Assembly (NCBI GenBank): GCA_947649125.1
Contig: CANSQL010000014.1
Span: 1-52,442 of the forward strand
Origin: an uncultured Erysipelotrichaceae bacterium
GTDB taxonomy: Bacteria; Bacillota_I; Bacilli_A; Erysipelotrichales; Erysipelotrichaceae
DNA: 52,442 nucleotides
Direction of reading: 5' to 3'
Numbering within the stretch: position 1 is the stretch's first letter; each line of letters opens with the position of its first letter. Positions 1 to 52,442 of this stretch are shown one piece after another. The notes under the pieces were generated by a model that made no database searches, had not been told where the DNA came from, and saw only the letters and a list, made by a program, of their open reading frames with translations. The position numbers were made by a program, and so were the translations under genes.

Positions 1-2423
1 GCACTTGTATATAATGCCTTCTTTAAGATCGTATCCGGTGTATACGTTACTCCTTCCGTACCACCATCCTCGATACTTCCCGTTACTTCGATGTTCCCCG
101 GTACATATACCTGTATCACCTTGCCCGGCTCTGTGGTTGCCTCTTCGTAGTTGTCATCGCCCTTCAAGGTTCCTGTCAATGTCGCACTTCCTGCATCATC
201 CTTATTGCCTGTAGGACACACCTTGCCTTCCGCATTGATCGTAAACGGCGGATTCGTTGAGGTGTTGTCTGAGGTGTATTGTATTTCTTCATCCTTTTTA
301 TGATGATCGGAAGTGATCTCTGACGGTACGCTCACACATTCTCCTCCTACAGGAAGCTTCAATACATTCGTATCAGGGAATGCGATCGTTTGCGGATATT
401 TGTTCACATTCACGATCAGCTCTGTATCTACCCCTGTAGGACCATAGATACCGCCTGTGATATGCGCTTTGATCTTTACTGTGTTTTTCTCACTCGCACT
501 GCTTGCCTTTTTCACCGTCACATTCACTGTCGATGTACCTGAGATACTGATAACAGCGTTCGGATCGGGATCAAGAGTATAGGTGATCACGGTATTCGCA
601 AGCACTCCTGTCGTTGTTTCGATCAGCTTCGTGTTGAAGGTACCGCCGTTGTTTGGTTCACCGCTCGGATCATAGGTCACCTCATATACATTGGAAGGAA
701 GTGCTTTTCCTGCATTCTTGGGGTCTTCCCATCCGACACCGTTCAGTTCAGCGGCACTGATCACTATTTTCTTTTTGACCGTAGTCGACATCTTAGTCGG
801 TGAGGTACTGTCCTTTACCTCGATTTCTATTTCATACTCACCCGGCGTAAGACCGTTCGCCCCTACGCCTTGATTCACATAGACATTACCGCCCGAATCA
901 ATATAGAAGGAGCCGTTATTGCCCTTACCGCTCGGTAAGGAATAGGAATACGGAATCACACCGCCGCTCACATCCACATGACCGATGCGATTGGATTGGG
1001 TATAGCTTGAAGGTGGCTTCGCATCCGCTGTGCCTGCCTTGATGCCTGTTTTGTCCTCGATATAATTCGCGACTAAGCCAAGCTGCAGGGTGATTGTCTT
1101 AGTAGTCGTCGCTGCCTTGTAATTATCAGTTTCAGGTACCTTTGCCTGTATCATAATACTGCCTGTCACATTCGCCGCAAACACAATGTCAGCCTTATCT
1201 CCTTCATTCACAGCTGTAAACGGCAAACCGCTCGATAATATATTACTGCTTCCCGAAACAAATGAATATTCAATCCCGATATCGTTCGCATCTTTATCCT
1301 CATTTGTATGTGTCGCATGTTCACTGTGTGCTGTGGTTCCCGATGTACTTCCCGAAACATAGGTAGTTCCCTTATCATTTTGATCGAAGGTAATCGTAGG
1401 TGTTGCCTTATCTACCCTAATATGAATTACAGTCGTTTCCTTCGTTCGATAGGAGTCCTCAGAAAAATCATTCGGATCATAATAAAGTCGCTGATTCGTG
1501 CTTTCATCAACAGCCTTTACCTTAAAATAATAATCACCCGCAGGTAATTTCTTCAGCAATTTAATTTTAGCCGTACCGTTTTTTGAATCTCCGTCTGCGG
1601 TAAAATATTCAGAAGCACTGTTGGAATCACCTGTTCCCCCGGCAGTTGTATCATACACATAAAAATGAAAGGGGCCTTCCCCGCTCGATGTACTGATACT
1701 TAAAGCCTCACTGTTTTCCGCATTTTGTTCATCATCATAAGTCATTGTCACAGAGGTAGTGCTCGGGATAATATTTTTTATAACATTCTTTTGCGGCAGT
1801 TCAATTTCAAAATATAAACAAGGTCTTGCATCGGTCGTAGACTTTGAAATAAAAATACGCTGATACGGAGAATAAACCGAGGCTCCTACTGATGATGCCG
1901 TATTTCTGGCATAAAATAAGCGCTTGCCGTTAGCGAAATCAACCATCCATGAGGTACCTGACATTTGTGAATGGTCGGATTCATTGTTTGTGATTTTATT
2001 ATATATGTCAAAGGTTAATAACTGAGGGGTACTCAGAGAATTATTGGAATTTTTTGCGACCAGTTTACCCATTTCATCATGTTGCTCTGATGAGGTATAA
2101 CTATTTTGTACAGTATTCAGACATGTCCCTAAATTTGATTCCAGTATTCTGCCCCCGGATGTTTGAAGTCCGGCACAAAACTGCTCGACAGGATTCTCGA
2201 AATAGATGATTGCCTTTTTTGTTGTGGTATTTGTATAGGCAAAATACCAAATTATTCCGTTCATTTTAAAATAATACTGGGTATTATTTCTGTCAAACAC
2301 ATCACCGACCGCATAGTATTGCGGTTGACTCGGCGCTGCATCAATTTGACGATTAAAATAAACATGAAATACCGTATAAGTCGCTGTTAATGTTATTAAG
2401 CACAGCCATAGTTTTTTCCACAT
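1..2423 (-). CDS. Large secreted Ig/cadherin-like surface protein, partial (C-terminus beyond window)
   Basis: An uninterrupted reading frame starts with ATG at 2423 and runs off the left edge, giving at least 807 residues with no stop. It begins MWKKLWLCLITLTATYTVF, a basic and hydrophobic signal-type segment, so the protein is probably exported. The remainder is rich in Thr, Ser, Gly, Asn and Asp with alternating beta-strand patterns typical of bacterial Ig-like or cadherin-like modules; a module near residues 445-550 reads like a cadherin/Ig repeat (the GEYEIEIEVKDS type of strand). Cysteines are rare. No LPXTG or other anchor is visible because the C-terminus lies outside the window. A purine-rich GGAAGGGAAAGAG ribosome site precedes the start. 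The likely role is surface display or adhesion, inferred from composition only; there is no enzymatic motif. The export and beta-repeat calls are fairly secure, the biological role is not. Confidence 0.75.
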   Translation of the reverse strand, partial: MWKKLWLCLITLTATYTVFHVYFNRQIDAAPSQPQYYAVGDVFDRNNTQYYFKMNGIIWYFAYTNTTTKKAIIYFENPVEQFCAGLQTSGGRILESNLGTCLNTVQNSYTSSEQHDEMGKLVAKNSNNSLSTPQLLTFDIYNKITNNESDHSQMSGTSWMVDFANGKRLFYARNTASSVGASVYSPYQRIFISKSTTDARPCLYFEIELPQKNVIKNIIPSTTSVTMTYDDEQNAENSEALSISTSSGEGPFHFYVYDTTAGGTGDSNSASEYFTADGDSKNGTAKIKLLKKLPAGDYYFKVKAVDESTNQRLYYDPNDFSEDSYRTKETTVIHIRVDKATPTITFDQNDKGTTYVSGSTSGTTAHSEHATHTNEDKDANDIGIEYSFVSGSSNILSSGLPFTAVNEGDKADIVFAANVTGSIMIQAKVPETDNYKAATTTKTITLQLGLVANYIEDKTGIKAGTADAKPPSSYTQSNRIGHVDVSGGVIPYSYSLPSGKGNNGSFYIDSGGNVYVNQGVGANGLTPGEYEIEIEVKDSTSPTKMSTTVKKKIVISAAELNGVGWEDPKNAGKALPSNVYEVTYDPSGEPNNGGTFNTKLIETTTGVLANTVITYTLDPDPNAVISISGTSTVNVTVKKASSASEKNTVKIKAHITGGIYGPTGVDTELIVNVNKYPQTIAFPDTNVLKLPVGGECVSVPSEITSDHHKKDEEIQYTSDNTSTNPPFTINAEGKVCPTGNKDDAGSATLTGTLKGDDNYEEATTEPGKVIQVYVPGNIEVTGSIEDGGTEGVTYTPDTILKKALYTS

Positions 2424-2748
2424 ACTTCTCTTTCCCTTCCTTCTTATGTCTACAAAGGTAGACTTTAAGAAATAGGGTGAAAAACAGTAAAAGTGTATTG
2501 TTTATAAAGAAAAAACATATATTTCTGTGTTAGAAGTATATGTCTATAATTGTCTGCTTAAAGAAATATAAACATCATAATATGTATGTTTATTTGAATT
2601 TCAACCCAAAACCGCAAAACTCACATTATAGAGTATACTTGTTTCGCATTTGTTCGCAACAGACTTAACTTTTATGCACATACCGTAAATAACAATGCTT
2701 TTCCAATCAGAAAGAATCGTGCTTGATTCCGTTACTCTCCTCTTGAAA
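2424..2748. other. 325-bp non-coding region between GNAT gene and surface-protein gene
   Basis: No convincing gene was found; the open frame at 2601-2837 has no recognisable composition and overlaps the GNAT 3' end. The stretch is AT-rich and holds several inverted repeats: a terminator-like hairpin (2515-2543), a weaker AAACAT/ATGTTT repeat near 2570-2592, and a small perfect 6-bp hairpin at 2448-2463 (GTCTAC/GTAGAC) just upstream of the surface-gene ribosome site. It probably carries the promoter and leader of the surface-protein gene, but no clear -35/-10 pair was found. Confidence 0.5.
2506..2543 (-). terminator. Intrinsic terminator or attenuator between GNAT and surface-protein genes
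   Basis: On the minus strand a 12-bp stem (arms 2543-2532 and 2526-2515, one G-U pair, 5-nt loop) is followed directly by TTTTTCTTT. It lies about 200 nt past the GNAT stop and 90 nt before the surface-protein start, so it could end GNAT transcription or attenuate read-through into the surface gene. Confidence 0.6.
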
Positions 2749-3246
2749 TCAGTATACAACCTTAGCTTTATCACTTGCGCTAATACATGCCGTAAGCTGT
2801 TTTTCCATAACATCATACACCAATGAATAACCGTCATCAGTTATGATTTCATGATGTGAAACAGTTTGATAGCCCTTATGCTCATAAAAGCAGACTGCAC
2901 AAAGCGAAGCATCCAATAAAGCAGTATCATATTTTACGGCGATTTCGGTTTCAAGATGCTGCATAATCAAGCTTCCGTATCCGTTATTGTGAAATTCAGG
3001 ATATACAAATAATCTTGTGATATGATTCTCTTTTACCGTTCCGGTTCCTATCAAGCGATGATTTATAAATAATACATTGACCGATGCGCTTTTTATATCT
3101 GTTTGGATAGCATCCTTTGAATGAAGCTCACTGAAAAAGCTTACGATTCTTTGTGGATAATATTTAGGATACACAGCCTGTATCGTATCTTGAACTAATT
3201 GATAAATTTGTGTTACATGTTCTTTTTCGGCCTTTATATACTGCAT
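2749..3246 (-). CDS. GNAT-family N-acetyltransferase
   Basis: A 165-residue single-domain protein of the size typical of the GNAT fold. The central region shows the pattern of that fold: a strand with ITRLFVYPEFHNNGYGSLIM (residues about 79-98), matching the beta4-alpha3 acetyl-CoA motif (Q/R-x-x-G-x-G/A, here HNNGYGS), followed by LLDASLCAVCFYEHKGYQ, which matches the beta5-alpha4 segment where aligned enzymes have an N-x-x-A-x-x-F/Y-Y-x-x-x-G-F pattern. It would transfer acetyl from acetyl-CoA to an unknown amine, probably in the cytoplasm. The start is supported by GGGAGG eight bases upstream of ATG. The gene stands alone, divergent from the LCP genes. The substrate cannot be predicted; the family call is firm. 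Confidence 0.85.
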   Translation of the reverse strand: MQYIKAEKEHVTQIYQLVQDTIQAVYPKYYPQRIVSFFSELHSKDAIQTDIKSASVNVLFINHRLIGTGTVKENHITRLFVYPEFHNNGYGSLIMQHLETEIAVKYDTALLDASLCAVCFYEHKGYQTVSHHEIITDDGYSLVYDVMEKQLTACISASDKAKVVY

Positions 3247-3390
3247 CAGGTAAGCCTCCCTTCATTTATTAATTATACGCTTACTTCTGTAAACAAACAA
3301 CAGCCGGGCTTTACACAACACTTTTCCCCCCTAAGCATTCAATATCAAAATGATACTATTGCCTATCCACGGATAAAATGATATCCTTCG

Positions 3391-3409
3391 ACATCAACGT
3401 GATTGATGT
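3391..3409. promoter_or_regulatory. Inverted repeat upstream of the first LCP gene promoter
   Basis: A perfect 7-bp inverted repeat, ACATCAA and TTGATGT separated by 5 bases, sits 34 bp upstream of the -35 box of the LCP promoter in the divergent intergenic region. It has the size of a dimeric repressor or activator site. Function is inferred. Confidence 0.35.
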
Positions 3410-3442
3410 AATAATTAACATTCACAGTTTTTCATGTACCGA

Positions 3443-3471
3443 TTGATATAAAGGAATTTCTATATTATAAT
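3443..3471 (+). promoter_or_regulatory. Promoter of first LCP gene
   Basis: TTGATA (3443-3448) and TATAAT (3466-3471) with an exact 17-bp spacer, 20 bp before the start codon at 3492; a GAGGTG ribosome site follows. Confidence 0.75.
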
Positions 3472-3491
3472 AAAGAACACGAGGTGAAGCT

Positions 3492-5069
3492 ATGAAAAAC
3501 AAACCAAAGCGTTGTTATACACGACTGATTGATTTGATTTTAAATACAATACTTTTATTGATATGTGTCTATACGATATGGAAGGCGGTTCGCTTATCCA
3601 TTCTGCCTGAAAGCTGGCTGTTTTTGATGATAGCCGCATTGCTTATTATCTTCTTTATCTTTTTTATTCTGATGCTGAAAAAAACACCGAAATGGGTATT
3701 GATCGTAAAACGCTCGATACTGGTTGTATTATGTGCTGTGATCGGCTTTGTCGGATATTCGATGCGTAATGCCGGGAAAGCAATCGATAAGGTATCTGTG
3801 TATTCAAAGGATAACAAAGTGAAAATTCATCTGATTGCGACAAAAAGCAGTGAAATTCAGACAGCGAAGGATTTCAGCAGTAAAACGGTCGGAATTCAAA
3901 ACGGCACCGATCAAGAAAGCTCTGCCTATGGCTGTGAGCAGCTGGAAAAGGATGCCGGCAATACGATTCAATATACAGAGGAAATCGCATACTCTACACT
4001 GGCTGACTTGTTTTTGGCCAATATGTTGGACGGAATGGTTATCAGTGATGATTATTTAGATATGCTGAATGCCAATGTAGAAGGCTTTAAGGACAGCTAT
4101 CGAACGATAGAAACCTATGAGATGAAGCGCTCAATAGATGAAAGCAAACAAAAGGATGTAACTAAGGAAAGCTTTGCGCTGTTGGTGAGCGGTGTTGATG
4201 AAATGGGTGCTGCCGATATGACCTCGCTTTCCGATGTTAATATCCTGTTGTTTATCAATCCGGTATCAAATTCAATTATTATGCTTTCCTTACCGCGTGA
4301 TTCCTTAATGCCGCGCTATTCCATGAATTTTGAGAATGATAAACTGACTCATACAGGATGGGGCGGAATATCCGATACGAAGCAAACGATTGAGCATTTC
4401 TTCGGCATTGAAATTGATTATTACGCAAAGGTAAGTTTCTCCTCGCTGATTGAAATCGTTGATGCGATCGGCGGTATTACTGTCGATGTAGAAATTGCCT
4501 TCAGTGAGCAGGATGAAAACCGCAGCTTTGCGGCCGAGGACTTGATTACCTTAGAGGCAGGAGAACAGCATTTAAACGGTAAGCAGGCCTTGGCATATGC
4601 AAGACATCGTAAGACCGCAAACTATGATGTTGCGGGTCGTGAACGAGCTCAGCAGCGCATCATCAAAGCGATCATTGACAAGCTGATGACTCCCGAGGGC
4701 ATTGCCGTTTATGTAAATCAGCTGATGGATACCGTACCGAAATATGTCGTTACCGATATGCCGGGCAATCAAATTACCGCATTTATCAAGGGCGAGCTTT
4801 CGGAGCTGAAGCCTTGGAGCATACAATCCCTCAGCAATAATAACGGCATCTTTGATACAAGATCGGTTCCCAATATCCCTCAGGGCGCAGACTGTTATTT
4901 ATGGAATCAATATGACTATGCACGAGTAATCGATGCTTATCAGGCAACAAAGGACAATTTGAAATTTTCTGATTTTAATTTCAGTCTGAATCAGCCGATG
5001 AAATACTTACCGAATGTAACTGATAATCAAATGATCGTTTGGGATTTTCTGGCAATTCAACCGCATTAA
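3492..5069 (+). CDS. LytR-CpsA-Psr (LCP) family protein with binding-protein-like domain
   Basis: A 525-residue membrane protein. LCP enzymes transfer lipid-linked glycopolymers (teichoic acid, capsule) onto peptidoglycan outside the membrane. Three hydrophobic helices span about residues 11-32, 41-62 and 69-90. Residues 110-205 look like half of a periplasmic solute-binding protein (DFSSKTVGIQNGT, then a DGMVISDDYLDML strand). The LCP domain covers about 227-400: SLPRD at 266-270, the YARHRK motif at 369-374, then D379, R382 and R384. The N-terminal LCP motif usually read R-S-D is LSD here (residues 246-248), so that arginine is missing. The start follows a GAGGTG site. It is followed by a paralogue with the same architecture after a weak terminator and a new promoter. 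The family call is secure; the extra domain is inferred from pattern. Confidence 0.88.
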   Translation: MKNKPKRCYTRLIDLILNTILLLICVYTIWKAVRLSILPESWLFLMIAALLIIFFIFFILMLKKTPKWVLIVKRSILVVLCAVIGFVGYSMRNAGKAIDKVSVYSKDNKVKIHLIATKSSEIQTAKDFSSKTVGIQNGTDQESSAYGCEQLEKDAGNTIQYTEEIAYSTLADLFLANMLDGMVISDDYLDMLNANVEGFKDSYRTIETYEMKRSIDESKQKDVTKESFALLVSGVDEMGAADMTSLSDVNILLFINPVSNSIIMLSLPRDSLMPRYSMNFENDKLTHTGWGGISDTKQTIEHFFGIEIDYYAKVSFSSLIEIVDAIGGITVDVEIAFSEQDENRSFAAEDLITLEAGEQHLNGKQALAYARHRKTANYDVAGRERAQQRIIKAIIDKLMTPEGIAVYVNQLMDTVPKYVVTDMPGNQITAFIKGELSELKPWSIQSLSNNNGIFDTRSVPNIPQGADCYLWNQYDYARVIDAYQATKDNLKFSDFNFSLNQPMKYLPNVTDNQMIVWDFLAIQPH

Positions 5070-5078
5070 GTAAAAACC

Positions 5079-5103
5079 GGGCTGCAGGTATGCAGTCCTT
5101 TTG
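5079..5103 (+). terminator. Probable weak terminator after first LCP gene
   Basis: An 8-bp stem (GGGCTGCA / TGCAGTCC, one G-U pair) with a 4-base loop, followed by TTTTG and later T-rich bases. The short T-run suggests partial read-through. Confidence 0.5.
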
Positions 5104-5169
5104 ATTGCCTTTTTCGCTCCTTTTCATAAAAAATATCCGATTTTATAAGGGTAAATTTACCTTAACGTA

Positions 5170-5198
5170 TTTACGAATTGCATAAATTTAAGTATAAT
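5170..5198 (+). promoter_or_regulatory. Promoter of second LCP gene
   Basis: TTTACG (5170-5175) and a perfect TATAAT (5193-5198) with a 17-bp spacer; the start codon at 5223 follows a GAGGTAAAG ribosome site. Confidence 0.65.
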
Positions 5199-5222
5199 TA
5201 AGTACGATTGTGAGGTAAAGCT

Positions 5223-7379
5223 ATGGAAGAAAATAAAAAAGTGAATGAGCAGATAAAAACAAATGCAGCGAACAGTGAAGCAAAGGCACAGTCACTAAAG
5301 GCTGATGCAGCACAAGCAAACGAAAAGAAGGAAACAGCTCCGAAGGTAAAACCAAAGCCACAGGAGACTAAGATAGAAAAAAATACGGCGGCAAAGGATC
5401 ACAATATCAACTTTATAACAGCCGATCAAGAAAACAAAGCGCAGCCAAAGCACAGTAAGGCTGATACCGCAGTAATGAAACAAAGCGCTGATAACGAACA
5501 GAAAACAGCGAAGCATACCGCAAAGCCGACACAGCCTAAAAAAGGGATAAGCGATGTTCATTGGAGCATGCACTTTGGCTGGGATATCGGTTTAGCCGTA
5601 ATAATGGCCTTGTTGTCATGCTTTCTGATTTATCGAATTTATGACTTTTCAATCGTATCCTTTCAATGGATTTGGAAAATCGCACTTGTATTCGTTATTA
5701 TCAATATCATCTTTATTTTATTACTGCTGCTGAAAAAGCTGCCGAATTGGAGCATTTGGCTTCGAAGAACAGTCATCGTATTGTTATGCTGCGGATTATC
5801 CTACGGAAGCGTAGTTGTCAATAATCTTGAAGCATCGCTGCAGGAAATTACTAAGCCTGAAACAGCGACAACGGTGAATGTCTCATTGATTACCAAAAAG
5901 GACGGCGGAGCGAGAAACTTAAGTGATCTCAGCGGTAAAAAAATCGGTATTCAGAATGCGAATGATACCGCAAACAGCTCTTATGTCAAGGAACAGCTCA
6001 GTAAGGAAAGCGAATTAAACAACGTCACCTATGTGGAAGAACTGGATTATGAATCCTTATATAAAAAGCTGATTAGTGAGGATATCGATGCACTGATTAT
6101 TACCGACTACTACTTTAAAACTTTATTAAAGGATCACTATCCGACAATTGAAGACGATATCTTTATTTTAAAGAGCTATCAAAAGGAAAGAGAAAACGAT
6201 ATTTCAACCAGCAATAAGGATATTCGTTATGAACCGTTTACCGTATATATCGCAGGTGTTGATGAGGGTGATGACCCGTCCATTGATGCACGAAGCGATG
6301 TAAATATCGTATTAATGGTAAATCCGCTTGCGAACCACATTGAAATGGTTTCTATCCCGAGAGATGCCTTTGTTCCGAATCCGGCATTGAACTCTCATAA
6401 TGATAAGCTGACTCATTTAGGTTTGAGCGGCATCAAAAACTCAATGAAAGGAATCGAGGAAGTATTCGGCTTTGAAATCGATTATTATGTAAAGCTGAAT
6501 TTCTTCTCAGTCATTGATATTGTAGATGCGATCGGCTTAATAGAGGTCGACGTACCGATTTCCTTCTGTGAGCAGGATGAACACCGCAGCTTTGCGAAAG
6601 ATGATTTGATTTGCTTAAACAAAGGCAAGCAAAAGCTGAACGGAAAACAAGCATTGGCCTTTGCGCGTCATCGTAAATCATATACAGATGTATTGCGCGG
6701 AAAGGCTCAGCAGGAAGTCATCAAAGGAATTATCAATGTATTGACTACACCGAGCGGTGTCGCCAATATCAACAACGTTCTTTCCATCGCAACAAAGGCA
6801 GTCAGTACAAATATGCCGATGCAGCAGGTCACAAACTTCGTATCGGCACAGCTTGATAATCTGAAGCCGTGGACGATTGAATCCATTATTTTAGAGAACG
6901 GACAAGATGCTCGTCTTGTGACAGCCAGTATGCCGGGACAGGAATTGTATGTCATGCTGCTGAATCGCTTGGATGTACAGGTCGCATTTGATGCCTATCA
7001 GTCAATGCTGAATCAGATGCAGTTTAATGCCTTCAGCTTCCGTCTTGATTCCCTGAATCAGAATAAAGCACAGATTCCTAATAACGATCGTGTTGTTTGG
7101 GCAGGCTCAAATGTCAACAGCTATAAGCTGAATGAGCCGGTAAAAACACCGGAAACAAATACACCGACCAAGCCGTCGGAAGAAAAACCGAAGCCGGATG
7201 AAACAACACCGGAAAAACCGGTAACACCGCAGCCCGAGGAACCCGGTACACCGGAAAATCCGACACCGGACGTTCCGGAACAGCCTGAGGATCCTAATCC
7301 GCAGCCGCCGAATCCCGATGTTCCGACAACACCGGAGCAGCCGGACGGAGGAAACGGTGAAACTACTTTGAATCAATAA
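5223..7379 (+). CDS. LCP family protein with charged N-tail, binding-protein-like domain and Pro-rich C-tail
   Basis: A 718-residue paralogue of the preceding LCP protein. Residues 1-115 are Lys/Ala/Glu/Gln-rich, hydrophilic and presumably cytoplasmic. Three membrane helices lie at about 119-138, 148-170 and 181-199. Residues 218-315 repeat the solute-binding-like module (LSDLSGKKIGIQNANDT, then DIDALIITDYYF). The LCP domain is about 340-520 with RSD at 357-359, IPRD at 378-381, ARHRK at 481-485, D489 and R492; the second arginine of the usual R-x-R pair is lysine (K494). Residues about 645-715 are a Pro/Glu/Thr tail (PEQP, PEKP) typical of segments that cross the wall. Its likely job is glycopolymer transfer to peptidoglycan. 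The two paralogues each lack a different conserved arginine. A terminator directly follows the stop. Confidence 0.88.
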   Translation: MEENKKVNEQIKTNAANSEAKAQSLKADAAQANEKKETAPKVKPKPQETKIEKNTAAKDHNINFITADQENKAQPKHSKADTAVMKQSADNEQKTAKHTAKPTQPKKGISDVHWSMHFGWDIGLAVIMALLSCFLIYRIYDFSIVSFQWIWKIALVFVIINIIFILLLLLKKLPNWSIWLRRTVIVLLCCGLSYGSVVVNNLEASLQEITKPETATTVNVSLITKKDGGARNLSDLSGKKIGIQNANDTANSSYVKEQLSKESELNNVTYVEELDYESLYKKLISEDIDALIITDYYFKTLLKDHYPTIEDDIFILKSYQKERENDISTSNKDIRYEPFTVYIAGVDEGDDPSIDARSDVNIVLMVNPLANHIEMVSIPRDAFVPNPALNSHNDKLTHLGLSGIKNSMKGIEEVFGFEIDYYVKLNFFSVIDIVDAIGLIEVDVPISFCEQDEHRSFAKDDLICLNKGKQKLNGKQALAFARHRKSYTDVLRGKAQQEVIKGIINVLTTPSGVANINNVLSIATKAVSTNMPMQQVTNFVSAQLDNLKPWTIESIILENGQDARLVTASMPGQELYVMLLNRLDVQVAFDAYQSMLNQMQFNAFSFRLDSLNQNKAQIPNNDRVVWAGSNVNSYKLNEPVKTPETNTPTKPSEEKPKPDETTPEKPVTPQPEEPGTPENPTPDVPEQPEDPNPQPPNPDVPTTPEQPDGGNGETTLNQ

Positions 7380-7405
7380 AAAAACAGCAATCGCTGTTTT
7401 TTTTT
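7377..7405. terminator. Bidirectional terminator
   Basis: An 8-bp perfect stem AAAACAGC/GCTGTTTT with a 4-base loop and a T-run on both strands. It serves the convergent LCP gene (plus) and the 410-residue protein gene (minus). Confidence 0.85.
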
Positions 7406-8636
7406 ATGCCTGTGTATCCACACTGCTTTTTTTCTGATAAGAAATCGCTTGAAGCCGCTGAAGCAATTCAGGCTTATCGGCTTCATCTAATACGATAAGC
7501 TGAACCGATAAATATTCCTGATTGCACTCCAACAATGCTTCAATCAGGAGATGATCCTTCTGCCGTATACAAACTGCAGTACCGTTCACCTCTTGTTGCG
7601 TCCATTGGAGCACCTCACCCGACATCTCCCATTCCTGTGCCTGTTCCTCTATAGAAATGGATTCATTGACTGCACCGAAGCGATACATCCACTTCCACGG
7701 ATCATCCTCATTTTCATACGGCGCAATCAGGCAGCAGATCTCATTTCGATAATCATAGCTTTTTTCACAACAGCCGTGTGCCGGTATACTCCAATTTCCA
7801 TAGCGATATTCTACGATATCTTGGCGATATCCGATTCGAAACGGAGTATTCCACGCTGTAGCATCTTCCAGCCCTTTTTCACGCCCTCTCAGCTTACATA
7901 AGCAGAGATATTCATAAACAGGAAGCGGCAGCTCTTTGTCCTTTTCATAAGCGATTTCTAATAAATCAAGTATCGTATCAGCCTGCTTCTTCGATTCCTC
8001 ATTCATATTAGTATACCGATGGCGGCATTCCTTCCATAATAAATTCATAGCCGCATTGCGATAATAAAGCGCATCTCTTTCCAAGTGATTCCAAATAAAG
8101 AAGCTATCTGCCAATTCATTTACATCTGTTTTATAAAAATCCTTGATCCTTATATAGCCGAGCGGTGTTACGACACTGCCTGATTTATGCATCGGCTGAT
8201 AATAATCAACAAGCGGCCAAGAAATACTAAGCTCCTCATCACTGTCTTCATGCTGCTTCACAAAAGCCGCAATATCAGATAACCAACGATGGAAAATACC
8301 GTATTTTAAATGTTCAAAGTTCTGCTGCTCATAATAACCGGTAGGATCACTTGCCGTAAGCTCAATCGGACTTTTATCCTGAATCTGATGAAAGAAGCGG
8401 CATACAAACGCATGAAAGCCCGGTCCCGCAACATTTGTTTGCGCACAGATGCTTAAAAACAGGTTCTCACAGCTGATTTCAATATAGCCCTCGGGACATA
8501 CCTCAATAAATGCACTGTCCTCATAAATTTCCATTTTCATCTGATTTTGAATTGCGATTTCCTGAATGAATTTCATATATCCTTCAAAATCTTTTTCTTC
8601 CTCTAATGCTCCCTCAAGCATTACTTCAATTGCCAT
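7404..8636 (-). CDS. Unrecognised 410-residue protein
   Basis: I do not recognise this family. It is a soluble, acidic, Trp/Tyr-rich protein with no signal peptide or membrane helix and no nucleotide-binding or metal-binding motif that I can name. Cysteines are fairly numerous, including two adjacent pairs (CC) near residues 280-300 in the segments HGCCEKS and NEICCLIA. The central part is helix-rich (residues about 185-255), and both ends look like mixed alpha/beta. The start is supported by AAAGGGTG six bases upstream. It is the last gene of a minus-strand group after an AlaX protein and a lipoprotein, but a terminator-like hairpin at 8662-8685 separates it from them. The coding call is firm because the frame is long, well started and ends exactly at a terminator. 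Confidence 0.75.
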   Translation of the reverse strand: MAIEVMLEGALEEEKDFEGYMKFIQEIAIQNQMKMEIYEDSAFIEVCPEGYIEISCENLFLSICAQTNVAGPGFHAFVCRFFHQIQDKSPIELTASDPTGYYEQQNFEHLKYGIFHRWLSDIAAFVKQHEDSDEELSISWPLVDYYQPMHKSGSVVTPLGYIRIKDFYKTDVNELADSFFIWNHLERDALYYRNAAMNLLWKECRHRYTNMNEESKKQADTILDLLEIAYEKDKELPLPVYEYLCLCKLRGREKGLEDATAWNTPFRIGYRQDIVEYRYGNWSIPAHGCCEKSYDYRNEICCLIAPYENEDDPWKWMYRFGAVNESISIEEQAQEWEMSGEVLQWTQQEVNGTAVCIRQKDHLLIEALLECNQEYLSVQLIVLDEADKPELLQRLQAISYQKKSSVDTQA

Positions 8637-8661
8637 AAACTACACCCTTTCCGTTCCGTAA

Positions 8662-8685
8662 ATGAAAACGCTCCCTCAGAGCGCT
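8662..8685 (-). terminator. Terminator after lipoprotein gene
   Basis: Stem CGCTC/GAGCG with a 5-base loop, followed on the minus strand by TTTTCATTT, just past the lipoprotein stop. It is moderate in strength and may be only partial. Confidence 0.5.
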
Positions 8686-8694
8686 CATTGATAT

Positions 8695-9315
8695 TTATGC
8701 TTCTTGCGGGTCCTCTACCGCGACTACTCGATATACGCCATCCATATTGATTACTTGAACGATCATATCCGTTTTCATGCCGTCAGCCGGCAGCTTACTG
8801 TCTGCGTATTTCAATACGAGTGAGACTTCATAGCCCTCATACGTCTGTTCATAATAAGTAAGCTCTACAGGCTCTACTGAACCGACCTCGTGCATAATTA
8901 CATTCGGCAGATCATCCTTACTGTATTGAGATACTACCGTCGCATAATTATTGTAGTAATGATAGATCGCATATTCCTTAAAATCCTTCACCTCGTCCTT
9001 CGGTAAAAAGGTCAAACCGCCGATATCCTCTTTTCCCGATTTTTGATAGAGTGAAAAGAATTCGTATGCGAAATTTACTGCGACAAGCTCGGCAACCTTG
9101 CTTTTATCCGCATTGCTGTTCAATGCCTTGCTTAATTCATTGAACACCTTGATCTGTTCTTGTGTCGCATTTTTCGGTGAATCATACACTGCGTTTTCCA
9201 CAAGACTTACCTCTGTTTTTTTATTCTCCTCTGCCTTGTCCTTGGAACAGCCGCTCATTACACATAATAAGCCGGCAAGAAGGCAAAGCACAGCGCTTCT
9301 TAAATATTTTTTCAT
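8695..9315 (-). CDS. Predicted lipoprotein of unknown function
   Basis: A 206-residue protein with a clear lipoprotein signal: MKKYLRS, a hydrophobic stretch, then VMSGC (lipobox cysteine about residue 22), followed by a charged linker. The rest is a small soluble domain with alternating helix and strand (residues about 45-206) that I cannot assign; the Leu/Tyr/Val pattern loosely resembles NTF2-like folds, which is weak inference. The start at 9315 was chosen over a longer frame beginning at 9429 because GGAGG lies six bases upstream, the lipoprotein signal begins there, and the longer form would overlap the AlaX gene. It lies 41 bp after alaX in the same direction. Confidence 0.8.
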   Translation of the reverse strand: MKKYLRSAVLCLLAGLLCVMSGCSKDKAEENKKTEVSLVENAVYDSPKNATQEQIKVFNELSKALNSNADKSKVAELVAVNFAYEFFSLYQKSGKEDIGGLTFLPKDEVKDFKEYAIYHYYNNYATVVSQYSKDDLPNVIMHEVGSVEPVELTYYEQTYEGYEVSLVLKYADSKLPADGMKTDMIVQVINMDGVYRVVAVEDPQEA

Positions 9316-9356
9316 AATCAACCTCCGTAAAAGCTTACTATTAGTATACCATATTT

Positions 9357-10523
9357 TTAAATTTTTTGTATCGCTTTTACGTAATCTGATAATGCTTTTG
9401 TATAAACACCGCCGCCCTGAGACAGCCACTCATTCCCTCCGCCGTTTAATTCAAAACGCTCCGCAAGCTCTTTGAATAATTCTTTACAATCACCGTCACT
9501 GTCCTTCGGTGCCGCAACCGCTACATGACATTTATCAAACAGCTTCGCCAACAGCACACACGCTCTATGATGCTCTAATGAGATGTATTGTGCCAACTGC
9601 ACAAGTGATTTTACATCAATATCATCAAATTCATAGGTTATCAGTTCACTTTCATTCTGCATCAGCTTTTCCGAAAACAAGGTAAAGTATTTTTGTTTCC
9701 ATAAAACAATATCACGACTCAATGCCTTTTGTTCATTCATCAGCTTATTGATGCCCGTATTGAGATACAAATGAGACAATGCCAATGTTTGACTTGCTTC
9801 ATTTAATACCTTATAGCGTCTGCTGACACTGTCTAAGAGCTGATCGCCGCAGATATATTTTACCTTATAGCCGCGTGAAGTTTTTTCATAACCGCTGATA
9901 TAAACCATCTGTAAATAACGAAGACTCGGTACGTGCATACAGCCGCATAAATTATAATCCAACGCACCGATACGCACGACTCTCAGTTCATCATGATTCA
10001 GCTTTTCAGCCGGCGCATGATTCGCAGCCTCACTTCTTGACGGATACTGAATGCTGACCTCTAAATCATCACGGATCAAGCCGTTACAGAGCACCATCAG
10101 CTCATTTGCCATTTTATCATTAAAGCTTTCTAAATTAAATTCAATTTCATTTTCATCATCACTGACATGGTGAGAAAGTGTTTCCACCTTATAAACATTG
10201 CACAGCAGTGCACTGATCAAATGCTGTGCCGTATGTATCTGACATTTACGAAAGCGTTCATGCAGATTAATGCTCATAAAGGCTACATCACCTACCTGCA
10301 TTTCAATATCCATTAAATGCCACTGCTTATTATCCTTCAGCTTGACATCGAGTACCTCACTGCCGTTGATAACACCGATATCTCCTGCCATTCCGCCCTG
10401 CTTTCTGAAAAAAACAGTTTCCTTGAACGCATACCAATAGTAATTCTGTTCCTGTTCTACATCGGTTACGGTTGTATTTAATTCGGTTAAAAAACAATTA
10501 TCTAATAATTTATTAATCATCAT
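9357..10523 (-). CDS. Alanyl-tRNA editing protein (AlaX type with DHHA1-like tail)
   Basis: A 388-residue trans-editing protein expected to hydrolyse Ser-tRNA(Ala) or Gly-tRNA(Ala) formed by mistake by alanyl-tRNA synthetase. The zinc site of the AlaRS editing domain is present: HTAQH (H97, H101) and CGCMH (C193, H197, the CxxxH motif). The N-terminal region with GGMAGDIG (residues 43-50) matches the beta-barrel loop GGQxxDxG, with Met in place of Gln. The C-terminal part (about 280-388) ends in GGGNEWLSQGGG, the Gly-rich loop of DHHA1 domains. The length is that of a long AlaX. It has no aminoacylation domain, so it is not AlaRS. It is first in the minus-strand group with the lipoprotein and divergent from the methyltransferase gene. 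Confidence 0.88.
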   Translation of the reverse strand: MMINKLLDNCFLTELNTTVTDVEQEQNYYWYAFKETVFFRKQGGMAGDIGVINGSEVLDVKLKDNKQWHLMDIEMQVGDVAFMSINLHERFRKCQIHTAQHLISALLCNVYKVETLSHHVSDDENEIEFNLESFNDKMANELMVLCNGLIRDDLEVSIQYPSRSEAANHAPAEKLNHDELRVVRIGALDYNLCGCMHVPSLRYLQMVYISGYEKTSRGYKVKYICGDQLLDSVSRRYKVLNEASQTLALSHLYLNTGINKLMNEQKALSRDIVLWKQKYFTLFSEKLMQNESELITYEFDDIDVKSLVQLAQYISLEHHRACVLLAKLFDKCHVAVAAPKDSDGDCKELFKELAERFELNGGGNEWLSQGGGVYTKALSDYVKAIQKI

Positions 10524-10610
10524 ATTCCTCCCAATCTATTCTTATTAATCATTGTATCACATTTTTCATTGTTTTTGTTGTAGAAGCAACGGTAAAAGTA
10601 TGTGAAATCA

Positions 10611-10619
10611 TGTTATAAT
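10611..10619 (+). promoter_or_regulatory. Extended -10 promoter of RlmI-like methyltransferase gene
   Basis: TGTTATAAT, a TGn-extended perfect -10 box, 57 bp before the start codon; no good -35 box. Confidence 0.55.
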
Positions 10620-10676
10620 ATAAGACGAAGCAAAAACAGATGAAATATTGATGAATCTATAAGATAGGAGCAATTT

Positions 10677-11552
10677 ATGAATCAAGTCGCAGAAAACTGG
10701 TTGGATTATGAATGTATCGATACCGGAAATAAAGAAAAATTGGAGCGTTGGGGCAATATTGTATTGCGCCGTCCCGATCCGCAGGTTTTATGGCCGATCG
10801 CTGATGAGGATGAAGCATGGAAAAAAGCACATGCGCGATATCATCGTTCAAAAAGCGGCGGCGGTCATTGGGAGTTTTTGAAAAAGCTGCCCGAGCACTG
10901 GACTGTCAACTATAAAGAGCTGTGCTTTAAGGTAGCGCCTACCGGCTTTAAGCATACCGGCTTATTTCCCGAACAGGCGGCAAACTGGGATTTTATGATG
11001 AAGCAGATTGAAAACGCCGATAAAGAAATCCGTGTTTTGAATTTATTTGCCTACAGCGGCGGGGCGACAATGGCCTGTGCCAAGGCAGGGGCCGCTGAGG
11101 TCGTACACGTTGATGCCAGTAAGGGCATGGTTGCGTGGGCCAAGGAAAATATGCAGCTGTCTAAGCTGACAGATCGTAAGATTCGCTTTATTGTCGATGA
11201 TGTGCTGAAGTTTGTTGCGCGGGAAAAAAGACGCGGCAGAACATATCACGCAATCATTATGGATCCGCCGAGCTACGGCCGCGGACCGAACGGTGAAATG
11301 TGGAAGATAGAGGAACAGCTCATACCGCTGATTCAAGCCTGCATGGATATCCTTGATGACGATCCGTTGTTTTTCCTTGTGAATTCTTATACGACAGGCT
11401 TTTCCTCGACTGTTTTATATAATATATTAAATCACCTGTTGCTTCATAAATATCCGAACGGAACAATTGAAGCAGGGGAAATGAATTTGCCGATTACGAA
11501 AACAAAGACACTGCTTCCTTGCGGTATCTATGGCAGATGGGTAAAAAAATAA
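10677..11552 (+). CDS. Class I SAM-dependent methyltransferase, RlmI/RlmK-like
   Basis: A 291-residue cytoplasmic methyltransferase. The SAM-binding motif I is VLNLFAYSGGATMACAKAGA (residues about 121-140). The acidic motif is VVHVDAS, and the catalytic-region motif IV is DPPSYGRG (about 197-204), as in the 23S rRNA C1962 methyltransferase RlmI and in RlmK. It lacks the N-terminal PUA domain and the second catalytic cysteine context of full RlmI, so the rRNA substrate is only likely. The start is supported by AGGAG six bases upstream and an extended -10 promoter. It is a single-gene unit converging on mgtE across a shared terminator. Confidence 0.82.
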   Translation: MNQVAENWLDYECIDTGNKEKLERWGNIVLRRPDPQVLWPIADEDEAWKKAHARYHRSKSGGGHWEFLKKLPEHWTVNYKELCFKVAPTGFKHTGLFPEQAANWDFMMKQIENADKEIRVLNLFAYSGGATMACAKAGAAEVVHVDASKGMVAWAKENMQLSKLTDRKIRFIVDDVLKFVAREKRRGRTYHAIIMDPPSYGRGPNGEMWKIEEQLIPLIQACMDILDDDPLFFLVNSYTTGFSSTVLYNILNHLLLHKYPNGTIEAGEMNLPITKTKTLLPCGIYGRWVKK

Positions 11553-11608
11553 GGCTTTGACGTAAGTGAAATTCTTAAGGAATGACACATACGCGAAAGC
11601 CTTTTTTG
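11551..11608. terminator. Long bidirectional terminator hairpin
   Basis: Outer stem AAGGCTTT/AAAGCCTT continues through CGTA/TACG, GTG/CAC and ATTC/GAAT pairings to a short loop. T-runs lie on both sides, between the convergent methyltransferase and mgtE genes; it overlaps the methyltransferase stop codon. Confidence 0.75.
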
Positions 11609-11613
11609 TTCGC

Positions 11614-12969
11614 TTACAATACAAAATGAACGGTGAGCTGAAAATAAACCATCAAGCTCATTGCGTCAACTAAGGTCGTAATCAGGGGTCCTGCCATCAC
11701 AGCCGGATCCAAATGCAGCTTTTCCGCCACTACGGGAAGCGTACAGCCGACCATTTTAGCCAAAGCGACGGTGATAAAAACCGTTGCGCTGACAACAAGT
11801 GAAATCGTAATATCGGTTTCGCCCATGAAAAGTAAAATTCTCAGGAAATTCACGATTCCCATGATCGTACCGCAGATTGCCGCGATTCTGATTTCCTTCC
11901 ACCAGATTTTCAGCATATCCTTTGCCGATAATTCACCGGTCGCCAAAGCGCGAATCACCATCGTACTGGCCTGATTTCCGGCATTTCCGGCAGCGTCCAT
12001 CAGCATCGGGATAAAAATCGACAGCGTGACATTCGCAGCCAAGACTTCTTCATAGCCTGACATGATATATCCGGTAAAGGTCGCCGATATCATCAGTATC
12101 AAAAGCCAAACGATTCGCGACTTTGCCATTTCCAACACACCTGACTCCAAATAGGTCTTATCAATCGGCGCAATCGCATTCATTTTATGAATATCCTCGG
12201 TTGCCTCCTCATGAATGACATCGATAATATCATCAACGGTAACAATACCGACCAAACAGGAATCATTATTCACGACCGGTATTACCGTCAAGTCATATTT
12301 TTCAAACAGCTTTGCGACATCCTCTTGATCATCATCTGTTTTCACCATGACAAGATCGCTGTCCATCAGCTCACTGATTTCCTCATTCAACGAGGAAAGC
12401 ACAATATTTCGCATTGTGATCACACCGCGCAATACCTTACGATTATCCGTAATATAACAGTAATTGATCGTTTCGGCTTCTTTTCCCTGTTCACGAATCT
12501 TCATCAATGCATCTGCGACAGTATCCTTTTCCTTTAACACCACATAGTTGGTGGACATAATCGAGCCGGCACTGTTTTCCTCATAGCTCAACAATCGATT
12601 CAGCTCTACTCGCTGCTTGGGACTTGCGCTCTGCAGCACATGCTTCACGATATTCGCCGGCAGATCCTCAATAAACTCTAAAATATCATCATCGTACAGC
12701 GCATCCAGCATTTCCTGAATCTGCGGTCCGGTAAACAGCTGTATCAGGGTTTCCTGTTTATCATGCGGTAAATACGCAAATATTTCTGAGGTTTGATCCT
12801 TTTTTAAGGTCTTAAAAAGAAATAAAGCCTCTTGCGGCTCTAATTCACCGACCAATTCACTCATATCTACCACATTATGGTCTTCGAATATTTCTCTGAG
12901 CTTGGTAATCTGTTTTGCTTCAATCAGCTGTTTTAAATCAACTGCTTGTATATTTTCTGTTATTTCCAT
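11614..12969 (-). CDS. mgtE: Magnesium transporter/channel MgtE
   Basis: A 451-residue Mg2+ channel with the standard order: MgtE N-domain (residues about 30-130; helical, with the EPQEALFLFKTL and LPHDKQ repeats), two CBS domains (about 135-255, NYCYITDNRKVLRGVITM and YDLTVIPVVNNDSCLVGIVT), then five membrane helices (about 285-451). The selectivity region PMLMDAAGNAGNQAS matches the conserved P-x-x-x-x-x-G-G/A-N-x-G-x-Q-S/A pore motif. In known MgtE, cytoplasmic Mg2+ bound between the N and CBS domains closes the channel. The length is normal for the family. No M-box riboswitch fits: only about 80 bp separate the start from the ddl terminator. Confidence 0.93.
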   Translation of the reverse strand: MEITENIQAVDLKQLIEAKQITKLREIFEDHNVVDMSELVGELEPQEALFLFKTLKKDQTSEIFAYLPHDKQETLIQLFTGPQIQEMLDALYDDDILEFIEDLPANIVKHVLQSASPKQRVELNRLLSYEENSAGSIMSTNYVVLKEKDTVADALMKIREQGKEAETINYCYITDNRKVLRGVITMRNIVLSSLNEEISELMDSDLVMVKTDDDQEDVAKLFEKYDLTVIPVVNNDSCLVGIVTVDDIIDVIHEEATEDIHKMNAIAPIDKTYLESGVLEMAKSRIVWLLILMISATFTGYIMSGYEEVLAANVTLSIFIPMLMDAAGNAGNQASTMVIRALATGELSAKDMLKIWWKEIRIAAICGTIMGIVNFLRILLFMGETDITISLVVSATVFITVALAKMVGCTLPVVAEKLHLDPAVMAGPLITTLVDAMSLMVYFQLTVHFVL

Positions 12970-13050
12970 AAGCTCACATCCTATCTTATATATTTTACTA
13001 TTTTTTTAATGAAATTAACAGAAAAAGTATCATTTTTATTCATTAATCAA

Positions 13051-13079
13051 TAAAAAAGCTCTTGAATTCAATCAAGAGT
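13051..13079 (-). terminator. Terminator after ddl
   Basis: A 7-bp stem CTCTTGA/TCAAGAG followed on the minus strand by a run of six T, 35 bp past the ddl stop. Confidence 0.8.
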
Positions 13080-13113
13080 CTTAATGAAACAAGCTGTTAT
13101 TTCCTAGGTAATA

Positions 13114-14262
13114 TTACTTCATCAGTTTACTTCCCGATGAAAACTGTGACAGCACGTTTGTCGCATAAGAGAAAATCATTTGTGATTGCTTACGCTGACG
13201 TTTTAACGTAAGCTGAATATATTCATCTAACAGCTGTGAAAAGGCAATGCCCTTCGGTTCAAATAAATAAAAGGATAAAGAACCGGGAATCGTATTGATT
13301 TCATTGATATAGACCTTTTCTGTTGTCGTATCCATCAGAAAGTCAATTCGGGCAATGCCGAAGCCTCGTAACGCATGGAAGGCCTGCAGTGCCAAATCCT
13401 CTATTTCGCGCTGTAAGGCTTCGGACAGCTCAGCCGGAATCAAGCGCTTGGTCGAAACGATTCCTTTGCTTTTGCCGTTGCCCTCGTATTTATCCTTATA
13501 GGATAGAATTTCATCGCCCTTCAACACTTCCTCAATACAGCTTGTTTTTGCGCTTTCCTCATCACCGAATACCGCACAGTTAAATTCACGCATTTCACTT
13601 AAAGCATGCTCAATAACGACATGCGTATCATATTGAAAGGCATCATCGAGCGCCGCTTGAAGCTCGTCCGTATTCTTTGCGATATGAATACCGATACTGG
13701 ACCCGAGTGTTGCCGGCTTGATAATCACAGGCCAACCGATTTTTTCACAACGACTGCTCAGCTCTGAATCCGTATACTGATGTTTTTCAAGTGAAAACCA
13801 TTCTACGATCGGTTGTTCTTTGGCCGCAAGGATCTGCTTCATCAGCTCCTTATCCTGCCCGAGCACTGCACCACCGAGCTCACAGGCACAAAACGGAATT
13901 CCCAACATGCGAAGATAGCCCTGCAGCGTTCCGTCCTCACCATACGTACCATGCATGATCGGCAGAATCAAATCAATGCTGATATCCTTTTGAAACAGTG
14001 AGGTACTCTTTAATACGACCTTGTTGCCTTTTTTATAAAGAGCTGTCGGTGATAGCTTTTCACATAGCTTATCTAAATCACGAAAGCTTTTTAAATCACT
14101 TAAAATCGGACTGTGATACAGCTGATGATCCTTTCCGATATAAATAGGTATGATATCATAGCGAGTACGATCTAAATGATTCATCGCCTGAATTGCCGAT
14201 AAGATACTGATTTCATGCTCCACCGAAGCTCCGCCGAATAATACGCCAAGCTGTAATTTCAT
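13114..14262 (-). CDS. ddl: D-alanine--D-alanine ligase
   Basis: A 382-residue ATP-grasp ligase that joins two D-Ala for the peptidoglycan stem. The N-terminal domain starts LGVLFGGASVEHEISILSA (the GGxSxEHxxS loop). The ATP-grasp core has PVIIKPATLGSSIGI. The omega loop carries SYKDKYEG with the tyrosine typical of D-Ala-D-Ala specificity, rather than the histidine of VanA-type D-lactate ligases. The Mg2+/ATP site is ARIDFLMD ... VYINEINTIPGSL. A variable tail of about 30 residues follows the fold (KRQRKQSQMIF onward). It is the last gene of the hydrolase-murF-ddl operon, 46 bp after the MurF-like gene, so the two final precursor steps are co-expressed. Vancomycin-type specificity is not suggested. 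Confidence 0.93.
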   Translation of the reverse strand: MKLQLGVLFGGASVEHEISILSAIQAMNHLDRTRYDIIPIYIGKDHQLYHSPILSDLKSFRDLDKLCEKLSPTALYKKGNKVVLKSTSLFQKDISIDLILPIMHGTYGEDGTLQGYLRMLGIPFCACELGGAVLGQDKELMKQILAAKEQPIVEWFSLEKHQYTDSELSSRCEKIGWPVIIKPATLGSSIGIHIAKNTDELQAALDDAFQYDTHVVIEHALSEMREFNCAVFGDEESAKTSCIEEVLKGDEILSYKDKYEGNGKSKGIVSTKRLIPAELSEALQREIEDLALQAFHALRGFGIARIDFLMDTTTEKVYINEINTIPGSLSFYLFEPKGIAFSQLLDEYIQLTLKRQRKQSQMIFSYATNVLSQFSSGSKLMK

Positions 14263-14308
14263 TCATCCACCGCCTTCACACATAGTCTATGCGTTTCACC
14301 TAAATCGG

Positions 14309-15883
14309 TTAATGATTAAAGGCATCAGGCAAATCATTTTCAATCAAGGCACAGTCTCCTTCACTTACCATTTGTTGAAGCAGGGTCAGTGCTTCCTTTG
14401 TCGTATCGCAAATATGAATTTGATCTAACGGGTAGTTTTCATTACACAGTGTATCATAAATATCACTTGTTTGTTTCTTACCGATCAAGAAAATTTCATC
14501 TGCACAGCGCAGCATTTTCTTCGCATAGGCAATATGTGCTTCCTTTGTTTTTTCACCGAGGTCTAAAAAGCCCGGAGTCAGTAAAAAGCGCTTATTCGGC
14601 ATTGAGGCCAATACGTCTAAGGCATATCCGGCTCCTTGCGGATTGGAATTATACGCATCATCCAACAATGTATAGCTACCCATATTACGAGCCTGTAAGC
14701 GATGCTCCACATAACGCAATCGTTTGACTGCCGCCTTGATTTGTTCCGGCTTGATTTTCATCGACAGTGCCACGGAAACAGCGGCTAAAATATTCAATAC
14801 ATTATGCTCCCCGAGCAATACGGTTTCTAACATAATTTCTCCGCCGGGATACAAAAGCGTAAAGCTTGTTCCCTTCGGACTGTATTTGATATGGGCAGCT
14901 CTTACATCGGCATCCTCATAATGAATCCCGTACGTGATCCGCTTCACAAAATGACTGATCGGATAGGAGCGAATATAGGCATTATCGTAGTTTAAAACAG
15001 CAGTTCCGTGAAACGGCAAGCGCTCTATCAATCGCATTTTTTCATTGAGAATATTCTCCTGTGTATGAAAGGTTGATAAATGCTGAGGCCCTACTGCCGT
15101 GATGACCGCAATCGAAGGCTTGATAAAGCATGCCAAGTGATCAATTTCACCGACATGATCCGCACCCATTTCCGCAATCATCACTTGATGAAGTGAAGTG
15201 AGCTGAGTTCTTATCGATATCGTCAAGCCCATCAAATTATTATAGGAATGCGGTGTCATATACGTGTAATATTCCTCGGAAAGCAATGTATGCAGAATAT
15301 GCTTCACACTTGTTTTCCCATAGCTTCCGGTAATTCCGATTTTAATCAAATCATCACGCTGTGCTAAAATCTGTTCGGCATCCTTAACATAGCTGTTTTT
15401 GAGCCACTGTTCCAACGGCTCACAGATCAATGCCGAAGCTGATAAAATCATCCACGGCATAAAATAGTAAAACGGCATCGTTAAAATAAATACGGAATCA
15501 TTCACAAACAGATAGATGAGATACAAAAGACTGATGCAGAGAAGCGTGTGAATGATAAACAAGCGCTTTGCCCGATGGGTAAACACAAGCTTTTTGATAT
15601 AGACCTTTTTTTGATCAGCCTTAAAATATAAATACGCATAAACACCGATACACAAATACCACAAATATAAATACAGAGGATGTGTAACAAAGCACATTGT
15701 CCACAGCGGAAGCAATGACAATAAGCGCTTATAAAAGGCTTTGTGATCATTATGAACAGCTTCCTTCAGCCATGTGTGATAGCGTTCGCGCTGATAACGA
15801 TTTTGTTGAAGCATATGAATGGATTCCTTGATCGGTACATATAAAAAAGCCGCATGAAGGACATAAAATAAAATCAAGTTCAT
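14309..15883 (-). CDS. MurF-like Mur ligase with N-terminal membrane domain
   Basis: A 524-residue protein. The C-terminal two thirds are a Mur ligase: P-loop GITGSYGKTS (about 183-192), HSYNNLMGLTISI, AEMGADHVGEID, ITAVGPQHLSTF, and the MurF signature DDAYNSNPQGAGYAL. It would attach D-Ala-D-Ala to the UDP-MurNAc-tripeptide. Unlike classical MurF (about 450 residues), the first 165 residues hold about five hydrophobic segments (near 2-18, 57-71, 72-87, 106-126, 131-153) instead of the usual UMP-binding N-domain, so the enzyme is probably membrane-anchored. It overlaps the hydrolase stop by four bases (ATGA) and precedes ddl. Position and motifs favour MurF; a different substrate is possible because the canonical recognition domain is missing. 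Confidence 0.8.
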   Translation of the reverse strand: MNLILFYVLHAAFLYVPIKESIHMLQQNRYQRERYHTWLKEAVHNDHKAFYKRLLSLLPLWTMCFVTHPLYLYLWYLCIGVYAYLYFKADQKKVYIKKLVFTHRAKRLFIIHTLLCISLLYLIYLFVNDSVFILTMPFYYFMPWMILSASALICEPLEQWLKNSYVKDAEQILAQRDDLIKIGITGSYGKTSVKHILHTLLSEEYYTYMTPHSYNNLMGLTISIRTQLTSLHQVMIAEMGADHVGEIDHLACFIKPSIAVITAVGPQHLSTFHTQENILNEKMRLIERLPFHGTAVLNYDNAYIRSYPISHFVKRITYGIHYEDADVRAAHIKYSPKGTSFTLLYPGGEIMLETVLLGEHNVLNILAAVSVALSMKIKPEQIKAAVKRLRYVEHRLQARNMGSYTLLDDAYNSNPQGAGYALDVLASMPNKRFLLTPGFLDLGEKTKEAHIAYAKKMLRCADEIFLIGKKQTSDIYDTLCNENYPLDQIHICDTTKEALTLLQQMVSEGDCALIENDLPDAFNH

Positions 15884-16596
15884 AAGAAATACTCCAAGAT
15901 GGCGATAAAACGCTGCGGCTGATGAAAATACGCAAAGTGGTCGTCATCATCTAATACGATCAATGTCGCATGCGGCATCAGCTTTTCCATGACTTCTCCC
16001 ATCCACAGCGGTGTTGCCTCATCCTTTTCTCCCCATACAAGCAATGCTTCATTCGTTATCTGCGCTAACAGCGGTCGTAAATCACGCTCTACGCTTTGAA
16101 TCAAAACGCCCTTCATAATATCTGTTGCGGATTTATAATCCGGACTTCCCATATCGGGTGCCAATGACAAGCGCTTCAACAGCTTATACGTATATACACG
16201 TGCATAGTATTTCAATGTTTTCGCTTTTTTAATACCGGCTGCCCCCGTCAAGACAAGCTTTTTGGCCGGATATCGGTGGGCAAACAACAACGCGATGCGT
16301 GCGCCGAAGGAATGCGCAACAAGATTGGGAGATGAAAGCTTCAGCGCTTTTACGCATTCATGAATACATGCGGCATATTCATCAAGACTCCAAACGGTTT
16401 TAGGCTCATCACTTTCACCGAAGCCCGGTAAATCTAAATTCAGCACTTGAAAGCGCTGTTTGAAATGATCGGCGATAAATTTCATCATAATCATATTCTG
16501 ACCCCAGCCATGCAACAACACTAAAGGCTCCCCTTTTCCTTCCAATGTATAATGAATCCGATGCTGTTTACCCGAAATCGTTATCGCAACATCCAT
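15880..16596 (-). CDS. Alpha/beta hydrolase
   Basis: A 238-residue alpha/beta-fold hydrolase. It has the oxyanion-side motif LLHGWGQN, the nucleophile elbow AHSFGARIAL (serine in S-x-G form, with Ala replacing the first Gly), the acid WGEKDEATP and the histidine DDDDHFAYFHQP. A cap region lies about residues 125-180. Substrate is unknown; esterase or lipase-like activity on a small ester is the default. The start at 16596 was chosen because GGAGGG lies seven bases upstream, whereas the longer frame to 16632 has no site. It is the first gene of the operon with murF and ddl (4-bp overlap), which hints at a wall- or membrane-precursor role, but this is inference. Confidence 0.85.
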   Translation of the reverse strand: MDVAITISGKQHRIHYTLEGKGEPLVLLHGWGQNMIMMKFIADHFKQRFQVLNLDLPGFGESDEPKTVWSLDEYAACIHECVKALKLSSPNLVAHSFGARIALLFAHRYPAKKLVLTGAAGIKKAKTLKYYARVYTYKLLKRLSLAPDMGSPDYKSATDIMKGVLIQSVERDLRPLLAQITNEALLVWGEKDEATPLWMGEVMEKLMPHATLIVLDDDDHFAYFHQPQRFIAILEYFL

Positions 16597-16673
16597 GAAA
16601 TCCCTCCGTTCCCTTCCTTCTATAATATTCAACGAAGGGATGTGCTATGTCTTTTTCATTTATCTAGAATTAT

Positions 16674-16737
16674 AAAAAAAGACAGGCTTTCGATACATGC
16701 CGAATCATAAGATACAGTATGTCATCCTTCACCTGTC
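16674..16737 (-). terminator. Terminator after histidine kinase gene
   Basis: GACAGG/CCTGTC stem enclosing a long loop, followed on the minus strand by seven T; it lies just past the kinase stop and before the hydrolase promoter region. Confidence 0.75.
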
Positions 16738-16759
16738 AAATTCTTATTTAAATGTGTGT

Positions 16760-18097
16760 TTAATCCTTTTGTTTCACAATGCGGAAAATTACGCCTTCAC
16801 TCGTATTCTCACCGCTGACCGTATAGCGATTGGCCGTAGCGACCTTCCATACGATGGATAAGCCCAAACCAAATTTACCGCCCTGCCCTTTTTCATACGG
16901 CTTAAACAGTACCTTCAATCGGTCCTCATCGATCGCAGGACCGTCATTTTCAATCGTAAGCTCCGCTTGTTTTAAGACTATTTTGATTGTACTTTTCGCA
17001 TAACGCAAAGCATTTTCCATAATATTTTCAACCGTAACGCGCCATGCTTCCTCGACTCCGTCAAAATAAACGTTTTCTGTCAATTCCGTCGTTATTTCAA
17101 TTGTAGGGTGAAGCATTTTATGATTTAAAAGCACGGTTTCAATCACATGCTTCATATCGGTACGATTCATACCATGATCCTGTGATATTAAATATTCGAC
17201 ACGATTCAAGTATAAAAGGCTGTGGACCTTTTTTTCCAAACGCTCGGCATTTTCAATTATCACATCAACGCTTTTCTCTAATGTGTCATACGGATAAATG
17301 CCGTCCTTGATGCTTTCTCCGTAAGACTTGATCGTTGCGATCGGTGTTTTTAAGTCATGAGAGATATTGTGAATCATATCCTCTTTTGTCTGTTCCTGCT
17401 TCTGCAGCTCTCTGCGCATGGAAACAAGCGCTTCCGCCAGCTCACCGATTTCATCCTCACGATTGATTTTTAAATCACCGCTTGATTTTCCGAGCTTTAC
17501 CTTTTCAATATAATTTCTGATTTGATTCAGCGGATGAATCAAGGAAGCGACCCAAATCATTAAGATAATAAAGAAAAAGCCGACAACCATAACGGTAATA
17601 TTGATCACCGAGGAAACTAAATCGTTACGAAACGATTCCAGCTCCTGATTTCGTGTAAATGATATCAAAAGCTGATTATTATCGATCATCACAACGCTGT
17701 AATATGTCTTATCACCGTGAAATGTATAGGTCTGCGGAACGGTCGTAGCCATTTGCGCCTTGTTGTACATATCCTGAAAGCGCGGGGAACTGCGATCGAT
17801 TTCCTCATTAGGCTCTCCTAAATAATAGGCCTTAGAACCGATAATAATGATATTGGTGATTGAGGAATCACCGACATTCAAATACAGATAGGAATTGTAT
17901 TCTCCCCGCAGCTTTTCCGCAATCGCATTCTGCATTCTCACCAAATCATTAAAGGTTTTGGTTTGAATGACGGTATCGACTTTGCCGTTCAGATAAACGA
18001 AAAAGAAGGCCGCAAAAAAGGTAACGAAGAAAAAGATCAACGCAAACAGCTGCTGAGAAAGAGTCAAGCGTTTGATGAATAACGAAAAGCGCTTCAT
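16760..18097 (-). CDS. Sensor histidine kinase (HAMP, HisKA, HATPase)
   Basis: A 445-residue two-helix sensor kinase. Membrane helices are near residues 17-37 and 160-185, with an extracytoplasmic sensor region of about 120 residues between them. HAMP is about 185-235. The HisKA motif MIHNISHDLKTPIATIKSYG contains the phosphorylated H247. The ATPase domain shows N-box VENIMENALRYAK, G1 IENDGPAIDEDRL, and G2 GGKFGLGLSIVWKV. It phosphorylates the OmpR-type regulator encoded three bases upstream in the same operon. The sensor domain has no recognisable ligand motif. The signal is unknown; the nearby envelope genes fit a wall-stress role, but this is inference only. Confidence 0.92.
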   Translation of the reverse strand: MKRFSLFIKRLTLSQQLFALIFFFVTFFAAFFFVYLNGKVDTVIQTKTFNDLVRMQNAIAEKLRGEYNSYLYLNVGDSSITNIIIIGSKAYYLGEPNEEIDRSSPRFQDMYNKAQMATTVPQTYTFHGDKTYYSVVMIDNNQLLISFTRNQELESFRNDLVSSVINITVMVVGFFFIILMIWVASLIHPLNQIRNYIEKVKLGKSSGDLKINREDEIGELAEALVSMRRELQKQEQTKEDMIHNISHDLKTPIATIKSYGESIKDGIYPYDTLEKSVDVIIENAERLEKKVHSLLYLNRVEYLISQDHGMNRTDMKHVIETVLLNHKMLHPTIEITTELTENVYFDGVEEAWRVTVENIMENALRYAKSTIKIVLKQAELTIENDGPAIDEDRLKVLFKPYEKGQGGKFGLGLSIVWKVATANRYTVSGENTSEGVIFRIVKQKD

Positions 18098-18100
18098 AGC

Positions 18101-18760
18101 TTAACCTAAACGATAGCCAAAGCCGTAAATCGTATGAATATTTAAATTAGGCAGCTTCTTGCGTAAACGACGCAGCGTATCATCAACGACGCGATCACTT
18201 CCGTAATAGTTTTCTTCCCATACGTTAGTCAGAATCATATCACGGGAAAAGGCAATTCCTTTATTTTTGATGAACATGATCAACAAATCAAATTCCTTGG
18301 TCGTTAAATCAATTTCCTCACCGTTATCAAACACCTTACGCTGTTCCTCATCCAATTCATAACCGTCAATCGCAATACGATTGTTTTCATTCTTATAAAC
18401 GCGCTTGATTACATTGTTTACTCTTAACACAAGCTCCTTCGGTGAAAACGGCTTTGTGATATAATCATCACTGCCTTTTTCCAAGCCGATGATACGATCG
18501 AATTCCTTATCGCGTGCCGACATAAAGATGACCGGAATATCGCCTGCCTGTTGTCGTATTTCCTCAATTAAATCAAAGCCGCTTTTATCATCCAGCATAA
18601 TATCTAAAATCCACAGGTGCACGTCATCATCACTGACATGTGCACTTGCTTCTTCATATGTATAATAAGAACGAACCTCATAGTCCTCTTTTCTTAAATA
18701 TTGACAAACCAAATCATTGATCGCCACTTCATCTTCTACTACACAAATAACTTTTTTCAT
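18101..18760 (-). CDS. OmpR/PhoB-family response regulator
   Basis: A 219-residue response regulator with a receiver domain (about 1-115): acidic pair EDE at 9-11, phospho-acceptor D53 in LWILDIMLDD, the Thr/Ser position in VIFMSARD, and Lys in YITKPFSPKEL. This is followed by a winged-helix DNA-binding domain (about 125-219) with LTTKEFDLL and the recognition region ending in IHTIYGFGYRLG. AGAGGTG precedes the ATG. It pairs with the kinase three bases downstream. No operator could be inferred. Confidence 0.93.
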   Translation of the reverse strand: MKKVICVVEDEVAINDLVCQYLRKEDYEVRSYYTYEEASAHVSDDDVHLWILDIMLDDKSGFDLIEEIRQQAGDIPVIFMSARDKEFDRIIGLEKGSDDYITKPFSPKELVLRVNNVIKRVYKNENNRIAIDGYELDEEQRKVFDNGEEIDLTTKEFDLLIMFIKNKGIAFSRDMILTNVWEENYYGSDRVVDDTLRRLRKKLPNLNIHTIYGFGYRLG

Positions 18761-18920
18761 ACAAACACCTCTCTATCATTGTATCGTAAATTGCGATAAA
18801 AAAAAAGAGCTTTCTTTCAGTCACTTCATTTTTATACAATTTACTGATTGATTTCCGCAGCATTCCCATAATCAACAAGATTTTAAGCATCAATTTATTG
18901 AAAAAATAAGCATTCAAGAT

Positions 18921-18943
18921 AAAAGGGACTCAAAGTCCCTTTT
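18921..18943 (-). terminator. Terminator overlapping the glmM stop codon
   Basis: AAAGGGACT/AGTCCCTTT stem with a 3-base loop, T-rich on exit. The glmM stop codon (18932-18930) lies within the hairpin. Confidence 0.8.
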
Positions 18944-20264
18944 CCTTGATATAGTCAATTACCTGATAAACATACTTTTCGCATAATTCATCTGTTTTCG
19001 CTTCTACCATCACACGGACAAGCGGTTCTGTTCCGCTCGGTCTTACTAAGATTCTGCCATCTTGTCCCAAGCTGTCGGCTACCTTCTGTACTTCATTCAA
19101 CAAGCCTTCGTTTTCTAATGCCTTATGCTTATCCTTGACTTCAATATTGATTAAAAGCTGCGGATAAATAAACAGGTCCTCACTAAGCTGATGCAAGCTT
19201 TGTTTCGTCTGTTTCATGATTTCCAAAAGCTTCATCGCAGTCAGTAAGCCGTCCCCCGTATTCGCATGTTCCTTAAAGATGATATGACCGCTTTGTTCAC
19301 CGCCGATGGAATAATTGTATTCATTCATACACTCGAATACATATTTATCGCCGACCTGTGTTTGTTCATAGGAAATTCCTTTGCGATCAAAGGCGCGATA
19401 CAGTCCCAAATTTGACATAACGGTCGTTACGACCTTATTTTCCTTCAGGCAATTATGATCGTGCATATAACAGCCGCAAATATACATGATATGATCGCCG
19501 GTAATCAGTTCACCGTTTTCATCAACCGCAATCAAACGATCGGCATCACCGTCAAACGCAAAGCCGGCATCGAAATCACCGCTTTTCATCATTTCCTGCA
19601 GGCCTTCGGGATGCGTAGAGCCGCACTTGGTATTGATATTGATACCGTTCGGCACACTGTGAATCACTTCTACGGTCGCTCCAAGCTCGCTTAACACCGC
19701 TGCCGCACAAGAGGTTGCGCTTCCGTTCGCCAAATCAAGCGCAAGCTTCATACCGGTAAAATCACAGCTCATTAATGATTTCAGCCATGATTCGTAGATT
19801 TCCAAACCTTCATGCCAATCAACAACGCTTCCGAGCGCTTCATTGATTGCCATCGGAATTTCACATTCCCCGTCAATATAAGCCTCAATCTGTGCTTCTA
19901 CATCAGGATTCATTTTCATTCCCGAGCCGTTGAACAGTTTGATTCCGTTGTCATAAAACGGATTATGACTGGCCGATACCATAATACCGCAGTCAAAGTG
20001 CTCCTTTTGAATTAAGAAGGATACCGCAGGTGTCGGACAAACGCCGAGTAAATAGACCTTTGCGCCTGCCGCACTGGCACCTGCCGCCAATGCCATTTCA
20101 AACATATCGCTAGATAAACGTGTATCCTTGCCGATCAGAATTTTTGCGTGACGAGATTTGCCGTAATACCAACCGACATATTGGCCGATTTTCACTGCCA
20201 TATCTAATGTCAGCGTATCATTGGCACGACCTCTCACTCCGTCTGTTCCAAAGTATTTTCCCAT
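18930..20264 (-). CDS. glmM: Phosphoglucosamine mutase
   Basis: A 444-residue alpha-D-phosphohexomutase converting glucosamine-6-P to glucosamine-1-P, toward UDP-GlcNAc for peptidoglycan. It starts MGKYFGTDGVRGRAN. The phosphoserine loop is VSASHNPFYDNGIKLF (Ser about residue 100). The Mg2+ loop is FDGDADRLIAVDE, the sugar loop is GGEQSGHI, and the phosphate loop is RPSGTEPLVRVMVE. The start at 20264 is preceded by AAGGAG; a longer frame to 20318 would overlap ybbR. It lies four bases after ybbR in the conserved cdaA-cdaR-glmM operon, where known GlmM proteins bind and inhibit CdaA. Confidence 0.96.
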   Translation of the reverse strand: MGKYFGTDGVRGRANDTLTLDMAVKIGQYVGWYYGKSRHAKILIGKDTRLSSDMFEMALAAGASAAGAKVYLLGVCPTPAVSFLIQKEHFDCGIMVSASHNPFYDNGIKLFNGSGMKMNPDVEAQIEAYIDGECEIPMAINEALGSVVDWHEGLEIYESWLKSLMSCDFTGMKLALDLANGSATSCAAAVLSELGATVEVIHSVPNGININTKCGSTHPEGLQEMMKSGDFDAGFAFDGDADRLIAVDENGELITGDHIMYICGCYMHDHNCLKENKVVTTVMSNLGLYRAFDRKGISYEQTQVGDKYVFECMNEYNYSIGGEQSGHIIFKEHANTGDGLLTAMKLLEIMKQTKQSLHQLSEDLFIYPQLLINIEVKDKHKALENEGLLNEVQKVADSLGQDGRILVRPSGTEPLVRVMVEAKTDELCEKYVYQVIDYIKEKGL

Positions 20265-20268
20265 CAAA

Positions 20269-21639
20269 TTACTCCTTATTTTTAAATTCCAGCTTAGCGG
20301 TAGAATTCTCAAGCTCATAGATTACAAGCTTATTGGTTCCGCTGACGCTCAACGGTATATTATATACACCGGGATCGGTTACGCTACTGAAATCAGCGAT
20401 TACCGTAATATCATTCTTTGTCAGCTTATCGATCTGACCCTTAGCACCGATGACCTTCACACTGATCGTACCGCCGCCTTCAACCGCTCTGACATCGTAA
20501 GCCGCATCCGGGGCATTTTTATATTGAATGACGACATCCTTGATGATTTTCGTTTTTGCGTCCTCAACCTTGATATCGATCATTACATTTTTCACCGAAG
20601 CCTTTGTGACCTTAGACGGCAGATTGATCGGCATCGGAATTCGCTGATCGCCGGTCAAATTATTGACAGGAATATAAATCGGTAATTCGGTGATGCCTTC
20701 CAATACATCCTCAGGTGCATAGATCGTTACCGACTGTGTATCCATTTTATACGATGCAATCGCTTTATTATTCGGCATAATACCGTTCGGTACTAAGGTT
20801 ATCGGAACCGATTTATTCGGTGTCGTTACCTTGACCTTTGCCTTTACGCTTGACGGTCTGATATCTACGGAGATGCGATTTCCCGACTGATCGTATGCCG
20901 CGATTTCCGCATCGCTTTCAAAATCGGAATCGACGTCGCTGACATCGATCAATGCCTTTACGAATGCGATTTTATTCAATGTTTCGGATGAGGCTCTGAC
21001 AACGACCTCTCCTTGTTCAAACTGCGGCTCGCTCAACGCATATACAGAATCCATTTTACTTGTATTTACAAAATCATAACCCAAGGTATAACGCTTTGAT
21101 TCTTTTCGCTTGATGGTTACCACTGCCGTACTCGGCTTGATGATGACCTCAAGTCTTGAGGAAAAGTTTTTAGCCTGCAGCGTTACATCATGAGTTCCCT
21201 CAGTCAAGCCGCTTAAATCGGCTACGATCTGATAATTATCCTGTAGATTCAGCATCTGTAAATCACCGGAATCGCCGATGACTTCCACCGTTACATGTTC
21301 GGGAATTCCGCTGACCTCATAAGCCTGTTCCGATACGATCGTACTTACACTTAAATCATTTAAGGTCTTTACCTCACGATTGGCCTTAAATAAATCGAAG
21401 TCTTCATCACTTCCGACCATAAAACAGAATAAAATTGCCAATATCAACGCAACGAGCTTTCCGTGCTTCTGATTAAACAACAAACGATCGATCCAGCTGC
21501 TCAGCCAGCGAAAGAATTTGGTAACACTGGTTTCCATATTCGCATAGGTACGGGCGAAAGTTTGACTTTTTTCCGCTATCGCTTTTGCCAGTTCGGTTTT
21601 TCCTTCCGCACTCAGCTGTGATTTCTTTTTCTTAGCCAT
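20269..21639 (-). CDS. cdaR: YbbR-domain protein, CdaA regulator
   Basis: A 456-residue membrane-anchored protein. A Lys-rich N-terminus is followed by one helix (about 60-78, GKLVALILAILFCFMV). The rest is extracytoplasmic and made of about four YbbR beta repeats (from about residue 95: VSTIVSEQAYEVSGIPEHVTV, and similar strands to 450). In other Bacillota, CdaR interacts with the cyclase CdaA and modulates c-di-AMP output. The start overlaps the cdaA stop by one base (TGATG), which indicates translational coupling. The cytoplasmic segment before the helix, about 55 residues, is longer than usual. Confidence 0.9.
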   Translation of the reverse strand: MAKKKKSQLSAEGKTELAKAIAEKSQTFARTYANMETSVTKFFRWLSSWIDRLLFNQKHGKLVALILAILFCFMVGSDEDFDLFKANREVKTLNDLSVSTIVSEQAYEVSGIPEHVTVEVIGDSGDLQMLNLQDNYQIVADLSGLTEGTHDVTLQAKNFSSRLEVIIKPSTAVVTIKRKESKRYTLGYDFVNTSKMDSVYALSEPQFEQGEVVVRASSETLNKIAFVKALIDVSDVDSDFESDAEIAAYDQSGNRISVDIRPSSVKAKVKVTTPNKSVPITLVPNGIMPNNKAIASYKMDTQSVTIYAPEDVLEGITELPIYIPVNNLTGDQRIPMPINLPSKVTKASVKNVMIDIKVEDAKTKIIKDVVIQYKNAPDAAYDVRAVEGGGTISVKVIGAKGQIDKLTKNDITVIADFSSVTDPGVYNIPLSVSGTNKLVIYELENSTAKLEFKNKE

Positions 21640-23126
21640 CAGCGTTTACCCCCTTCCTTTGCAGCCTTGTCAAGGGAATCCTTATTTATTTCCTGCAGCT
21701 TTTGTTTTTCATTCTTGTAGTTTAAAACGATTGCTTCCGGCGATATCACATCATCTAAAAGTGATGCAGCATCCTCATTTACATTTTGTTTCTTTACATG
21801 AGTACGCTTTACCACATGCTTTTCTTTGATGCTTGCCTCAATCACTTCGCTTTTCTTTTCCTTTTTCTCAGCCTTTGGTTTCACCTCAACAGGCTTTTTC
21901 TCCGTCATCTTTACCGTCGGATTTAAGACTGCACTGATTGTTTCCGCATCGCTTTTTTCCACATTATGATTACGAGGCTTGCGAATCGGCTTGCGCTGTT
22001 TTTCGCTTTCCTCTTTCACCTGTGTCAACAGTGACTTCGGCTTAGTATCGGTTTGCTTATTCTCTGCATCGGATACGATGGAATCGAATAGATTATCCAA
22101 CGGCATGCTTTCCTCAACCAGATTCGCAATTCCGATTTTCTCGGTCTTGGCCTCCTGCTTGTTAGATGTTTTATTTTCCTTTGCCTTAGTAAAGCGTTTC
22201 TTTGTTCCCTTTTGTTTCTCATTCTTATTTTTGGTACGGAAAATACTTGTAAATTTAGTCTTTTCCGGCTCGACGACTTCCTCGTGCTTCACAGGTACGA
22301 CTTCCTTTTCAGCCTCACTGTCCTTACGAATCTTTTCGTTTTGAACCTCAGTCTGTGTTTGACAGATTACCATTGTCAAAAATTCACGCAGACTCTTTTC
22401 GGTCACAACGCTCAGCTTACCGCCTTCGGCGATTGATATATTACCTGTTTCCTCACTGACAATGATCGTGATGGAATCGGTAATTTCACTGATGCCGACT
22501 GCCGCACGATGTCTTGCGCCGTACATCGTAGCCAAATCCTGTGTCGTAGGCGGGAAATACGCTGCAGCACACGCTATTTTAACACCCTGTAAAATAACAG
22601 CGCCGTCATGAAGCGGGGTGCCCGGTACAAATATCGAGCATAAAAGCTCGCTTGTGACAACGGAATTCATCGGGGTTCCGGTCTTAATGAAATCACTGAG
22701 GGAATGTCCCTGTTCTAAGGAAATCAACGCACCCGTCTTTGTCTTTGACATTTCACCGCACGCCTTCACCAGCTCGTCAACAAGTCGCTCACGTTCATTT
22801 AAGGTCAAGGTAGAGATACGGGAAAAGATATTCGTCTTTCCGATTTTCTCCAACAGCGCTCTGAATTCCGGCTGAAAGATAATGATAATCGCTATCGGTC
22901 CGTATTGAACGAACAGATCGGCAAGATACTGCATTGCCTTCAGTCCTAACAGCTCCGCAATTCCCTTAATGATAAAGATCAACAAAATTCCTTTGAAAAT
23001 CTGAATCGTTCGTGAGTTATTTTTAACAATCTTTAATATAAAATAGAATGCGACCCAAACAACAGCGACATTCAATACCATTTTTACAAATTGTATAACA
23101 TTATTTATCGTAAAATAATCAAACAT
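21639..23126 (-). CDS. cdaA: Diadenylate cyclase CdaA with long charged C-terminal extension
   Basis: A 495-residue protein that makes c-di-AMP from two ATP. Three N-terminal helices (about 10-30, 40-60, 72-85) precede the DAC domain with the catalytic DGA (174-176, PLHDGAVIL) and RHR (205-207, GARHRAAVG) motifs. Typical CdaA ends near residue 270. Here a low-complexity Lys/Glu-rich tail of about 220 residues follows (from about 265), with blocks such as KPVEVKPKAEKKEKK and a final amphipathic stretch (LLDDVISPEAIVLNYKNEKQ). The tail is probably disordered, cytoplasmic and a partner-binding or regulatory segment. First gene of the cdaA-cdaR-glmM operon, with an extended -10 promoter. Confidence 0.93.
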   Translation of the reverse strand: MFDYFTINNVIQFVKMVLNVAVVWVAFYFILKIVKNNSRTIQIFKGILLIFIIKGIAELLGLKAMQYLADLFVQYGPIAIIIIFQPEFRALLEKIGKTNIFSRISTLTLNERERLVDELVKACGEMSKTKTGALISLEQGHSLSDFIKTGTPMNSVVTSELLCSIFVPGTPLHDGAVILQGVKIACAAAYFPPTTQDLATMYGARHRAAVGISEITDSITIIVSEETGNISIAEGGKLSVVTEKSLREFLTMVICQTQTEVQNEKIRKDSEAEKEVVPVKHEEVVEPEKTKFTSIFRTKNKNEKQKGTKKRFTKAKENKTSNKQEAKTEKIGIANLVEESMPLDNLFDSIVSDAENKQTDTKPKSLLTQVKEESEKQRKPIRKPRNHNVEKSDAETISAVLNPTVKMTEKKPVEVKPKAEKKEKKSEVIEASIKEKHVVKRTHVKKQNVNEDAASLLDDVISPEAIVLNYKNEKQKLQEINKDSLDKAAKEGGKR

Positions 23127-23150
23127 AGGATGACTCCTTTCATAGGTATT

Positions 23151-23156
23151 ATTATA
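23151..23156 (-). promoter_or_regulatory. -10 box of cdaA promoter
   Basis: TGGTATAAT on the minus strand (TGn-extended -10), 25 bp before the start. It sits inside a small palindrome (GGTAT/ATACC, 23145-23158); AAGGAG follows upstream of the ATG. Confidence 0.6.
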
Positions 23157-23219
23157 CCATATTTATATCGTTTTCTTGCGTTTTTTTCATATTTCTTAGC
23201 TATATTATCATACAATTTA

Positions 23220-23993
23220 TCATTCGGCTTTCTCAAGCAGCTGACAGATCGCATCACCGACCTGTGCCACTGTCGCTTTCGCATAGCTTTTTACTTGATT
23301 GACGGCCTTTTCCATCGCAAAGCCGTAATAGGTTGACAGCATCGGAATATCATTGAAGGAATCACCGATCGTATACACATCAGAGCTGTCAACGTTAAAG
23401 TGTGAGACCATATAGGACAAGCCGGTTGCCTTTGAAATACCGTACGGTGCAACATCGACACAGTTGATATTGCGATAGGCACACGCAACATCTCCGAAGG
23501 CGGCATTGATATAATTCGCAATTCGCTCACAATCGCTTTCTTCATCTAAGGATACGACAAGCTGTGCAATTTTACGCTTCGCTAATATCTCTGCTTCCGT
23601 TTTCGCTGTTTTCGTATTCGCATATTTTTTATCCTCACGCATCTCATCTACCACACGCTTGGCGCGATAAAAGCCATCATTCATCACATAGGATATTGTT
23701 CTTTCACTGCGAATATACGCAAGTATATCCATAGCCTTATGAAACGGAAAGTAATATGTTTTTAGCTCATTAAAATCCTTATCATAAACAGCACCGCCGT
23801 TATTGCCGATATAAAAATCGGCACGCAGATCATTTCTGACAGCTTCCTCGCGCATGCTTTCCATACTGCGTCCGCTGACAAGCCCGAAAAGATTCCCCTG
23901 CTTCTGCCACTTCGCTATCGCATTTTTATCGTACTGTGAAACCAAATCGCCTAAGCGTAAAGTTCCGTCATAATCACTCGCAAATATTTTCAT
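23220..23993 (-). CDS. HAD-superfamily hydrolase, Cof type
   Basis: A 257-residue phosphatase of the Cof (YidA-like) subfamily with a type IIB cap. Motif I is ASDYDGTL (D7, D9), motif II is LVSGRS, motif III includes Lys in GISKATGL, and motif IV is IGDSFNDIPML. It would dephosphorylate a sugar phosphate or similar small phosphate ester; substrate is unknown. The start at 23993 has GAGGA nine bases upstream, which favours this ATG over the in-frame GTG at 24011. It lies 93 bp after cdaA and is transcribed in the same direction as cdaA, divergent from the YjzC-like gene. Confidence 0.88.
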   Translation of the reverse strand: MKIFASDYDGTLRLGDLVSQYDKNAIAKWQKQGNLFGLVSGRSMESMREEAVRNDLRADFYIGNNGGAVYDKDFNELKTYYFPFHKAMDILAYIRSERTISYVMNDGFYRAKRVVDEMREDKKYANTKTAKTEAEILAKRKIAQLVVSLDEESDCERIANYINAAFGDVACAYRNINCVDVAPYGISKATGLSYMVSHFNVDSSDVYTIGDSFNDIPMLSTYYGFAMEKAVNQVKSYAKATVAQVGDAICQLLEKAE

Positions 23994-24104
23994 TGTTTTT
24001 TCCTCTTTCACACACCCTATATTTTAACATAAGAACAACTTTTTTTTAAGAAAAACGTATATCCGTGAAAATTAGACCCACAATATCATCAGGAGGTGTT
24101 ACAA

Positions 24105-24266
24105 ATGGCACAGAAAAAATACCGTCCGGGCATGAACTGCGAAAAGAGCGGCAAGTATGCTTGCTACAACAGCAAGGGTAAAATTGTCAATGATGACGTA
24201 GACATGGAAAAGGACAGAAGATTCCCCCCTGCACAAGAGGAAGGATGCTATTATCAGGAGCAGTAG
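24105..24266 (+). CDS. Small YjzC-like protein
   Basis: A 53-residue protein preceded by a strong AGGAGGTG site. The sequence starts MAQKKYRPGMNCEKSGKY and has RRFPPAQEEG near the end. The RPG near the N-terminus, the GKY turn and the RFPP motif match the YjzC family (in that family KxxRPG ... G-Y ... FPP), which is found as small proteins of unknown function in Bacillota. Three cysteines (residues 12, 20 and 48) may bind metal, which is a guess. A hairpin and an intrinsic terminator follow immediately. Charged and soluble. Confidence 0.75.
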   Translation: MAQKKYRPGMNCEKSGKYACYNSKGKIVNDDVDMEKDRRFPPAQEEGCYYQEQ

Positions 24267-24285
24267 TTCCTAGAGCATCATAGTC

Positions 24286-24324
24286 TTTCTATCCGACATC
24301 TTATCAGATGTGAGCGGATAGAAA
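24286..24324 (+). other. Long hairpin downstream of YjzC-like gene
   Basis: A 15-bp stem, outer arms TTTCTATCCG/CGGATAGAAA and inner ACATC/GATGT, with a 3-base bulge and a 6-base loop. It has no T-run of its own and lies between the small gene and its terminator; it could stabilise the mRNA or bind a protein. Confidence 0.6.
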
Positions 24325-24326
24325 TC

Positions 24327-24361
24327 GGTTGTATGATTTTAGAGTCATACAACCTTTTTTA
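24327..24361 (+). terminator. Strong intrinsic terminator after YjzC-like gene
   Basis: Perfect 10-bp stem GGTTGTATGA/TCATACAACC with an 8-base loop, then six T. Confidence 0.9.
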
Positions 24362-24442
24362 TACATACGGCAATTCCATATGTTTCAATATCGTATTATG
24401 ATATAATAATTCCTGAGAAAGGGATTTACAGGTAAAATACAA

Positions 24443-24883
24443 ATGACAGAAAAGGCACTTTGGAATGAGTTTATAACGAAACACAAAATCAATAACACTG
24501 ATTATACTGCATGGACATTCGGCGCAGAAGCTGATTTACTTGCTCATTTAGTGGCAACAGGTGAAAAAACCGCAACATCTTCTGCTTATCAGCTGTATGA
24601 AACAGAGAATGAACCATTGCCTAAAGCAGGCGATTACAGTGTAATTTTAGATGCTCAAAATAATGCTGTATGCGTGATTCAAATGCAGCGTATATATGTA
24701 ACGGCATTTCATGATGTCAGTGTTGAACATGCATTTAAAGAGGGTGAGGGAGATAAATCTTTGGCATATTGGCGAAAGGTTCATAAAGAGTTCTTTACCG
24801 CATGCTTAGAAGAAGCCCATTTAAAATTCAGTGATGACATGAAGGTCGTATGCGAGGAATTTAAAGTTGTGTACCAAAAATAA
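24443..24883 (+). CDS. ASCH-domain protein
   Basis: A 146-residue soluble protein of the ASCH (PUA-like) family. Diagnostic segments are TGEKTATSSAYQL (residues about 39-51) and EGEGDKSLAYWRKVHKEFF (about 100-118), which match the GEKTAT and EGDGS-x-x-x-WR-x-x-H-x-x-F motifs. These proteins probably bind RNA or modified nucleosides; E. coli YqfB, a relative, is an N4-acetylcytidine amidohydrolase, but the exact activity here is not known. It is a single gene with a weak ribosome site (AGGT 10 bases upstream). The following 225 bp, up to the ABC operon terminator, hold no gene. Confidence 0.87.
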   Translation: MTEKALWNEFITKHKINNTDYTAWTFGAEADLLAHLVATGEKTATSSAYQLYETENEPLPKAGDYSVILDAQNNAVCVIQMQRIYVTAFHDVSVEHAFKEGEGDKSLAYWRKVHKEFFTACLEEAHLKFSDDMKVVCEEFKVVYQK

Positions 24884-25021
24884 CAATGTGCTTATTCGTT
24901 AAAATTACTAAATCGTTAAAAATAAAGGCTCATTGTTTCGCTTTTCGTATCTGTTTGAACAGACAGATAAATCGCTGTATATTAACTTCGGTGAATATGC
25001 AGCTTTTTTATACTTGGGACA

Positions 25022-25057
25022 ACAGAAAAACAGTCAATTTCCGTAAAAATCAACTGT
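25022..25057 (-). terminator. Terminator of ABC exporter operon
   Basis: On the minus strand an 11-bp stem (two wobble pairs) with a 6-base loop, followed by TTTTTCTG, 52 bp past the downstream ABC gene stop. Confidence 0.75.
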
Positions 25058-25108
25058 CCTTCAGTGTTAATTATTCTAATTTACAGCCCTCTGATGAACT
25101 AGCGAAGC

Positions 25109-26875
25109 TTAATCATTCATCGCAAATTGAGAACGATACAAGGCCTCATAAGCACCCTTTTGAGCCAACAGCTCCTCATGGGTTCCTTGTTCTACAATAT
25201 TACCGTCCTGAAGCACTAAAATCAAATCCGCATTGCGAATCGTAGACAGACGATGGGCAATCACAAAAGAGGTTCTGCCCTTCATCACATTGTGCATTGC
25301 TTCCTGCAGCATTTTCTCTAAGCGTGTATCAACCGATGAGGTTGCTTCATCCAAAATCAAAATCTGCGGATCCTTCAAAAACGCTCGCGCAATCGTCAAC
25401 AGCTGCTTTTCACCCTGAGAAATATTGCTTCCTTCCTCATTTAAAACCATATCGTAGCCATCACTTAAGGTTCTGATAAAATGATGCACATTAGCGTCCT
25501 TTGCCGCCTGTATGACTTCATCCTTACGAGCATCTAAACGACCGTAACGAATGTTATCATAGATCGTACCGCTGAACAGCCATGTATCCTGCAGCACCAT
25601 CGCAAATATATCACGCAGTTCTTTACGCGTCATATCTCTGATATCCACTCCGTCAATTTTGATTGCTCCGCCGTTTACATCATAGAAGCGCTCCAATAAA
25701 TTGATCAACGTGGTTTTTCCGGCACCGGTCGGTCCGACGATCGCAATCATTTGTCCTGCCTTCACCTCAACGCTGAAATCCTTAATGACGGCTTCTTTGC
25801 CATAGCCGAAGCGCACATGCTCAAAGCTGACATTACCGACTGCCTTTTTTAAATGAATCGGCTCTGTCGCTTCCGCAATTTCTTCCGGCTCCTCTAATAA
25901 AATAACAATTCTGCGCATTGCGGCAAATGCCGACTGAATCTGTGCCGATAAATTCGATACTTGCGAAAGCGGATCGTTCACCTGCCAAATATAGCGGATA
26001 AAAGCCTGCAGCTCTCCGACCAAAATCGTTTTGCCGATCGCATAAATACTGCCGATCAACGCAATCGTACCGATAATCAAATAGGTGCATAAGGAAATCA
26101 ACGGCGAAATCATAGAGGACATAAACTGTGCTTGAAACGCATTTGCCTGCAGTTCACTGTTGACATTTTTGAAATCATCAACTGCCTTACGCTGTCGATT
26201 ATACAACAAAATCTCATGAAAGCCGCCGTAAAGCTCGGTGATCGTACCGTTTAAGCGACCTAAGGCATCCTGTTGGGCATTGAATTTTTTCTGTGAGCGA
26301 TGAACGATCCACTGTGTTATGAGTAAAGCAAGCGGTACAAGCATCATCGCAATCAACGCCATCTGCGCATTGATCTGCCACATCATAAATAATGCCATAC
26401 AAAGCGTTAAAGTACCCTGCAGAATATTCATAAAGCTCTGTTGAAGGGCATTTGATAAGGTATCCACATCATTAGTAATCACACTTAAAATATCTCCGTA
26501 TTTATGATTATCAAAATATCGAATCGGTAAGCGGCGAATTTTTAACTGCAGTGCATCTCTTAAATCGTGCATCGCGTTTTGAATCGCATTTGTCAGTGTA
26601 TAGATTTCAACGACTTGTGAAACGGTTTTAATCATATAAAGTCCGAGTAATACAACGAGTGTTTCAAAAATCACATCAAAGCGCACGGCGCGCTGCGCCA
26701 TCACGTCCTCAATCAAGCCCGAGGTGATACTTCCCTCAACACTCGGGGCAATCGCTAACGTAAGCGTTGTAATAAAGACCATTAAAATTGCGGTAACATA
26801 TCCCCATTTGTAAGGAGCGATAAACGGATAAAGCGTTTTACGCATCGCCTTCAGCTTTATTTTCTGTTGTTTCAT
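25109..26875 (-). CDS. Heterodimeric ABC exporter half (MsbA/BmrA-like), signature-degenerate subunit
   Basis: A 588-residue half-transporter: six helices (about 20-320) and an ATPase domain (about 345-588). It has Walker A GPTGAGKTTL, Q-loop ALVLQ-type (MVLQDTWLF), signature NISQGEKQLL (the canonical LSGGQ is replaced by ISQGE), Walker B ILILDEATSSVD with the catalytic glutamate, and switch His in IAHRLSTI. It exports drugs, lipids or peptides; substrate unknown. It starts four bases inside the partner gene (ATGA), so the two are translated together. Its degenerate signature and the partner's degenerate Walker B belong to the same composite ATP site, as in TM287/288 and BmrCD. Confidence 0.92.
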   Translation of the reverse strand: MKQQKIKLKAMRKTLYPFIAPYKWGYVTAILMVFITTLTLAIAPSVEGSITSGLIEDVMAQRAVRFDVIFETLVVLLGLYMIKTVSQVVEIYTLTNAIQNAMHDLRDALQLKIRRLPIRYFDNHKYGDILSVITNDVDTLSNALQQSFMNILQGTLTLCMALFMMWQINAQMALIAMMLVPLALLITQWIVHRSQKKFNAQQDALGRLNGTITELYGGFHEILLYNRQRKAVDDFKNVNSELQANAFQAQFMSSMISPLISLCTYLIIGTIALIGSIYAIGKTILVGELQAFIRYIWQVNDPLSQVSNLSAQIQSAFAAMRRIVILLEEPEEIAEATEPIHLKKAVGNVSFEHVRFGYGKEAVIKDFSVEVKAGQMIAIVGPTGAGKTTLINLLERFYDVNGGAIKIDGVDIRDMTRKELRDIFAMVLQDTWLFSGTIYDNIRYGRLDARKDEVIQAAKDANVHHFIRTLSDGYDMVLNEEGSNISQGEKQLLTIARAFLKDPQILILDEATSSVDTRLEKMLQEAMHNVMKGRTSFVIAHRLSTIRNADLILVLQDGNIVEQGTHEELLAQKGAYEALYRSQFAMND

Positions 26876-28599
26876 AGCTTCAGCTCCTCCTCACTTAACT
26901 GCGAGGCCGCTATTTCATAATAGATGGAACAGCTCGCTAATAATTCACGATGGGTTCCGCATCCGACCTGCTTGCCCTCATGTAATACGATGATTTGATC
27001 TGCATCCATGATTGTCGCAATACGCTGGGCAACGATCATCGTGATTGCCTCTTTGGTTTCAGTCGCCAATGCGCGTCTCAGCTTCGCATCAGTCTTAAAA
27101 TCAAGCGCTGAAAAGGAATCATCAAATACATAGACCTTCGGCTTGCGTACCAGTGCCCTGGCAATCGAAAGGCGCTGCTTCTGCCCGCCCGAAAGATTTG
27201 TCGCTCCTTCGGAAAGATATTCGTCAAAGCCGTTTGGCTTTTCGCTGATAAAATCATAAGCCTGTGCGACCTTGGCCGCATGAATGATTTCTGCCTCTGA
27301 GGCATCCTCTTTACCGAAGCGAATATTATCCGCAATCGTTCCTGTAAATAAATTAGCCTTTTGCGCAATCATACCGATCATAGAGCGCCATGAGGTCAAG
27401 CTTAAATCACGCAAATCAATACCGTCAATCAATATTTGCCCCTGTGATACATCATAAAAGCGCGGCAATAAATTGATCAGCGTACTTTTGCCCGATCCGG
27501 TACTGCCGATAAAGGCAATTTTTTCACCCTTATGCACCTCAAAGCTGATATCCTTTAACACAGGCTCTTCGCCGTCAGGATATGCGAAGGTAACATGGTC
27601 AAAGCGTATTGTTGAAATATCATCAAGCTTGATTCCGTCCTTCACTGCTTCAATACTTGTATCGGTCTTTAAAACAGCCTCAATACGATGAGCAGATACA
27701 GCAGCACGCGGATACATCATAAACACCGTACAAAACAACATCATTGAAAACATCGCATGAAACAAATACTCATTAAACGCAATCAGCTGTCCGACCGGAA
27801 GCGCACCGACATCAATGAGTCCTGCCGCAATCCAGTAAATTCCCATAGAAGCCAAATTCATCAACAGGAAAAAGATCGGCTGTGTAATCATCATCAGCTT
27901 AAACAATCGCTTGGAATAACGCATAAAATCTTTATTTTTTTCATCAAAACGAGCAGCTTCATGCGCATCATTATTAAAAGCTCGAATTACCCGAATTCCT
28001 GTCAAGTTTTCCCGGGAAATGCGATTTAATGCGTCAATCGATGTCTGTTGATGCTCAGAAATCGGCTTTGAGCTTTTCGCAACCGCAAATACTCCGATGA
28101 TAATCACCGGTATTGTCGCTCCGATCACAAGTGATAACGGCAAGGATGCTCGAATCGTCATAATCATGCTTAATATTGCCATTACCGGTGTCATTAAAGC
28201 GGTACGCAATAAAACATTCACAAACATTTGGATTTGAAACGCATCATTATTTGTTCGTGTAATCAATGAGGAAACAGTGAATTGATTGAATTCATGATGG
28301 GAAAAGCTTTGTACCTTAGTAAAGATATCATTACGCATATCTCTTGTGATTGAGGTTGAAATCTTGGCGCAGCAATAGCCTAATAAAATAGTACCCGCAA
28401 CGCCAAGCAAAGATATCACTGCGATAACGCCGCTCATTTGATATAAATAGGCATGATCCTGTTTTGCCACACCTTCATCGATCATTTGGGCAACGATTGT
28501 CGGTATTCCGAGCTCTACAAGCGCAAAGCCGAATACGGATATCACATTAATAACGAATAATCCCTTATATCGTTTTAAATAGGAAAGAATTAATCGCAT
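26872..28599 (-). CDS. Heterodimeric ABC exporter half, Walker B-degenerate subunit
   Basis: A 575-residue half-transporter with six helices (about 15-310) and an ATPase domain (about 330-575). Walker A is GSTGSGKSTL, the signature is intact (LSGGQKQRLSIARAL), and Walker B is VYVFDDSFSALD. The usual catalytic glutamate is aspartate there (VFDDS), which is the hallmark of the degenerate nucleotide site. It pairs with the next gene (4-bp overlap) to form a heterodimeric multidrug-type exporter. No regulator gene lies beside it. An inverted repeat (28632-28657) lies just upstream and could be an operator. Confidence 0.92.
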   Translation of the reverse strand: MRLILSYLKRYKGLFVINVISVFGFALVELGIPTIVAQMIDEGVAKQDHAYLYQMSGVIAVISLLGVAGTILLGYCCAKISTSITRDMRNDIFTKVQSFSHHEFNQFTVSSLITRTNNDAFQIQMFVNVLLRTALMTPVMAILSMIMTIRASLPLSLVIGATIPVIIIGVFAVAKSSKPISEHQQTSIDALNRISRENLTGIRVIRAFNNDAHEAARFDEKNKDFMRYSKRLFKLMMITQPIFFLLMNLASMGIYWIAAGLIDVGALPVGQLIAFNEYLFHAMFSMMLFCTVFMMYPRAAVSAHRIEAVLKTDTSIEAVKDGIKLDDISTIRFDHVTFAYPDGEEPVLKDISFEVHKGEKIAFIGSTGSGKSTLINLLPRFYDVSQGQILIDGIDLRDLSLTSWRSMIGMIAQKANLFTGTIADNIRFGKEDASEAEIIHAAKVAQAYDFISEKPNGFDEYLSEGATNLSGGQKQRLSIARALVRKPKVYVFDDSFSALDFKTDAKLRRALATETKEAITMIVAQRIATIMDADQIIVLHEGKQVGCGTHRELLASCSIYYEIAASQLSEEELKL

Positions 28600-28631
28600 C
28601 CTATCACTCCTTTCTTTTTAGATAAGAATAT

Positions 28632-28657
28632 GACTGAGCAGCTTAAGCTTATCAGTC
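28632..28657. promoter_or_regulatory. Inverted repeat upstream of ABC exporter operon
   Basis: GACTGA and TCAGTC arms enclosing the palindrome AGCTTAAGCT; between uracil-DNA glycosylase and the ABC start, without a T-run. It may be an operator. Weak inference. Confidence 0.35.
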
Positions 28658-28691
28658 TTATATATGCTTGAAACTACATACGCATGAAACA

Positions 28692-29357
28692 CTACAGCTG
28701 CCAGTTGATTTCCGATACACCGTGCTCACTTAAGTATGTGTTTGCCTTTGAAAAATGGCGGCAGCCGTGAAAGCCGTAATCAACGCTGTACGGACTTGGA
28801 TGAGAGCTGGTTAAAACAAGGTGATTTGGATTATGCAGCAAAGACATCTTTACCTTCGCATTCCTTCCCCACAACAGAAAAACGACCGGTTCTTGTTTTT
28901 GATCGATCAATGAAATGATTTTATCGGTAAGCTGTTCCCAGCCCTTTCCCTGATGAGAATTCGCCGTTCCCTGTCTGACCGTCAACACCGTATTCAACAT
29001 TAATACGCCCTGCTTTGCCCATGCGCTCAAATTACCGTGGTTAGGAATCGTACAGCCCAGATCCTCATGCAGCTCCTGAAAGATATTCACTAAGGACGGC
29101 GGCGGAGTAATTCCCTGTTGAACCGAAAAGCACAGTCCGTGCGCTTGATTGACTCCGTGATAAGGGTCTTGTCCCAATATCACTGCCTTCACATCCGCAT
29201 AAGCCGTGTATTTTAAAGCATTGAATATATCATACATATTCGGATAAATCGTTCTTGTTTTATATTCATACGCTAAAAAACGCCGCAGCTGTTGATAATA
29301 ATCCTTTGTAAATTCCTCTTTTAATAATTCATCCCAATCATTTCCGATATTAACCAT
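28692..29357 (-). CDS. ung: Uracil-DNA glycosylase (family 1)
   Basis: A 221-residue enzyme that removes uracil from DNA at the first step of base-excision repair. The catalytic water-activating motif is GQDPYHG (D64). The second motif is HPSPYS (H186). In most family-1 UDGs this motif is HPSPLS and the leucine is the finger inserted into the DNA helix; here that residue is Tyr190. Normal length. GGGAGG lies five bases before the ATG. Soluble, single gene, with the ABC operon beyond. Confidence 0.94.
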   Translation of the reverse strand: MVNIGNDWDELLKEEFTKDYYQQLRRFLAYEYKTRTIYPNMYDIFNALKYTAYADVKAVILGQDPYHGVNQAHGLCFSVQQGITPPPSLVNIFQELHEDLGCTIPNHGNLSAWAKQGVLMLNTVLTVRQGTANSHQGKGWEQLTDKIISLIDQKQEPVVFLLWGRNAKVKMSLLHNPNHLVLTSSHPSPYSVDYGFHGCRHFSKANTYLSEHGVSEINWQL

Positions 29358-29444
29358 AATAGCCTCCCAATATATGCGTTTGATTGAATCCTTTTTCCTT
29401 ATCGCTTACATATGCTTTGTTTTCATACCGTTTATTCGATATGC

Positions 29445-29486
29445 TTTATAAAAAAGAAAATCCTCTTTGTTGAAACAAAGAAGATT
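29445..29486 (-). terminator. Terminator after thioredoxin-like lipoprotein gene
   Basis: A 12-bp stem (one wobble) with a 4-base loop and TTTTCTTTTTT on the minus strand; overlaps the stop codon region. Confidence 0.85.
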
Positions 29487-29955
29487 ATTTTTCTTGATCC
29501 GGTGTCATTAAACCGTATTTCATTACCCATTCATGGAATGTTTCCGCATCTAAGCCCTTCTCCTGAAATTCACTCCAGAATCTGCTTTTGATGACACCCT
29601 TTTCTACATAATAAATATCAGGTGTTGATGTAAACTCGGGAAACGGTTCCTTCAGCTTTTTCAATGCTTTGTCTACATCGGATTCTTTATCCAAAACCAT
29701 GTTATATAATACGACATTGTGATTTTTCATATATGATTCCATCATTTTTAAGAATGTTTCACAATGTCCGCAGGTGGTCTGTGTAAAGACCAGTGCGAAA
29801 TCTTCTTTATCATTCACTTTTTTCAACAGTGCATCTGCAGTAATATCAACAACCTTGCCCGGTGCAGCAGTCGTTTCGCCGCTTTTTTCACCGCCGCAGC
29901 CGCATAGTGCTAATGCCGCAAACATAAATACACATAAATATCGCTTTAGCTTCAT
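29485..29955 (-). CDS. Thioredoxin-like lipoprotein
   Basis: A 156-residue exported thioredoxin-fold protein. The N-terminus is a lipoprotein signal (MKLKRYLCVFMFAALALCGC; the lipidated cysteine is probably the first of the pair before GGEKS). The active site is TTCGHCETF (CxxC, about 63-66), followed by cis-Pro region FTSTPDIYYV. It probably acts as an oxidoreductase or a thiol-handling partner on the outer face of the membrane. It starts after GAGGTG. Alternatively it is a bacteriocin-transport accessory-type thioredoxin, which has a similar length; no bacteriocin genes are nearby. Confidence 0.82.
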   Translation of the reverse strand: MKLKRYLCVFMFAALALCGCGGEKSGETTAAPGKVVDITADALLKKVNDKEDFALVFTQTTCGHCETFLKMMESYMKNHNVVLYNMVLDKESDVDKALKKLKEPFPEFTSTPDIYYVEKGVIKSRFWSEFQEKGLDAETFHEWVMKYGLMTPDQEK

Positions 29956-30051
29956 TTATTTCACCTCAATGTATATAGTATAAACGAAATTGTAATAAAA
30001 ATAAAGTCCTTTTGTTCATATCGAGTGGATTTCTTAACTGAATGAACTGTT

Positions 30052-31818
30052 TTATTCACTGAATGATGCCTTTTTTGCCTCCAGCTCCATCCATCGCTCC
30101 ATAGTCATTTCCATATCCTGTTCCACGCTGTTTCTTTGTATACTGAGCTTTTGTAATCGCTGAAAATCGGATGCTGCCTGCTCCATTTGTATATCAATTT
30201 CAGAAAGCTTCTGTTCAAGGTCTTGAAGCCGCTGTTCCATCGACGCAAGCTCCTGCTTTTCTTTGCCTGAAAGTGAGGGAGCACGATAACGTGCGCCTTT
30301 GGCTTTTTTATCGATTGCTTCTGTTTGCGCGCATTGATTCTTTTGAAGCTGCAGATATTGAGAATAGCCGCCGATCGTTGTTGTGATGTACTTATCCGCT
30401 TGAAAAACAAAAATCGTATCACAGATTCGATCCAGAAACCAACGATCATGAGAAACTACGATCACGTTTCCGTTGAAGTCATCAAGATAGCTCTCTAAAA
30501 TCTGCAGTGTCGTTATATCTAAATCATTGGTCGGCTCATCCAGCAATAATACGTTCGGAGCACTCATTAAAACACTTAATAAGTAAAGACGTCGTAATTC
30601 TCCGCCCGATAATGAGGAAACCTTCTGATAGTGGACACTGCGTGGAAATAAGAACTGCTCCAGCATTTGTGCAGCACTGAGCTTACCGTCCTTTGTTTGA
30701 ATATCATCACTGATTTCCTGAATCACATCGATGATTCGCCGATCCTTATCAAGCTCATCAGCTGTTTGTTTAAAAAATCCGAGCTTGACGGTTTCACCGT
30801 AGCTGACCTCACCTTGATCACTGTTTAATTCCTTTGCCAATATTTTCAACAGCGTTGATTTGCCGCAGCCGTTTTGACCGATAATACCGATGCGTTCAAA
30901 ACGCTTCATTTCATAGGAAAAGGGATGAAACAACAGCTTATCCTGAAACTGCTTACTGATACCTTGTATCGACAGCACTTGTTTTCCTAAGCGCTCAGAA
31001 ATCGCAGAAAGCTTCAATGTTCCTTTTTCCTTCGGTTTCTTGATTTCATTGAGCTGTTCAAAGCGCTGCAGGCGGTCCTTGCTTTTTGTTCCGCGTGCCT
31101 GTACACCGGCTCTGACCCATTCCAGCTCCTTTTTCAAAAAACGGCGACGTTTAGCTTCCTGTATTTGTGCGGTTTCATAACGCTGCTGCTTGGCGGCAAT
31201 ATAGGTTTCATAGTTTCCCTCATAGCTGTAAAGCTTGCTTTGGTCTAACTCCAGCATATGATTCGTAATTCGCTCCATAAAGTATCGATCGTGTGTTACC
31301 ATGAGTAAAGCGCGCGGACTCTTAATCAAAAAATTTTCCAGCCATTCGATCATATCGGCATCTAAATGGTTTGTCGGTTCATCTAACAAATACAAATCGC
31401 AGTCCTTGATTAAAGTCTGTGCCAAGGAAACACGCTTACGCTCACCGCCGGAAAGCTGTGCTATTTTACGTTCATATTGATAAATGCCGAGCTTGCCCAA
31501 AATCGCCTTTGCCTCATATTCCGATGTATCGCTGTGTGGATTGCTTTGCGCAGTTGATAAAACCTGTTCCAATATCGTAAGCGTATCATCTAAGGAATCC
31601 GCTTGGGCAAGATAAGCAATCTTTAAATCCTTTTTCTTTAACAGCTTGCCTTCCTTATAATGCTCTAAGCCTGCCAATATACGCAAAAAAGTGCTTTTCC
31701 CGCAGCCGTTGACTCCGATCAATGCCCACTTTTGTTTTTCCTCGATTGTAAAGGATACATGATCTAAAATACATTTTTCATTGTGATATTTACTTAATGC
31801 CTCAATACTTATCAGCAT
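30052..31818 (-). CDS. ABC-F family ATPase, Uup-like
   Basis: A 588-residue soluble protein with two ATPase domains and no membrane segment. Domain 1 has GVNGCGKST and LSGGERKRVSLA with LLDEPTNHLD. Domain 2 has GQNGCGKST and LSGGELRRLYLL with LLDEPTNDLD. The linker between them (about 225-285) is charged. The last 90-100 residues form a coiled coil (about 495-588, e.g. QRLQDLEQKLSEIDIQ), typical of Uup-type ABC-F proteins, which bind the ribosome or nucleic acid. It is last in an operon with glycosylasparaginase and CutC (13 bp after cutC). Antibiotic-resistance ABC-F is a less likely alternative. Confidence 0.88.
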   Translation of the reverse strand: MLISIEALSKYHNEKCILDHVSFTIEEKQKWALIGVNGCGKSTFLRILAGLEHYKEGKLLKKKDLKIAYLAQADSLDDTLTILEQVLSTAQSNPHSDTSEYEAKAILGKLGIYQYERKIAQLSGGERKRVSLAQTLIKDCDLYLLDEPTNHLDADMIEWLENFLIKSPRALLMVTHDRYFMERITNHMLELDQSKLYSYEGNYETYIAAKQQRYETAQIQEAKRRRFLKKELEWVRAGVQARGTKSKDRLQRFEQLNEIKKPKEKGTLKLSAISERLGKQVLSIQGISKQFQDKLLFHPFSYEMKRFERIGIIGQNGCGKSTLLKILAKELNSDQGEVSYGETVKLGFFKQTADELDKDRRIIDVIQEISDDIQTKDGKLSAAQMLEQFLFPRSVHYQKVSSLSGGELRRLYLLSVLMSAPNVLLLDEPTNDLDITTLQILESYLDDFNGNVIVVSHDRWFLDRICDTIFVFQADKYITTTIGGYSQYLQLQKNQCAQTEAIDKKAKGARYRAPSLSGKEKQELASMEQRLQDLEQKLSEIDIQMEQAASDFQRLQKLSIQRNSVEQDMEMTMERWMELEAKKASFSE

Positions 31819-31831
31819 ACCTTGCCTCTTT

Positions 31832-32575
31832 TCATTGAATACTTTCGATCAATGCCTTGACCTTTGCCGCATCAACGATATCATAACAGTCGCTGAATGC
31901 GCCGGTGCCGTAGGCATAGCTTACCATATCGGTTTTTGTGGTCGGATCACTGATCCATTCTTTACATGAGGAATGGATTTGATTGATACCGCATTCCTCG
32001 ATTAATTCTCGTGCATTGACTGCGTTGATGCCGCTTCCTGCCAACAATTCGATTTGTTTCCCATAGCGCTCCTGCAGCTTTTTGATTAATTCGCTGCCCT
32101 GAATCGCAGTCGCCTGCGCACCGCTTGTCAGTATGCGATCGATGCCGAGAGTGATCAGCTGTTCGATTGCTTGATAGGAATCGTTACAGCAGTCAAAGGC
32201 ACGATGAAAGACTGCCTGCTTGTGAAAGGAATGAATCAGCGTAAGCATTTCCTTCGTCTTATCTATATCTATGTCTCTGTTCTTCGTAAGAAAGCCAAAC
32301 GCGATTCCGTCGGCGCCGTTTTCTAATAACAGCTTTGCATCTTCCATCATAACCTGAAAGTCAACAGCGTTGTAACAAAAGCCCGCGCCCCTTGGTCTTA
32401 CCATTGCGATAACCTCACAATTCAGCGTTTGTTTCACTAAGCGAAGCGTACCTAAGCTCGGTGTCAAGCCACCCATAAATAAGGCGGAATTTAACTCAAT
32501 GCGCTTTGCCCCGCCGCTTACTGCCGCAACCGCATCCTCATAGCTTCCGCAGCATATTTCTACTGTTCTTTTCAT
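31832..32575 (-). CDS. cutC: CutC family protein
   Basis: A 247-residue TIM-barrel protein. It starts MKRTVEICCGSYEDAVAAV and has GGLTPSLGT, MVRPRGAGFCY, GADGIAFGFL, VFHRAFDCC, ILTSGAQATA and LAGSGIN, all standard CutC strands. The family was named for copper homeostasis in E. coli, but its enzymatic role is unclear. The start at 32575 follows GGAG with a 7-base spacer and lies four bases from the glycosylasparaginase stop, so these two are tightly coupled. That pairing suggests a role in handling glycan or sugar-amide breakdown products. This functional idea is inference. Confidence 0.88.
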   Translation of the reverse strand: MKRTVEICCGSYEDAVAAVSGGAKRIELNSALFMGGLTPSLGTLRLVKQTLNCEVIAMVRPRGAGFCYNAVDFQVMMEDAKLLLENGADGIAFGFLTKNRDIDIDKTKEMLTLIHSFHKQAVFHRAFDCCNDSYQAIEQLITLGIDRILTSGAQATAIQGSELIKKLQERYGKQIELLAGSGINAVNARELIEECGINQIHSSCKEWISDPTTKTDMVSYAYGTGAFSDCYDIVDAAKVKALIESIQ

Positions 32576-32579
32576 AGCT

Positions 32580-33530
32580 TTACTCCAACGGCTTTGATCT
32601 TTGTGCGACATATTCATCAATCCATGCTTGATCTGCCAATTCTCGCTTACAGCTGCCGTCGCTTTCACGTGATACACGATAGACGCTTAACGGCTGTTTT
32701 TCACTGCATACCACAACAGAAAATGTTTTGATGTTTGTGGCACAGCCCCATTCACCGTCCGCATTCATTGCGACTACAGATAAATCTCCTGCCGCACCGC
32801 GCTGCTTTCGCAATCGTTCATCAAGCTCGTTGACCGCTGCTTCACATGCCTGCTGCGGTGTCATGCCTTCCTTCATTTTACGAACGATTTCATAGGAAAT
32901 ACAGCCCTTCATTAAGTCCTCGCCGAGTCCGGTTGCCGCTGCGCCGCCGATTTCACTGTCCACATAACAGCCGGAACCGCAAATCGGTGAATCCCCGACT
33001 CTGCCTCTGCGCTTCATAAACAGACCGGAGGTGCTTGTCCCTGCGCACATTTGTTGCTGCGCATCCAAGCTTACGACACCGACCGTATCGTGTCCGTCAT
33101 AGGGACGATCTGCCTCAGACAGCTCTTTACGACGCTTCTTATAATAATGCTTCGCCCGATCCGTCAGCATATTTTTTCGTGCAAAGCCGTTGACTGCCGC
33201 ATACTTCGCAGCTCCCTCTCCGACTAACATATTATTGACCTTTTCCTTGCTTAAGGCTCTTGCGACAGAAATCGGATTGGCGAAATCACGAATTGCGGCA
33301 ACAGCACCGAAATCCATTGTACTGCCGTCCATATATGCCGCATCAAGCTCAACCTCCATTTCCTCATTCGGCAAGCCGCCGTATCCTACCGATTTATAAA
33401 AAGGAAAATCCTCAACCTCTTTGATTGCCGTCTCTAATGCATCACCGCAGGAATTTTGTTCTCGCAACAGTTGTACTCCCTTTTCAACACCCTCTAATGC
33501 CATTCTCCATGTCGCTATCATGCCCCACAT
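32580..33530 (-). CDS. N4-(beta-N-acetylglucosaminyl)-L-asparaginase (glycosylasparaginase)
   Basis: A 316-residue Ntn-hydrolase. The autocleavage site is HDTVG (H147-D148-T149), where T149 becomes the N-terminal nucleophile. The following SGLFMKRRGRVGDSPICGSGCYV with GGAAATGLGEDLM matches glycosylasparaginases rather than plain type III asparaginases. It cleaves GlcNAc-Asn from degraded N-glycoproteins. There is no signal peptide, so a cytoplasmic enzyme acting on imported glycoasparagine is likely. ATG at 33530 was chosen over the in-frame TTG at 33575, which lies within the promoter. First gene of the operon with cutC and uup-like. Confidence 0.88.
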   Translation of the reverse strand: MWGMIATWRMALEGVEKGVQLLREQNSCGDALETAIKEVEDFPFYKSVGYGGLPNEEMEVELDAAYMDGSTMDFGAVAAIRDFANPISVARALSKEKVNNMLVGEGAAKYAAVNGFARKNMLTDRAKHYYKKRRKELSEADRPYDGHDTVGVVSLDAQQQMCAGTSTSGLFMKRRGRVGDSPICGSGCYVDSEIGGAAATGLGEDLMKGCISYEIVRKMKEGMTPQQACEAAVNELDERLRKQRGAAGDLSVVAMNADGEWGCATNIKTFSVVVCSEKQPLSVYRVSRESDGSCKRELADQAWIDEYVAQRSKPLE

Positions 33531-33558
33531 AGTATCACTGCCTTTCTTTTTTATCTGT

Positions 33559-33587
33559 ATTATAGCACGTTTCAAAATCTGTGAATA
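33559..33587 (-). promoter_or_regulatory. Promoter of glycosylasparaginase operon
   Basis: TATAAT (33564-33559) with a weak TATTCA -35 (33587-33582) at 17 bp on the minus strand. This supports the shorter ATG start. Confidence 0.55.
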
Positions 33588-33647
33588 CTGATGATTCTGA
33601 TTCCTATCTCGTTTCTGTTCTCATAGTTATCTTTTTCTTTGTCTGCT

Positions 33648-34859
33648 TCATTTTTTTATTTTATGATGATAAAAAATCTGTTTCATATCATGAATCACCT
33701 GTTTTTCTGTCGGTTTGTGATTATAACGAAGTCGTTTTATCTGAATTCCTTCAATTCCCTGCAGCTGTATCAATTCATCGTTGAGTTGAATCGGATAAAT
33801 ACGCAGATCGATAGTATCACCGTTCTCATACATGATCCAAGTGATTTCATTGATAAACGGCTTCAGTTCCTTTATGACTGCTTCCTTCGTCTCTTTTTTT
33901 ATCAAAAGCTTTAACATAATACATGATTGTCGATAGCTCTCATGTAACGCTGTATCATGCAGCACAAAATGAATTTCATGGTTTAATAGGCCTTGGTGAT
34001 AAAATACAGCTTCCTGTTGATTCATTGTACGCTGATGATGAATATACAATCGATAATCACTGATTTCATACAAAAACGGATGAATTCCTAAGACGGACAA
34101 GACTTGATACAGCTTACTCCATAATGGATAAGACATCTCACATTGTGCAATACACCGATCCTCTTTGAGATGATAACACATTGCACCGTCTAATAATAAA
34201 AATGAATTCGGTAAAAAAGCAGGGGAAATACATTGATTCAGCTGTGCCGGTGTTTGAGGCGAAGTGATAAAAAGCTTCATTCCTTCCTTACTGAATCGAT
34301 TAAGATGATGCTGCATATAGTTGGAAAGACGTTGATTGCTTGTTAAATAGGATAAGGGTATTTCAAGCCATGTATCATTAGAAATACGATGCGGCAAATG
34401 AAGCGCATTTATTAGGAGTGCAATCAAGATACCGATCCAAGTATCAAGAATTCGATTCATCGCAAACAGCATCGGGTTTTGATCACTTCCGTGAGAAATA
34501 CAAATACATAAAAAGACAACGCAGCTCAAGTACGTGCAATCCGGCTGTTTTAGCAGCACGGTAGTATAGATCAAAGGAATCAAGGCAGCGGAAACAAGTA
34601 AATAATGAAGCCATGTATCGGCATTTATTGAAAGAAATCTTATAAAATAAAGCATTCCCATACCGGCGATACCGCCGATCAAGGTCGCAATCATTCTGTT
34701 TCTGCCCTTTGTTACGGAATCCGAAAGCTCTCTTTGCATACAAAGTATTGCCGCAATCGCTGAATAAAAAGGAATGCCTCCCCCTCTCAACAGATCAATC
34801 ATAAAACAAAGAAATACAGCCGCTGCGCTCTTTATCATTCTCATCCCGATTTTCGGCAT
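33648..34859 (-). CDS. FUSC/aromatic-acid-exporter-like membrane protein
   Basis: A 403-residue protein. The N-terminal half has about six hydrophobic helices (about 8-165), including the signature-like GIPFYSAIAAILCMQRELSDSVTKGRNRMIATLIGG split over two helices and matching the ArAE/FUSC family. The C-terminal half (about 170-403) is soluble and cytoplasmic, unlike anything I recognise. It may export aromatic acids or other weak acids. GAAGGTGATAAG precedes the ATG. It is divergent from the Veg-like gene. Confidence 0.75.
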   Translation of the reverse strand: MPKIGMRMIKSAAAVFLCFMIDLLRGGGIPFYSAIAAILCMQRELSDSVTKGRNRMIATLIGGIAGMGMLYFIRFLSINADTWLHYLLVSAALIPLIYTTVLLKQPDCTYLSCVVFLCICISHGSDQNPMLFAMNRILDTWIGILIALLINALHLPHRISNDTWLEIPLSYLTSNQRLSNYMQHHLNRFSKEGMKLFITSPQTPAQLNQCISPAFLPNSFLLLDGAMCYHLKEDRCIAQCEMSYPLWSKLYQVLSVLGIHPFLYEISDYRLYIHHQRTMNQQEAVFYHQGLLNHEIHFVLHDTALHESYRQSCIMLKLLIKKETKEAVIKELKPFINEITWIMYENGDTIDLRIYPIQLNDELIQLQGIEGIQIKRLRYNHKPTEKQVIHDMKQIFYHHKIKK

Positions 34860-34935
34860 TATCTTATCACCTTCCGGCAGTATTATATCATAAAGCTTAA
34901 AGCTTCATCATAAAATAGAAAAAGGAAGTGATAAA

Positions 34936-35196
34936 ATGGATGCTTGTGTGACTAAAATAAAGGAAGAAATTGCGAAGCTGGAGGGACAGCGGGTTGATAT
35001 CGTTTATCATCCGCATTCAACGTATCGTATGATCAAACAAGGCGATGCGAAGGTTACGGCATTATTTCATCATTTTTTTGAGGTCGAGGTGGATACCAAG
35101 GAATACGGTACCTATAAGACAACGATTACGTATTTAGACGTTTATACAAAAAGCTGTGTGATTTCCGCACATAAAGAAAATCAGCCCGAAAGCTGA
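34936..35196 (+). CDS. Veg-like small protein
   Basis: An 86-residue protein. Its KIKEEIAKLEGQRVDIVYHPHSTYR, then FEVEVDTKEYGTYKTTITYLDVYTKS pattern aligns by eye with B. subtilis Veg (DIKRSL-x-x-LGKRLTLKAN, then the strand with SYSYADILT). Veg is a small protein linked to spore outgrowth and biofilm regulation. It is a beta-rich soluble protein. The start is preceded by AAAGGAAGTG. The gene ends inside a bidirectional terminator. Confidence 0.65.
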   Translation: MDACVTKIKEEIAKLEGQRVDIVYHPHSTYRMIKQGDAKVTALFHHFFEVEVDTKEYGTYKTTITYLDVYTKSCVISAHKENQPES

Positions 35197-35204
35197 TTTT
35201 TATT
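35177..35204. terminator. Bidirectional terminator between Veg-like gene and ftsX
   Basis: AAAATCAGC/GCTGATTTT stem with a 5-6 base loop; T-runs on both strands; overlaps the Veg-like stop codon. Confidence 0.85.
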
Positions 35205-36105
35205 ATCGTTTCCATCGCAGATATTTTGTCGTAGAAAGGAAGGAGCCTAAAATTCCTACCAGCATACCGGTTATCACCAATATGCCGATGATTTCAAATA
35301 CAAACGGATTGATCGGCTGGAATGCGAACACATTGCTGAAAAGCTGTCCGCCCATTGCCTTATACAAGTAAGAATAACCGAAATAAGCACCGATACAAGG
35401 CAGGACAGAGCCTAATAACCCGATAATCATGCCTTCGATCATAAACGGTGTTTTGATAAAGCTGTTGGTAGCGCCGACGTTTCGCATAATGGATATTTCG
35501 TTTGTGCGTGCATAAATGCCCATCTTGATTGTATTGCTGATTAAGAAGATTGCTAAAAAGCCCAGTAATCCAACAAAGATGATGATTCCGCTGCGCACTG
35601 TATTCAGCATTGAAATCAGCTGTGAAATACTGTTGCCGCCGTACATCGCATCATCTACGATATCTAATGAAATAATGGCTTCACTGATCGCTGCAATATT
35701 ATCAGGATCACTGACACTGACAAAGAAAGCGTTATGCAGGGGATTGTTTTCTCCCTCGTAGATGGAGAAAATTTCACCCTTTTCTGCGATCCACAGTTTC
35801 AGCTCGTTCTCCTTGCTTGACAGCTCTGCTTCTTTGACCCCTTCGATTGCTTCTATTTCAGCCTTTGCAGCCTGAAGCTGTTCCTCACTCACAATATTCT
35901 CACCCAATACGGCATGAATACGAATATCATCCTCAATATGGTTGGTAAAGCCGCTGACATTGCCGGCAATCATCAAAAATGCGGCAAGCAGAACTAATGT
36001 CACCATAACCGCTGAAGCTGCCGATAAAGTCATGACAAGATGCCTTACAAGACTTTTTACGGCAGATCGCATATGAAACGGAATGCTTTTGAAAAATTGT
36101 ATCAT
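35203..36105 (-). CDS. ftsX: FtsX-like permease, second copy
   Basis: A 300-residue cell-division ABC permease: cytoplasmic N-terminus, TM1 (about 25-50), an extracellular loop of about 100 residues, and TM2-4 (about 170-300) with NTIKMGIYARTNEISIMRNVGATNSFI, the FtsX hallmark. It relays FtsE ATP hydrolysis across the membrane to a peptidoglycan hydrolase. It shares long stretches with the other copy at 37510-38412, particularly the last helices (FLISNTIKM, IYAR, MRNVGATN, YFGYSYLY, KYLRWKR). It is the last gene of the operon, 28 bp after the M23 hydrolase. Confidence 0.92.
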   Translation of the reverse strand: MIQFFKSIPFHMRSAVKSLVRHLVMTLSAASAVMVTLVLLAAFLMIAGNVSGFTNHIEDDIRIHAVLGENIVSEEQLQAAKAEIEAIEGVKEAELSSKENELKLWIAEKGEIFSIYEGENNPLHNAFFVSVSDPDNIAAISEAIISLDIVDDAMYGGNSISQLISMLNTVRSGIIIFVGLLGFLAIFLISNTIKMGIYARTNEISIMRNVGATNSFIKTPFMIEGMIIGLLGSVLPCIGAYFGYSYLYKAMGGQLFSNVFAFQPINPFVFEIIGILVITGMLVGILGSFLSTTKYLRWKR

Positions 36106-36133
36106 ATATCTGTCTTACCGCCTTTCTATTTTA

Positions 36134-37513
36134 TTACCCGAAGAATTTCTCCGGTCGCTCTCGACAAGGTGTATACCCTCTTGATGCACAGCTTGTAGAT
36201 TGAGAACGCCATCCGCAGCCCCAAGCAAAATCTGCACCGCGTGAGAATTGTGCCACTGCAGCTTCTACTGACATATTTCCAAGGTTAAATACCTCAACAT
36301 GACAATGCGGCCCGGTACTGTTGCCGGTATGTCCTACCGATGCGATTCGCTGTCCCTGTGAAACAGCCATACCCGGGGAAGCTAAGAAATTCTCTTGTGC
36401 TAAATGGAAGAAGGAAATCGCATAGGTTGTACCGTTGACCGATCCGATCATATGAATTGTATTCCCGCCGCCGGCCGGATAACCGACCCAGTTACCCAAG
36501 AAACCGTTTGTTGTCGGAATCGGGTTATTCGCATATACGATAACACCGCCGATAGGCGCATATACCGGTGTTCCGATAGATGCCGCAAAATCCTTACCCG
36601 GATGGAAGCCTCCTCCGGGATATGCCCACGTACCGGCAGAAACATATGCCTTCTGTACCGGAATGATCCAGCCGTTGCTTTGCTCATAATTGAAATTTGC
36701 CGCATCAACACGCGCAATTTGACTTTGAATTGCCTGCTGTGCACTTTCTGCACTTCGCATTTTCTCTATCAAATCTGCTTCCTGTTTCAAGTATTCGCTC
36801 TTCAGCGCTTCCTGAGCTGCTTTTGCCTCAACTACTACAGCTTTATTATCTTCATTTTCCTTTTTTGCCGCTTCTTGATCCTTTTTCAAGCGTTCCTGTT
36901 CCTCTTTTTGCTGATCGAGCTTTGCTTTATCAGCCTCCAGTGCTTTTATTTCATCCTGGTCGTTTTCTGTGATACGGGCAATACCGTCCACAATACGTAC
37001 CATATCTACAAGGTCCTTTGCCCCCATGATAAACTCAACATAGGCATTTGTCCCGATAGAGGCCTGCTCACTTCTCATGCGATCCTTTATTTGATGATCG
37101 CGAAGCTCGATATCGGCTTCAGTCTGCTTGATTTCTACTTGAAGCTGCTTAATAACACCTTGAATTTGTTTGATTGCCGCTTCATTTTTAGCAATCTGAG
37201 CATCCAATTTATCAATAAGCGCTTGATTTTTATTAATTTCACTTTGAAGTGCATCAATATTTCCCTTCAAGCGTTCTATTGAGGAATTGATGCCGGCAAC
37301 TTGACCGCTCAAAGACTTATTTTGTTCACTCAGCCAGTTACGATAACGATTGCAGAGTGCAGTTGTTTCAGAATCCTTATTATATTTTTGACATACGGAA
37401 TCGTAATAGTCTTGATTATTCGCAAAATCCTCCGCATGTACAATATCACTCGCATACGGCATCATACATACCAACGCAAATACTGTCATCAATGCTGTTA
37501 ATTTCTTTTTCAT
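36134..37513 (-). CDS. Murein hydrolase activator / M23 endopeptidase with coiled coil (FtsEX partner)
   Basis: A 459-residue secreted protein: signal peptide (about 1-27, cleaved near VHA), a long coiled coil (about 60-270), and an M23 peptidase domain (about 290-415). Its zinc ligands are all present: H304 and D308 (HPGKD) and H403/H405 (HCH), so it is likely an active endopeptidase, not a degenerate EnvC activator. A Cys-rich tail (four Cys in the last 35 residues, ending CRERPEKFFG) may form disulphides. The start ATG at 37513 is placed by GAGGTGG and a 4-bp ATGA overlap with the upstream ftsX stop. It should be opened by FtsEX at the septum. Confidence 0.92.
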   Translation of the reverse strand: MKKKLTALMTVFALVCMMPYASDIVHAEDFANNQDYYDSVCQKYNKDSETTALCNRYRNWLSEQNKSLSGQVAGINSSIERLKGNIDALQSEINKNQALIDKLDAQIAKNEAAIKQIQGVIKQLQVEIKQTEADIELRDHQIKDRMRSEQASIGTNAYVEFIMGAKDLVDMVRIVDGIARITENDQDEIKALEADKAKLDQQKEEQERLKKDQEAAKKENEDNKAVVVEAKAAQEALKSEYLKQEADLIEKMRSAESAQQAIQSQIARVDAANFNYEQSNGWIIPVQKAYVSAGTWAYPGGGFHPGKDFAASIGTPVYAPIGGVIVYANNPIPTTNGFLGNWVGYPAGGGNTIHMIGSVNGTTYAISFFHLAQENFLASPGMAVSQGQRIASVGHTGNSTGPHCHVEVFNLGNMSVEAAVAQFSRGADFAWGCGWRSQSTSCASRGYTPCRERPEKFFG

Positions 37514-38412
37514 CGTTTCCACCTCAAATATTTAGATACTGCCATAAAGCTTCCGAGCATCCCGACAAAGACACCGCAGCCCAACAATATATAACAGATC
37601 TGCAGCGCAAACGGATATACCTCCTGCATTATGAGCATATTGGACAAAAACTGTCCGTTTAAAATATCATACAAATAGCTGTAGCCGAAATAAGTCAAAA
37701 TACACGGCAGCACTGCTCCGATAAAGCCGATTGCCAAGCCCTCAATAATAAACGGTACGCGAATAAAGCCGTTGGTAGCTCCGACATTACGCATAATAGC
37801 GATTTCGGTACTGCGGGCATAAATCGTCATTTTGATCGTATTTGAGATCAAGAACACTGCCAATAGACTTAACGCGCCGACAAAGATGAAGCCGCCGTTA
37901 CGAATTGCTTTAAAAAGCTCCACCATTACCGAGACCCCGTCACCGCCGTATTCTGCCTTATTGATTCCCTCTGTTGCATTCAAGGTAGCCGTTACCGGCT
38001 CAATATCCTCCGGTGCTGCAGTTTCGATGATGAATACATCACGCATCGGATTCGCATCACCTTCCTCATACATACCGAAAATTTCGCTGTTTTCCTCTTT
38101 CAGCTTCGCAAGCTCCTGATCCTTGCTGGAAAACTCCACACTCTTTACACCGGGAATGCTTTCCACCTGCCCCTGCAGCTTAGCGATATCATCCTCACCC
38201 TGTACCGCATCAATAGATACATGGATTCTGAAATCCGATTCTATATTCCTTGTAAAGCTTGAAATATTTCCCGTCAGCAGCATAAACATCGCCATTAAAA
38301 TCAAGGTCATCGTTACTGCCGAAATCGCAGAAAAAGCGGTTGCGCTGTGGCGAACCAATCCCTGTATTGCCGATTTGGTATGATAAGGCAATAAACGGAA
38401 AAATTTAATCAT
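37510..38412 (-). CDS. ftsX: FtsX-like permease, first copy
   Basis: A 300-residue paralogue of the ftsX at 35203-36105, with the same topology: TM1 about 25-50, an extracellular loop of about 100 residues, TM2-4 from about 170 to 300 with NTIKMTIYARSTEIAIMRNVGATNGFI and the C-terminal KYLRWKR. Its start lies inside the ftsE frame (38405-38412 overlap), the usual ftsE-ftsX arrangement. The hydrolase gene overlaps its stop. The extracellular loop differs clearly from the second copy, so the two may contact different sides of the coiled coil. Confidence 0.92.
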   Translation of the reverse strand: MIKFFRLLPYHTKSAIQGLVRHSATAFSAISAVTMTLILMAMFMLLTGNISSFTRNIESDFRIHVSIDAVQGEDDIAKLQGQVESIPGVKSVEFSSKDQELAKLKEENSEIFGMYEEGDANPMRDVFIIETAAPEDIEPVTATLNATEGINKAEYGGDGVSVMVELFKAIRNGGFIFVGALSLLAVFLISNTIKMTIYARSTEIAIMRNVGATNGFIRVPFIIEGLAIGFIGAVLPCILTYFGYSYLYDILNGQFLSNMLIMQEVYPFALQICYILLGCGVFVGMLGSFMAVSKYLRWKR

Positions 38413-39094
38413 GGTGGATATACCCGCCCTTCTGAATATCAGCTACGATATATCCTTCCTCCAATGCAATCGTACGTTTTTTATTCATATCAACCAAGTT
38501 GGCATCATGTGTAACCATTAAAATCGTTGTATTTTCCTCCTGATTGATCTTTTCAAGCAATTCCATAATTTCCTGACTTTTTTCAGGGTCAAGGTTTCCT
38601 GTCGGCTCATCCGCAATCAAAACACGCGGGCTGTTAGCGATAGCACGCCCGATTGTTGCACGCTGCTGCTGACCTCCGGAAAGTTCACGCGGAAAAGATT
38701 TCGCCTTATCCTCTAAAGAGACAAGCTCCAATATTTCGCGCACACGGCGGCGAATCGTAACCTTATCAAGGCCGATGACCTGCAGCGCAAATGCGATATT
38801 CTCGAATACGGTCAACTCAGGCAACAAACGGAAATCCTGAAATACGACGCCGATATTACGGCGATACAAAGGAACCTTAGAGTGACGAAGCTTGCCTACA
38901 TCCGTTCCGGCAACGACAACACGGCCGCTTGAGGGAATCAGCTCCCCGTCCAACAGCTTAATCAGTGTTGACTTTCCGCTTCCTGTAGGACCGATAATAT
39001 ACACAAACTCGCCCTCTTCAATATATAAGTTTACATCACGCAATGCGTGAACACCGTTTTTAAATGATTTTGATACGTTTTCCAGTAAGATCAC
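38405..39094 (-). CDS. ftsE: Cell-division ATP-binding protein FtsE
   Basis: A 229-residue ABC ATPase that works with FtsX to drive septal peptidoglycan hydrolysis. Walker A GPTGSGKST, Q-loop VFQDFRLLPELT, signature LSGGQQQRATIGRAIA, Walker B VLIADEPTGNLD, switch His MVTHD. The start is a GTG at 39094 placed by AGGAGGGG seven bases upstream; there is no better ATG. It is the only ftsE for two ftsX genes. An extended -10 box lies upstream. Confidence 0.95.
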   Translation of the reverse strand: MILLENVSKSFKNGVHALRDVNLYIEEGEFVYIIGPTGSGKSTLIKLLDGELIPSSGRVVVAGTDVGKLRHSKVPLYRRNIGVVFQDFRLLPELTVFENIAFALQVIGLDKVTIRRRVREILELVSLEDKAKSFPRELSGGQQQRATIGRAIANSPRVLIADEPTGNLDPEKSQEIMELLEKINQEENTTILMVTHDANLVDMNKKRTIALEEGYIVADIQKGGYIHHD

Positions 39095-39122
39095 GTATAC
39101 CCCTCCTCGCTTGCCACTTAAT

Positions 39123-39128
39123 ATTATA
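39123..39128 (-). promoter_or_regulatory. -10 box of ftsE promoter
   Basis: TGTTATAAT (TGn-extended -10), 29 bp before the GTG start; weak -35. A GGTAA/TTACC palindrome lies about 35 bp further upstream. Confidence 0.55.
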
Positions 39129-39340
39129 ACATAGAAAGCAGTAAAAGTTTATGAAATTTCTTAGGTAATTTTACCCAAAAGCATAAATTTCACGGTGCTT
39201 ATCGGCTCCTGAAAGAAAATAACGACAATAGAGCGAGAATACGGATATATTCAATCATTCAAACTGCATATTATCGGCTGTATCTACATAGGGTATCAAC
39301 GCCCTTTCAAGAGTATCGGCTTGCGTATGTTCACAAAATA

Positions 39341-39362
39341 AAAAACGGACCGAAATCCGCTT
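39341..39362 (-). terminator. Terminator after small membrane protein gene
   Basis: CGGAT/GTCCG stem with a TTCG tetraloop, then six T on the minus strand. Confidence 0.8.
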
Positions 39363-39376
39363 CTTAAATCATGCCT

Positions 39377-39565
39377 TTAACGCTTTCGCTTAGTTGATTT
39401 TTTATCCGGCCACAGCAGCAACATACCGATAAAGATAAATCCGAACGGCCAATAATGCACAGCTATGTAATTCAATCCAAGCATCACCATTTCAAAATCA
39501 AAGCTCGGCTTGATGATCAAAATAAGACCGCTGACGATTAAAATAATTCCTGCGCGCTTACGCAT
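39377..39565 (-). CDS. Small two-helix membrane protein
   Basis: A 62-residue protein: MRKRAGIILIVSGLILIIKP, a first helix, then a second hydrophobic stretch (YWPFGFIFIGMLLLW) and a Lys/Arg tail (PDKKSTKRKR). The topology has basic ends likely on the cytoplasmic side. It resembles the generic LiaF/DUF5668-like small membrane proteins, but I cannot assign it. ATG at 39565 was chosen because GGAAGTGAGGG precedes it. A terminator follows at once. Confidence 0.72.
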   Translation of the reverse strand: MRKRAGIILIVSGLILIIKPSFDFEMVMLGLNYIAVHYWPFGFIFIGMLLLWPDKKSTKRKR

Positions 39566-39586
39566 ATCCCTCACTTCCTTTTTTTC

Positions 39587-39619
39587 ATTATAGCGGGACT
39601 GCTTGAAAAAACTTGTCAA
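39587..39619 (-). promoter_or_regulatory. Possible promoter of small membrane protein gene, 21-bp spacer
   Basis: Perfect TTGACA (39619-39614) and perfect TATAAT (39592-39587), but separated by 21 bp instead of the normal 16-18. If used, the TATAAT probably works with a poorer -35 nearby. Confidence 0.35.
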
Positions 39620-39775
39620 AAAAGCACTTCGCAACAGCATCATCGCTTGGAATATCCGATTTCATCTATCCATATTATCTATCAATCGATGCATTTCTCA
39701 ACCACCATATCATTCCCATACAATGAACGATATCGCTAAGCACATGTTCAGAAGAATCAAAAAGCGCCTTGTTTC

Positions 39776-39822
39776 AAATAAAAAAATGCACTCATTTCCT
39801 GTTTAAGAAACAAGGGCATTTT
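39776..39822 (-). terminator. Terminator after nusG
   Basis: AAATGC/GCATTT outer stem with an inner TGTTT/AAACA hairpin; followed on the minus strand by a run of seven T. Confidence 0.75.
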
Positions 39823-39829
39823 CACTCAT

Positions 39830-40378
39830 TTAAAATTCAACTTTTTCTAAATCACTGTAATTGATTTCTGTTGGTGTTTCTCTACCAAATAGAATCGTTA
39901 ATACTACGGCTGTTTGAGTTTCGTTGTTCAATTCCTCAACCGTACCCTCAACACCGTCAAATGCACCTGATAAAATCTTCACGCGATCACCGACCGCAAA
40001 GTCTACATTTACTCTGCGCTCACTCATACCGAGACGTCTCAGGATGGATTCCATTTCATCCTCAGCAACCGGGAACGGCTTCGCTCCGCCGCCGCTGGAG
40101 CCGATAAATCCGGTAACACCCGGAGTATTACGGACAATATACCAAGCCTCATCAGTCATAATCATCTCAACAAAGACATAGCCGGAAAAAAGGTTCTTTA
40201 CCTTTTCAACCTCTTTACCGTTTTTATATTCAATCTCTTTTTCCTCTGCGACAATTACCCGAAACAAATAATCCTGCAGGCCCATCGTTTCCATACGACG
40301 CTCCAAGTTTTCCTTTACTCGGTTTTCATGTCCGGCATACGTATTAACTACGTACCACTCTTTATTACCTTCAGCCAT
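39830..40378 (-). CDS. nusG: Transcription termination/antitermination factor NusG
   Basis: A 182-residue protein with the NGN domain (1-115, KEWYVVNTYAGHENRVKENLE and YVFVEMIMTDEAWYIVRNTPGVTGFIG) and the KOW domain (about 125-182, VGDRVKILSGAFDGVEGTVEE). It binds RNA polymerase near the active cleft and couples transcription to other processes. Normal length. It starts 10 bp after secE; last gene of the seven-gene operon. Confidence 0.97.
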   Translation of the reverse strand: MAEGNKEWYVVNTYAGHENRVKENLERRMETMGLQDYLFRVIVAEEKEIEYKNGKEVEKVKNLFSGYVFVEMIMTDEAWYIVRNTPGVTGFIGSSGGGAKPFPVAEDEMESILRRLGMSERRVNVDFAVGDRVKILSGAFDGVEGTVEELNNETQTAVVLTILFGRETPTEINYSDLEKVEF

Positions 40379-40388
40379 AAGCTTCCTC

Positions 40389-40565
40389 CTAAATTCCTAC
40401 AAACTTCAGGAAGCCTGAAGCTATGATTTCGCATACGGTAAAAAATAAGGCAAAAGCAACCGTAAAGAATATAACCTTACCGCTGTTTTCCATTAAGTCC
40501 TTACCCTTCGGCCAACGGATTCTGCTGATTTCCGAGCGAATCCCTGCGATGCTGAACCACTTCAT
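40389..40565 (-). CDS. secE: Protein translocase subunit SecE
   Basis: A 58-residue single-helix subunit: basic N-terminus with SEISRIRWPKGKDL, the SecE amphipathic segment, then one membrane helix (about 29-50, VIFFTVAFALFFTVCEII). It stabilises SecY in the translocon. ATG at 40565 is placed by AGGAG with an 8-base spacer; in-frame GTG and ATG further upstream have the site too close. Confidence 0.92.
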   Translation of the reverse strand: MKWFSIAGIRSEISRIRWPKGKDLMENSGKVIFFTVAFALFFTVCEIIASGFLKFVGI

Positions 40566-40577
40566 GAACATCACTCC

Positions 40578-40727
40578 TTACTTCGTTTCTTTATGCAGCG
40601 TATGACAGCCACACTTCTTACAATATTTCTTCAATTCTAAACGCTCTGCATGCGTTTTTTTATTTCGATGTGTTGTATAATTGCGTGATAAGCATACGGT
40701 GCAAGTCAAGATTACTTTATCATTCAT
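40578..40727 (-). CDS. rpmG: 50S ribosomal protein L33
   Basis: A 49-residue protein that begins [17 protein letters not shown] and has the second CxxC near the end (YCKKCGCHT). The two CxxC pairs (C9/C12 and C36/C39) form a zinc ribbon, so this is the zinc-binding form of L33. GAGGTG precedes the ATG. Its place between the sigma gene and secE is the usual Bacillota order. Confidence 0.95.
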
Positions 40728-40775
40728 TGGCAAACACCTCACCTTTGCCTAATAACTTTATCACAAACTTACTCT

Positions 40776-41387
40776 TTAGTCAATTAAAGCTTTTGATTTC
40801 CGCACTTTCGTCAGGATATATTCCACTTGACGCATATTTATATGAAGAATTGCGGCAATATCACGATAGCTGTATCCGCTCTGATGCAGCAAAACTGCTC
40901 GCTGTTCAATCGGATGCAGTTCAACCAACAGCTTTTTCATCACATATCGATATTCTTCCTTATGTAATGTATAGACTCCTTCCAGAGTAATATCATCATT
41001 TACGACCATATCCATAAAGGTGTTATTGTTTGTATCGCCCAAGCTTGAATCAAGCGATAAGGTTCTGCGTTCAATGCTTCCGACCATCGTTCTGTAGTAA
41101 TGACGGCGATAATTAATGATCAAATGATAAAACAAGCGATGATAAAAGGTTCGAAAGGCGGTATTTCGATCATTGCGATACGCATAAACAGCCTTCATGA
41201 TCAATGCCTGCGCATCATTTAAACAATCACTGCCGAATAATCTGTATTCCTCACGAAACAAATAGCGGTGAAGCATTTTTACGCTGTATTTATAGTATTT
41301 ATTTAACAGCTTTTCCAAGCTGTCCTCATCCATTTGATAGATCATATACAACAGTTGATAATCATTTTCACTGTTATATGAATCCAT
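40776..41387 (-). CDS. Sigma-70-family RNA polymerase sigma factor, SigH-like position
   Basis: A 203-residue factor with region 2 (about 10-100, DSLEKLLNKYYK and TAFRTFYHRLFYHLIINYRR) and region 4 helix-turn-helix (about 150-200, LHPIEQRAVLLHQSGYSYRDIAAILHINMRQVEYILTKVRKS in two parts). It lacks region 1.1 and most of region 3, so it is of the small alternative type. Its place between rlmB and rpmG matches SigH of other Bacillota, but region 2 looks divergent. AGGAGG lies five bases before the ATG. Target promoters are unknown. Confidence 0.8.
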   Translation of the reverse strand: MDSYNSENDYQLLYMIYQMDEDSLEKLLNKYYKYSVKMLHRYLFREEYRLFGSDCLNDAQALIMKAVYAYRNDRNTAFRTFYHRLFYHLIINYRRHYYRTMVGSIERRTLSLDSSLGDTNNNTFMDMVVNDDITLEGVYTLHKEEYRYVMKKLLVELHPIEQRAVLLHQSGYSYRDIAAILHINMRQVEYILTKVRKSKALID

Positions 41388-41399
41388 TGCTTCCTCCTG

Positions 41400-42128
41400 T
41401 TATTTCAGGGGATGGCGTTGTGAATATATTTCATAAAGCAATACTGCACAGGCAACCGAGGCATTCAAAGAGGTTACACTGCCCGCCATCGGTAATGCAA
41501 TCGCATAATCGCAATGCTTTCTTACCAGCGGTGAAATACCGAACCCCTCCGATCCGATTACCAATACTAAGGGAACATCATATTGTCCTTGTCGATAATC
41601 CTGTGCATTTTTTGCATCAGCTCCGACAACCCAGAACCCCTGTTTTTTCAATTTCTCCAGTGTCTGAGAAAGATTGCTTACAACCGCAACCTTTACTGTA
41701 TCTATAGCACCGGTGCTTACCTTGGCAACTGTCGGTGTCAAGGTAACGCTTCGATGCTTGCCCAATATGATTCCATCTGCGCCGACACAATCTGCCGTTC
41801 TTAAAATTGCCCCGAGATTATGGGGGTCTTCTAAGCCGTCAAGCATGATAAAAAGCGGCGTTTTCCCTTTCGGTACGGCTGCTGTTAAATCATCGATATC
41901 ATAAGTGCGATAATCATCGATTTTAGCCGCAATACCCTGATGAGTATCATTACGCAATAACGCATCCATTTTCTTTTTTGTGAGTGAGCGAACAGAAATG
42001 TTTCGCTCCTTTAGGATACGTTGAATTTCTTTGTCTTTAAACGTATCGGAAACAATCACCTCATATACCTTCTTATCGGCAGAAAGTATTTGTCTGACTA
42101 CATTTTTTCCATAGACATATTGTGTCAT
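41400..42128 (-). CDS. rlmB: 23S rRNA (guanosine-2251-2'-O)-methyltransferase RlmB
   Basis: A 242-residue SpoU-type methyltransferase. The N-terminal substrate-binding domain is about 1-75; the knot-fold SAM domain follows with NLGAILRTADCVGADGIIL, VIGSEGFGIS, and SLNASVACAVLLYEI (motifs 1-3). It methylates G2251 of the 23S peptidyl-transferase loop. It overlaps mrnC by four bases (ATGA). Confidence 0.93.
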   Translation of the reverse strand: MTQYVYGKNVVRQILSADKKVYEVIVSDTFKDKEIQRILKERNISVRSLTKKKMDALLRNDTHQGIAAKIDDYRTYDIDDLTAAVPKGKTPLFIMLDGLEDPHNLGAILRTADCVGADGIILGKHRSVTLTPTVAKVSTGAIDTVKVAVVSNLSQTLEKLKKQGFWVVGADAKNAQDYRQGQYDVPLVLVIGSEGFGISPLVRKHCDYAIALPMAGSVTSLNASVACAVLLYEIYSQRHPLK

Positions 42129-42511
42129 TTACGTTCTCCTATTCGTTGAATTTCAGCCCATAATGCTTCTAAGCGCACAGCTTCTTGTTTCAGATACAGA
42201 TAACCGATGACTGTCTCCAGTCCGGTTGCCATACGATATTCCATAATATTGGCATTTTTCGCATGACTTTCACATTTCGCATTGCGGCCGCGCATAATCA
42301 CGGCTCGCTCCTCATCAGTGAAAAACTGTTCCTCAAGTAAAGCAATCACGATCTTGGCCTGTGCCCGTGCGCTGACCCAAGCCACGCTTTTTTGTTGCAG
42401 GATTTTGGGTTTCTGCCAACCTTGCTCAATCAGCAGTTCCCGTACCCATAAGGACATCACGGCATCTCCGATATATGCCAATGTCGTAGCGTTTATTTCC
42501 TTCACATCCAT
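42125..42511 (-). CDS. mrnC: Mini-ribonuclease 3
   Basis: A 128-residue RNase III-type catalytic domain without a dsRNA-binding domain. The metal-binding motif is AYIGDAVMSLWVRE (Asp about residue 16). The second is TGLETVIGYLYL. It matures 23S rRNA. It begins directly after the cysS stop (TAA ATG), and its stop overlaps rlmB, so the three genes are translationally coupled. Confidence 0.94.
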   Translation of the reverse strand: MDVKEINATTLAYIGDAVMSLWVRELLIEQGWQKPKILQQKSVAWVSARAQAKIVIALLEEQFFTDEERAVIMRGRNAKCESHAKNANIMEYRMATGLETVIGYLYLKQEAVRLEALWAEIQRIGERK

Positions 42512-43846
42512 TTACAACAAACCTCTTTGTGTTAAACGGTTTCGATATTCATCTGCTTTCGTAAAATCACGCTGTGCTTTTGCCGCTTCCCATTCCGCAA
42601 AAAGCCGGTGATCCTCATCGCTGAGCTTTATTTCCTCAAATGCGATGCCCAATACATGCAGCATACGCTTCAGTGCTGTTGTTAAAGTCGCGATTGCTTC
42701 AAAGTCTGCTTCTTTTTTGCGAAGCGCATTGTTTAGTTGCTTGCAGGCTTCAAATACAGCCGCAAACGCATTCGGTGTATTCAAATCATTGCGCATTGCG
42801 TCAAGAAACTGCGTATATACCTCTGAGCTTGGGTCGCTCGTTTCGTTTTTGTTGTTTCGCCCCAAGCATATCATTGCTTGCTTCAAGGTATTTAATGCCT
42901 TCATTGATTCCTTGCGTGCAGTTTCAATGCTTTCCTCGTTAATGTTCAGCGGGGCGCGATAATGAGCCGAAAGCATCATCCATCGCATCGTATTCGCTCC
43001 GATTTTTTCAATCATATCCTTGGCCCATACTACATTGCCTAAAGACTTTGACATCTTTTCTCCGTCGATATTCACCATGCCGTTATGCACCCAGTAATTC
43101 GCAATCGATGTGTGGTATGCAGCCTGTGATTGGGCAATTTCATTTTCATGATGCGGGAATTTTAAATCCATACCGCCGCCGTGAATATCAATCAGATGCT
43201 TTTGAAACTCTCGCTGAATCATTACGACACATTCCGTATGCCAGCCCGGTCTGCCGATTGACCAAGGGGATTCCCATTGTATGCCTTCCTCGGTTTTTTT
43301 CCATAAAGTAAAATCAAGCGGATTTTCCTTTTTGGTATTTTCATCAATACGTGCACCGACCTGTAAATCCTGAATCTGTTGGTTTGATAAACAGCCGTAG
43401 TCAGTCACAGCGGAAACGCGGAAATACACATCTCCGTCTACTGCATAGGCATAGTTGTTTTTCACTAATAAATCGATAAAGTCAATGATTTCATCCATTG
43501 TCTGTGTAACTCTCGGACAAGCATCGGGCGTATCGGCATGAAGCTGCGTTCTGACCTTTTGATAGGCCTCGATAAAACGCTCGCTGACTTCCTTTTCCGC
43601 TACCTGAAGCTCTTTTGCCTTATTGATGATTTTATCGTCTACATCGGTATAATTGCTGACAAAACGAACCTTGTACCCTAGTTCTTCCAAGGTCTTTTTC
43701 AATGTATCAAAAACAATGATCGGGCGGGCGTTTCCCACATGTGCATCATTGTATACGGTCGGTCCGCATACATACATGCTGATTTCATTTTCAATCAGCG
43801 GTTGTATTGTCTCTATTTCATTGTGCATGCTGTTGAACAGCTTCAT
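42512..43846 (-). CDS. cysS: Cysteinyl-tRNA synthetase
   Basis: A 444-residue class I synthetase. It has the HIGH-equivalent PTVYNDAHVGNARP, zinc ligands including CVV(M) after WHTE, HHENEIAQSQAA, and KMSKSLGN. The C-terminal helical anticodon-binding region follows (about 330-444). The ATG at 43846 has GAGGG nine bases upstream and is preferred over the in-frame TTG at 43852. First gene of the cysS-to-nusG operon; a promoter lies at 43908-43936. Confidence 0.96.
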   Translation of the reverse strand: MKLFNSMHNEIETIQPLIENEISMYVCGPTVYNDAHVGNARPIIVFDTLKKTLEELGYKVRFVSNYTDVDDKIINKAKELQVAEKEVSERFIEAYQKVRTQLHADTPDACPRVTQTMDEIIDFIDLLVKNNYAYAVDGDVYFRVSAVTDYGCLSNQQIQDLQVGARIDENTKKENPLDFTLWKKTEEGIQWESPWSIGRPGWHTECVVMIQREFQKHLIDIHGGGMDLKFPHHENEIAQSQAAYHTSIANYWVHNGMVNIDGEKMSKSLGNVVWAKDMIEKIGANTMRWMMLSAHYRAPLNINEESIETARKESMKALNTLKQAMICLGRNNKNETSDPSSEVYTQFLDAMRNDLNTPNAFAAVFEACKQLNNALRKKEADFEAIATLTTALKRMLHVLGIAFEEIKLSDEDHRLFAEWEAAKAQRDFTKADEYRNRLTQRGLL

Positions 43847-43907
43847 AAGCAATCGCCCTCCCGTTTTTTAATATGTTCAGTTAAATCAAGTCTTTTCTGT
43901 TTGTATT

Positions 43908-43936
43908 AGTATAGCAAGTTTCCCATGAAAAGGCAA
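43908..43936 (-). promoter_or_regulatory. Promoter of cysS operon
   Basis: TTGCCT (43936-43931) and TATACT (43913-43908) with an exact 17-bp spacer on the minus strand, about 61 bp before the start. Confidence 0.65.
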
Positions 43937-44048
43937 ATAGATTCCTAATGCGGAAACGCTGTTTGATTGTCGGGGATTTCTGATTATCATTTATAAATAT
44001 GCAGAATCAGCGGAAGGGTTCAGGATTTGATTGATTCAAGAACCAAAT

Positions 44049-44086
44049 AAAAAGCTGTGATGGTAAGCAAGCGCTTCGTACACAGC
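44049..44086 (-). terminator. Terminator after HMA-like gene
   Basis: GCTGTG/CACAGC stem with a long loop containing an AAGCGCTT palindrome; followed on the minus strand by five T and an A/T-rich tail. Confidence 0.65.
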
Positions 44087-44158
44087 CCTGTTTCTCAGCA
44101 TTAGAATATTTTGATACTGATCATATAATAATCTGATACTGTTTTCTAACAGGTATCC

Positions 44159-44386
44159 TTAAAAAGAAATGGAATCAATAAAGGTTGCAGGATAGTCCAT
44201 GTTGCTTAAGCGCTTCGTGATTGCCTGTTCATCTGTTGCAGTATCATCATAATCAACGCATAATAAGCGACTTTTTAAATTCAAGGAAACACTTCGTACT
44301 CCGGGAATTTCATCTAACTGACGCTTGATGGTGCCTTCATCATGTGTATCTAACGGTTGATCTAACGCATATTGTATACTTATCAC
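44159..44386 (-). CDS. Small HMA-fold-like protein lacking the metal-binding CxxC
   Basis: A 75-residue protein with the ferredoxin-like beta-alpha-beta-beta-alpha-beta pattern of heavy-metal-associated domains: IPGVRSVSLNLKSRLLCVDYDDTATDEQAITKRLSNMDY. However, the CxxC metal site of CopZ-like proteins is absent; the equivalent position reads QPLDTHDEG. It has one lone cysteine. It could be a degenerate chaperone or a heme/other-metal handler; no function is claimed. The GTG start at 44386 is chosen because GGAGG lies seven bases upstream; the longer in-frame ATG at 44446 has no site. Confidence 0.6.
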   Translation of the reverse strand: MISIQYALDQPLDTHDEGTIKRQLDEIPGVRSVSLNLKSRLLCVDYDDTATDEQAITKRLSNMDYPATFIDSISF

Positions 44387-44572
44387 ATTAATACCTCCTG
44401 TATACAGTATTTCCGCTATCGCTGAAATTATGTAGGAAACCACCAATCTCCGACAAAGACGAGGTCACTTAGCTTATCGTTATTTCCTTGCTTAGCACAA
44501 CCGTTATCTTACTTTACTAATCTAAAATATAGATATCTTTTCCTCTATTGTATTTACTATATATTTTTACAG

Positions 44573-44932
44573 CTAATATTCTCTCAAGTATAACGTATCA
44601 TTTATCTTAGAGGCTTGATGAAACACCAACCGCAGACACTCCTCTTTCACCCACAGCGAGGTACGATAATACAGCATATCACTTTCTTTCGTTACATAGT
44701 GAACTAAAAAAGTATTTACGTCGACCTGCATGAATTCATAATTATAAACCGTTATATCTCTGTCCCTCGTACATTGCATCAACGATTCGATTACTTCCGA
44801 TTTATGAATCATGGCCCCCGATTTACCGAATTCCTTAAAGTCAGGGTGCAATGTCATATTCAGCCAATTTACATCATTCATATATTGAAGCTGAAAAAAG
44901 CTTTTCTCCAACCGTAAGATTTCGTTTTTCAT
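44573..44932 (-). CDS. DUF4440/SnoaL-like protein
   Basis: A 119-residue NTF2-like protein (alpha-plus-beta cone fold). The pattern LEKSFFQL, then LHPDFKEFGKSGAMIHKSEVIESL, then VYNYEFMQVDVNTFLVHYVT and YYRTSLWV is typical of DUF4440 proteins, which may be enzymes or ligand-binding proteins. No catalytic residues are assigned. ATG at 44932 is chosen because GAGG lies eight bases upstream. It is followed by a 186-bp AT-rich leader region before the HMA-like gene, containing a small hairpin. Confidence 0.8.
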   Translation of the reverse strand: MKNEILRLEKSFFQLQYMNDVNWLNMTLHPDFKEFGKSGAMIHKSEVIESLMQCTRDRDITVYNYEFMQVDVNTFLVHYVTKESDMLYYRTSLWVKEECLRLVFHQASKINDTLYLREY

Positions 44933-45021
44933 ACCGATCACCTCATTCTCAAAACAATCAACATAAAATTTCGTTCTCTAAAGATAAAATTTCCGTATCC
45001 TTTCCATATCGAACTTCGCAA

Positions 45022-45051
45022 ACAAAAGAAAAGCCCTTTATCCAAAGGCTT
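45022..45051 (-). terminator. Terminator after tRNA-Leu
   Basis: AAGCCTTT/AAAGGGCTT stem (one wobble) followed by TTTTCTTTTG on the minus strand, just past the tRNA 3' end. Confidence 0.75.
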
Positions 45052-45062
45052 CAATCACTGTA

Positions 45063-45148
45063 TGGTGCAGACGATGAGATTTGAACTCACACGAGCATAC
45101 GCTCACTACCCCCTCAAAGTAGCGTGTCTGCCATTCCACCACGTCTGC
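45063..45148 (-). tRNA. tRNA-Leu(GAG), CCA encoded
   Basis: The cloverleaf is complete on the minus strand: acceptor GCAGACG paired with CGTCTGC, discriminator A, and encoded CCA at the end. The anticodon stem CTACT/GGTAG holds loop TTGAGGG with anticodon GAG. The long variable arm and GTTCAAATC T-loop are typical of a class II tRNA-Leu. It reads CUC and CUU codons. A terminator follows. Confidence 0.95.
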
Positions 45149-45279
45149 ATAGGAATAACTACCCGTATATCATATCGTATTTTGATAAAATAATCTATCT
45201 TTTTTTGAAAAAAAGTGTAAAAATCTATTAACATCACTGCTTCATCAGCGACAAGTCTTCGCTTCGTCCCTTCCTGTAT

Positions 45280-46311
45280 TTAAGAAAAGAACTCCTGTAC
45301 CCAATACTTAGAATCACCGTAGCCGTGAATTCCGATGCAGATTCTTGTGAACTCCGGACGCAAAATATTCGCACGATGCGCAGGCGAATTCATCCAATCC
45401 TCAACAACCTCTTTCGCAGTTTTCTGTCCTCTGGCAATATTCTCACCTGAGGAGCGATAGCTTAAACCGTAATCACCGTAAATCGTATAACATGCCTTGC
45501 CGTTCGGTCTTGTATGCGAATAATTCACCGCAACCTCTTGCGCCCTTAAATAAGTCACATTATGAAAATCGCCCATCTCCAAACTGAGGGAGCGCAAACC
45601 GTTTTCTGCCCGCACCTGATTCACCAAATCAGCGACCTGTTGAATCTGATACAACTCATAATTACTGTAAGAGGCAGACGGAATATGAACCACATCATCC
45701 ATTTTTACCTCTGCAGGAGTTGAAGGCTGGTAACGATAAGCGGATGCTGTTGAAGTGGTCTGCTTCGGTTCAACAAACACCGTGAGCGCATGTCTTGCCT
45801 CATTACCGCTGTTATCCGTTACGCGGCAATTAATATACTGATTCCCGCTCTTGGCCGTATTCACCTTATCACATTTCAGCTTTTCTTTTAAGCTTTCACT
45901 GTTTGTTTCATTATCCGTAAGCGTTTTTATCACCTTGGCCAAGGTATCCTTGTTCCATGAAAAAGAAGCATTCTGCTTTAAGGTCATCGAAGTAAGCTCC
46001 AATCTGGGCGGTGTTGTATCCTGTACGATTACCTTCAGACTCATATCCTCATTAAAATGAACCGCATATTCACCAAGCTTATTCACATCCACATCGGAAC
46101 GAACGGTAAAACGATTCTGCTTACCGTCACTCAGCTCATGACGATTCTCCAATAAATATTTATAAGGATCAAACTCCTCCTGCGATCCGATTTCTATTCG
46201 GACCTCATTCTTTTTCAATGAATAGCGTGCATCATAATCATAAGGAAAAAAGGAATCGGCGCGCATGAAAAGAAGCAACAGTACGATACAAGTCAATACT
46301 TTCCCTTTCAT
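45280..46311 (-). CDS. Secreted CAP-domain (SCP/PR-1-like) protein with Ig-like domains
   Basis: A 343-residue secreted protein. It has an N-terminal signal (MKGKVLTCIVLLLLFMRADS), two Ig/PKD-like beta modules (about 30-185, including VQDTTPPRLELTSM and CRVTDNSGNEARHALTVFV), a short Ser/Pro linker, and a CAP domain (about 210-343) with VNQVRAENGLRSL, YSHTRPNG, SSGENIARG, WMNSPAHRANIL and YWVQEFF. CAP proteins in Bacillota occur at the wall or spore coat. No catalytic role is proven. AAGGAG precedes the ATG, and an extended -10 promoter lies upstream. Confidence 0.9.
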   Translation of the reverse strand: MKGKVLTCIVLLLLFMRADSFFPYDYDARYSLKKNEVRIEIGSQEEFDPYKYLLENRHELSDGKQNRFTVRSDVDVNKLGEYAVHFNEDMSLKVIVQDTTPPRLELTSMTLKQNASFSWNKDTLAKVIKTLTDNETNSESLKEKLKCDKVNTAKSGNQYINCRVTDNSGNEARHALTVFVEPKQTTSTASAYRYQPSTPAEVKMDDVVHIPSASYSNYELYQIQQVADLVNQVRAENGLRSLSLEMGDFHNVTYLRAQEVAVNYSHTRPNGKACYTIYGDYGLSYRSSGENIARGQKTAKEVVEDWMNSPAHRANILRPEFTRICIGIHGYGDSKYWVQEFFS

Positions 46312-46339
46312 TCAACCAACTCCTTGAACATTTACCTTT

Positions 46340-46345
46340 AGTATA
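46340..46345 (-). promoter_or_regulatory. -10 box of CAP protein gene
   Basis: TGGTATACT (TGn-extended -10), 29 bp upstream of the start; no good -35. Confidence 0.5.
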
Positions 46346-46399
46346 CCACGAATGGCGCAATTATTTCCAATAATTCAGTATAGAAAAAGAAATCTTTGC

Positions 46400-46428
46400 T
46401 TAACATGTGTAGTAAGATGTCGTATAAT
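46400..46428 (+). promoter_or_regulatory. Promoter of HAD phosphatase / proB unit
   Basis: TTAACA (46400-46405) and TATAAT (46423-46428) with a 17-bp spacer, then GAGGTATCG before the ATG at 46452. Confidence 0.75.
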
Positions 46429-46451
46429 GATGAAGAAAAAGAGGTATCGAT

Positions 46452-47231
46452 ATGAAAGAGCTCATATTTTTTGATGTAGATGATACATTGGTAGACAGTA
46501 AAACACATAAAATTCCCGAAAGTACCTTAGCTGTTCTGCAGGAAATGGCAGAATATTATGAAATCGGAATAGCGACCGGAAGATCACTTTCCACGTTACT
46601 GGAAAACGGTGTTGCGAACTCCTTTGCGTGGTCTGTATATGTTTGTAATAACGGTCAGCTAGTATATGATAAGGATCATACAGTGATTTATTCGGCAAGC
46701 CTGTCAAATGATATCGTACAAACGATCATTGAAACCGCCCGAAAGCATCAAGAGCCGTTATTGGCAGGCACACCCGAATGGTATCAAATCGGTACACCGA
46801 ATCAAAATCAAATGATTGCCCACAGTTTTTTTCATTTAGATATCCCGAAACAAACCTTGCCGAAGGATGCTGATGTTTATATGTTCGTTGCCTTCGGTGC
46901 TTCCGACAGTGATTATGATAAATATCGCAGTATCTCAGGGATTCAGGTTATGCGGGGACAATCTAATTATTGTGATATTATTGCTGAAAACAGCGGTAAG
47001 GATGTAGGAATCAAGGAAGCCTTAAGGCTGTTTCATCAATCGACCTATATAGCCTTCGGCGACAGTAACAATGATATCACAATGCTGAAAAACGCTCGTT
47101 ATGCGATCGTTATGGGACAAGGCAGTGAAACAGCGAAGGCAAATGCCGATTACATCACAAAGCCTGTCTATGAGGATGGAATCGCTTATGCTTGGAAGCA
47201 CTGTCCGCTGTTTCAAAAGCATCAGTTATAA
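46452..47231 (+). CDS. HAD-superfamily hydrolase, Cof type
   Basis: A 259-residue Cof-type phosphatase, a distant paralogue of the one at 23220. Motif I FFDVDDTLVDSK (D8, D10), motif II IATGRS, motif III Lys in SGKDVGI, motif IV AFGDSNNDITML. The cap region lies about 85-185. Substrate unknown. It is the first gene before proB (52 bp gap) and probably cotranscribed with it. Confidence 0.9.
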   Translation: MKELIFFDVDDTLVDSKTHKIPESTLAVLQEMAEYYEIGIATGRSLSTLLENGVANSFAWSVYVCNNGQLVYDKDHTVIYSASLSNDIVQTIIETARKHQEPLLAGTPEWYQIGTPNQNQMIAHSFFHLDIPKQTLPKDADVYMFVAFGASDSDYDKYRSISGIQVMRGQSNYCDIIAENSGKDVGIKEALRLFHQSTYIAFGDSNNDITMLKNARYAIVMGQGSETAKANADYITKPVYEDGIAYAWKHCPLFQKHQL

Positions 47232-47283
47232 ACAGCCTGTAATAAAAAAGGCGGTACAAAACAAAAGTAAATGAGGTAAGCAT

Positions 47284-48066
47284 ATGACAAAGAAAGATTA
47301 TCGGCGCATTGTTGTTAAGGTAGGATCCTCTACCTTGACCCATGCACAGGGCGGATTGAATCTGCGGCGAATCGATCGCTTGGCAATGGTTCTTTCCGAT
47401 ATTAAAAACAGCAATCATGAGGTGATTCTTGTATCAAGCGGCGCAGTAGCTGCCGGAGCAGCCAAATTGGCACTGAAAAAACGACCGCAGCTGATGAAGG
47501 AGAAACAGGCTGCCGCCTCTATCGGTCAATGTGAATTGATGTTTCTTTATGATAAATTGTTTTCACAATACGGACAAATCGTATCACAGCTGTTACTAAC
47601 CAAAACGGTTCTTACCAATGAGATACTGCGTGAAAACGCGACCAATACACTGAGTACGCTGTTGTCCTACGGTGTGATACCGATTGTTAATGAAAATGAC
47701 AGTGTTGCGGTAGATGAGATCGCATACGGCGATAATGATACGTTATCTGCTGTTACCGCAAGCATTATTCAGGCTGATTTGCTTATTCTGTTGAGTGATA
47801 TCGACGGTTTATTTGATGATGATCCGTCTGTGAATCCGCATGCCGAATTAATCAGCGAGGTGCGTTGCATTGATGATTCGATTTCGAGGCTGGCAAAGGA
47901 CAGCAGTACAAAGGTCGGTACCGGCGGGATGATCACAAAGCTTCAGGCAGCACAAATTGCGATGGATAATCATATGGACATGATTATTGCCAACGGTGAT
48001 AACCCTGATATTCTTTATGATATTTTAAACGGTACTGCGCGCTGTACAAGGTTTATCAACGATTAA
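47284..48066 (+). CDS. proB: Glutamate 5-kinase (PUA-less form)
   Basis: A 260-residue amino-acid kinase catalysing the first step of proline synthesis (glutamate to glutamyl-5-phosphate). It has VVKVGSSTLT, LVSSGAVAAGAA, VPIVNENDSVA-type IPIVNENDSVAVDEI, LLILLSDIDGLFDDDP and GTGGMITKLQAA. It ends at the kinase domain, so the C-terminal PUA domain of longer ProB is absent, which usually weakens or alters proline feedback inhibition. GAGGTAAG precedes the ATG. It is separated from proA by an unusual 238-bp gap. Confidence 0.95.
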   Translation: MTKKDYRRIVVKVGSSTLTHAQGGLNLRRIDRLAMVLSDIKNSNHEVILVSSGAVAAGAAKLALKKRPQLMKEKQAAASIGQCELMFLYDKLFSQYGQIVSQLLLTKTVLTNEILRENATNTLSTLLSYGVIPIVNENDSVAVDEIAYGDNDTLSAVTASIIQADLLILLSDIDGLFDDDPSVNPHAELISEVRCIDDSISRLAKDSSTKVGTGGMITKLQAAQIAMDNHMDMIIANGDNPDILYDILNGTARCTRFIND

Positions 48067-48304
48067 AAACGCATTCTCAAAAACATGCGGCCGATCGCTT
48101 CAGCTTAAGTAAGGATAAAGGTTATATAGGTAAGCGGTTTTAGTATAACGACGATAATCGACAGGACAGATAGCTCATACCATAATATCGTAGAATGATA
48201 AATCAACACAAATCAAAAGGAAGGACAAGTATGCAGGAATGAACGCAGAGCTTTTGCGGTAACAGTTGAAGCTTGCCCGCATTCTTCGGCATATCGGTAA
48301 ACAT
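48067..48304 (+). promoter_or_regulatory. proB-proA intergenic leader with mini-ORFs
   Basis: A 238-bp non-coding stretch in a usually compact gene pair. A strong AAGGAAGG site at 48217-48224 precedes a three-codon ORF ATG CAG GAA TGA (48231-48242), whose end overlaps a second seven-codon ORF (48239-48262). The proA start follows at 48305 with no good ribosome site of its own. It may be a translational leader or the relic of a longer proA 5' end. Confidence 0.4.
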
Positions 48305-49549
48305 ATGGAATTATTGACACAGGCAAAGGCCATCAAGGCCGCAGCTTTTCAAATCGCTAATGCAGGCAGTGAACAAAAAAATCAGCTGTTATCGGCAATC
48401 ATTGAGGAACTCAAGGAACACACTGATAATATCCTAAGCGCAAACAAACAGGATATTCAAACGGCAAGAGAGGCCGGTCAAAATGAAAACCGCATCGATC
48501 GCATGCTGCTGAATGATACACGTATCGAGGCAATGATTACCGGTATTCAACAGGTCATTTCATTAGCGGATCCAATCGGTGATATCATTCCCTTCAATAC
48601 CTTAGAAAACGGCTTACGGATTGCACAGATGACAGTACCGTTAGGTGTTGTCGGTATGATTTATGAGGCTCGTCCCAATGTAACGGTGGATGCTGCCGTT
48701 CTTTGTTTAAAAAGCGGCAATGCGGTATTTTTAAGAGGCAGTAAGGATATTATGAAAACCAACCTTGCATTGATTGCCTGTATGCAGCGCGCATGTGTAA
48801 CAAGCGGCTTCGATAAGAATATCATTCAGTTTGTGGAAGACCCCACTCATGAAGGCGCAGAAGCATTTATGAGACTTCACGGCTATCTTGATGTGCTGAT
48901 TCCGCGCGGCGGTGCCAAGTTGATTGCGGAATGTGTGGAAAAGGCAAGCGTCCCGCTGATTGAAACGGGAACGGGCAACTGTCATATTTATGTTGATCGA
49001 TCGGCGGATTATGATAAGGCAGCAGCTATTATTTTAAACGCAAAAACACAGCGTACAAGCGTATGCAACGCATGTGAAAGCCTTCTGCTTCATCAGGACA
49101 GTGTGAAGCCGTTCGCGGCGAGATTGATTCAGCTGTTAAAGGATCATAATGTAACGATTCACGGTGATGCAATCATTCAAGAGGTGGACAGTGATGTAAT
49201 CGGTGCTGATGAAAAGGATTACGCAAAGGAATATTTGGATATGGAGCTTTCGATCAAAACAGTGAAGGATGTAAATGAAGCGATCGCGCATATCAATCGT
49301 TTTTCAACCCATCACAGCGAAGCGATCATTGCGGAGAATACCAATGTCATTATGCAGTTTTTGGCCGAGGTGGATTCTGCCTGCGTGTATGCGAATGCCA
49401 GCACTCGTTTTTCCGACGGCTTTGAATTCGGCTTAGGTGCTGAAATCGGAATCAGCACACAAAAGCTTCATGCCAGAGGACCGATGGGGCTAAAGGCCTT
49501 AACGACAACGAAATATATTATTCGAGGTAACGGACAAATTCGTAAATAA
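48305..49549 (+). CDS. proA: Glutamate-5-semialdehyde dehydrogenase (gamma-glutamyl phosphate reductase)
   Basis: A 414-residue NADPH-dependent reductase of the aldehyde-dehydrogenase fold; the second step of proline synthesis. It starts MELLTQAKAIKAAAFQIANA. Key regions: PLGVVGMIYEARPNVTVDA, GNAVFLRGSKD, LIPRGGAKLI, ETGTGNCHIYVD and the catalytic cysteine in TSVCNACESLL. It ends with FGLGAEIGISTQKLHARGP. ATG at 48305 was chosen over the TTG at 48266 because the family N-terminus begins there, although the ribosome site is weak. A terminator follows. Confidence 0.93.
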   Translation: MELLTQAKAIKAAAFQIANAGSEQKNQLLSAIIEELKEHTDNILSANKQDIQTAREAGQNENRIDRMLLNDTRIEAMITGIQQVISLADPIGDIIPFNTLENGLRIAQMTVPLGVVGMIYEARPNVTVDAAVLCLKSGNAVFLRGSKDIMKTNLALIACMQRACVTSGFDKNIIQFVEDPTHEGAEAFMRLHGYLDVLIPRGGAKLIAECVEKASVPLIETGTGNCHIYVDRSADYDKAAAIILNAKTQRTSVCNACESLLLHQDSVKPFAARLIQLLKDHNVTIHGDAIIQEVDSDVIGADEKDYAKEYLDMELSIKTVKDVNEAIAHINRFSTHHSEAIIAENTNVIMQFLAEVDSACVYANASTRFSDGFEFGLGAEIGISTQKLHARGPMGLKALTTTKYIIRGNGQIRK

Positions 49550-49568
49550 AGTTTATTAAAGCTATGAA

Positions 49569-49624
49569 AAAAGACGAGCTAAGGACAGCTTATGATGTTA
49601 TCGGCTTTCCTGTACTCGTCTTTT
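49569..49624. terminator. Long bidirectional terminator
   Basis: AAAAGACGAG/CTCGTCTTTT outer stem with inner AGG/CCT and AGC/GCT pairs; between convergent proA and the U32 gene; T-rich ends on both strands. Confidence 0.75.
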
Positions 49625-49676
49625 CTTGTGCCTTGATGATGATTCAATAATCGTATCAACAACTCAGTTATGCTTC

Positions 49677-51944
49677 CTATATTTCACTTGCTTCCTTTTC
49701 GGATTTCTTTATTAATGTAAGCGCATGTTGAATCACCCTTTGTACTTCATCGGCTGTTTCCGTATGAAAATTGAGAAAGATTGCCGATGCAGGCTCGCTC
49801 AGCGCAAACACCTCATTGTCTAACAGATGAATACGGCAATCGGCATCACCGTATAACGGATAACGGCGTTTTTTCATATCCTCTAAAAAATACGAATGCT
49901 TATGACATAAGCCGCAAGGCTTTTTTGTTTCCTGATGACAAGTGTGAATCACACAGTATTCGCTCAGCATCAATTCCTCACGCCCATAGCCATATGTGAT
50001 AAATGCACCCTTTTGATGATATCGTTGATAAAAGGCTTGTTTCAATGCCGCTGCCTGTTCCCTGTTGCATTCATTCGATAAAATGATTGCCTTCACTCCG
50101 AGTGAGAATAAAAATGCTGCGGCATAGGAATTCGTACAGTTCATAAAATGCTCTGCGATGCTGTCATGTTCCGTACAGCCGCTGATTTCACATGCCATAA
50201 CAGGGGCCTTAGGATACGCTTCCTTCATAACTCGTTTACCGTAATACCCCAGCTCATTATATGACTTTTTCATGCGTTCAAACAAGAGCTGTTCCCCGTA
50301 AAGCTGCACTTGAAACGCTGCGGCCGCTTTCAGTTGTTCCTCATTTATCACCTTTATAAACAGTCCGGAAATCGGTGTACATAAAGGCTGTCTTTGATAA
50401 GCTGATATGCCGCGGTTCAAACATGCAATGCGCTGCTCATACAGCTTTGATAATACCGTTCGACGCATCGCATTGAGCTCCTTGATCGGCATCGTACAGT
50501 TATCATCCGCATCGATATGAATCGAGTCACAATAAAAAATCGTATCCTTGGTTTTATTCAGTTGTTGAAAAATACGCTCTTTGCTTAGCGGTGTTTTCAG
50601 TGCCGCTTCTACTAAAGCTTCACTAACTGCCTCACAGGTATGTCCTAAATCATCATTTACACGCAGCACTGCCGGCTGATTCATTCGTAACTCGAAATTC
50701 ATCACAACGCCGACTCTGCGCTCGCCCTGTTCATAGCTTTTCCGTAATTCCTCGAGCTGTATTTTATCACTGGTCTTTACCACTCGACTGTGCTTCGGTA
50801 CATAGCCGTCAACCTCTACCTCAACAATGCTCCCCGCTTCCCCGCGATTTACCAACAGCTGATTATGATACAGCTTATTCACCATGCAGCCGACATCCTC
50901 TTTATCGGTAATAAAGCGAATACCGTCATGCTGGTAAAGCGGTGCGCTCAGTTGAATACTGACTCGGTTTTGCTTTCGCGCCAAAACCTTACCGACAGGG
51001 ATTCCGATATGATTCGGCCGCTCATGGTTGATAAACGCTTTATCGTGCTGATGAAACATCAAGCCGGAGGTAAAACCGCGATTGAACACCTTGCACATTT
51101 CCTTGGTCGCATGATGATAATCCAATGCCGTATCCTGATAATAAGCATCGATTGCCTTACGATACAAGGCTGTCATCAGCGCCACATATTCAGGGCGCTT
51201 CATTCTGCCTTCAATTTTAAATGATGTCACACCTGCCGCGATTAATTTCGGTACTTGCTGAAGCGTATTCAAATCCTTGGGGCTGATCAAATAATCACCC
51301 TCTTGCTTCACATAGTGAACTGTATGATCCTGCTTATAGCCTAATCGATATTTCATCCGGCACATTTGGGCACAGGCTCCGCGATTCCCGCTGCGATTCA
51401 GCTTCTTTGCGCTCATCAGGCATTGCCCGCTGTAGGAAACACAAATCGCCCCCTGCACAAAAACCTCAAGCTCTATCCCTGATTTTGCATAGCGCTCGAT
51501 ATCCTCAATCAGCGTTTCTCGCGGTAAGACAATGCGTGAAAAGCCAAGCTCTGCCATTTTACGTATTCCTGCTTCATTATGAATATGAAGCTGAGTAGAC
51601 GCATGACATTCCATATCGGGAAAGCATTGTGAAACAACATCAAATAAACCCAAGTCCTGTATAATCAAAGCATCGGCACCCTGTTCATATAAAAAGCGTG
51701 CATATGCGATCGCATCCTCGATTTCATCTTCATATAACAGTGTATTCATTGTGACATAGACCTTCACTCCATAGCCATGTGCATAACGAATTGCTTCGCT
51801 CATTCGCTCATAATCAAAATTATCACTGTATACGCGTGCATTGAATTGGTGCCCGCCTAAGTATACAGCATCACAGCCGTTTTGTACTGCCGCATACAAG
51901 GCCTCCATCGATCCTGCCGGTGCTAATAGCTCTACCCTTCGCAT
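49677..51944 (-). CDS. U32-family protein with DUF3656, RlhA-like
   Basis: A 755-residue protein. The N-terminal U32 domain (about 1-330) has LLAPAGSMEALYAAVQNG, AVYLGG, ASTQLHIHN and the Cys-containing segment GQCLMSAKKLNRSGNRGACAQMC, typical of the Fe-S-cluster or hydroxylation enzymes of this family. The C-terminal part (about 340-755) contains a DUF3656-like region, and a cysteine-rich HTCHQETKKPCGLCHKH near the end. Members with this architecture (RlhA) add a 5-hydroxyl to C2501 of 23S rRNA; members without it (TrhP) act on tRNA U34. The labels protease or collagenase are historical. A good promoter precedes it. Confidence 0.87.
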   Translation of the reverse strand: MRRVELLAPAGSMEALYAAVQNGCDAVYLGGHQFNARVYSDNFDYERMSEAIRYAHGYGVKVYVTMNTLLYEDEIEDAIAYARFLYEQGADALIIQDLGLFDVVSQCFPDMECHASTQLHIHNEAGIRKMAELGFSRIVLPRETLIEDIERYAKSGIELEVFVQGAICVSYSGQCLMSAKKLNRSGNRGACAQMCRMKYRLGYKQDHTVHYVKQEGDYLISPKDLNTLQQVPKLIAAGVTSFKIEGRMKRPEYVALMTALYRKAIDAYYQDTALDYHHATKEMCKVFNRGFTSGLMFHQHDKAFINHERPNHIGIPVGKVLARKQNRVSIQLSAPLYQHDGIRFITDKEDVGCMVNKLYHNQLLVNRGEAGSIVEVEVDGYVPKHSRVVKTSDKIQLEELRKSYEQGERRVGVVMNFELRMNQPAVLRVNDDLGHTCEAVSEALVEAALKTPLSKERIFQQLNKTKDTIFYCDSIHIDADDNCTMPIKELNAMRRTVLSKLYEQRIACLNRGISAYQRQPLCTPISGLFIKVINEEQLKAAAAFQVQLYGEQLLFERMKKSYNELGYYGKRVMKEAYPKAPVMACEISGCTEHDSIAEHFMNCTNSYAAAFLFSLGVKAIILSNECNREQAAALKQAFYQRYHQKGAFITYGYGREELMLSEYCVIHTCHQETKKPCGLCHKHSYFLEDMKKRRYPLYGDADCRIHLLDNEVFALSEPASAIFLNFHTETADEVQRVIQHALTLIKKSEKEASEI

Positions 51945-51965
51945 GTCATTCCTTCTTTCCTCAAC

Positions 51966-51994
51966 ATTGTAGCGGATATATTAAAAAATTACAA
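51966..51994 (-). promoter_or_regulatory. Promoter of U32 gene
   Basis: TTGTAA (51994-51989) and TACAAT (51971-51966) with an exact 17-bp spacer on the minus strand; the ATG at 51944 lies 21 bp downstream. Confidence 0.7.
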
Positions 51995-52023
51995 GTAAAT
52001 CACATGGTTCCGTTCAATCATAA

Positions 52024-52066
52024 TCGTTAAGAGTTGACTGTTTATCCTATGATGACTGGTTAACGA
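52024..52066. repeat. Inverted repeat between U32 and CopZ-like genes
   Basis: TCGTTAA (52024-52030) and TTAACGA (52060-52066), 7 bp each with a 29-base spacer; in the divergent promoter region. May be an operator; function not known. Confidence 0.35.
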
Positions 52067-52154
52067 TAGCTTCAATTAATAAGATGACGAGTTCAAGAAG
52101 CATAAGTGCAGTATTTTGTGAGAGGTGTGTTATAATAATGACGAGGTGATAAAA

Positions 52155-52361
52155 ATGAAAGTGGTATTACAAGTACAGGGTATGATGTGTGCACATTGTG
52201 AAAATCGTGTCGTTCAAGCCTGTAAGGAATTAGACGGTTTAAATGAAATACATGCGAGCGCTGCTGAAAACAAGGTTGAATGTGATTATGATGAAGCTAA
52301 ACTCAATGTCGCACAAATCAAGGAAACAATTGAAGCAGTCGGCTATGATGTAGTTGAATAA
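52155..52361 (+). CDS. copZ: CopZ-like heavy-metal chaperone
   Basis: A 68-residue HMA-domain protein. It starts MKVVLQVQGMMCAHCENRV with the metal-binding MxCAHC motif, and ends ETIEAVGYDVVE. The fold ends in the usual IEAxGYxV strand. It probably carries Cu(I) to a P-type ATPase not in this window. GAGGTG precedes the ATG at 52155; the longer in-frame GTG at 52125 is less likely. A TATAAT box (52131-52136) lies 18 bp upstream, so the mRNA leader must be very short if it is used. No CopY-type operator was seen. Confidence 0.85.
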   Translation: MKVVLQVQGMMCAHCENRVVQACKELDGLNEIHASAAENKVECDYDEAKLNVAQIKETIEAVGYDVVE

Positions 52362-52393
52362 TCCGGTACTTTTTTTGAATCAATATTATCAAA

Positions 52394-52435
52394 ACCACGC
52401 CTAAAAGACGTGGTATGAACTTGCCCTGTAAGGGC
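52394..52435 (+). mobile_element. Possible IS200/IS605-family end (two tandem palindromes)
   Basis: Two hairpins at the window edge: ACCACG/CGTGGT (52394-52414, with an inner CT/AG pair) and GCCCT/AGGGC (52423-52435). They follow the copZ stop after about 30 bp and have no T-run, so they are not a good terminator. Paired imperfect palindromes like these, with ATGAAC between, resemble the sub-terminal hairpins of IS200/IS605 elements. The element itself would lie beyond the window. Recognition is by general resemblance only. Confidence 0.35.
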
Positions 52436-52442
52436 CTGTTGT

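Follow-up and report, generated by a model that had tools for sequence, protein, structure and literature searches.

How a symmetric FtsX dimer grips and opens a single asymmetric coiled coil is a question in the mechanism of FtsEX systems. Two FtsX domains clasp a single EnvC molecule at two unlike sites, both of which engage the same FtsX surface, a mode of binding that has been called 'dual recognition' (PMC7668044). The binding of RipC in Mycobacterium tuberculosis is asymmetric as well, with the two FtsX domains responding differently, and there the FtsX dimer is formed via TM2 and TM3 (PMC10694151). In Streptococcus pneumoniae, the residues W123, F126 and N131 of FtsX matter for the binding of PcsB (PMC6355983). 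Elsewhere, the homodimer of LolF stands against the LolC/LolE heterodimer, which has split functions and one ATPase gene (PMC11784454).

Here we describe a locus in which one ftsE gene is accompanied by two diverged ftsX genes. The window, i.e., the whole stretch of DNA analyzed, spans positions 1 to 52,442 of contig CANSQL010000014.1 (GCA_947649125.1) of an uncultured Erysipelotrichaceae bacterium. The parts of the locus are known, and the two-FtsX, one-FtsE composition of FtsEX is new: in the literature searched we have found no description of FtsX paralogue pairs with one FtsE, nor of the age, the retention or the second origin (in Breznakia and strain MTC7) of this composition.

An FtsEX cluster with two ftsX genes

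The cluster is encoded on the minus strand, from 39094 to 35203, in the order ftsE–ftsX1–M23 hydrolase–ftsX2 (Table 1), and the gene order and coordinates given in the earlier note proved to be exact. FtsE scored 275 bits against the NCBIfam FtsE equivalog cut-off of 264.85, and FtsX1 and FtsX2 reached 322.7 and 311 bits, respectively, with the FtsX_Gpos profile (cut-off 225), each of them carrying FtsX_ECD and FtsX domains. The monomer models of both proteins (mean pLDDT 82–83) place the extracellular domain between TM1 and TM2, and their top PDB matches are FtsX, including 8ymc, 8i6o, 8tzj and 8idb. The hydrolase combines in one chain a Peptidase_M23 match (1e-15) and a CC_PcsB match (1.6e-13), and the metal-binding motifs HPGKD and HCHVE are present in its translation.

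Table 1. Features of the ftsEX cluster. The X-lobes were aligned to 6mk7, the extracellular loop of S. pneumoniae FtsX.
Feature	Position	Strand	Basis
ftsE, ATPase, 229 aa	38405..39094	-	FtsE equivalog profile match
ftsX1, 300 aa	37510..38412	-	FtsX_Gpos, FtsX_ECD and FtsX domains; X1 clade in trees
M23 endopeptidase, secreted, with PcsB-type coiled coil, 462 aa	36134..37522	-	domain matches and translation
ftsX2, duplicated FtsX, 300 aa	35203..36105	-	FtsX_Gpos; X2 clade 100/100
FtsX1 X-lobe, residues 97-124, predicted to grip the hydrolase	38041..38124	-	alignment to 6mk7; paralogue comparison
FtsX2 X-lobe, residues 97-124	35734..35817	-	alignment to 6mk7; paralogue comparison
GAAAGGCGG, probable ftsX2 ribosome-binding site	36118..36126	-	sequence; leader comparison
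terminator-like hairpin directly 3' of ftsX2	35177..35200	-	pattern scan; regional hairpin number near background

Genome-wide, no FtsE other than the locus copy passes the family cut-off, and there are exactly two FtsX_ECD genes, both in this locus, so that the single FtsE with two FtsX claimed from the window alone holds for the genome. The features required of an FtsEX system, i.e., an FtsE equivalog, an FtsX with four TM helices and an X-lobe within its FtsX_ECD domain, and a coiled-coil hydrolase partner, are all present. Whereas canonical homodimeric FtsEX has one FtsX gene per FtsE, two diverged FtsX share here the one FtsE of the genome, a difference that touches the sub-type and not the membership of the FtsEX family.

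The ftsE and ftsX1 genes overlap by 8 bp and ftsX1 and the M23 gene by 13 bp, but the M23 gene and ftsX2 are separated by a 28-bp gap that holds the probable ribosome-binding site of ftsX2. The tight overlaps described earlier are thus found at two of the junctions, and the fixed stoichiometry deduced from them is a weak argument because the M23 and ftsX2 genes do not overlap. The four genes are probably one operon ending after ftsX2, since a terminator-like hairpin lies there. A membrane protein gene on the same strand (33648-34859) adjoins the cluster beyond this hairpin.

Gene order in related genomes

The count of FtsX_ECD genes covered 148 genomes at the level of the order and 198 at that of the class. 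In the class sample, among the genomes listed, two or more copies are confined to the family of the window, and every FtsX_ECD-bearing genome listed outside this family has one copy. The gene orders, read from fetched loci, fall into five layouts (A, B, C, D and F). Layout A (E–X1–M23–X2) is that of the window and six relatives (L098–L103). Layout B (E–X1–M23–E–X2) is found in Longicatena caecimuris and in genome G105, and layout C (X1–M23–E–X2, with one FtsE) in 17 loci, whose hosts are Longicatena sp., Amedibacillus dolichus, Merdibacter, Faecalicoccus, Faecalitalea, Holdemanella, Floccifex, Ileibacterium sp., OPF54, M10-2 and others. A single FtsX (layout D, E–X–M23) is present in Traorella, Dielma, Erysipelothrix, Solobacterium and others, and layout F (E–X–X–M23) in Breznakia and strain MTC7. 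The latter ftsE-ftsX-ftsX-M23 loci are those of Breznakia pachnodae (L131:5310-10848), which has two tandem M23 genes, and of Erysipelotrichaceae bacterium MTC7 (L165:4264-8216).

This survey of ftsX copy number beside ftsE, which the earlier note had proposed, revealed that both FtsX are kept in 26/26 intact loci from about 10 genera, 24 of them with a single ftsE, while the two-ftsE state survives in the remaining two (L. caecimuris and G105). Genome-wide counts gave one FtsE for ten layout-C genomes and two for those of layout B. Both ftsX are intact, in the same arrangement, throughout the seven genomes of the window's genus; this arrangement is neither a decay product nor a local oddity and belongs to a group of gut bacteria. 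FtsX1 is always the FtsX adjoining the M23 gene, i.e., it occupies the ancestral position and is the positional descendant of the FtsX of the ancestral E-X-M23 order.

Some loci depart from these layouts. L. caecimuris and two related genomes contain a third FtsX gene directly upstream of a coiled-coil M23 gene, and ftsE is absent from the vicinity (L039:2924-5718, L046:4776-7216 and L049:2579-5139). The third FtsX forms its own clade (100/100) with the coupling motif conserved, and it probably borrows FtsE in trans; because these pairs lack an ftsE of their own and keep that motif, they suggest that several FtsX can use one FtsE. In a Traorella MAG, ftsE-ftsX and a separate ftsX-M23 were found on two contigs (L117 and L118), perhaps another case of one FtsE with two FtsX. 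In five genomes of the window's family (G041, G047, G062, G108 and G122; reported completeness 92-99%), neither an FtsE passing the search threshold nor an FtsX passing the family cut-off was found, and a loss of the whole FtsEX system is possible in them.

An apparent loss of FtsX1 in genome G143 (L068/L108) was discarded, as the N-terminus of FtsE is fused there to the C-terminus of FtsX1 in one ORF and the M23 gene of this locus contains ambiguous bases, which marks it as a part of the MAG that was collapsed or deleted. The chimeric FtsE/FtsX1 ORF at L186:815-1126, which comes from a MAG, probably arose when ftsE copies that are nearly identical were collapsed, or by a deletion in the MAG, and such an ORF is a trap for copy-number surveys.

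Origin of the two ftsX genes

In the maximum-likelihood tree all X2 sequences form one clade (100/100; SH-aLRT 100 in a larger tree), and all X1 sequences form another (71 ultrafast bootstrap/95 SH-aLRT; SH-aLRT 97 in the larger tree). Since X1 and X2 each fall in one clade, the trees point to a single old duplication preceding the split of these genera, which is common to Longicatena, Amedibacillus, Merdibacter, Faecalicoccus, Faecalitalea, Holdemanella, Floccifex and others. A recent duplication or gene conversion is ruled out by the separate old clades of X1 and X2, and the identity between X1 and X2 within a genome is scarcely above that between genomes. The four FtsX sequences of Breznakia and MTC7 group together (99/92), in two halves with supports of 100/95 and 100/97; this pair is the product of an independent, separate duplication.

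X1 holds the ancestral place before the M23 gene, and the most parsimonious account is therefore a duplication of ftsE–ftsX behind that gene. An ancestral ftsE-ftsX-M23 operon would have gained a second ftsE-ftsX there, giving the layout B that persists in Longicatena, and later the window's genus would have lost the second ftsE and layout C the first, with both ftsX always retained. We infer this order of losses from the layouts, and the FtsE tree is partly consistent with it: the E2 of Longicatena clusters (97) with the FtsE of A. dolichus and of Longicatena-type layout-C genomes, in a poorly resolved tree that leaves the FtsE of the window unplaced. An old ftsE-ftsX duplication followed by the loss of one ftsE thus adds, to what had been read in the window, a history that reaches beyond it.

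The leader of ftsX2 is possibly a remnant of the 3' end of the lost ftsE, although its similarity to ftsE 3' ends is marginal and weakly suggestive, as 2.5 to 31% of the controls score equally high. Few ribosome-binding sites read GGCGG, which occurs in 2 of 121 control leaders. The single-FtsX relatives do not show clearly that X1 and X2 divided the ancestral states between them: at 18 positions they match X1 in three, X2 in five and neither or a mixture in ten.

Selection and divergence of FtsX1 and FtsX2

A decaying second ftsX, a possibility raised together with the first description of the locus, is ruled out: the gene is intact in 7/7 congeners, where its dN/dS is ~0.03-0.07, besides being kept in every intact locus of the survey. 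The value among congeners is ~0.05 for X1 and equally low for M23, while the adjoining membrane protein gene evolves much faster than its neighbors (0.23–0.25). These ratios indicate strong purifying selection on both ftsX genes.

FtsX1 and FtsX2 share 47% identity across 301 columns, and the description of two 300-residue proteins with a common core and divergent extracellular loops was borne out, with identities in the window of 79% in the coupling helix, 65% in TM3 and 21-46% in the extracellular domain. To locate this divergence, paralogues within genomes were compared with orthologues between genomes. The helix that couples to FtsE is as similar between X1 and X2 (74%) as among orthologues (69-72%), being equally conserved in both, and TM3 behaves alike (48% vs 50-52%), whereas the X-lobe is less similar between paralogues (45%) than among orthologues (56-65%); the 65% corresponds to the X2 lobe, above that of X1. 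Fixed differences between X1 and X2 are enriched in the X-lobe and the following strand (8/21 positions vs 10/79 elsewhere; Fisher p=0.012), and the TM2/TM3 dimer surface shows little divergence.

The X1 lobe tends to E-L-D-x-L-I-E-E-N-G…N-P-L-Y-D-V-F-I-V-E, and the X2 lobe follows the pattern E-L-E-L-M-I-x-E-K-G-E-A-F-x-x-Y-R-G-E-x-N-P-L-S-N-A-F-F-V. At the positions that correspond to W123, F126 and N131 of S. pneumoniae, both lobes retain aromatic residues and the Asn, and for this reason each of them seems capable of binding a coiled coil.

One heterodimer or two complexes

The earlier note had offered two options, an obligate FtsX heterodimer and two alternative complexes, which were the right ones to weigh and are now partly supported. 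On balance, we lean toward the first, i.e., an FtsEX-type peptidoglycan-hydrolase switch whose FtsX is split into two specialized paralogues, X1 and X2, that pair as a heterodimer and sit on an FtsE dimer. One FtsE dimer would drive the FtsX1/FtsX2 heterodimer, the single antiparallel coiled coil of the M23 enzyme would offer two unequal faces, one to each X-lobe, and ATP cycling would release the M23 domain at the septum. If each lobe were specialized for one side of the coiled coil, shared coupling and membrane surfaces, differing lobes and joint retention with one FtsE would be expected. A shared complex is favored over two separate ones because A. dolichus (G077) and Merdibacter (G010) have two FtsX each, with one FtsE and exactly one CC_PcsB hydrolase. 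The low support for the monophyly of X1 (ultrafast bootstrap of only 71) counts against the heterodimer.

There is a smaller, though still appreciable, chance that one pool of FtsE serves two alternative homodimeric complexes, FtsE2-X1_2 and FtsE2-X2_2, which would differ in hydrolase, site or growth phase. The window's genus has a second CC_PcsB-M23 gene away from ftsEX (in the window's genome a 487-aa protein, L206:215-1678, i.e., G000 C1:215-1678), and hence the two FtsX could act on separate hydrolases. Two ftsE are retained in the Longicatena-like genomes, a state that fits two separate complexes, and a sharing of FtsE agrees with the orphan FtsX-M23 pairs as well as with genome G121, which has one FtsE, three FtsX and two CC-M23 proteins. 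The equal conservation of the coupling helix also fits, and the scant divergence of TM2 and TM3 would allow homodimers. This model is opposed by Amedibacillus and Merdibacter, where two FtsX would have to share the only CC_PcsB hydrolase, and by the fact that neither FtsX has been lost from any intact locus. As for the second coiled-coil M23 gene, its relative in genome G051 contains an in-frame TAG.

It seems improbable that X2 is a modulator, with X1 homodimers activating the hydrolase and X2 conditionally swapping in or recruiting the complex to the divisome. The ancestral place of X1 beside the M23 gene and the gap that precedes X2 in the window's genus would suit such a role, but the strong conservation of the X2 lobe, higher among orthologues than that of X1, argues for direct contact with the hydrolase. 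That X2 is a redundant or decaying duplicate is hardly credible, since, even if a 47% identical paralogue does lie beside the original, the duplication is old, all 26 loci keep it intact under strong purifying selection and X2 has its own conserved signature.

Returning to the heterodimer, its wider form, in which FtsX would be an obligate heterodimer in Erysipelotrichaceae and the one-FtsE/two-FtsX composition would have arisen at least twice, splitting dual recognition in parallel to the passage from LolF to LolC/LolE, seems to us evenly balanced between right and wrong. If true, the two positions of the dimer come from different genes, and thus each X-lobe, coupling helix and transmembrane surface could be mutated separately, which would show directly what either side of the FtsX dimer does. 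Such a heterodimer would also be a second case, beside that of LolF, of a type VII ABC homodimer becoming a heterodimer.

Comparison with known systems

The window shares with FtsEX-PcsB of S. pneumoniae and FtsEX-CwlO of Bacillus subtilis an FtsE, an X-lobed FtsX and a secreted coiled-coil hydrolase, which in those systems is activated directly, and the PcsB-binding positions of the pneumococcal FtsX are largely retained in both paralogues (PMC6355983). Those systems have a single FtsX gene, and hence a homodimer, unlike the window with its two diverged FtsX and one FtsE, and their catalytic domain is CHAP or NlpC/P60 instead of M23.

The fold of the FtsX of the window matches the structures cited above (8ymc, 8i6o, 8tzj and 8idb), a likeness to the FtsEX-EnvC and FtsEX-RipC systems of Escherichia coli, Pseudomonas aeruginosa and M. 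tuberculosis. There, one coiled coil is bound per FtsX dimer at two unlike sites (PMC7668044; PMC10694151), and one FtsX surface does both jobs, which in the window may be split between two proteins.

LolCDE, also of the type VII ABC superfamily, has one ATPase gene and two permease paralogues too, and its gene order lolC-lolD-lolE resembles the X1-M23-ftsE-X2 of layout C. LolCDE differs in that it extracts lipoproteins and has other periplasmic domains, and the FtsX of the window are not members of the LolC/LolE family (42 and 29 bits with the lolCE model, whose cut-off is 362). The change from a LolF homodimer to a LolC/LolE heterodimer is nevertheless the counterpart of the split proposed for FtsX (PMC11784454), and both the gene content and the conservation found here are consistent with a LolCDE-like heterodimeric architecture.
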